This document shows positions 1 through 36,101 of a stretch of DNA of 36,101 bases, piece by piece (position 1 is the first letter of the stretch; each line of letters begins with the position of its first letter). The DNA lies in NCBI GenBank assembly GCA_031254615.1, contig JAIRUC010000133.1:1-36101 (forward strand). Reading direction: 5' to 3'. This DNA comes from Treponema sp. GTDB taxonomy: Bacteria > Spirochaetota > Spirochaetia > Treponematales > Breznakiellaceae. Made by a program: the position numbers and the translations under genes. The notes beneath the pieces were generated by a model. It saw only the letters and a list, made by a program, of their open reading frames with translations. It did no database searches and was not told where the DNA came from.

Positions 1-435
1 ATTTATTTGGATCATTGTGCATATAACAGGCCTTTTGACGATCAAAACAATATAAAAAATCAATTGGAAACATCTGCAAAATTGCATATTCAAGATCAGA
101 TAAAACAGGAAAAATATGAGTTGGTTTGGTCTTATATGTCAGATTTTGAAAATAATAATAATCCAAACATGGAAAACAAAAAATCAATTCAAATATGGGA
201 AAATATAGCAAAACATGCCTGTAAATCATCTGAAAATATTTTGGCGCGTGGCAGCAAAATCATGGAGAAAGGTATCCGTGCAAATGACGCTTTACATATT
301 GCCTGTGCTATAGAAAGTCAATGTGAATATTTTATAACAACAGACACAGGATTGACAAATAAAAAAATTGAAAACATACAAATAATCAACCCAATTGATT
401 TTGTACGAAGGATGGAAGAAAAAAATGAGAACTGA
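1..435 (+). CDS. PIN-domain (VapC-like) toxin, truncated at the 5' window edge
   Basis: Frame 1 is open from base 1 (IYLDHCAYNRPFDD...), the usual PIN N-terminus; later motifs ANDALHIACA and YFITTDTGL match PIN acidic-residue blocks. The true start lies outside the window. Confidence 0.8.
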   Translation: MYLDHCAYNRPFDDQNNIKNQLETSAKLHIQDQIKQEKYELVWSYMSDFENNNNPNMENKKSIQIWENIAKHACKSSENILARGSKIMEKGIRANDALHIACAIESQCEYFITTDTGLTNKKIENIQIINPIDFVRRMEEKNEN

Positions 436-634
436 AACCGTATTAAAAGTAGAGGCAATAGATTTATTGTTAAAAACGTTTGGTGTTCTTGAAACTGAAC
501 GATTTATAACCAGTATTAAAAGTAACAATTTTGACTATACGGAATGGCATAAAAATTTATGGAAAGATAAATCCATAAATGAAATACACAATATGGCAAC
601 AGAATTTGAAAAAGAAAAATATAAGAATACATAG
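425..634 (+). CDS. small protein partner of the PIN toxin (putative antitoxin)
   Basis: ATG at 425 overlaps the PIN stop (433-435) by 11 bp; the 69-aa product MRTETVLKVEAIDLLLKTFGVLETERFITSIK..FDYTEW resembles small PIN-associated ORFs I recognise. Confidence 0.6.
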   Translation: MRTETVLKVEAIDLLLKTFGVLETERFITSIKSNNFDYTEWHKNLWKDKSINEIHNMATEFEKEKYKNT

Positions 635-674
635 TACACGCCCGAATTGACGAAAGCTAATGCCATGATTAATC

Positions 675-1247
675 TCACTTAATCTTAAACGTCACCGGAT
701 ACCGGTATCTGGAGGAGACGGCTTCGCCGTTTGCATAAGCCGGCTCTCCCTTTCTGCCGGTGAACGCTCTTACCGCCGCTTCGCCAAAACCGCGCTCGAG
801 CGGGTTTTCCTGTAAGATTACAATTCTTTGCACAACGCCTGTGCGGTCGACAAATAATTCGAGAATGACCCTGCCTTCAATGCCGGAGCGCAGAGCGATT
901 GGCGGGTAGACAAGTTCTGACATAACCGCGCTTGCTTCAAATTTTGGGGGAACGGAAACTTGGTGCATGGGAAGATAATTTTCGGCAAGGAAAACACCGG
1001 CACCGAGTACGTGCTGTTCGGGAGCGGTCTCGGTTTCGATCATTGTTTCGGCGATGGCTTCTACCTGCGGGAGCTCCGGCTCCGGTGGAGGCAGTTCTTC
1101 AAAGTCGGTCAGCTTCATTACTCTCGCGTTTTCCGGGCCTTCCTGAAGAACGTTATTTGTTTTAAAGACGAGGAAAAACAGGACTAGCAGGTGCAGGACG
1201 GCGGCGAAAATAAAAATTGATGTCCGTATAAGTTTTTCGTTAGTCAT
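675..1247 (-). CDS. tonB: TonB family energy transducer
   Basis: N-terminal TM segment, Pro/Glu-rich linker (PPPEPELPQVEAIAE), C-terminal domain YPPIALRSGIEGRVILELFVDRTGVV...PVTFKIK; adjacent to exbD genes. Confidence 0.85.
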   Translation of the reverse strand: MTNEKLIRTSIFIFAAVLHLLVLFFLVFKTNNVLQEGPENARVMKLTDFEELPPPEPELPQVEAIAETMIETETAPEQHVLGAGVFLAENYLPMHQVSVPPKFEASAVMSELVYPPIALRSGIEGRVILELFVDRTGVVQRIVILQENPLERGFGEAAVRAFTGRKGEPAYANGEAVSSRYRYPVTFKIK

Positions 1248-1638
1248 TTTTTACCACAAAACTTACGACCCGGTACTGCAGGATTTGAAAAATTTCCAGA
1301 ATGGAATTGATTTTTTCGTAGGGAGTGTTTTTATCGGCGATGATATGCACCCTTGTATCGGGAGCGGTACGGTAAAGGTCTGATACTTTTTGTTCCAGAG
1401 CGGGATAATCGGAAGGGTCTCCGTCAAGATATATTCCGCCTTCCTTGTCTACCCACACCTCAAGATTTTTTTCGGCGGTTGTCCTTAACGCCGTTTTCGC
1501 TTCCGGGTATTCAATTTTTACTTCCTTGCGGTAATTGATCAACGCTACAAGCATGATAAAAATTAAAAGAAGAAACGCCACGTCGGACATTGAGTTAAGC
1601 GGGATGACAAAATTTTTCCTTGGGCGTTTTATCTTCAT
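1240..1638 (-). CDS. exbD: ExbD/TolR family biopolymer transport protein (copy 2)
   Basis: Single N-terminal TM (SMSDVAFLLLIFIMLV) and ExbD periplasmic domain; overlaps tonB by 8 bp. Confidence 0.85.
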   Translation of the reverse strand: MKIKRPRKNFVIPLNSMSDVAFLLLIFIMLVALINYRKEVKIEYPEAKTALRTTAEKNLEVWVDKEGGIYLDGDPSDYPALEQKVSDLYRTAPDTRVHIIADKNTPYEKINSILEIFQILQYRVVSFVVKND

Positions 1639-2045
1639 AGGTTGTCCTGATTATCCTTCTTCATGGAGAAAGAAAAAGAATCTATTTTCATGTCCTGCGC
1701 CAGTTCTACAAAATTAACGACGTTCTGCCAGTGCGCCTGTCCGTCAATTGTAATAATAACCGCGATATCGGGATTATTTTCCTGAGCGGCTTGTATTAAC
1801 GTCTTTGCGGTGGGAATTTCAATAACATCGCCTTCGTAGACAACACTTCCGTCTTCGTCCATTTCAAATCGCAGGAGGTCGTCCTTTAAAATCAATCTTG
1901 AAGAATCTTTTGCGGGAAGGTTCATTAAAAAACCTTTGTTAACATTAAACCCGGCGATAACAATAAAATAAATTATAAGCAGGAACGCAACATCGCTTGA
2001 GGCGCTGGAATCCTGAAAAACATTTTTCTGGCGTTTAAACTTCAT
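1635..2045 (-). CDS. exbD: ExbD/TolR family biopolymer transport protein (copy 1)
   Basis: MKFKRQKNVFQDSSASSDVAFLLIIYFIVIAGF; start chosen at MKFKRQ rather than the ORF-track start at 2093. Confidence 0.85.
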   Translation of the reverse strand: MKFKRQKNVFQDSSASSDVAFLLIIYFIVIAGFNVNKGFLMNLPAKDSSRLILKDDLLRFEMDEDGSVVYEGDVIEIPTAKTLIQAAQENNPDIAVIITIDGQAHWQNVVNFVELAQDMKIDSFSFSMKKDNQDNL

Positions 2046-2721
2046 GTTTACTCTTAGTATGCTTATGTTCTGTCTGCTGCTGTTCTTCCGCAAACTGAAT
2101 TATCAATTCGGAGCAGATACTTTCCATATTGGCAGAAAATTTATCAACAATATGGGTAAAAATTGAATGTGAAACCATCGCTATAATCGCGATTACAAGC
2201 CCGAATACGGTAGTGATAAGGGCTTCGTAGATGCCGTTTGCGACAATCTGCGCGTTTACTTCCGTCGCTTCTGCAATCGATCTGAACGCGCCGATCATTC
2301 CGGAGACTGTCCCAAGGAAGCCCGTTAGCGGAGATACCGAACCAAGCGCTATAAGAAAGTTAAAACCGTTTTCAAGTGAATTGATACAGTTTGCCGCCTC
2401 GGTTTCTACGATTCGTTCGGCGCGGTGTTCGGAAAAATCTTTTCCCGGTCTTGCGCGTGTCAGCAGCGCGAGCAGGATTCTCGCACCAACCCGTCTGTTG
2501 GTCATACCGGAAAGATATTCAACAGCACCGTCATAGTCCGATGATTTCACATAACCGGAAACTGTTGCCGCAATGTCATCAACGCGCAGGTTGTGGTATA
2601 TAAGATAGAATGTGCGCTCCAGAGAAAGAGCGACAGTGGCAATTGAAAAAGCGAGCAGGGGCCACATAAAAACGCCCCCAAGTTTAAAAAGTTCCAGTAC
2701 CGAAAATGAAGCGGTTTCCAT
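2035..2721 (-). CDS. exbB: MotA/TolQ/ExbB proton channel family protein
   Basis: Three TM regions and the GSVSPLTGFLGTVSGMIGAF motif; start chosen at METASFSVLELF. Confidence 0.9.
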   Translation of the reverse strand: METASFSVLELFKLGGVFMWPLLAFSIATVALSLERTFYLIYHNLRVDDIAATVSGYVKSSDYDGAVEYLSGMTNRRVGARILLALLTRARPGKDFSEHRAERIVETEAANCINSLENGFNFLIALGSVSPLTGFLGTVSGMIGAFRSIAEATEVNAQIVANGIYEALITTVFGLVIAIIAMVSHSIFTHIVDKFSANMESICSELIIQFAEEQQQTEHKHTKSKHEV

Positions 2722-2729
2722 AATTCCCC

Positions 2730-3572
2730 CTATTTTTTTACAGATTGCAAAATTATTTGATGGGAAAGAATCTCTTTGATATTTTCCCATTCATAATTTA
2801 AGTATATCCAAGAAAGCGATTCTTCCCAATCCCTAAGCATAGTGCCTGAGTTTCGCACAGGATAAAGTTCTTCGGAAAAAGTGCGCTCCGTATAACCTGT
2901 GTTCCAGCGGATGTCCTCGGCCTTTACAAACTCGTCACCTTCCTGTAACCAGCCGTACGGTCTTTGATTTTTGGAAACCGTTTCAGGAAGGAGTATGGGT
3001 TTCCAGAAGATTTCAAACTCTTCAATTGTCTGCCCTTTTGGCGCGTCAAGGGAAAGCATCCATTCGGCTGTTGCGGAGATACGTTCGTTTCTGTTTCTAA
3101 GGCTTGTTAAGGCCTCGGCGCCGTTGATACGGGTATCGTAACGGTGAATACGTCCTGAAGATATTTGTATGTTCTCAATTTCATTGTTTATTTCGAGGAC
3201 ACACGTTTCACCTAAGGAAAGAGCGCCTCCTCCCAATATTTTCATAGAGTATTCATTCCAACCGTGTACACTGCCGCTAAGATAATCAAGCGAGGTAAGA
3301 AAAAACTCCCCGTTTTCGTCCGGCATTGAACCGCACAGTCTCATCATGGGAAAATTGTTCAGGGAGATTAAAACGGACTGAACCCCAGCTTTGTTTTTTA
3401 TTACTGTAACTTCGATGTCTTCATCCGCGCCGTTTTTTTTGCTTGCGCGGTAAACAGTGACTTTTTTTTCTGCGGAGGCGGAACCGTCAAGAGTGCGGCC
3501 TGCTTTTTCCATTACGGAAACACATCCTGAAAAAAGTAAAACAAAAAGTAATAAGGCGGCGGCTTTCTTCAT
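2730..3572 (-). CDS. lipoprotein of unknown function
   Basis: MKKAAALLLFVLLFSGCVS lipobox; no family recognised in the remainder. The ORF-track start at 3578 is TTG; the first ATG is 3572. Confidence 0.75.
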   Translation of the reverse strand: MKKAAALLLFVLLFSGCVSVMEKAGRTLDGSASAEKKVTVYRASKKNGADEDIEVTVIKNKAGVQSVLISLNNFPMMRLCGSMPDENGEFFLTSLDYLSGSVHGWNEYSMKILGGGALSLGETCVLEINNEIENIQISSGRIHRYDTRINGAEALTSLRNRNERISATAEWMLSLDAPKGQTIEEFEIFWKPILLPETVSKNQRPYGWLQEGDEFVKAEDIRWNTGYTERTFSEELYPVRNSGTMLRDWEESLSWIYLNYEWENIKEILSHQIILQSVKK

Positions 3573-3574
3573 AT

Positions 3575-4312
3575 TCAATTAGTAGTATAATTATAATACG
3601 GCATTAGGGCAAGTTTGTGCAGATTGATTTTTTGCAGGCTGTCAATTTTTTCTTTAACAACTGCGTCTTCGCAAACGCCCTCCCTGATATACCTGTCCAA
3701 AGCGGCATAGGTAAAGCCGAGGTTTTCTTCATCGGACAGGCCGGAAAGCCCGTCTTCCGGAACTTTTTTGATAAACTTTGAATCTAGGCCAAGTTCCCCG
3801 CCTAAAGCCTTTACCTCTGTCACCGTTAACCGCGACAGGGGGCTGAAATCGCCGGCCCCGTCGCCGTATTTTGTCGCATAACCGACCCAGTCCTCGCTGA
3901 GGTTACATGTATTGGCGACTCTTCCGTTTACCGCGGCGGATACGGCGTACAGCGTCGTCATTCTGATTCTTGCGGGAATATTGATAACAGCCTGCCTGTT
4001 AAGCGAAAGAGAAGCGTTTTTTATTGAAGCGAGGAGCGCGTCCACGCTGTTTTTAATATTTATGACAAAATGTTTTATTCCCAAAACGGAGACAAGTTCC
4101 TGCGAATAATCGATATCGTGCTGTTCCCCCTGCGGCATCAATACGCCGTAAACTCTGTCTTTTCCAAGAGCCTGCGCGCAAAGTGCTGCCGTTACAGAGC
4201 TGTCCTTGCCGCCGCTGATACCGACAACGGCGCTGCAGTCCTTGCCGTTTTGTTCAAAATAGCCGCATATCCATTCAATAAGATCAATCTTTACTTTTGC
4301 CGCGTTAAACAT
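3575..4312 (-). CDS. nadE: NH3-dependent NAD+ synthetase
   Basis: SGGKDSSVTAAL P-loop, VYGVLMPQGEQHDIDYS, NTCNLSEDWVGYATKYGDGAGDFSPL; 245 aa with no glutaminase domain. Confidence 0.92.
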   Translation of the reverse strand: MFNAAKVKIDLIEWICGYFEQNGKDCSAVVGISGGKDSSVTAALCAQALGKDRVYGVLMPQGEQHDIDYSQELVSVLGIKHFVINIKNSVDALLASIKNASLSLNRQAVINIPARIRMTTLYAVSAAVNGRVANTCNLSEDWVGYATKYGDGAGDFSPLSRLTVTEVKALGGELGLDSKFIKKVPEDGLSGLSDEENLGFTYAALDRYIREGVCEDAVVKEKIDSLQKINLHKLALMPYYNYTTN

Positions 4313-4323
4313 TTTTTCTCCTT

Positions 4324-6222
4324 TTAAATTTCTTTCCTGAATGGGATTACAGGAAGCCCGTCGCTGTTGAATAACTGCCTGTCGAGAGGATTATCCGCCC
4401 ATGCGTATAAAACTTTTTCTGGGTTCTTTATTGAAGATATATCTATGGAGATTGAATCTTTCCCTTCTATTTGCGCCGGCAGACGCTCCATTTTACCATT
4501 GTCAATTATGCCGACATAAGCCTTTTCACCTACCGGAATAGTTTTCAAGCCGCTGGCGCAGTTGTTAAAATAAAGAAAAAGTTTTTCCTGCCGTTTTTCA
4601 ATACGCTGTAAAATAGGTCCGGGGGAAGAGTTTTCAACGTTGAATAAAGTTTTCTCCGCCGCAAGGAACAGGCGGATGCCTACATCTTTTTTATTAATCG
4701 GGTGCAGATCGTTCCACTCACCAAGTTCTAAAGCGGCGGCCATGCCTGTTGCGGGAAGGGACAGGGCGGCTGCCTGCGCTTCCCTGATAATTGCCCATGA
4801 CGAACTTTCGTCGTTATCTGAAAGATTTTTCCAAATGGGAAGCTGGACAAAGAGGAAGGGAAGTTCCTTGTTGCCGCATTTTTCGCGCCAGTCCTGTATC
4901 ATCAGACGGAATAATTGCGCGTAATCATGAGGATTAGAATCGTTGGATTCGCCTTGATACCAGATAACGCCCTTTGACGGATATTTCAACAATGGGGCGA
5001 TCATGGCGTTATAGTTGCCCATAGGCAGACGCTGGAAAAAGAATTCCGCAGGACGCACAGGAGCTGTAGCTCCCACTTTGTATTTCCATGTTCCGGCAAG
5101 TTCAATAGATTCGTTATCTGTAAATATGCGGAAAGGCTTGTCCTTTGTAACGCCGCCTTCGCCGTTATTGCAGGTAACTCTGATAACGATCCGGTTTTTT
5201 CCCGGTTTTAATCCTTCGCAGGAATATTTGCGCGGCGGATAACGGTAGCCGGTGTTTCCGATTTCACCGCCGTTTATGTAGACTGAGTCGGTGTCTACAG
5301 CGGTATTTCCAATCTCAGCGTTGTTTATGTAAACTGTGTCGGCGTCTGTAATTGTGCCAAGCCAAACCTTCGCTTTTTTAGAGGCAAAATCCGCCGTTAC
5401 GTCAAATTCTTTTGCGAGCCAGACTACGCCGCAAAAATCAGTAAGCCCCGCGGCGGAAAAATCGCCGGGCAGGGACGTTTCGCTCCAGCCGGAAATGTCG
5501 GTCTGCGGCTTATCCCATTTTTCGGCAAGCCCACGGTCTTCGCTCCTTAATCGTGTTTCCCATTCTGTAATTGGGTCTGTTGTCTCTTTTGCGGTTTGCT
5601 CTCTTTTGGCGCTGTCCGCGTATATTTTGCCTTCGGCGATTTTTTCCGGAAAACATTTAAGAGCGTCCGCGCTCATCCACGATTCAACAGGGGTGCCGCC
5701 CCATGCTGTTCTTACAAGGCCTATGGGAACACGGTATTTTTTATACAGCTCTTTTGCGAAAAACCAGCCTGTTCCTGTAAACTCGTGCAAAGTTTCCTTT
5801 GAGGGAGAAATCCAAGTGCCGCCTGTTAATTCTTCGCGGGGGGCCGTAAAGTCCCATTCCTGCGGTACTTTGAAAAGCCTGATAAGGGGAAACTCTTTGA
5901 TTTCCCATTCTTCGCTGAAATCGTCACGCAGGCGGTCCATCTGCATTTCCATATTGGATTGACCGGCGCACATCCACACATCGCCTATGTAAATATCATT
6001 TACGGCAGAAGATTCCCCCGCGCAGGAAATATCCATTGTGAAAGGGCCGCCTGACGGCGCCGGATCGAGTGTTATGAGCCATTTACCGTCTGCGTTTTGC
6101 GATTCATATTTTTTCCCCAAAAAGGAAGCAGATATTTTCTCTTTGCTCCAAATTGGAAAAGCCTGGTCCCGTTGTATGATCATTCCGTTGCTTATCAATG
6201 TTGATAGACTTAAATCTTTCAT
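4324..6222 (-). CDS. SGNH-type (sialate O-acetylesterase family) carbohydrate acetylesterase
   Basis: VWMCAGQSNMEMQM catalytic-Ser block, GLVRTAWGGTPVESWMS, GVIWYQGESN, NDLHPINKKDVGIRLF; start chosen at MKDLSLST. No obvious signal peptide. Confidence 0.85.
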   Translation of the reverse strand: MKDLSLSTLISNGMIIQRDQAFPIWSKEKISASFLGKKYESQNADGKWLITLDPAPSGGPFTMDISCAGESSAVNDIYIGDVWMCAGQSNMEMQMDRLRDDFSEEWEIKEFPLIRLFKVPQEWDFTAPREELTGGTWISPSKETLHEFTGTGWFFAKELYKKYRVPIGLVRTAWGGTPVESWMSADALKCFPEKIAEGKIYADSAKREQTAKETTDPITEWETRLRSEDRGLAEKWDKPQTDISGWSETSLPGDFSAAGLTDFCGVVWLAKEFDVTADFASKKAKVWLGTITDADTVYINNAEIGNTAVDTDSVYINGGEIGNTGYRYPPRKYSCEGLKPGKNRIVIRVTCNNGEGGVTKDKPFRIFTDNESIELAGTWKYKVGATAPVRPAEFFFQRLPMGNYNAMIAPLLKYPSKGVIWYQGESNDSNPHDYAQLFRLMIQDWREKCGNKELPFLFVQLPIWKNLSDNDESSSWAIIREAQAAALSLPATGMAAALELGEWNDLHPINKKDVGIRLFLAAEKTLFNVENSSPGPILQRIEKRQEKLFLYFNNCASGLKTIPVGEKAYVGIIDNGKMERLPAQIEGKDSISIDISSIKNPEKVLYAWADNPLDRQLFNSDGLPVIPFRKEI

Positions 6223-7817
6223 AAAAGCTCCTTGTATTCCGCCCATAAAACATCCGCGCAATGTTCAATATCCTTGCCGTTACCCGATGCAAAAATTCCT
6301 GCAAGGGAACCTACAAAACCGCCCGCAAATTCGGTGCTGAGTATCCGCGCATCATGGTGATCCGAAAAACATGTAAGTGAATATTGATCCTTTCCGCAAA
6401 AGAATGAAAGAGCCATTTCTTCGCAGACAGCAGCAAGAACAAGATATTTTTCCGTTACGGGACATTCTGCTTCCGCCAGTATTTGGTCTTCTTTCCCCGC
6501 AGCAAGTATCAGGCGCAGCGAAGGTTTTCCGGAAAGCCCGATACAAATTTCAAAACGGTACTGATAGTCCTCGCTTTGCAGTAAAATTATACCTGCGCTT
6601 TCGTCTGCCGTCTTTGGCGAAAAATCCACCGCGGCGCAAAACGCCCAGTTTTTGTGCTTGATTCTTCTGCCGGCAAAAGCAGGATGCTCCTTTGTTCCCC
6701 GCATTGTCGCCGCCCGTGTAAATAAGCGTAACGCTCCGGAACGGGAATTAAAACTTACAGCCGCATCTTTTTTATTTTCAGGCATACGAAGCATCAGCCA
6801 GTGCAGGGGCAGTGCTCCGTTGAAATGATCACAGGAAGGCTCATAACTCCAGAGTGGGTCCTTGTTTGTTATGGGCAAAGGGGGCAGGGGGAATTCTTTT
6901 TCTATAAGCCCGGATTTTGACGAGATACACGGCCAGTCGTCTTCCCAATGAATCGGAACCATAAAAGTTTCCCGTCCAAGCGGGCATACTCCGTAATGAG
7001 GGCGGGACGCCAAAAGAACCATCCACCAGTTTCCGTTTGTATCGTCAAAAATGTCCGCGTGTCCCGCGTTGATTATATCAGCGTTCCTTCCTAAATGCCT
7101 GTGCGTTAAAACAGGATTACTTTTTTTCCCTTCCCACGGGCCGCTTATGTCTTTTGCGCGCGCGACGCAGACCGCATGATCAAGCCCTGTACCGCCCTCG
7201 GCATAAAGAAGATAATACCAGCCGTTAATTTTATAAATATGCGGCCCCTCAGGCCAAACAGCGTTGAGCAGCGCTCCGCGCCAGATGCCTGTACTTTTAC
7301 TTGTTAGCGGATTTTTTCCGGCACTAAGAAGAGACAGATTTATCTCCTGAATGTATATTTCATTATTGCCCGGATACGCTTGACCTTCCGGCACAGAATG
7401 AGTACCGCAGTACCAGACCTTTCCGTCATCGTCAAAGAATATCGAAGGATCAATTCCTTCGGCGTCTTTTAACCAGACAGGCTCTGACCAAGGACCGGCG
7501 GGGTTTTCCGCGGTAATAATAAAATTTCCGTCTTTTCCTATTAAAGTACAAAGGATGTAAAAAATACCCTTATTGTACCTGATTGTCGGTGCGAACAGGC
7601 CTTGGGAAACCTGATGCCCGTCGTAGCATAATTGGCCGGGACGATCTATGGCATTGCCGATTTGTTTCCAGTGGAAAAGATCAACGCTGTGAAAAACCGG
7701 AATTCCCGGAAAGTACGCAAAAGTGGAGTTTACCAGATAAAAGTCATTTTCTACCCGGCAAATTGACGGGTCGGGGTAGAAGCCGCTTAAAACCGGATTA
7801 ATGTATTTTCTGCTCAT
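6219..7817 (-). CDS. glycoside hydrolase family 43 (beta-xylosidase/arabinofuranosidase-like)
   Basis: INPVLSGFYPDPSICRVENDFYLVNSTFAYFPGIPVFHSVDLFHWKQIGNAIDRP, DPSIFFDDDGKVW, WPEGPHIYKINGWYYLLYAEGGT, plus a C-terminal beta-sandwich-like extension. No signal peptide. Confidence 0.9.
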   Translation of the reverse strand: MSRKYINPVLSGFYPDPSICRVENDFYLVNSTFAYFPGIPVFHSVDLFHWKQIGNAIDRPGQLCYDGHQVSQGLFAPTIRYNKGIFYILCTLIGKDGNFIITAENPAGPWSEPVWLKDAEGIDPSIFFDDDGKVWYCGTHSVPEGQAYPGNNEIYIQEINLSLLSAGKNPLTSKSTGIWRGALLNAVWPEGPHIYKINGWYYLLYAEGGTGLDHAVCVARAKDISGPWEGKKSNPVLTHRHLGRNADIINAGHADIFDDTNGNWWMVLLASRPHYGVCPLGRETFMVPIHWEDDWPCISSKSGLIEKEFPLPPLPITNKDPLWSYEPSCDHFNGALPLHWLMLRMPENKKDAAVSFNSRSGALRLFTRAATMRGTKEHPAFAGRRIKHKNWAFCAAVDFSPKTADESAGIILLQSEDYQYRFEICIGLSGKPSLRLILAAGKEDQILAEAECPVTEKYLVLAAVCEEMALSFFCGKDQYSLTCFSDHHDARILSTEFAGGFVGSLAGIFASGNGKDIEHCADVLWAEYKELL

Positions 7818-7870
7818 GTATTGATTTTATCATATTCTGATGTATAGTAGAAAGTAGTAGGAGTTAATCG

Positions 7871-8902
7871 ATGCTGGCTGTTCCTGTCCCTTTTTCACGA
7901 GGTTTTAATTTTTCCAAGTGGTTTGAATCACATACTTTTCAGGATATTGTGTTTGATAAATTTACGGAACAGGATTTTGTTGATGTAAAAAGTCTTGGCG
8001 CGGATGTTATCCGTGTTCCAATTGCGTTTCATAATTTCACTCTTGGTAAAAATGATCATACCCTTGAAAGCGGCCTGTTAAAATATCTTGATACCGCTGT
8101 AGATTGGGCGGAAAAACACGAACTGTACATCATCATTGACAACCATTCTTTTCACCCTGTTGAGCCGACTGACGAAAACATTGATAAAATATTAATTCCT
8201 GTTTGGGAACAGATAGCGGAGCATTTTAAAAGCCGAAGCAAATATGTGATCTATGAGGTGCTGAATGAACCGCACGGCATTTCCGATGAACATTGGGGAG
8301 AGATTCAGGGAAAGACAATAGAAGCGATACGGAAAGTTGATACCAACCATATAATTATTGTCGGCGGAACGAATTTCAATTCGATTGAAAAGATGACAAA
8401 AGTTCCTTCATATACAGACGGTAATCTTATTTATACATTTCACTTTTACGATCCGCATCTCTTTACCCATCAGGGAGCGACATGGAATAAACCGTCTCTC
8501 GCTCCTCTGTCCGGACTTCCGTTTCCGTTTGATAAAAACAAACTGCCAAAACCTCACGAAACATTTATCGGAACATGGATTGAAGACTCCCTGAATTCTT
8601 ATGAAGAAGATTCAAAATTGACAAAACTTACTTCTACACTTGATAGAGCGGCCAATTTCTCCAAAGAGCGGAACGTTCCCGTTTTCTGCGGGGAGTTCGG
8701 CGTGTTTATGAAGCAGAGTCCGCCCGAAGATCGTGTAACGTGGTATAAGTTTATATGCGAAGAACTTAAAAAGAGGGATATCCCGTGGACGTGCTGGGAT
8801 TATTTCGGAGGTTTCGGTATTTTTAAGACAGAAAAAAGGGGAGATTTCCCTTCTGATCTCAATATCGATGTGGTAAATGCTCTTGGTTTTAAGGAGCCAT
8901 AA
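7871..8902 (+). CDS. GH5-family endoglucanase-like glycoside hydrolase, no signal peptide
   Basis: YVIYEVLNEPHG (acid/base Glu), FCGEFGVF (nucleophile Glu), WTCWDYFGGFGIF; SD AGGAG at 7859-7863. Confidence 0.9.
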   Translation: MLAVPVPFSRGFNFSKWFESHTFQDIVFDKFTEQDFVDVKSLGADVIRVPIAFHNFTLGKNDHTLESGLLKYLDTAVDWAEKHELYIIIDNHSFHPVEPTDENIDKILIPVWEQIAEHFKSRSKYVIYEVLNEPHGISDEHWGEIQGKTIEAIRKVDTNHIIIVGGTNFNSIEKMTKVPSYTDGNLIYTFHFYDPHLFTHQGATWNKPSLAPLSGLPFPFDKNKLPKPHETFIGTWIEDSLNSYEEDSKLTKLTSTLDRAANFSKERNVPVFCGEFGVFMKQSPPEDRVTWYKFICEELKKRDIPWTCWDYFGGFGIFKTEKRGDFPSDLNIDVVNALGFKEP

Positions 8903-10596
8903 TGAAAAAGATTTTTTTTATTTTTATCGTTTCTGTTTTTCTTGCCGGTTGTAATACTTCCGAGCCTGCTACAGTTGATTATTCGGAAGGTAATGTTGAT
9001 GGGGTACTTGCTTCTTCTCCTTTTGAAAAGGGGGTAAATTTTTCCGGATGGTTTGAATCATTCAGCGCTTCATCAATACCGTTTACTAAATACGTTGAGC
9101 AGGATTTTGTAAATGTAAAAAGCCTTGGAGCGGACGTGATACGGCTTCCTATCAGAATGCACAGCATGACAGGCGGGCAGCCCGATTATACGCTGGATCC
9201 GCTGCTGTTAAAATTTCTTGACATGGCGGTAGATTGGGCGGAAAAATACGGACTGTATATTATAATTGATAATCATTCGTTTGATCCGGTTAAAAACACG
9301 GAAGATGATATTGACAAGATTCTAATTCCTGTTTGGGAACAGGTTGCGCAGCGCTATAAAAATCGAAGCGATTATGTAATTTATGAAATTTTAAACGAGC
9401 CGCACGGCATTAGCGATGCCAGATGGGGAGAAGTACAGGGGCTGGCGATAAACGCGATTCGTAAACATGACACCAAACATTATATTATTGTAGGCGGCAC
9501 TGATTATAATTCTCTCGGGAAAATGTCTGCGCTGCCTGAATATTCGGATACAAAACTTATCTATACTTTCCATTTTTATGATCCGTATCTATTTACCCAT
9601 CAGGGCGCAGGGTGGGGCGGACCGCCGGTATTGAGTTCCCTTGCGGGAGTCCCTTTTCCGTACAACAGCAAACGTATGCCAAAAATTCCTGCGGAGCTTA
9701 AAGGAACATGGGTTGAAGGTTCTTTGAATTATAGTTACAGCAAGGATGCAGACCCTAACACGCTGTACAATACGTTAAACAAGGCGGTTTCTTTTTCCAA
9801 AGAGCGGAATGTTCCTATTTTTTGCGGTGAGTTCGGCGTATACATGATTAACAGCCTGAAAGAGGATCGTGTCAGATGGTACCAGATTGTCAGTAAAGCG
9901 CTTGCCAAGCGCAGAATTTCACGGACAAGCTGGGATTATTACGGGGGCTTTGGCATATTTAATTCCGAAGGAAGGGGGGATTTTTTTGCAGACCTGAATA
10001 CAGATGTGGTACGCGCATTGGGTTTTACGCCGCCGCCTCAAAAGCCGTATCAATATGAACCTTTTAAAACCGGTTTTACAATTTATGATGATTATCCAAA
10101 CAGAGACTTTACCTGTGGTTACTGGGATGAAAGTACGGATTTCAGTTTATACGATACCAACGCCGCAAAGGGCGATTTTTCGATAAGATGGGGAAATGCC
10201 TCACAGTACAATACTTTTTATTTTGTCTTTGAGAGAGGCGGAAATTTATCAGAAGTTGCAAATAACGGGATTCTTGAATTCCAGGCGCGTACCGAAGGAA
10301 AAGCTAAGTTTGACATACGGTTTGTTAACCCGGAAAGCCCCTCTTCAATTCCGTGGCGGATGCGTTATACGATAGATGATACGCTGCTTGTGCCGGACGG
10401 TAAGTGGCATACAATCCGTATACCGCTTAACAGCATGGAAGACTTAGGAGCGTGGATAAATTCTACACAAGAATGGATACCTTCACAGAATAAATTTTCG
10501 TGGAATAATATTAAACAACTGGATTTTGTTGCGGAACATGGGGACATGAAAGGCGTTTATGTTTGGTTTGATGATATTAAATTAGTTGTTCCCTAG
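8902..10596 (+). CDS. GH5-family lipoprotein hydrolase with C-terminal beta-sandwich (CBM-like) domain
   Basis: MKKIFFIFIVSVFLAGCNT lipobox; GH5 domain paralogous to the preceding ORF (YVIYEILNEPHG, FCGEFGVY); C-terminal ~180 aa resembles CBM11/CIA30-type modules. Confidence 0.9.
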   Translation: MKKIFFIFIVSVFLAGCNTSEPATVDYSEGNVDGVLASSPFEKGVNFSGWFESFSASSIPFTKYVEQDFVNVKSLGADVIRLPIRMHSMTGGQPDYTLDPLLLKFLDMAVDWAEKYGLYIIIDNHSFDPVKNTEDDIDKILIPVWEQVAQRYKNRSDYVIYEILNEPHGISDARWGEVQGLAINAIRKHDTKHYIIVGGTDYNSLGKMSALPEYSDTKLIYTFHFYDPYLFTHQGAGWGGPPVLSSLAGVPFPYNSKRMPKIPAELKGTWVEGSLNYSYSKDADPNTLYNTLNKAVSFSKERNVPIFCGEFGVYMINSLKEDRVRWYQIVSKALAKRRISRTSWDYYGGFGIFNSEGRGDFFADLNTDVVRALGFTPPPQKPYQYEPFKTGFTIYDDYPNRDFTCGYWDESTDFSLYDTNAAKGDFSIRWGNASQYNTFYFVFERGGNLSEVANNGILEFQARTEGKAKFDIRFVNPESPSSIPWRMRYTIDDTLLVPDGKWHTIRIPLNSMEDLGAWINSTQEWIPSQNKFSWNNIKQLDFVAEHGDMKGVYVWFDDIKLVVP

Positions 10597-11652
10597 AAGT
10601 TTTATCTTGGCGAGAATGTAGTCCAGTTTGTTTTGGTTAAGGACAGCGCGGCGGTACGGTTTATTGGGAATTTCCTTGATTTCGTAACCGCCGCGTTTTA
10701 TAAATTTTTTGCTTTTTCCTTCGATAAACCAGTAAACAAGGGCAATGTCCTTGTTTGTCAGTTCAATCGCGTTTATTCCTTTTTTGCCCAATGTACAGCC
10801 GGAATTAAAAAGGCCGGGAACGGGAAGTTCGTCCCCGTAAAGACTCTGTCTAAGAACATCCTGCCGCTCTTTGCGTTTCAGCTTACTCAATTCTTTTCTG
10901 AGGGCGGTAACTTCGTTTTCGATACGGATTCTGTCCTCGTTTTGGGAAGAAGGATATTTTTGGCAAAGCCGTTCAATTTCAAATTTGATGTAATCAAAGC
11001 GTCCCAATGATTCAAAGAGAGGCCGGTGGGTATGGCCGATAATCGAAAGGCACCTGTTTTTTATAGCAAACGCATACGCCTTTTTTTCTATGTGAAAACG
11101 TTTGTGCGGGTTACGCGCATCTATTATATTTCTTATTCCAAAAGGTTTTAAAATATAACGGATGCCAATTCCCATTAATTTATTAAAATTTGAATAGATG
11201 CTTGACAACTGATGACCGTGGAATACATAGGCAGGAACAGTTCCGGTTTCGATTTTTAATACCGTATACAACTGATAGGGGTAGGAACTGTACCGTTTAA
11301 GAAGCAGCTGTTCATCATGGTTGCCGATGATTTTGTAGAGCCTGTTTTCTCTTGCAAAAAGATTGAAAACTCTGTAAAGACCGACCCATTTTTCCCGTAT
11401 TAAATCCAGCGAGTACCTTTGAAGCTCCTCAATATCGCCGTTCAGTACCAGAATCCAGCCGTTTTTAAAGTAATATTCTTCCAGCAGGCAGATTAGCATT
11501 TCTCCGTTATCAATACTCAAGTCGTCCCTGTTGCCGCTGCCCATGTGCAAGTCGCTGATAATCAGGATTTTTCCGCCGTTTGAGATGTCGAGGCTTCCGC
11601 TGTTTTTTAGCTCTTCATCGGCAAGATGTGTAAGAAATAGTTTGTCAGACAT
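10582..11652 (-). CDS. calcineurin-like metallophosphoesterase
   Basis: IISDLHMGSG, LNGDIEE, IIGNHDEQ, VFHGHQ, IIGHTHRP metal-binding motifs. Convergent 15-bp overlap with the GH5 gene. Confidence 0.88.
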   Translation of the reverse strand: MSDKLFLTHLADEELKNSGSLDISNGGKILIISDLHMGSGNRDDLSIDNGEMLICLLEEYYFKNGWILVLNGDIEELQRYSLDLIREKWVGLYRVFNLFARENRLYKIIGNHDEQLLLKRYSSYPYQLYTVLKIETGTVPAYVFHGHQLSSIYSNFNKLMGIGIRYILKPFGIRNIIDARNPHKRFHIEKKAYAFAIKNRCLSIIGHTHRPLFESLGRFDYIKFEIERLCQKYPSSQNEDRIRIENEVTALRKELSKLKRKERQDVLRQSLYGDELPVPGLFNSGCTLGKKGINAIELTNKDIALVYWFIEGKSKKFIKRGGYEIKEIPNKPYRRAVLNQNKLDYILAKIKLLGNN

Positions 11653-11726
11653 TGGGCCATCAAGGACTTGAACCTCGGACCAAAAGATTATGAGTCTTCT
11701 GCTCTAACCAACTGAGCTAATGGCCC
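11653..11726 (-). tRNA. tRNA-Met (CAT), probably elongator; Ile2 (lysidine) not excluded
   Basis: Reverse complement GGGCCATTAGCTCAGTTGGTTAGAGCAGAAGACTCATAATCTTTTGGTCCGAGGTTCAAGTCCTTGATGGCCCA folds as a full cloverleaf; CCA not encoded. Confidence 0.93.
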
Positions 11727-11736
11727 CTTGGGATTA

Positions 11737-11765
11737 TTTGTAGCTAAAAAATGGATAAATGTCAA
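11737..11765 (-). promoter_or_regulatory. sigma70-type promoter of the tRNA-CAT
   Basis: Minus strand TTGACA (11760-11765), 17-nt spacer, TACAAA (11737-11742); tRNA 5' end 10 nt further on. Confidence 0.65.
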
Positions 11766-11811
11766 TACTTCCCCTGTACCAAATTTGTAAATAAATGTAA
11801 TATACCTTAAT

Positions 11812-12582
11812 ATGTGGAATCTTGCGACAAGGTTAAGGCACACTTTCTATAATCTTGGTTTTTTCGCAAGAACCCTTAAAGGAGTGGGGGGGTTTATACG
11901 GAATTATAAGGCTTCTTACAAGATTCTTATAATGCAGATTCTGTTTACTTTCGTATATGCTATGGGAATTTCTTCCCTTCTTGCCCTTGCAATCGGGGCG
12001 GCTGTTAATATCATCGGGACGCCCATGCTGATCCAATTTTCGCAGGAACAGTTGATATACTCGATTTTGATAACCATTATTGTCAGGGAATTGGGGCCGC
12101 TGTTGACGGCGTTTATTGTTATTGCGCGCTCGGCAACGGCTATTGCGACGGAAATTGCGGGAATGGTGATCTCTCACGAAGTTGAAGCGTATATTTCCGT
12201 CGGCGTTGATCCGATTGAGCATCTGGCAGTTCCGCGTTTTTTGGGAGTTACTGTTTCGCTCGTTATGCTGAATATTTATTTTTCTCTTTTCGGGCTGGTC
12301 GGCTCTTTTTTGGTCGCTCAGCTTTTTGGCTCTATGCCGATGGCTCATTATTTTACAAATCTATTGCAGAGTCTGAACATACGGGATTTACTGCTCACTA
12401 TAACCAAGAGCGTCGCGTTCGGAGCGATAATTTCCACTGTCGCGATTATTCAGGGATTTTCTGTTGAAAGGTCAAGTACCGAAGTTCCGGTTGCGGGGCT
12501 TCGGGCAGTAGGTAGTGCATTTGCGCTTTGTATAGTTGTAGATGTTTTATTATCGGTTTTGTATTATTTAGTGTTGGCATGA
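11812..12582 (+). CDS. mlaE: MlaE-family ABC transporter permease (MCE lipid transport)
   Basis: Permease with LIYSILITIIVRELGPLLTAFIVIARSATAIATEIAGMVISHEVEAY; followed by an ATPase and an MCE protein. Confidence 0.9.
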   Translation: MWNLATRLRHTFYNLGFFARTLKGVGGFIRNYKASYKILIMQILFTFVYAMGISSLLALAIGAAVNIIGTPMLIQFSQEQLIYSILITIIVRELGPLLTAFIVIARSATAIATEIAGMVISHEVEAYISVGVDPIEHLAVPRFLGVTVSLVMLNIYFSLFGLVGSFLVAQLFGSMPMAHYFTNLLQSLNIRDLLLTITKSVAFGAIISTVAIIQGFSVERSSTEVPVAGLRAVGSAFALCIVVDVLLSVLYYLVLA

Positions 12583-13316
12583 TGAACGAAATTATCGAAC
12601 TGAAAAATGTATTTTTCTCGGCGCAGGAAGGTAATATAATTGATGATGTTTCAATTGAATTTATGGCGTCAAAAACCACCGCTATTGTGGGGCCTTCGGG
12701 CGGAGGGAAAAGCACTGTGCTAAAACTTGCCGCAGGTCTTCTGGTTCCGGATCAGGGAGAAGTTTTTTACAAAGACAGAAATATCGCTTATATGAACCGC
12801 AGTGAAAATATGGAATTCCGCAGGGAGGGGGCGTTTGTTTTTCAGGATTCGGCGCTCTGGGCCAATCAGACTTTATTCCAGATATTGGAACTTCCGCTAA
12901 AAATACATTATCCTGAAATGAGTAACAAACAGCGCGGGGAGCGGATTAAATCCGTAACCGAACTTGTGGGCTACAGAAAGAACCTGAATATAAGGCCGGC
13001 AGGGCTTTCCATGGGCGAGCAAAAATTAATAGCGTTCGCGCGCGCCATGCTGTGCAGTCCGTCTCTTCTTTTTTTGGATGAGTGGACAGAGTCGCTGGAT
13101 GAAACTGCGGCAGACCGGCTTGTTGATATAGTACGGCGAAAACAAAGAGAGCAAACGACAATTCTTTTTGTAAGCCACGATCTGCGGCTTATTATGGATT
13201 TGGCGGATTTTGTTGTGGTGATTATAGACGGTAAGCTGCAGGCTAGCGCGCCTAAAGATCAGATAATAACTGATCTGCTGCTTAAAGATTTTTTAAAGAT
13301 AGGGATAGTGTCATGA
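12579..13316 (+). CDS. mlaF: ABC transporter ATP-binding protein, MlaF-like
   Basis: Walker A GPSGGGKST, signature LSMGEQ, Walker B LLFLDEW; ATGA overlap with mlaE. The ORF-track start at 12528 is upstream of the likely ATG. Confidence 0.88.
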   Translation: MMNEIIELKNVFFSAQEGNIIDDVSIEFMASKTTAIVGPSGGGKSTVLKLAAGLLVPDQGEVFYKDRNIAYMNRSENMEFRREGAFVFQDSALWANQTLFQILELPLKIHYPEMSNKQRGERIKSVTELVGYRKNLNIRPAGLSMGEQKLIAFARAMLCSPSLLFLDEWTESLDETAADRLVDIVRRKQREQTTILFVSHDLRLIMDLADFVVVIIDGKLQASAPKDQIITDLLLKDFLKIGIVS

Positions 13317-14302
13317 AATTTTCAATTCGTTTTGCGGATAAAATTGTTGGTACTCTTGTAATACTTGCGCTGGCAATGCTGGTTGTCGTTATTTTTATGC
13401 TTGGAAGAAATCAGCGCTGGTTTGCGAAAGATTTTCAGTATATGACCTATTTTAAGGCCGCTAATGGTTTAAGCATGAACATGGCAGTACAGTACAAGGG
13501 CTTTACCATAGGCAATGTCAAAAAAATAATGCTTGCCGATGATGATACGGTTGAGGTCCGCTTTACCATTTTTGAAGAACATAACCACAGGGTAAGGGAA
13601 GGCTCTGTTGTAGAACTACAGGCAAGCCCGATTGGACTTGGGAATTCATTTTTATTTTATCCGGGAAAAGGAAAAAATATAATTGATGAGGGCTCTGTGA
13701 TTCCGGAAATCAACTCTGTTCAGGCGGCGCGGCTTATTCAATCCGGATTGGCGGATGTACCGGCAAACAGCGACAGTATCGGAAATATTATTAATCAGGT
13801 TACCGTTATTTTAGAAACGGTAAATCAGTCTCTTGGGAAAATTCTTGGAGACGTAGAAACTACCGTAGGCGGAGTGAGTGATATTGTCCAAAATATTTCA
13901 GGTCAGCTTAAACCTATTATGGCAAATGTAGAGTCACTTACCGGTAATCTTAACGATCAGATTTCTCCTATTCTGACAAATGTCGAAACAATTACCGATC
14001 AGCTTGCCGCCCCTTCCGGTACTGTTATGTCGATTTTGGACAGCAACGGTCCTGTTTTTACAAGCATAACGGAAGTTCTTGATTCAATTACCGGAATTAT
14101 GGGCAGTCTGGAAAAAACAATTGAGTTTGTTCCCGCCCAGCTTCCTCAGGTTGCGATTTTACTTTCCGATTTACACAGCGCCCTTGCGGAGGCGGAAAAA
14201 CTGATTATTGCGCTTAACAACAATCCTCTGCTAAGGGGAGGAGTTCCCGAACTGAAGGAAACAGGTCCCGGAGCCGCAGCTCCCAGAGACCTTGATTTTT
14301 AG
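13313..14302 (+). CDS. mlaD: MlaD/MCE-domain substrate-binding protein
   Basis: N-terminal TM, MCE core (YFKAANGLSMNMAVQYKGFTIGNVKKI...VELQASPIGLGNSF), coiled-coil-like C-terminal half; ATGA overlap with mlaF. Confidence 0.88.
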   Translation: MKFSIRFADKIVGTLVILALAMLVVVIFMLGRNQRWFAKDFQYMTYFKAANGLSMNMAVQYKGFTIGNVKKIMLADDDTVEVRFTIFEEHNHRVREGSVVELQASPIGLGNSFLFYPGKGKNIIDEGSVIPEINSVQAARLIQSGLADVPANSDSIGNIINQVTVILETVNQSLGKILGDVETTVGGVSDIVQNISGQLKPIMANVESLTGNLNDQISPILTNVETITDQLAAPSGTVMSILDSNGPVFTSITEVLDSITGIMGSLEKTIEFVPAQLPQVAILLSDLHSALAEAEKLIIALNNNPLLRGGVPELKETGPGAAAPRDLDF

Positions 14303-14349
14303 CGCTTTCAAAGAAAGAATTTGCGTAGAAAAAAATTCGGAGAAAAATT

Positions 14350-15198
14350 ATGAAGAGAGTAGTTTTAATATTTGTTACGTCGATTTTAATTTTTTCATGT
14401 TCTTCACAGCCAAAAAATCCGGGCGATGTTATTATTTTGCGGGCGCAGACGGAAAAAGAGCTTGCGCTGGCTAACAGAGAAGCGGGGCGCGGCAATTACG
14501 AAACCGCGAAAAGTCTGCTGGAAGAATGTAAACGAAAGGCAGTCAGTGTTGATGATTGGGGGCTAATTATCCGCAGTGGTCTCTCTCTTGGAAACGTAAA
14601 GCTGTCTCTTGGGCGCGGTGACGAAGCGTCTACCGAATGGGAAAAAGCCGTACAGCTTGCGCAAAAACACGGGGACAAGGAGCTTTTGTCGGTCAGCAGA
14701 ATTTATCAGGCAAGGGGAAAACTTATTTCCGGGGGCGCTTCCGCTCAATCTGTCCTTGATGAAGTAAACCGCGAAGCCTCCAATATAAAAAAAGATAAAC
14801 TCTACCTTGCCTTTTCATGGCAGGTAAAAGGGCTCAGCCTTCGCGCCCTAAGTTCCTTCCGTGATGCGGAAAACGCTTTTAAGCAAAGCCTTGCAATTCA
14901 CGAAAAAGAAAAGTATCTTGAAAATGCTTCCTATGATTGGTATACTATTGCGTCTATCCGTTCCATGGCAGGCAATACAACTGGCGCACTGCAGGCGCTG
15001 GAATCCGCAATCGCGCTTGACCGCCGCGTTGAAAATTCCTGGGCGCTTGCCGCAAATTGGCGTGCGATGGGGGACGTTTACCGCAAGGCGGGAAACAATC
15101 AGGCGGCAAACGAGGCGTATCTGCGCGCAAAGGAAATTTACACGGCTGTGGGAAATGAAAGAGACGCGGCGGAAATTGACAAAAGAATAAATAATTGA
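14350..15198 (+). CDS. TPR-repeat lipoprotein
   Basis: ILIFSCSSQ lipobox, then multiple TPR-like helical repeats (e.g. NWRAMGDVYRKAGNNQAANEAYLRAKEIYTAVGNERDAA). Confidence 0.8.
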   Translation: MKRVVLIFVTSILIFSCSSQPKNPGDVIILRAQTEKELALANREAGRGNYETAKSLLEECKRKAVSVDDWGLIIRSGLSLGNVKLSLGRGDEASTEWEKAVQLAQKHGDKELLSVSRIYQARGKLISGGASAQSVLDEVNREASNIKKDKLYLAFSWQVKGLSLRALSSFRDAENAFKQSLAIHEKEKYLENASYDWYTIASIRSMAGNTTGALQALESAIALDRRVENSWALAANWRAMGDVYRKAGNNQAANEAYLRAKEIYTAVGNERDAAEIDKRINN

Positions 15199-15237
15199 GG
15201 TTCCTGAAAACTTCAATCTAAAAAATTAGGAGTAAAT

Positions 15238-16419
15238 ATGAATAATGTCTTTATGGATACATATCACAGGCTTCCCGTAGTTTTCGCAAGGGGCGAAGGA
15301 AGCTGGCTCTATGATATTAACGGAAAAAAATATCTGGATTTTACCAGCGGCATTGCGGTAAATCTTCTTGGCCATAATTACGCGCCATTGGTAAGGGCTG
15401 TTTCTGAACAGGCGGCCAAATACATTCATGTCTGCAATTACTACCAGAGTGACGTAACAGCCGCGTTCGCGCAAAAGCTTGTCAACGCGTGCGCTCCCGC
15501 CGGCATGAAAAATGTGTTTCTCGCTAATTCCGGCGCTGAAGCCAACGAAGGCGCCTGCAAAATTGCGAGGAAATATTCGCTGTTAAAATACGGCCAGGGC
15601 CGGCATACAATTGTAACACTTAAAGGGAGCTTTCACGGCAGAACAATTACCACGTTAGCCGCAACCGGACAGGAAAAGTTTCACAAAGACTTTGGCCCGT
15701 TTACCGAAGGCTTTGTTCACATTGAAGGCGGCGACATCGCGGCCTTGGAAAAAGCGCTTGATGGAAAAACCGTAGCCGGCCTGTTAATTGAAGCGGTGCA
15801 GGGCGAAAGCGGAATCATTGTGCAAAGCGCGGAATTTATTTCCGCCGCCGCGAAACTGTGCGCCGAAAGGGATATTCTGCTCATCTTTGACGAAATCCAG
15901 TGCGGACTTGGCAGAACCGGAACTTTCCTCGCTCTTGAACAGTACAATGTAAAAGCCGACATTGTTACTCTCGCGAAAGGACTTGCGGGCGGCATTCCGG
16001 CCGGCGCAGTCCTTGCGGGAGAAAAAGCCGCCGACGTTCTTAAAGTAGGCGATCACGGCAGTACATTCGGGGGAAACCCTGTTGCCGCGGCCGCAGGGCT
16101 TGTCATACTGGAGACCGTAAACACTCCGGAATTTTTGGAAGAAATTAAGCGAAAAGGCGAAATATTATTGTCGGCAATCAAACAGCACCCCAAAGTAAAA
16201 ACTGCGCGGGGAAAAGGTTTGATGATAGGCTTTGACATTGAAGGCAACAGTTGGCCGCTTTTGGAAGCCGCGATAGCAAGAGCAGACCTGGCAAAAAACC
16301 AGTGCGGTCTTCTGATGCTGTCATCCGGAGAGCATACCATCAGGTTATTGCCGCCGTACTCCTTAACCGACAGTGAAGCAGAGCAGGGGCTCGCGATACT
16401 GTCCCAGTTGTTGGGTTGA
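15238..16419 (+). CDS. argD: class-III aminotransferase, acetylornithine aminotransferase-like
   Basis: YLDFTSGIAVNLLGH, NSGAEANEGACKIARKY, LLIFDEIQCGLGRTG, TLAKGLAGGIPAGAV, GDHGSTFGGNPVAAAA. Confidence 0.88.
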   Translation: MNNVFMDTYHRLPVVFARGEGSWLYDINGKKYLDFTSGIAVNLLGHNYAPLVRAVSEQAAKYIHVCNYYQSDVTAAFAQKLVNACAPAGMKNVFLANSGAEANEGACKIARKYSLLKYGQGRHTIVTLKGSFHGRTITTLAATGQEKFHKDFGPFTEGFVHIEGGDIAALEKALDGKTVAGLLIEAVQGESGIIVQSAEFISAAAKLCAERDILLIFDEIQCGLGRTGTFLALEQYNVKADIVTLAKGLAGGIPAGAVLAGEKAADVLKVGDHGSTFGGNPVAAAAGLVILETVNTPEFLEEIKRKGEILLSAIKQHPKVKTARGKGLMIGFDIEGNSWPLLEAAIARADLAKNQCGLLMLSSGEHTIRLLPPYSLTDSEAEQGLAILSQLLG

Positions 16420-16444
16420 CAAACCCCTTCATTTTATTCATAGT
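16416..16444 (+). promoter_or_regulatory. sigma70-type promoter for tRNA-His/tRNA-Arg
   Basis: TTGACA (16416-16421), 17-nt spacer, CATAGT (16439-16444), 12 nt before the tRNA-His 5' end. Confidence 0.55.
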
Positions 16445-16456
16445 TAAAAAACTCAT

Positions 16457-16529
16457 GGTGGATGTAGATCAGTGGTAGATCTCCAGATTGTGGATCTGGC
16501 CGTCGCGGGTTCGAACCCCGTCATCCACC
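16457..16529 (+). tRNA. tRNA-His (GTG)
   Basis: Cloverleaf GGTGGATGTAGATCAGTGGTAGATCTCCAGATTGTGGATCTGGCCGTCGCGGGTTCGAACCCCGTCATCCACC with the G(-1):C73 pair typical of tRNA-His. Confidence 0.93.
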
Positions 16530-16548
16530 TTATGTTTTTCTAATCCAA

Positions 16549-16622
16549 GCGTTCGTAGCTCACCTGGATAGAGTACCAGACTTCGAATCTGGTGGTAGCA
16601 GGTTCGAGTCCTGCCGGACGCG
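16549..16622 (+). tRNA. tRNA-Arg (TCG)
   Basis: Cloverleaf GCGTTCG TA GCTC...CCAGACTTCGAATCTGG...AGGTTCGAGTCCT..CGGACGC G; anticodon loop CTTCGAA. Confidence 0.92.
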
Positions 16623-16887
16623 AATTATTCCCAAAAGACATCACGCAAAGGACGCAAAGTTTTTGTATAACCCAAAAAAATATACAAAAGATAGGAAGGA
16701 TTGTGTTTTTAGAACATGGTTTACAGATAAATAATAATCTGAGGAGTATTATATTGAATATGAAGCTAATATAGAATTTGAAATTGATAATGGAATGTAT
16801 GGATTAAGAAAATGGGGTGCTTTTCAAAAAGGGGATGCCGCATTAATATGATTATATAAAAATAAAAGAAATTGTAAGGAGTTAACC

Positions 16888-17790
16888 ATGCCAGAAACAA
16901 TAAACGCCGGCGATTCATCCAAAATCACAAGGGAGTATTTTGATTCCCTGCTTGTCGAAATGAGGCACATTGACGGAGTTCTGCCTTCAACCAAGCTGGA
17001 ACTTTACGGTGAAACTTTTTCCACGCCGATTATGCTGGCGGCCCTGTCCCATTTGCAGTCCGTTCATCCCGAAGGCATGGCGGAGGCCGCGCGCGGGATC
17101 AAGGCGGCGGGCGCTGTGATGTGGGCAGGCATGGGGGAAGATGCGGAACTTGAAGCCATCACCGCAACTGGAGCCAGAACAATCAAAATTATCAAGCCCC
17201 ATGCAGACAACCGCGATGTATTTAAAAAGATCGAACACGCCGAAAAGTGCGGCTGTCTTGCCGTCGGCATGGATATTGATCACGCCTTCAACAGAAAGGG
17301 CGAGTATGATGTAGTTCACAATCTGAATATGAGGCCGAAGAGCTTTGATGAAATCAGGGATTTTGTAAAAGCAACAAAATTGCCGTTTGTAATCAAAGGT
17401 GTTTTAAGCGAGCAGGACGCGTATAAATGCCTTGACGCCGGAGTGCGCGGAATTGTGGTGTCTCACCATCACGGCCATATTGATTACGCTTTGCCGCCCC
17501 TGCGCATATTGCCCGTTATCACAAAAGTAATAAGAAAGCAGATTCCGGTTTTTGTAGATTGCAGTATCGACAGGGGAATGGACGCCTTCAAGGCGCTGGC
17601 GCTCGGAGCCGACGCTGTTTCCGCAGGACGCGTCATTATGGGGCCGCTTGGAGCGGAGGGAGCAGAGGGGGTAAGAAAACTCATTGCCGCAATGACCGAA
17701 GAGCTAGCCGGAGCCATGGCGGCGACTTGTTCAAAGGATATACAGCATATTGATCCCTCGCTGATTTGGACGCCGGCTCGAAAGTTATAA
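16888..17790 (+). CDS. FMN-dependent alpha-hydroxy-acid dehydrogenase family protein
   Basis: TIM-barrel with FVIKGVLSEQDAYKCLDAGVRGIVVSHHHGH and VFVDCSIDRGMDAFKALALGADAVSAGRVIMGPLGAEG. Confidence 0.8.
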   Translation: MPETINAGDSSKITREYFDSLLVEMRHIDGVLPSTKLELYGETFSTPIMLAALSHLQSVHPEGMAEAARGIKAAGAVMWAGMGEDAELEAITATGARTIKIIKPHADNRDVFKKIEHAEKCGCLAVGMDIDHAFNRKGEYDVVHNLNMRPKSFDEIRDFVKATKLPFVIKGVLSEQDAYKCLDAGVRGIVVSHHHGHIDYALPPLRILPVITKVIRKQIPVFVDCSIDRGMDAFKALALGADAVSAGRVIMGPLGAEGAEGVRKLIAAMTEELAGAMAATCSKDIQHIDPSLIWTPARKL

Positions 17791-17798
17791 AAGATTCT

Positions 17799-17827
17799 TT
17801 GCTTTTTTTGGATTTTTACAATATAAT
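17799..17827 (+). promoter_or_regulatory. sigma70-type promoter of the STAS/phosphatase operon
   Basis: TTGCTT (17799-17804), 17-nt spacer, TATAAT (17822-17827), 31 nt before the STAS ATG. Confidence 0.6.
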
Positions 17828-17858
17828 AACACTAACGTAAAAAATCTTGGAGAAAACA

Positions 17859-18173
17859 ATGAATGATGAAACTTTGAGTATTACAGAAAGCATTTCCGAA
17901 GGAACGTGCAATCTTACCGCGAAAGGCCGGATTGATTCCAACAGCGCGGCGCTTCTTCAGGAAAAGCTGGAGAATGCTCTTAAAACAGATAAAAAAAACA
18001 TAATTCTGAATATGTATGAAATAAAATATCTTAGCTCTATAGGAATAAGAGTAATTTTAAAAATATACAAGCAGGCTAAAGAAACAGGTATTACATTTAA
18101 CATATCGCACCCGTCCGAATTTGTTAAAAATGTTTTGGGCATGGTCGCCTTAAAAGAGATGCTGGTGACATAG
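17859..18173 (+). CDS. STAS-domain anti-sigma factor antagonist
   Basis: STAS fold with conserved Ser motif IKYLSSIGIRVILKIYKQAKETG; ATG 17859 preceded by GGAG. Confidence 0.88.
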   Translation: MNDETLSITESISEGTCNLTAKGRIDSNSAALLQEKLENALKTDKKNIILNMYEIKYLSSIGIRVILKIYKQAKETGITFNISHPSEFVKNVLGMVALKEMLVT

Positions 18174-20458
18174 TGTATTCGATAAGGGCGAAAATTTTAA
18201 GTATTGCGCTTTTATTTATTGCCTCGATAGGCGTTACATTTGTTGTTTATTCAATGATAACAACCGTAAGGTACAAACGCCTGCGCCTTGATAGCATCGA
18301 AAAGACAGTTCAAGTTGAAACGGAAAAAGTAAACAGAATAGTATCGGTAATAGAGCGCGGCGCGAAATTTTACGCAATCGGCGGAAAACTCATCTTTCAA
18401 ATTCAACAGGAAGAATTCGGTGAAAAATTAGCGATTGAGTTTCTTTCAAATTTACCAATGGCAGTAGGCGGCGGTCTTTGGTTTGAGCCTTACGCTTATA
18501 AAAAAGACAGACTGCGCGAAGGTTTTTACGCTTTCTACGATAAAGAGTCGGGAAAGATACGGTTAGATGATACTTTTTTTATGGACGAATACGATTATCA
18601 TAATAAGAGCTGGTATCGTGAAATCGCGGACAGCATAAAAGAGCCGTATCATGTTGCGTGGGCAAAGCCTTATCTCGACGATTCCGGTTCATTCAGCCTG
18701 ATGACAACGGCAGGTTCCGGCGTTTTTGACGAAAACGGAAAACTTATCGCGCTGTCAATTGTGGATTGGGAAATTGACGAAGTCGTAAAGGAGTTAACCG
18801 CAATAAAACCTACGGAAAACAGTTTTGTTCTGTTATGCGTTCCGGAAAAAGATTATGTAATTTCCAGTACGCGCACAAGGTTATTGACGGGCGCGGGTAT
18901 GGAAAGCATCCCTTGGGATATAACCGCCGGTACTTTTGATTTGGACGGAATCACATATATGCGTTTCAGCAGAACCATGGACAACGGCTGGTTTCTGTCA
19001 ATTCAAATTCCGGAAAAAGAAATTTTTGCCGAAGTGGAAAAGCAAAACAGCCGTTTTTCAAAAATAATAGCAACAGCGTCAATATTACTGCTCCTTCTTG
19101 CCTTTTTATTGATTTCAAAGTTAATTAACAAACCGATTAAACAGCTTATCTTTGCCGTTTCTCAGCTTGCAGAAGGCAATCTTGACACGCAGATTAAAAT
19201 ATCGTCACATGACGAGTTGAGCCTGCTTGCGGATACGTTCAACAAAATGACAGGCGAGCTAAAAAAATCAATCGAAGAAAACGCGCACGAGCGTACGGAA
19301 AAGCAGAGGATTAATACCGAACTTAGCGTAGCTTCTTCAATACAGCTCAGTATGCTGCCGAGTATTTTTCCCCCGTTTCCCGAAAGGACGGAGTTTGACA
19401 TCTATGCGTCGATGACTCCTGCAAGGGAAGTGGGCGGCGATTTTTACGATTTCTTTTTTGTAGATAAGGATAATCTTGTGGTAGTAATTGCCGATGTTTC
19501 AGGCAAGGGAATTCCCGCCGCCCTGTTTATGGTAACTGCGAAAACATTAATAAATAATAACAGCTCCTGGAAAAGCCCTGCCGCTGTTTTTGAAAATGTA
19601 AACAAAAAGTTATGTGAAAATAATGAAATGGGTCTTTTTGTTACGGCAATTATAGGTTTTTATAATATTCCTACCGGAAGATTTGTTTTTGTTAACGCCG
19701 GGCATAATCCTCCGCTTTTATCAAGAAACGGAAAAAATTATGAGTTTGTAAGAACGGAGCCCTGTATTGTTTTAGCGTTCATGGAAGATATAAAATACAG
19801 GGAAGAAGAATTGTACCTTCAGCCGGGCGATGTGTTTTATTTATATACCGACGGAATAACGGAAGCAATGTCACATGATATGGAATTGTTTGGCGAACAG
19901 AGGCTTATTAACGCGCTCAACAAAAATAAAGATCGTTCGCCGCAGGAGCTCTTGCATGCGATAAAACGCGAAGTTGACAATTACGCGGACGGAACAGAGC
20001 AGGCGGACGACATTACAATGCTCGCCCTCAAGATATACGAAAACGCGGATAATTCCGTGAAAAAGTTTAAACTTCAGGCAAAGGTTGAGAATTTAAGCCG
20101 ATTAATTGATTTTGTAAATACGGAATTGAAAAAAAGCGGCTGCCCGCCCGATCTGCAGGATCAAATTAACGTTGCTGTAGAAGAAATTTTTGTAAACATA
20201 GCGAATTACGCTTACAAGCCGGATGCGGGCGATGTAACTCTGTCTATTTCAATTGGAAATAAAGTGGTTGTAAAGTTTGAGGATACCGGGAAACCCTACA
20301 ACCCGCTTGAACAGGCCGACCCGGATTTGGAAACAGACCTTTCCAGCCGCGAAATCGGCGGTCTTGGGATTTACCTTGTTAAAAAGCTGGTTGATTCGAT
20401 TGAATATTCCCGTGTTGATGATAACAATGTTCTTGTGATTACTAAAGGGCTTCTTTGA
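18173..20458 (+). CDS. sensor (Cache-like)-HAMP-PP2C (SpoIIE) phosphatase with C-terminal RsbW-type HATPase domain
   Basis: Extracellular sensor between two TMs, HAMP (INKPIKQLIFAVSQLAEGNLD), SpoIIE block (AREVGGDFYDFFFVDKDNLVVVIADVSGKGIPAALFM), C-terminal HATPase (INVAVEEIFVNIANYAY...REIGGLGIYLVKKLVD). GTG start overlaps the STAS stop by 1 nt. Confidence 0.9.
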   Translation: MYSIRAKILSIALLFIASIGVTFVVYSMITTVRYKRLRLDSIEKTVQVETEKVNRIVSVIERGAKFYAIGGKLIFQIQQEEFGEKLAIEFLSNLPMAVGGGLWFEPYAYKKDRLREGFYAFYDKESGKIRLDDTFFMDEYDYHNKSWYREIADSIKEPYHVAWAKPYLDDSGSFSLMTTAGSGVFDENGKLIALSIVDWEIDEVVKELTAIKPTENSFVLLCVPEKDYVISSTRTRLLTGAGMESIPWDITAGTFDLDGITYMRFSRTMDNGWFLSIQIPEKEIFAEVEKQNSRFSKIIATASILLLLLAFLLISKLINKPIKQLIFAVSQLAEGNLDTQIKISSHDELSLLADTFNKMTGELKKSIEENAHERTEKQRINTELSVASSIQLSMLPSIFPPFPERTEFDIYASMTPAREVGGDFYDFFFVDKDNLVVVIADVSGKGIPAALFMVTAKTLINNNSSWKSPAAVFENVNKKLCENNEMGLFVTAIIGFYNIPTGRFVFVNAGHNPPLLSRNGKNYEFVRTEPCIVLAFMEDIKYREEELYLQPGDVFYLYTDGITEAMSHDMELFGEQRLINALNKNKDRSPQELLHAIKREVDNYADGTEQADDITMLALKIYENADNSVKKFKLQAKVENLSRLIDFVNTELKKSGCPPDLQDQINVAVEEIFVNIANYAYKPDAGDVTLSISIGNKVVVKFEDTGKPYNPLEQADPDLETDLSSREIGGLGIYLVKKLVDSIEYSRVDDNNVLVITKGLL

Positions 20459-20581
20459 GTAATATGTAATCCCCTCCAATAATTCCTATCGTAATTGCGG
20501 TATAAATGTATGCCCTCCTATGATTATTGTCAATGAAATAATTAATTTTTACCCCTTAGCCGCCCCGCTCCCAAACAACAA

Positions 20582-20644
20582 CATTTCTCATTTCACATTT
20601 CAAACTGCTCACTACTAACTATTAATTGTTCACTATTAACTATT
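20582..20644 (+). repeat. degenerate heptamer array, 9 units, upstream of flgN
   Basis: Parses exactly in 7-nt steps: catttct catttca catttca aactgct cactact aactatt aattgtt cactatt aactatt (approx. MAYTRTT). Confidence 0.75.
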
Positions 20645-20670
20645 AACCCCTCCCCAAAAAATACCGATAT
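20644..20670 (+). promoter_or_regulatory. candidate sigma28 (FliA-type) promoter upstream of flgN
   Basis: TAAC (20644-20647), exactly 15 nt, then ACCGATAT (20663-20670), compared with TAAA-N15-GCCGATAA. Leader to ATG 20689 would be short. Confidence 0.35.
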
Positions 20671-20688
20671 ATAAAAAGAGGTATTGTC

Positions 20689-21198
20689 ATGATTTATGAA
20701 AAATGTAAGGACATCTTATTAAGGGAGAGGGAACTTGTCCAAAAAGCGGCCTGTGAGCAGGAAAAAATGCGGGTTGCGGTGTTTAACCGCGAATGGCCGG
20801 GCTTTGAAGACAATGTTGACGCGCTGACCATAATCGAAAACCAGCTGGCGCAAATGGAAGATGAACGCGAACAGCTTTTTTACGCTTTTGAAGCGCTTTT
20901 ACAGCATAAAGACCATTCCTACGAAAGAGACGGCAAGGGGCGTTTTTACGCGATGGTCTCTCTTTTGCCCGAGAACCAGCGCAATGACCTGACCTCAATT
21001 TACCGCAGTTTGAAAATGGAAACTCTGGCGTTGCGGATAGCGAATGAGTCTCTCAGGACATATCTGGGCGGAATTAAGAATACAATCAGGGAATTTTTTG
21101 ATCAGGCGTTTCCGCAGAGGGCGGGAAAGATGTATACGCCGCAGGGAGTTCATCTTTCACATGATATGCGCAGCATGGTTTTGAATCAGAGTTTTTAA
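20689..21198 (+). CDS. flgN: FlgN-like flagellar export chaperone
   Basis: Helical 169-aa protein immediately upstream of flgK; FlgN-like pattern, position strongly supportive. Confidence 0.7.
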   Translation: MIYEKCKDILLRERELVQKAACEQEKMRVAVFNREWPGFEDNVDALTIIENQLAQMEDEREQLFYAFEALLQHKDHSYERDGKGRFYAMVSLLPENQRNDLTSIYRSLKMETLALRIANESLRTYLGGIKNTIREFFDQAFPQRAGKMYTPQGVHLSHDMRSMVLNQSF

Positions 21199-21207
21199 GG
21201 AGTATAT

Positions 21208-23097
21208 ATGACCTCAACATTTATGGGATTGGAAATCGGCAGAAGAGGGCTTCATGCCCACCAGCAGGGACTGGCGGTTACCGGACATAACCTTGACAAT
21301 ATCAAAACCGAAGGGTATTCGCGTCAAAGGGTGGAGATAACTCCGTTTGAACCGATTTATCTGCCGGGACTTAACCGCGCCCTTACGCCCGGCCAGATTG
21401 GACAGGGGGCGTCGGTCGAGCGAATCGAGCGCATACGCGACGAGCTTTTGGACAAGCGGATTGTCGCGCAGTCTTCGGGAGAAGGTTATTGGACTGTCCG
21501 CGACCGCTATATCCGCGAGATGGAGCAGTTCTATCTTGAGACAGGTGCCAATTCCGTAAGAAGCAAAATGGATAAATTCTGGGACGGATGGCAGGAGCTT
21601 TCACAGCACGCCGCGGACACGGAATTCCGCACAGCAGTTCTTCAGCGCGGAAAAACTCTGATAGACGGCATTCACAACCATTTTAATAATTTGAAAAGGC
21701 TTCAAACTCAGGTTGACGAAGATGTACAGATAAATGTTGAAAGAGTAAACGAAATAACGCGCCAAATCGCTATGCTTAACAAAGATATAACCCGCATAAA
21801 GGCAATCGGCGATAACCCCAATGATCTTATGGACAGGCGCGATTTGTTAGTCGACAATCTTTCCTCGATAATTGACGTAACGGTAAGCCATTTGGATCAT
21901 GATGAATTTATGGTGCATACTTCCGGTCATGTTCTGGTACAGGGGCAGAACGCGCGTCAGTTTGATATGCGCAAAGATATTGATTACGAAGGTTACGCGC
22001 ATATTTTCTGGCGCGATACAAAGGACCAGATTGTCTTTACAAAGGGAAGCCTTGGTGCGCTTTTGGAACTTCGCGACGTTACCATCGAAGATGAAATTCA
22101 GGGTCTTGATAACATGACCATGAATTTTACAGACCTTATAAATGAAATTCACAGTACAGCGTACGGGGCGAACGGCACTACCGGAAACAATTTCTTTTCC
22201 GAGTATCCGTTTGTAACAAACGTAAACGGAAATTACGACCGCTCAGGAGACGGCGTTTTTGATTCCAGTTACATATACAGAATAAACGGACAGAACCGTC
22301 TGGAATCGCATGCCCAGCCGGGTCTTGAAGGGATGATAACCCTTTCGGGCGCGGACGGGGACATAAACGTGCCTTATTATCCTACCGACACGGTTACGGA
22401 CATTATTACAAGGATTAACAATTCCGGCGCTGAAGTTGCGGCGCGGCTTAACAGGGACGGGATACTTTCATTAAAAGGGACTCCGGCAGAAACTGTGGAA
22501 GGCAGAAGGGTCAATCCTGATTTTGTTATACGCCATGTTGAAGATTCGGGGCATTTTCTTGTAGGTTACGCCGGATTACTGCTTGAATCGGGAGCGGAAG
22601 GCGCTTTCTCTTGGGACAGGGCAGATGCCGTAACAAGTCTTCGCGGCGGGGCTGAAAATTACGCTCTTGCCCCTGTTGCGCATCCTTCCGGCTGGATCGA
22701 GGTAAACCCCGCGCTGTTAAAAGACCCGACTTCTGTCGCGGCAGGCTTTGGCTACAACGGCAGAGCGGCTAACCCTGGAAACGGGGACGCGGCGGCGGAA
22801 ATCGCCTTAATCAGGAACAGCCCTGTAATGGTAGGCAAACTTGCCACCTTTGACGACTACTTTGCCGATTCTGTCGGGCGCATCGCTCTGTTAGGCGAAC
22901 AGTCGGGTATGGCGAAGGAAACGGAAAACCGCATTATGAAGTATTTAACAGACTGGCGCAGGTCAATTTCCGGCGTCAACATGGATGAGGAACTAGCGAA
23001 TATGATCCGTTATCAGCAAGGCTATAACGCGGCGGCGCGCTTTATAACAACGGTAAATTCGCTGTTGGATACAATAATCAACCGTTTGGGAGTTTAA
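21208..23097 (+). CDS. flgK: flagellar hook-associated protein FlgK
   Basis: MTSTFMGLEIGRRGLHAHQQGLAVTGHNLDNIKTEGYSRQRVEI and C-terminal YQQGYNAAARFITTVNSLLDTIINRLGV. Confidence 0.95.
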   Translation: MTSTFMGLEIGRRGLHAHQQGLAVTGHNLDNIKTEGYSRQRVEITPFEPIYLPGLNRALTPGQIGQGASVERIERIRDELLDKRIVAQSSGEGYWTVRDRYIREMEQFYLETGANSVRSKMDKFWDGWQELSQHAADTEFRTAVLQRGKTLIDGIHNHFNNLKRLQTQVDEDVQINVERVNEITRQIAMLNKDITRIKAIGDNPNDLMDRRDLLVDNLSSIIDVTVSHLDHDEFMVHTSGHVLVQGQNARQFDMRKDIDYEGYAHIFWRDTKDQIVFTKGSLGALLELRDVTIEDEIQGLDNMTMNFTDLINEIHSTAYGANGTTGNNFFSEYPFVTNVNGNYDRSGDGVFDSSYIYRINGQNRLESHAQPGLEGMITLSGADGDINVPYYPTDTVTDIITRINNSGAEVAARLNRDGILSLKGTPAETVEGRRVNPDFVIRHVEDSGHFLVGYAGLLLESGAEGAFSWDRADAVTSLRGGAENYALAPVAHPSGWIEVNPALLKDPTSVAAGFGYNGRAANPGNGDAAAEIALIRNSPVMVGKLATFDDYFADSVGRIALLGEQSGMAKETENRIMKYLTDWRRSISGVNMDEELANMIRYQQGYNAAARFITTVNSLLDTIINRLGV

Positions 23098-23133
23098 CAC
23101 CTAAAGGAGTTTAACACCTAAAGGAGTTTAACA
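23091..23133 (+). repeat. 17-bp direct repeat (2 full copies + 9-nt partial) between flgK and flgL
   Basis: agtttaacacctaaagg at 23091-23107 and 23108-23124, then agtttaaca at 23125-23133; unit 1 contains the flgK stop codon. Confidence 0.95.
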
Positions 23134-23144
23134 AGGAGTAAGTT

Positions 23145-24395
23145 ATGAAAAGAATATCGAGTGACATGGGCATTTCGGACATGCAATTTTATCTTAAACG
23201 CAAGGAAGAGGCGATTTCTAATATTCAGAATCAGATTGGATCAAACAACAGGCTCAATCAGTTAAGGGATGATCCTATTGCCGCTTCCCACGCCGTGCGT
23301 TATGAGTCATTTTTAGCGCGCCTTGACCGTTACGAGACCAATACCAAGTACGCGATGGAACATTTCAGCAACACTTACGATTATCTGAACGAGTCAAATG
23401 CGATATTGCAGAGGATACGCGAACTTGCGGTAACGGGCGCAAACGGCGTCTATTCGGCTGACGAACACAAAATCATGGCGGTTGAGGTAAATGAACTGTT
23501 AAAAGAACTTGTCGCTATTTCCAACAAGACAGGGCCCGACACAAAACAGGCGTTTGCGGGCGACAAGGTTTTTACAGAACCTTTCCGCACTGTCGAGGGC
23601 AGAGTAGACGGCGGCGATGAATCGATGATAGTCCGTGTTGAATACCGCGGAGCTGGAGCGACACGCAGGGCGGAAATAAGCGACCGTACCTTTTTGGAGC
23701 TTGATCTTGGCGGGGACGAGGCGTTTTGGGCGGAAAGAATGAAAATTTTTTCATCAACAGACGCTACCGATTACCGCGTGCAGGCGGCGGGTTCGTTCTT
23801 TATAGACGGAGTTGAAATTCAAGCGGCTCCCGGGGACACGTTACCCGCCATTGTCGCGAAGATTAACGATTCGGCGGCTCCGGTAAAAGCGTACATCGAC
23901 CCGGATTCAAGAGGGCTTGTTCTGGAAGGAACAACCCCGCACTTAATGCGCGCCGAAGACCGCGAGGGAGGGGCGACGGTGTTACGCGATCTGGGAATTA
24001 TAAACGGAAATATGCAGAATAACGCCCCAAACTGGAGCAATACCGCGCGCGTTCACGGCGGTTCAATCTTTGATATGGTTATCCGCCTAAGGGACGCAAT
24101 GTTAAGGTCAGACCATGAATTTATCGGAAGCCAGGGCATTGCAGGAATGGACCTTGCGGTAAGCAATATCGCCGTAAAAATGGCGGATGTCGGTAGCCGC
24201 CAGGAACGCGCCGAAATGACATGGCAGAGGATCAACAGGGAAATTCCCGACATAACGAATATGCTTTCCCGCGAAACAGGTCTTGATTTAACGGATGCCG
24301 CCACAGAACTGAAAATGTTCCAGCTTGCGCATCAGGCGGTGCTTCAGACAGCGGCAAAGATTATTCCGCCGTCATTGCTTGATTTTTTAAGGTAA
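23145..24395 (+). CDS. flgL: flagellar hook-associated protein FlgL
   Basis: MKRISSDMGISDMQFYLKRKEEAISNIQNQIGSNNRLNQLRDDPIAASHAVRY; follows flgK. Confidence 0.92.
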   Translation: MKRISSDMGISDMQFYLKRKEEAISNIQNQIGSNNRLNQLRDDPIAASHAVRYESFLARLDRYETNTKYAMEHFSNTYDYLNESNAILQRIRELAVTGANGVYSADEHKIMAVEVNELLKELVAISNKTGPDTKQAFAGDKVFTEPFRTVEGRVDGGDESMIVRVEYRGAGATRRAEISDRTFLELDLGGDEAFWAERMKIFSSTDATDYRVQAAGSFFIDGVEIQAAPGDTLPAIVAKINDSAAPVKAYIDPDSRGLVLEGTTPHLMRAEDREGGATVLRDLGIINGNMQNNAPNWSNTARVHGGSIFDMVIRLRDAMLRSDHEFIGSQGIAGMDLAVSNIAVKMADVGSRQERAEMTWQRINREIPDITNMLSRETGLDLTDAATELKMFQLAHQAVLQTAAKIIPPSLLDFLR

Positions 24396-24428
24396 GCGGG
24401 CGTTAGCCGATATAAAACAGGAGTAAAA

Positions 24429-24872
24429 ATGAAAGTAAACAGCAAAGCCTTTGGACTTATTGAAGTTGACGACAGGCAGAAAATTACCATTCCCGAAGGG
24501 CTTTACGGCTTTGAAGATTATAAAGAGTATGTGCTGATGGACGCGGAACACCAGCCTTTTTTCTGGCTTCAGTCGTTAACAGAAAAAGATATCGCATTCA
24601 TATTAATTAATCCGTTTATTTTCCGCCCGGATTATGAGCTGAACATTACTAACGAAGAAATAGAAGATATTGGGATAACATCTCCGGAAAAAGCGCTGAT
24701 CTTCGCCATTGTAACAATTCCTCCCGACGGAAGCGCGATGACAGCTAACCTTCAGGGGCCCCTGATAATTAACCGCGACAATATGACGGGAAAACAGGGG
24801 ATTCTGGCAGATGTCCGCTGGAATACAAGGCATGACATTGTCGCCGAGTTGAATAACGCGGGGAAACCATAA
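24429..24872 (+). CDS. fliW: flagellar assembly factor FliW
   Basis: [17 protein letters not shown]...FFWLQSL...[17 protein letters not shown]; overlaps csrA by 1 nt. Confidence 0.95.
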
Positions 24873-25108
24873 TGCTTATACTTTCAAGAAAAATAAATGA
24901 AAAAATTATAATCGGTGACGATATAACTGTTTCAGTAATTGAAATCCGCGGCGATCAGGTGCGTCTTGGAATAGAAGCGCCCAAAAAAGTAAAAGTTTTC
25001 CGGCAGGAAGTTTTTGAAGCAATAACCGCGGAAAACAAAGCCGCATCAGAATCCGCCTCTGTCATCCCGAAAGTCGATTTCCACGGAGCCAGCAGACAAC
25101 CGCTTTAA
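24872..25108 (+). CDS. csrA: carbon storage regulator CsrA
   Basis: [50 protein letters not shown]-terminal extension of about 30 aa. Confidence 0.97.
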
Positions 25109-25110
25109 CA

Positions 25111-25236
25111 AATGAGCAATGAGCAATTATCAATGAGCAATGAATAGTGAACAGTTAACAGTTAAAAGTGAACAGTTAATAATTAACAATGAAAAATGTT
25201 CACTGTTCACTATTCACTGTTAACTATTCAATGTTA
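25111..25236. repeat. heptamer array, 18 units, with internal strand switch (inverted repeat)
   Basis: 126 bp parse as 18 x 7 with no phase slip; left part AAYARTK-like, right part its complement MAYTRTT-like; perfect 15-bp inverted repeat 25141-25155 / 25202-25216. Confidence 0.85.
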
Positions 25237-25945
25237 ATTTGTTCAGTTGTTTAATCAAAGCGGACATATCGCGTGCCATTTCCGCCGTAAGTAACTGATT
25301 GTCGGGTAACGTTAATTCAAGAGCGTGAAGGCCGAGCCTTGACAACAGAGGTTTTTCGTCAACAGGGTCGCCTTTCCAGCCGCGTTTGAACGACGAAAGT
25401 TTTATGGGGTTTTCCTTTCCATATAGATTGTCGCAGACTACAGGGTGCCCCAAAGCCGCGGCGTGTACTCTAATCTGGTGAATTCTTCCGGTTTCCGGGC
25501 GCGCTTCAAGAACGCTGTAGTTTCCCGCGCTGAATAAACAAGTAAAACGTGTAAAAGATTCTTTTCCCTGATATTTGTCAATAATCGTCATGTGTTTTTT
25601 GTTGCCGTTTGGTACAAGCGCAAGATCGCAGGTTGTTTCCTTCCATGAAGTGCGCCCGTGAACAATAGCGATATATTTTTTGGAAACCTGCCTGTGTTCA
25701 AAAGCAACTGACAAACTGCGGTGTGTTTCCCTGTCCTTTGCGAAGATTACAAGGCCGGAAGTTTCTTTGTCTATGCGGTGGACTGTATAAATTTTGGGAA
25801 GCTTTAAATCGCGCTCTAAGAGTTTGTCCAGCCTTTCTTGTGATTCATCCCACCTGTCGCCGCCAATGGAAATCCCCGATGCTTTATTTACCGCAATAAA
25901 ATGAACGTTATCTGTAATTATTGAATACGGAGGCAAAGATTTCAT
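25220..25945 (-). CDS. RluA-family pseudouridine synthase (no S4 domain)
   Basis: VHRIDKETSGLVIFAKD active-site motif, YSVLEARPETGRIHQIRVHAAALGHPVVCDNLYG. Confidence 0.92.
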   Translation of the reverse strand: MKSLPPYSIITDNVHFIAVNKASGISIGGDRWDESQERLDKLLERDLKLPKIYTVHRIDKETSGLVIFAKDRETHRSLSVAFEHRQVSKKYIAIVHGRTSWKETTCDLALVPNGNKKHMTIIDKYQGKESFTRFTCLFSAGNYSVLEARPETGRIHQIRVHAAALGHPVVCDNLYGKENPIKLSSFKRGWKGDPVDEKPLLSRLGLHALELTLPDNQLLTAEMARDMSALIKQLNKLTLNS

Positions 25946-25957
25946 TAAAAATTCTTC

Positions 25958-26548
25958 TTATATCTTTTTTCTTGAGCCGGGCTTTACAACAGGGATTCCC
26001 TTTTTGCAAAGCTCACATTCCGACGCATCCCAGTTTTCGGAACTTACTTTTACACCAGGATAAAACGGCCACGGGATATCTTTTGCATCTTCTGTACGGC
26101 GGTCAACAACACAGGCAAGGGCTGTAACTTTTGCGCCGGCCAGCTCCAGCGCCGCGGCGCACTCCATCGAGGATTTTCCGGTAGTAACAACATCTTCGAC
26201 AATAAGAACATTCTGTCCCGGCTGTAATTCAAAGCGGCGCACAGTCATTGTACCTGTATCGTCCCTCTCCGTAAAAATTGCCGGAAGCGAAAGCTGCCTC
26301 GCGACCTCCCATGCGGCAATAATTCCCCCCATCGCAGGCCCAACTACTATGTCAACTTTAATTTTTCCGCTTTTAATGTCATCCGCTATTTTTTCCGCAA
26401 CAGGCTTCAAAGCGGTCTGCGCCTTATCCGGGTATTGTAAAAGCCTTGCGCACTGAAAATATTTATCGGAATGCCGCCCGGAGCTTAGAAGAAAATGCCC
26501 TTCCAGCATCGCGTCCGATTCACGTAACAGTTCAATAATTTTTTCCAT
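25958..26548 (-). CDS. pyrE: orotate phosphoribosyltransferase
   Basis: FLLSSGRHSDKYFQC, VVGPAMGGIIAAWEVA, NVLIVEDVVTTGKS PRPP motif. The ORF-track start at 26563 is TTG; ATG at 26548. Confidence 0.93.
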   Translation of the reverse strand: MEKIIELLRESDAMLEGHFLLSSGRHSDKYFQCARLLQYPDKAQTALKPVAEKIADDIKSGKIKVDIVVGPAMGGIIAAWEVARQLSLPAIFTERDDTGTMTVRRFELQPGQNVLIVEDVVTTGKSSMECAAALELAGAKVTALACVVDRRTEDAKDIPWPFYPGVKVSSENWDASECELCKKGIPVVKPGSRKKI

Positions 26549-26552
26549 GTTT

Positions 26553-27509
26553 TCATCCTTCAATTTTAGTTCTGATTGATATTTCAGTTACAGTTGGCAT
26601 TTTATTATCAATTAAATAATCATGTATTCCGTTGATAATTTCAATCATTGCGTGCGGATTCGCGAAAGTCGCGGATCCCACCTGTATAGCGTCCGCTCCC
26701 GCCATAAGGAACTCAAGCGCGTCATTTGCGCAGGTAATTCCGCCAATACCGATAATCGGCACGTGCATTTTCATTTCTTCCAATGTGTCAAAAAGTTCCC
26801 AAACCATGCGAAGGGCAATCGGTTTTATTGCCGGCCCTGAAAGACCCGCGCTGATATTGTCAAAGATCGGTTTGCGGCTAACAGTGTCTATCCCCATTGC
26901 CTTAAAAGTATTGACAAGCGAAAGAGCATCCGCTCCGGCTCTTATACAGGAAAGCGCTACAGCCGCAAGAGACGGAGCGTTAGGGGAAAGTTTTATCATC
27001 AGCGGCTTTCTTGTACATACGCGCTTTACCGCCGCGACAAGAGCGGCTGCCGTTCCCGGATCAAGACCGAATGCCATGCCCCCAAGTTTTACATTGGGGC
27101 AGGATATGTTTAGCTCTATCATGTCTACAGACGATTCGTTAAGGAGGACGGCCCCTTTGACATATTCATCCGCTTCCGCCCCGGACAGGTTTGCGATTAT
27201 CGCAGGCCCCAATTTCCTCATATACGGAAGATCGTTTTCTAAAAATGACTGAATACCGGGATTTTCAAGGCCGATTGAATTCATCATGCCCGAAGGAGTT
27301 TCCCAGACACGGATGCCGGTATTTCCCGTCCTTGGAGTTAATGTAAGACCCTTTGTACAAATACCGCCAAGAAGCGATATGTCTATTATGGAATTGTATT
27401 CGCGGCCGTACCCAAATGTTCCGGAAGCGGCAATAACCGGATTTCGTAACTGTACTCCGGCAATATTAACGGAAAGACTGTTTACGGTATTATTCATGTT
27501 TTCACTCAT
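26553..27509 (-). CDS. pyrD: dihydroorotate dehydrogenase B, catalytic subunit
   Basis: LRNPVIAASGTFGYGREY, IELNISCPNVKLGGMAFG, IGIGGITCANDALEFLMAGADAIQVGSA. Confidence 0.95.
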   Translation of the reverse strand: MSENMNNTVNSLSVNIAGVQLRNPVIAASGTFGYGREYNSIIDISLLGGICTKGLTLTPRTGNTGIRVWETPSGMMNSIGLENPGIQSFLENDLPYMRKLGPAIIANLSGAEADEYVKGAVLLNESSVDMIELNISCPNVKLGGMAFGLDPGTAAALVAAVKRVCTRKPLMIKLSPNAPSLAAVALSCIRAGADALSLVNTFKAMGIDTVSRKPIFDNISAGLSGPAIKPIALRMVWELFDTLEEMKMHVPIIGIGGITCANDALEFLMAGADAIQVGSATFANPHAMIEIINGIHDYLIDNKMPTVTEISIRTKIEG

Positions 27510-28287
27510 TGATGATTAAATCCTTTGAAGAAAAAATAGGACCGTCCGAACAACAGCGGCGGTTTCCTTTTGTTGTGCGGATTGTGCAGCCAAGACAGGC
27601 CCCGGCCCCGCACGCCATACGGCTTTCCATTGACACATAACATGGAACATCTTTTTTGTTGCATTTTAACAATAATGCTTTTAACATTTCAAACGGGCCG
27701 CATGAAAATATTATGTCATATTTTTCCGGTTCAAAAAAATATTCAACTATGCGCCCGCTTAGGGCATTTACTCCGTCTTCGGCGGCGATAATTACTTTTT
27801 TTGCGTTTTTTCCTGCGCCCAGCATAGCGTCCTCTTGTTCTTTTTCCTTAAATCCTGTTTTAAAACCGGCGTAAAAATGAAAATTGTAATCCGGTTTTTC
27901 GGCGACAAGAGCTGCAAGAGGGGCAATTCCGGCGCCTCCGCTTACAAGAGCTGCGCTGCCGCTATCGGGCAAGAAATCCGCCCACGCATTGCCGAAAGGG
28001 CCTGTTAGCTGCATTTTTTCGCCGATTTGCATCTGCGAAAATTCCTGCGTTCCCTTGCCGTGCCGGGTAATAAGGAATTTCACTGTATTTTGCACAGGGT
28101 TAAATTCAAAGACGCCGATTGGACGAGGCAGAAAGAAAGAAAAACGAACAGGCTTTATCATAAAAAATTGACCAGCTCTGGGAGCCGGCCCTGTCCATGT
28201 ACAATGAAGAATAAAAGTTTCGCCATCCACAGGATAATTGGCTGTTATTTCGCAGATAACTGATTTCGCCGCATTAGCCGTACACAT
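27502..28287 (-). CDS. pyrK: dihydroorotate dehydrogenase electron-transfer subunit
   Basis: Ferredoxin-reductase-like domain (LPRPIGVFEF, LVSGGAGIAPLAAL) and C-terminal Cys cluster (MACGAGACLGCTIRT...RRCCSDGPIF); overlaps pyrD. Confidence 0.93.
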   Translation of the reverse strand: MCTANAAKSVICEITANYPVDGETFILHCTWTGPAPRAGQFFMIKPVRFSFFLPRPIGVFEFNPVQNTVKFLITRHGKGTQEFSQMQIGEKMQLTGPFGNAWADFLPDSGSAALVSGGAGIAPLAALVAEKPDYNFHFYAGFKTGFKEKEQEDAMLGAGKNAKKVIIAAEDGVNALSGRIVEYFFEPEKYDIIFSCGPFEMLKALLLKCNKKDVPCYVSMESRMACGAGACLGCTIRTTKGNRRCCSDGPIFSSKDLIINE

Positions 28288-29186
28288 TATTTTCTCCCGT
28301 TTGTTTCAAGTAAAATCTCGTCACGCATTTTTATTGCCGCTTTACGGGCGGCAAGGGCGGCAAAAGCGTTATCTGCATTTTGACTGCCAGCCTCTTTTTG
28401 CCATGCCGTTATAATCGAACGTGAGGCGTTTACCACGCCGCCGTTTCCTTCGCGTAACAAAAGCGCGGCATCCTGCGCTCCGCCGCCCTGCGCTCCGTAT
28501 CCCGGAATAAGGAAAAACAGGTTGGGGTAGTTCTTTCTTATATCCGAGGCTTCCTGCCTTTCCGTACAGCCGACTACCGCGCCAAATATGCCGTATCCCT
28601 TTTTCCCCGCGTATTTGGCGGCAAGCTCTGCCAATTTGTCTCCTACCTTATTATAAACTTTTTTTCCGTCATTTGTTTCCAAAAACTGAAAATCCCTCAT
28701 TCCCTGATTGCTTGTCCTCATAAGAACAAACGCGCCGCCGCCGTTGTTCTGCGCTTGTGAAAGCCACGGTTCAACGGAGTCCATTCCCAGGTAGGGGGTT
28801 AAAGTTACAAAGTCCGCCTTAAACTCGCCTGCAAGATGGGCTTTCGCGTAACGGGTTGCGGTATCGGCAATGTCGCCGCGCTTGATGTCGGCGATTACAA
28901 TTCCGCCTTTTTTGCGGATGTATTCAAGGGTTTTTGTATAAGCGCAAAGACCGGATATGCCCATCTCTTCGTAATATGCGATTTGAACCTTGTAACACGC
29001 CGCAACATCAAAAGTAGCTTCGATAAGCGCGGTGTTAAACGCAAGAACAGCATGCGCGTCATCCGCGGCTTTTTTTCTTTCCGCCGGCGGGACATAATCC
29101 GCAGAAGTATCGAGCCCCACGCAGACATGGCCTTTGGAGGCGACAGCGTCAAACAACAAATCTACCGCGGGCGTTTGAGTTACCAT
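28287..29186 (-). CDS. pyrF: orotidine-5'-phosphate decarboxylase (PyrF type 2)
   Basis: HVCVGLDTSADYVP, VIADIKRGDIADTATRYAKAH, LIPGYGAQGG. Confidence 0.93.
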   Translation of the reverse strand: MVTQTPAVDLLFDAVASKGHVCVGLDTSADYVPPAERKKAADDAHAVLAFNTALIEATFDVAACYKVQIAYYEEMGISGLCAYTKTLEYIRKKGGIVIADIKRGDIADTATRYAKAHLAGEFKADFVTLTPYLGMDSVEPWLSQAQNNGGGAFVLMRTSNQGMRDFQFLETNDGKKVYNKVGDKLAELAAKYAGKKGYGIFGAVVGCTERQEASDIRKNYPNLFFLIPGYGAQGGGAQDAALLLREGNGGVVNASRSIITAWQKEAGSQNADNAFAALAARKAAIKMRDEILLETNGRK

Positions 29187-29617
29187 CTTAAATCTCCTGC
29201 AGAAATTATTTCGTCGCAGTATTCGCAGCGGTAAGTGCGAAGTTCGCTGTTTTCAAGATGGAAAACATGGGTTATATAATTTTCCGTAGAGCTTATACAG
29301 CGGGGGTTTTTGCATTTAAGCACGTTCTCGACTCTTTCGGGAAGCTGGAGTTTTATTTTCCTTGTTACGCGCTCATTTTCAATAATGTTTACGGTTATGT
29401 TCGGGTCAATTAACCCCAGAACATCAAGATTAATTGAAATGGTATTGTCAATCTTTATAATGTCCTTTCTGCCGCAATTTGATGACGATGCGTTAGCTAC
29501 AAACGCGACAGTATAGGGAACCTTATCCAGCCGCAGCCAGTTGAAAATTCTGATTCCAAGTCCCGCCTTAATGTGATCGATTACAATTCCGTTTTTTATC
29601 TCTTCTATATTTAACAT
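29180..29617 (-). CDS. pyrI: aspartate carbamoyltransferase regulatory subunit
   Basis: IKNGIVIDHIKAGLGIRIFNWL and Zn site CKNPRC...YRCEYC; start chosen at MLNIEEIKNG. Confidence 0.93.
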   Translation of the reverse strand: MLNIEEIKNGIVIDHIKAGLGIRIFNWLRLDKVPYTVAFVANASSSNCGRKDIIKIDNTISINLDVLGLIDPNITVNIIENERVTRKIKLQLPERVENVLKCKNPRCISSTENYITHVFHLENSELRTYRCEYCDEIISAGDLRW

Positions 29618-29618
29618 T

Positions 29619-30539
29619 TTAAACCACTCCCAGTACGCTGGATAACAGCGCCATGCGGACATACATTCCGTACTTTGCCTGCGCAAAATACGCGGCCCGC
29701 GGATCGGTATCGACCTCTACGGAAATTTCGTTTACCCTTGGAAGAGGGTGAAGGACGATTAAACTTTTCTTGCCCGCCTGCATCTTTTCGGCATTAAGAA
29801 CATAGGTGTCTTTCAATCTGATATAGTCATCCTCGTTAAAAAACCGTTCCCGCTGAACCCTTGTCATGTAAAGCACGTCAATCTCCGGCATGGAATCTTC
29901 AAGTTTTTCCTTTTCGTAAAATTCGACATTCTGTTTTTTTAATATGCTTTGTATATAATCGGGAAGGACAAGTTCCGTGGGAGAAATAAAAATCATTTTG
30001 ATTTTTTCATAACGGGCAAGCGCTTTTGCCAGCGAATGAACCGTTCTGCCGAATCTTAAGTCGCCGCAAAAACCGACGGTAAGGTTTCCTATTTTTCCCA
30101 ACAGCCGCTTTATCGTAAGAAGGTCGGTCAAAGTCTGGGTAGGGTGGTGATGCCCCCCGTCTCCCGCGTTGATAATCGGGACGGAAGAATACCGGCTGGC
30201 AAGAAGGGAAGAACCTTCTTTCGGGTTTCGCATGACAATCGCGTCCGAGTAACTTGCCGCCATGCGGATTGTGTCGGCAAGGCTTTCGCCTTTTGACGTG
30301 GAACTGGAGCCGGGATCGGCAAACCCAAGACAGCTTCCCCCAAGGCGCAGCATGGCGGCCTCGAAACTAAGCCGGGTTCTGGTACTTGGCTCAAAAAACA
30401 GGGTTGCCAGCAGTTTACCGCGGCAGCTTTCGCGCAGGTACTTTTCGTCTTTTTCAATTTTTTCCGCAAGAGAAAAAAGCCCATCCATTTCGTCCAGCGA
30501 AAAATCTTCAGGTTCTACAAGGGATCGTCCTTTTAACAT
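29619..30539 (-). CDS. pyrB: aspartate carbamoyltransferase catalytic subunit
   Basis: [51 protein letters not shown]. Confidence 0.96.
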
Positions 30540-30556
30540 TTGCCCTCTCTCTTTAG

Positions 30557-30585
30557 TTGCTTTATCTCTTAATTTAATGTATTAT
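30557..30585 (+). promoter_or_regulatory. candidate sigma70 promoter for the NDK-like gene
   Basis: TTGCTT (30557-30562), 17-nt spacer, TATTAT (30580-30585); predicted start of transcription coincides with ATG 30591. Confidence 0.5.
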
Positions 30586-30590
30586 TGGGT

Positions 30591-31760
30591 ATGAGTAAAG
30601 GCTTATCTTATGTTTTTGTAACGCCTTATACAGTCGCGAAAAGCAGAACCGGCGGAGTTCTTTCCCGCCTGCTTACCCGTACCGATTTGGATTTGGTCGG
30701 CGCACAGATTTTTACGCCGGATCGTGATTTTGCCGACAAATATTCAGAATCCCTTAGGCAAAGGGCTCCTCAAAACCAACTGGTACTTTTGGCGGACTAT
30801 GTCAAGCAGTATTTCGGCCCTTCCGGCGGCAGGGCGCACCGGACGCTTTTTCTTCTTTTCCGCGGCGAGAACCCTTGTGAGAAACTTCTTAATACCTGCG
30901 GCCATTTGTATACTCAGCATGTTGAAGTAGACGCCCTCGCCGGTGAGACAATCCGCGACACTTATTCCGATTTGATTTTTAACGGCGGCAACCCGAGCGA
31001 CGTACGTTATTTTGAACCTGCCGTTCTTACTCCAAGGCAGCAGGACGAAGCAAATGTCGACCTGCGCTTTATAGCGGATTTTCTTGAAGGAAAAGAAAAT
31101 ATTGTCCAGAATGTAGTTCATCCCGATCCATCAAAAATTGAAAGAACGCTTGTCATTATAAAGCCCGATAACTGGACGCACAATTCATCGCGTCCCGGCG
31201 CAATTATCGATATGTTCTCCCGTACAGGACTTCGCATTATCGGCATGAAGATTCATCATTTCTCGCTTTCGGAAGCGCTGGATTTCTACGGGCCTGTAGA
31301 AAACGCACTTAAAGAAAAGCTGTCTGTAACTTTTGGGCAAAGGGCCCAGGAGCTTTTGGAAAAAGAATTTAAAATTCAGTTGAGCGCAGATATGGTTAAT
31401 ATATTGAAATCAGATTTTGGAGCCCAATGTGCAAGAGGCCAGTTCCATGACATTATTGAATTTATGTCCGGCAAGCGTCCGGGTGTTTATTCCGCCGAAG
31501 AGACAGCAAAACAGGGTCAGGTAAAATGTATGATCCTTGTTTACGAAGGCGAAAATGCTGTTCAAAAAATACGCGATGTTCTGGGCTCGACAGACCCGAC
31601 TAAAGCTACGGACGGCACTGTGCGCCGCGAGTTTGGCAGTAACGTTATGGTCAACACCGCCCACGCTTCCGATTCTGCGGAAAGTTATGAGCGCGAGCAA
31701 AAGATTGTCAGGATTAATCATAATTCTTCGGTTTCGATTATTAGAGAGCATATTAGCTAA
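30591..31760 (+). CDS. tandem nucleoside-diphosphate-kinase-like protein
   Basis: C-terminal half carries NDK motifs (RTLVIIKPDNW...GENAVQKIRDVLGSTDPTKATDGTVRREFGSNVMVNTAHASDS); N-terminal half is a divergent copy (SYVFVTPYTVAKSRTGG...FLLFRGENPCEKLLNTCG...GETIRDTYSD). Confidence 0.8.
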   Translation: MSKGLSYVFVTPYTVAKSRTGGVLSRLLTRTDLDLVGAQIFTPDRDFADKYSESLRQRAPQNQLVLLADYVKQYFGPSGGRAHRTLFLLFRGENPCEKLLNTCGHLYTQHVEVDALAGETIRDTYSDLIFNGGNPSDVRYFEPAVLTPRQQDEANVDLRFIADFLEGKENIVQNVVHPDPSKIERTLVIIKPDNWTHNSSRPGAIIDMFSRTGLRIIGMKIHHFSLSEALDFYGPVENALKEKLSVTFGQRAQELLEKEFKIQLSADMVNILKSDFGAQCARGQFHDIIEFMSGKRPGVYSAEETAKQGQVKCMILVYEGENAVQKIRDVLGSTDPTKATDGTVRREFGSNVMVNTAHASDSAESYEREQKIVRINHNSSVSIIREHIS

Positions 31761-31787
31761 TAAATGTATGCCCTGAAGATTGAGGGC

Positions 31788-31814
31788 AAAAATGCGCAGC
31801 CTGCCTGACTGCAC
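31788..31814 (-). terminator. intrinsic terminator downstream of tRNA-Glu
   Basis: Minus strand GTGCAGTC-AGGCA-GGCTGCGC (8-bp stem with G-U pairs) followed by A TTTTT. Confidence 0.7.
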
Positions 31815-31847
31815 GCATGGAGTGACTTTAAGTATACCTTTTGATAT

Positions 31848-31919
31848 TAGCCCCTAGGAGAATCGAACTCCTCTTTTAAGATTGAGAATCTCATGTCCTA
31901 ACCGATAGACGAAGGGGCC
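31848..31919 (-). tRNA. tRNA-Glu (CTC)
   Basis: Reverse complement GGCCCCTTCGTCTATCGGTTAGGACATGAGATTCTCAATCTTAAAAGAGGAGTTCGATTCTCCTAGGGGCTA folds as a cloverleaf; G1-U72 wobble. Confidence 0.92.
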
Positions 31920-31927
31920 TCATGTTC

Positions 31928-31956
31928 AATATAACAAGGCTTGTAATGTTAGTCAA
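31928..31956 (-). promoter_or_regulatory. sigma70-type promoter of tRNA-Glu
   Basis: Minus strand TTGACT (31951-31956), 17-nt spacer, TATATT (31928-31933), 8 nt before the tRNA 5' end. Confidence 0.7.
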
Positions 31957-31967
31957 CGGCAGTTTAG

Positions 31968-32498
31968 TTATTCAGACTGATAATCAAGCAAAGTAGTAAC
32001 AGGAGTAGGGTCGAGTACTTTTTTGTAATTAAGAAACGGAAGGCCCACAACGCCGAAAATTTCCGGAACTTCCGCTCCGCCTTCGACAAGAAGGGATCTT
32101 GCGGCGTTCAATGTGCCGCCGGTCGCGATGAGGTCATCGGTTAGCAGAACACGTTTGCCTCTTGGAACATCCGCAGAGTGGACTTCAATTTCCGCCTGGG
32201 CATATTCAAGATCGTATTTTTTAGAAAGAGTAACGCCGGGGAGTTTTCCTTTTTTACGGATGGGAATCAGCGGAATGCCCAAACGGATCGCAAAAGGAGC
32301 GGCAAATAAAAAACCGCGCGCCTCAATTGCGGCGACGGCGTTTATATCCCTGTCTTTGTAGATTTCCGCCATGCGGTCGACGCAGTAAAGGAAAGCTTCG
32401 GGAGAGGCAAGAATACTGGTAATGTCATAAAAAAGAATGCCTTTCTTTGGGAAGTCGGGTACTTTTCTTATATAATTATCCAGATTAAAAGAAGACAT
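31968..32498 (-). CDS. apt: adenine phosphoribosyltransferase
   Basis: IRKVPDFPKKGILFYDITSILASPEAF, AAIEARGFLFAAPFA, VLLTDDLIATGGTLNAA. Confidence 0.95.
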   Translation of the reverse strand: MSSFNLDNYIRKVPDFPKKGILFYDITSILASPEAFLYCVDRMAEIYKDRDINAVAAIEARGFLFAAPFAIRLGIPLIPIRKKGKLPGVTLSKKYDLEYAQAEIEVHSADVPRGKRVLLTDDLIATGGTLNAARSLLVEGGAEVPEIFGVVGLPFLNYKKVLDPTPVTTLLDYQSE

Positions 32499-32499
32499 A

Positions 32500-32886
32500 T
32501 TAACCGGTTATTCCTTTGATCCACTTTTCTATAGCGCTCTTGTCAGCTCCGTCAGTCAAAAGGGGGACGCCTAATTCAGCTTCGCAGTCTTGTAATATGC
32601 CGGCTAGGTATTCAAGCGATTCTTTGTTGGCGGAAAAAATGCCGCATTTTCTTGAAACAAAATTGATATGAGAGAGCATTTCTTCAAGATAGGAAAAAGA
32701 CGCAGGATTGGGTTTGTTACAGCCAAGAAAAAATAATTCTGCGGGAAGAATGTCTGTTCCGGCAAATTTTTCGGCGTGGCAAATTTTTACCTCGCAGACC
32801 TGCAAACAGCTTTTTATTGACTGCGCGATTGGCTCAAGAGCTTCACTGGCGTCTGTAACGATCAGTACCTTTGTTTCAGCATTCAC
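32500..32886 (-). CDS. hypothetical protein, possibly flavodoxin-like fold
   Basis: GTG start; alternating beta/alpha pattern (KVLIVTDAS..., ELFFLGCNK...); 1 bp upstream of apt. Confidence 0.55.
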   Translation of the reverse strand: MNAETKVLIVTDASEALEPIAQSIKSCLQVCEVKICHAEKFAGTDILPAELFFLGCNKPNPASFSYLEEMLSHINFVSRKCGIFSANKESLEYLAGILQDCEAELGVPLLTDGADKSAIEKWIKGITG

Positions 32887-32917
32887 TTTTCTATTGTATT
32901 CCTTATTAAAAAACTTG

Positions 32918-33883
32918 TCAATTCGCTTCCGTGCCTAATCCCCGCACGATATAATTTACGATTTTCCAGATATTGTCCTTGCGTTCAAGATAATATGTAT
33001 AGCGCCTTAATTCGGTGAAATTTGTATACCGGAATCTTGCTAAAACGACAACTTCTCCCTCGTTATTCTTGTATTCGGTATTTTCAATTAAAAAACTTGT
33101 AGGAACAACGTTGATGTCGCCGTCAACAACCGAATTTTGAAGGTTTTTGCGGTATTCCTTTACCATGTTTCTGCGGCCCTCTTCGTTCTCGCTAATCCAT
33201 TTTTGTTTTTGGCTTGCTTCACGCGAAAGCATTTTTTCAATATCAAGGTAGAGGAAGAACCTTTCCCATTGAGACTGCTGGCGGGCGGTAATCATGTACG
33301 CTACAACTTCATCCGGCGGAATGGGCTGGCAGACCAAAACCGCTCCCGTGGCTACGTCCATTTCGAGCGGAATGCCGTCCGGTCCCGGAATGGCGGCAGG
33401 GCGCAGGTTTAGCGCCAGATAATTCGATTCAAAGACAAAATCTGAAGCCCTGAAAAGCTCCGGAAAAACAAGAGCCTTTACCCTGTATGAACCGGGCTGA
33501 ATTATCTTTACATAATCGCGCAGATTTTCCACGAAGGAAAAAGATTCCCCGCTTTCAATCGAAATCTCGCGGAAATATACCTGCTGGGACTGCGTCCGTT
33601 TTCTGATAAGATTCTCCGCTTGTGAAAGGCGGCGGTTCGTCATAGTCCTTATATCGAAATCGATGGAAAACACCCGTTCGTCCGCAAGTTTAAATCGGTA
33701 TGTGGAAGGGGTTTTGTTGTTGATGGTGATCTGTACAAAAATGGGGTCGGATTCGACATAGTAAATTTTGCGGTCAAGAAAACGAATATTGAATTCAACG
33801 CCCGGCTCGGCTTCAACTGCAAAAAGGGGAGAAAGGCTTATAAACACGAAAAGAACCGGGATTAATTTACATATTTTTTTCAT
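32918..33883 (-). CDS. hypothetical secreted protein (Ig-like N-terminal region, NTF2-like C-terminal region)
   Basis: Signal peptide MKKICKLIPVLFVFISLSPLFA; beta-rich N-terminal region and C-terminal FRYTNFTELRRYTYYLERKDNIWKIVNYIV. Confidence 0.65.
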   Translation of the reverse strand: MKKICKLIPVLFVFISLSPLFAVEAEPGVEFNIRFLDRKIYYVESDPIFVQITINNKTPSTYRFKLADERVFSIDFDIRTMTNRRLSQAENLIRKRTQSQQVYFREISIESGESFSFVENLRDYVKIIQPGSYRVKALVFPELFRASDFVFESNYLALNLRPAAIPGPDGIPLEMDVATGAVLVCQPIPPDEVVAYMITARQQSQWERFFLYLDIEKMLSREASQKQKWISENEEGRRNMVKEYRKNLQNSVVDGDINVVPTSFLIENTEYKNNEGEVVVLARFRYTNFTELRRYTYYLERKDNIWKIVNYIVRGLGTEAN

Positions 33884-33960
33884 TTTACTTCCTCATAAAA
33901 GTCGAAAAGTCAGTGTTCAAAACAAACACAGTTCTATATTATAGTAATCGGCATATTTAT

Positions 33961-36101
33961 ATGAATACCTTATCTTTTAATGAGCTTATAGAAAAGACTA
34001 CCGCCTCAAAAGCCGTCTGTGCCTGTATTTCGGCTGTAAAAGAGGAGAGGTTTCCCATAGAAGTAGAGGGCAGCGAAGGCTCTTTTAACGCGATTTTGAC
34101 TTCTCTGCTTTATTCCGCTTTGAAGGAGCGTTCAGCGGCGCCTGTTTTTTTGATTGTTCCGACAGAAGCGGACGCGCGGGATATCGCCCTTGATTTGGCG
34201 GGGACCGGCCTTCCTTTCATAATTTTTCCAAGTTGGGGGGCTGTGCCTTACAGGGAGTTAAGCCAGCTTTCGGCAGTGTTTGGCGAGCGCGCCAAGGTAT
34301 TAAGCGAGCTTGCGCAGGGAAAACCGGGTATCGTGATTATTCCGCAGAGGGCGCTGCTTACCTTTATGCCTGTGCCTGAATATATAAAAAGTCTTTTGAT
34401 ACAGATTTCTGTTGGCGGGAAAATTGACACTGCCGCTCTTGCTAAAACGCTCGTCTTTTATGGTTATATCCGTGTTCCGCGCGTGCAGTCTTACGGCGAG
34501 TTCGCTCTGCGCGGCGAAGTGCTGGATATTTTTATGGGCGGGGACGATGACGCATACCGTATTCTTTTCGACTTTGACAAGGTTGAATCCATAAAGCAGT
34601 TTGATCCTGTAAATCAAACCACGGAACAAAAAGCCGGAAGCGGCAAATTGCAGGAAATGAAAATCCGCCCGATGCGCGAGGTCGTGTGGACAGATGAACG
34701 TATTGAAGCGCTGGAAAAAAAACTTACCTCTTTTAAGGAATTTTCAAACGGCGGCAAAGAAATTATCGAAGAGCTGATCTCGCACAGATGCGTAAGGGGC
34801 GAGGAGATGTTTTTTCCGTTCGCGTTTGAAAAGAGCGCGAGCCTTATGGATTACCTTGGCGAAAAAGGTACGCTGATTTTATTTGACAGGGAACGGCTGG
34901 ATAACGTAAAGGAAACGGTTTTCCGCGAGTATCAGGGGCTGTATTCGCAGTCGGTAAGAGAAAAAAAGTGTGAGTATCCGCTTCCCGAGCGCCTTCTTCT
35001 TGATTTTGAAGAATTAATTAAAAATCGCGAAAGGATTATTTCTTTTATGACAATAAAAAGCGCGCCTAAACCCGGCGTCTGCCACTTTGAAATCCCGTGC
35101 GAACCTGCGCGCAGTTTCTTCGGCAATATCGATTACATGAAGGATGAGTTCGCGGCTTTGCTTTCCGGCGGCTGGCAAATAACAGTCGCCGCCGAATCGG
35201 AAGTGCAGGCGCAGCGTATAAAAATGATCTTTGCGCCTCATGCGGATTCTGAAGTGGTTAATTCTTCCTTTTCGAATTATGCGTTTTCAATCATGGCAAA
35301 TCCTCTTACCGCGGGGTTTTCTCTGCCGGATATCAAGCTTATGCTGGTGCAGGAAAATGAGATTTTTGGCAGAAGAAAGCGGCCTGTTCGATCATTGAGT
35401 ACCGTGCGTTCAAAGCCAATCGACACATTTATAGAGTTGAACCCAGGCGATTATATTGTCCATGTTAATTACGGTATCGGGCTTTTCAAGGGGATAGAGA
35501 GAATTACCGCCCTTGGACACGAACGTGATTACATCCAGCTTGAATATGCTGATAACGAGACTGTGTTTGTTCCTGTTGAACAGGTCAATCTTGTCCAGCG
35601 TTATATCGGCAGCGAAGGCAATCCGCCGCGCCTTGACGTTATGGGCTCAAAGAGTTGGGAGAACCGCAAGGGCAGGGTAAAAAAATCCGTAGAAGACATT
35701 GCCGAAAAACTAATAGAGCTGTATTCAAAACGCAGGCAGGCGCGCGGCTTTGCCTTTCCGCCTGACACCGAATGGCAGACAATGTTCGAGGCGGCTTTCC
35801 CGTTTGAAGAAACGGAAGATCAACTGCGCTGTATCAGCGAAATAAAACAGGACATGGAAAGCCCGCAGCCGATGGACAGGCTTGTCTGCGGGGACGTGGG
35901 ATACGGCAAAACAGAGGTAGCCGTGCGCGCCTGCTTTAAGGCGGTTATGGGCGGCAAACAGGCCGCTTTCCTTGCTCCGACCACAATTCTTGTAGAGCAG
36001 CATTATGAAAATTTTCTGGAAAGATTTTCCAATTTTCCGGTAAATGTCGCCATGCTTTCCCGCTTTGTAGACAGGAAAAAAACGCGCATTGTTCTGGAAC
36101 A
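33961..36101 (+). CDS. mfd: transcription-repair coupling factor Mfd, truncated at the 3' window edge
   Basis: Frame open from ATG 33961 to the window end: FPSWGAVPYRELSQLSAVFGERAKVL, YIVHVNYGIGLFKGIERI, Walker A CGDVGYGKTEVAVRACFKAV. Missing from the ORF track because it has no stop in the window. Confidence 0.95.
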   Translation, partial: MNTLSFNELIEKTTASKAVCACISAVKEERFPIEVEGSEGSFNAILTSLLYSALKERSAAPVFLIVPTEADARDIALDLAGTGLPFIIFPSWGAVPYRELSQLSAVFGERAKVLSELAQGKPGIVIIPQRALLTFMPVPEYIKSLLIQISVGGKIDTAALAKTLVFYGYIRVPRVQSYGEFALRGEVLDIFMGGDDDAYRILFDFDKVESIKQFDPVNQTTEQKAGSGKLQEMKIRPMREVVWTDERIEALEKKLTSFKEFSNGGKEIIEELISHRCVRGEEMFFPFAFEKSASLMDYLGEKGTLILFDRERLDNVKETVFREYQGLYSQSVREKKCEYPLPERLLLDFEELIKNRERIISFMTIKSAPKPGVCHFEIPCEPARSFFGNIDYMKDEFAALLSGGWQITVAAESEVQAQRIKMIFAPHADSEVVNSSFSNYAFSIMANPLTAGFSLPDIKLMLVQENEIFGRRKRPVRSLSTVRSKPIDTFIELNPGDYIVHVNYGIGLFKGIERITALGHERDYIQLEYADNETVFVPVEQVNLVQRYIGSEGNPPRLDVMGSKSWENRKGRVKKSVEDIAEKLIELYSKRRQARGFAFPPDTEWQTMFEAAFPFEETEDQLRCISEIKQDMESPQPMDRLVCGDVGYGKTEVAVRACFKAVMGGKQAAFLAPTTILVEQHYENFLERFSNFPVNVAMLSRFVDRKKTRIVLE

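Follow-up and report, generated by a model that had tools for sequence, protein, structure and literature searches.

Within the 36,101-nt window of Treponema DNA analysed here, the gene of a CCA-less tRNA-Ile2 runs without a single intervening nucleotide into the start codon of a metallophosphoesterase gene. From this anatomy we infer that the two genes are probably co-transcribed, and that RNase Z cleavage after the discriminator base would then yield both the tRNA and a leaderless mRNA beginning with 5′-P-AUG that would be open to translation. A wider proposition, for and against which we see equal weight, is that the locus represents a conserved tRNA-punctuation unit: RNase Z maturation of the essential tRNA-Ile2 would create a 5′-monophosphate leaderless mRNA, enzyme output would be tied to tRNA-Ile2 synthesis and RNase Z activity, and at least one more tRNA (tRNA-Val-UAC in genome G001) may do the same. 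If true, maturation of a tRNA would create the 5′ end of a bacterial mRNA with zero spare nucleotides, a scheme thought characteristic of mitochondria. The locus would then offer a natural test of whether processing-made 5′-monophosphate AUG ends are translated and could serve as a clean reporter of RNase Z; it would also exemplify a conserved coupling of an enzyme to the supply of a tRNA.

Anatomy of the junction and its two genes

The features of the locus are collected in Table 1. The earlier note on this DNA had described a tRNA-CAT with no encoded CCA, a zero-nucleotide gap to the ATG, a sole promoter ahead of the tRNA and no earlier start codon, and each element of this description is borne out. 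The tRNA was delimited identically by inspection of the sequence, ARAGORN and the Rfam tRNA model (71.5 bits), and its discriminator A adjoins the A of the ATG, which is the first usable start in the ORF list for the 356-aa frame. CCA is likewise absent from all 36 tRNAs found in the genome of the window (G000). The promoter ends 10 nt upstream of the tRNA, and a consensus scan of the same strand returned no site in the tRNA or just upstream of the ATG. TTGACA at a spacing of 16–18 nt recurs in 13 of 15 zero-gap loci (see below). With a gap of zero, there is no room for a terminator or a Shine–Dalgarno (SD) sequence between tRNA and gene, and the DNA allows neither leader nor SD if the tRNA is cut off.

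Table 1. Features of the tRNA-Ile2/metallophosphoesterase locus, in window coordinates
Feature	Position	Strand	Basis
−35 box TTGACA of the promoter ahead of the tRNA	11760–11765	−	sequence
−10 box TACAAA, 17 nt from the −35 box; weak match to TATAAT	11737–11742	−	sequence
tRNA-Ile2 (CAU anticodon, lysidine type), CCA-less, discriminator A at 11653	11653–11726	−	ARAGORN, Rfam
Junction of discriminator and A of the ATG, gap 0 nt; predicted RNase Z cut and mRNA 5′ end	11652–11653	−	sequence; prediction
Gene of the 356-aa calcineurin-like metallophosphoesterase; mRNA predicted to be leaderless	10582–11652	−	ORF list, PF00149

An in-frame TAG lies at position −54 of the ORF, in the D arm of the tRNA, and is present in all 16 tabulated loci. 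As no ATG, GTG or TTG occurs between this stop and 11652 in the window, a longer protein is excluded. The opposite concern, that alignment of homologues might place the start further downstream, was resolved in favour of the annotated codon: the N-terminus of the metallophosphoesterase aligns from residue 1 in close relatives, and the start at 11652 is thus most likely correct. Start codons elsewhere were rejected on the combined grounds of the −54 stop and the N-terminal alignment.

The identity of the tRNA follows from its body rather than its anticodon. G000 has three CAT tRNAs, and the one at the junction compares best with E. coli ileX (score 43; the other two score 29 and 14). It carries C4–G69 and C5–G68 in an Ile2-like body, and TilS was found in the same genome. 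By these sequence features it is a tRNA-Ile2 of the lysidine type. The ARAGORN label “Met” is based on the anticodon only, and tRNA-Met is ruled out by the ileX similarity together with the two C–G pairs. Among 40 genomes of the genus, the 3′ pattern of tRNA-Ile2 was matched at most once per genome (33 of the 40 have one match), and this essential tRNA is apparently single-copy in these genomes.

Judged by sequence, the 356-aa protein is a calcineurin-like metallophosphoesterase. It scores 23.6 bits against PF00149 (cut-off 21.5), and the metal-site motifs ISDLH...GD...GNHD...GHTH are invariant across 21 homologues; no sequence match was found in NCBIfam or PDB. The predicted structure is of moderate confidence (pLDDT 75), and Foldseek matched it to metallophosphoesterases generally, LpxH structures included, with low query TM-scores of 0.22–0.40. 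LpxH shares the metal-site motifs with this protein, as do other calcineurin-like metallophosphoesterases. An identity as LpxH is not supported, there being no sequence match and a query TM-score of at most 0.40 to LpxH structures.

Conservation and history of the zero gap

The earlier note had proposed an alignment of the junction across related treponemes, and here the exact zero gap proved to be kept in 15 of 40 same-genus genomes (G000, G002, G006, G007, G012, G013, G016, G020, G021, G022, G024, G027, G032, G036 and G060), together with a conserved ORF of about 350 aa. Two of these deviate in detail, as the start codon in G012 is GTG and the ORF in G016 is cut by the contig end. The named records of the genus are Treponema MAGs from, according to our reading of the isolate names, termite gut. 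In the protein tree all 14 placeable zero-gap rows fall into one clade of 21 rows (SH-aLRT 99). Of the remaining seven, three are separated from the tRNA by a gap, one shows a relic and three are unlinked to it. Elsewhere in the genus the tRNA and the gene are separated by 9 nt (G003), 97 nt (G010), 110 nt (G005) or 1195 nt (G009). Because the 9-nt spacer of G003 has no SD, an exact zero gap is not absolutely required.

The closest zero-gap pair differs by dN 0.09 and dS 0.74, and for most other pairs tried the dS correction failed, consistent with saturation. Compared with its nearest relative, the metallophosphoesterase of the window has a dN/dS of about 0.12, and the protein is, on these sequence comparisons, under purifying selection. 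Sampling across the phylum gave 24 tRNA or tmRNA ends with an ATG within one base; two of these were followed by an ORF of at least 80 aa, neither of them convincing. As none of these cases gave a convincing gene, a tRNA that joins a real, conserved gene stands out, and chance abutment of the tRNA-Ile2/phosphoesterase pair is ruled out by this sample together with the conservation in the genus. A search for the zero gap in other genera of the family produced a single candidate, which was discarded: G407 has an Ile2 tRNA followed by ATG, but TAA follows that ATG.

Several loci carry traces of earlier arrangements. In G014 (L011), GATGGTCCA precedes the ATG as a leftover of the acceptor strand, the full tRNA being located on another contig. 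The 1195-nt insert between tRNA and gene in G009 (L095), which contains an ORF of about 260 aa of no recognised kind, has GGTTCAAGTCCCTGA copied at its end, two bases short of the ATG, and G010 (L161) carries a duplicate of CAAGTCCTCGAAGGCCCA between tRNA and gene. By sequence, these relics look like insertions or rearrangements at the tRNA 3′ end of the type that integrating elements leave, and they suggest that the abutment of tRNA and gene is ancestral. In G030 (L061; C6, near 90127) the phosphoesterase gene has apparently been lost, and GTGTTTTTATGCCGTCTTAC, resembling its first codons, still abuts the tRNA. The gene is also absent at this place in L066 and L077, where a hairpin and a T-rich stretch lie directly 3′ of tRNA-Ile2. 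In a further genome with no phosphoesterase detected (G011:C58, L250), an elongation-factor-G-like gene begins 40 nt after tRNA-Ile2.

The same history bears on the strongest of the alternatives, that the gene was once brought up to the tRNA by accident, through an insertion, a deletion or an element at the tRNA 3′ end, and the junction has since persisted by inertia, with low read-through expression. Insertions duplicating the tRNA 3′ end occur exactly here, relatives tolerate gaps of 9–1195 nt, and with essentially one clade involved, a single conserved bond could have persisted in this way. Still, we consider an ancestral accident unlikely: the exact gap is retained in 14 of the 21 clade rows despite high divergence, the protein is selected with no other evident expression signal, and promoters of the leaderless type are frequent in lineages without the link.

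Proposed processing of the tRNA and translation of the mRNA

In the proposed mechanism, tRNA-Ile2 and the metallophosphoesterase gene would form one transcription unit served by the promoter ahead of the tRNA. RNase P would trim the 5′ end of the tRNA, RNase Z would cut after the discriminator, and the tRNA would be completed via CCA addition and lysidine modification while the 5′-P-AUG mRNA is read by leaderless initiation. Since the gap is zero, the downstream product would start with 5′-monophosphate-AUG. Moreover, we infer that both products can be left intact only if the junction is cut endonucleolytically, because a 3′ exonuclease would destroy the 1-kb message.

RNase Z is known to cut CCA-less precursors immediately 3′ of the discriminator and to be inhibited by Cs that follow it (PMC7479834, PMC8549757), and no such inhibitory Cs are present at the tRNA-Ile2/phosphoesterase junction. 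For B. subtilis RNase Z, partial cutting 5–6 nt downstream was reported with one CCA-less precursor in Co2+ (PMC7479834); cuts at that distance would remove the start codon and would count against punctuation by the tRNA. According to a review, leaderless translation in E. coli needs a 5′ phosphate (PMC9031893). Of the 40 genus genomes, 36 have an RNase Z scoring above the cut-off, and members of the CCA-adding family were found in six out of six genomes tested. The search gave no RNase Z for the 78%-complete G000 or for the zero-gap genome G036. The earlier proposal of a leaderless mRNA generated by tRNA processing is partly supported, its anatomy and logic being backed by the clade-conserved gap, the lack of an own promoter, SD or terminator, the CCA-less tRNAs, the RNase Z and CCA-adding enzyme of the genus, and the leaderless signature and unlinked promoters described below, while the failure to find RNase Z in the 78%-complete genome of the window speaks against it. 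A regulatory role of RNase Z over the metallophosphoesterase, perhaps through oxidation as known from streptococci (PMC8549757), is speculative.

Co-transcription could also occur without punctuation, the uncut tRNA–mRNA precursor being translated by a ribosome positioned upstream of or at the internal AUG. Fold prediction puts the tRNA cloverleaf in the precursor and leaves the AUG as accessible in the uncut RNA as in the cut one, and a weak SD-like AAGG in the acceptor strand precedes the ATG in some relatives; however, the stable cloverleaf adjoins the AUG, no SD is present in the window, and maturation of the essential tRNA must cut there anyway, so that we regard translation of the uncut RNA as improbable. 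The least probable alternative, a separate promoter within the tRNA gene giving a short-leader mRNA of its own and leaving the abutment of little consequence, can point to a weak TTGGTT-N15-TAATCT read by eye in the tRNA, but this sequence is fixed by tRNA function and poorly spaced, no site in the tRNA passes the consensus scan, zero-gap loci match a promoter poorly just upstream of the start (score 7), and the resulting leader would be without an SD.

Processing by RNase Z as proposed calls for a host that translates leaderless mRNAs, and a promoter signature indicates that this host uses such genes. We measured the distance between the end of the −10 box, with a −35 box at 16–18 nt, and the start codon in samples of G000 and G021 (L251–L290 and the window) as well as in G038, from another treponeme genus. 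In G021, the −10 box ends 6 nt before the ATG in 17 cases versus 1.57 expected per position (P 1e-12). The same distance stands out in G000 (7 versus 0.85 expected, P 3e-5) and in G038 (8 versus 1.0 expected, P 1e-5). The peak is absent at control ATGs, both internal in-frame and upstream out-of-frame, and nearly all genes contributing to it are without an SD. Given the peak and its SD-less genes, leaderless initiation is likely to be routine here. About 14% of the sampled ATG-start genes of G021 show the 6-nt arrangement, and the signature suggests that leaderless genes are frequent in termite-gut treponemes of this genus. For comparison, of 18 spirochaete genomes surveyed in 2011, six were predicted to contain leaderless genes, with a mean of 3.9% (PMC3160421).

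Homologues of the metallophosphoesterase gene that are unlinked to the tRNA, or distantly linked as in L098, are enriched in promoters 5–12 nt before the start (9 observed versus 1.35 expected). L093, unlinked but inside the zero-gap clade, has TTGACA-N18-TAAATT 6 nt before the ATG, and L098 has TTGACA-N18-TAGAAT 12 nt before the start. Where the tRNA link was lost, the promoter thus often appears to give, again, a leaderless or near-leaderless mRNA. Other lineages of the gene vary, some copies lying directly behind another gene and some having an SD-like match.

Known systems and other tRNA-led genes

In the tRNA punctuation of animal mitochondria, RNase P and ELAC2/RNase Z excise tRNAs and thereby make mRNA ends. 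The arrangement described here agrees in that a tRNA abuts a start codon, as observed, and that its excision would make the 5′ end of a leaderless mRNA, with CCA added later. It differs in that it involves a single tRNA–gene pair with its own promoter on a bacterial chromosome, in a host that also uses SD sequences; as its cut and shared precursor are predictions, we draw the parallel but do not assign the unit to this class. Leaderless mRNAs as such are familiar from bacteria, examples being actinobacteria, Deinococcus and lambda cI. Ordinarily they begin at the transcription start and carry a 5′ triphosphate. The mRNA proposed here would share the 5′-AUG and the lack of an SD, and the Treponema genomes display the 6-nt promoter signature; unlike in the ordinary case, its 5′ end would come from tRNA processing and carry a monophosphate. 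In Thermococcus kodakarensis, a tRNA-Lys lies in the long 5′-UTR of TK0306, forming a co-transcribed tRNA–mRNA unit (PMC4247193). One transcript for tRNA and protein gene is likewise predicted in Treponema, whereas for TK0306 a leader would remain downstream of the tRNA, as judged from the 159-nt UTR. Our search of the literature, mainly open-access, retrieved no bacterial report of a tRNA-derived leaderless mRNA.

Other tRNAs of the genus also stand close to protein genes. In G001 (C4, ~378–402; L221), tRNA-Val(UAC) runs with a gap of zero into the ATG of an ORF for a flavodoxin-like oxidoreductase of 198 aa (MRIFIVYAHPGEDSF...). This start is less certain, with an in-frame ATG inside the tRNA-Val, and the link is missing in two relatives. 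The tRNA-Val of G021 was considered as the lead of a second zero-gap gene and rejected, the ORF most likely starting 20 nt downstream, after GGAGG. In G006 (C71, 38807–38870; L234), 14 nt lacking an SD separate tRNA-Ala(CGC) from the gene of RNase Z itself, and RNase Z might here generate the 5′ end of the message that encodes it; the arrangement was not found in ten other genus genomes checked. In G000, the genes following tRNA-Leu-UAG and tRNA-Val-UAC have leaders of ~16–26 nt with SD-like sequences. In the same genome (C70, L249), a secreted leucine-rich-repeat-like protein has its ATG AAA ATG 3 nt behind tRNA-Val(GAC), which makes it a second tRNA-led gene with a near-leaderless layout.
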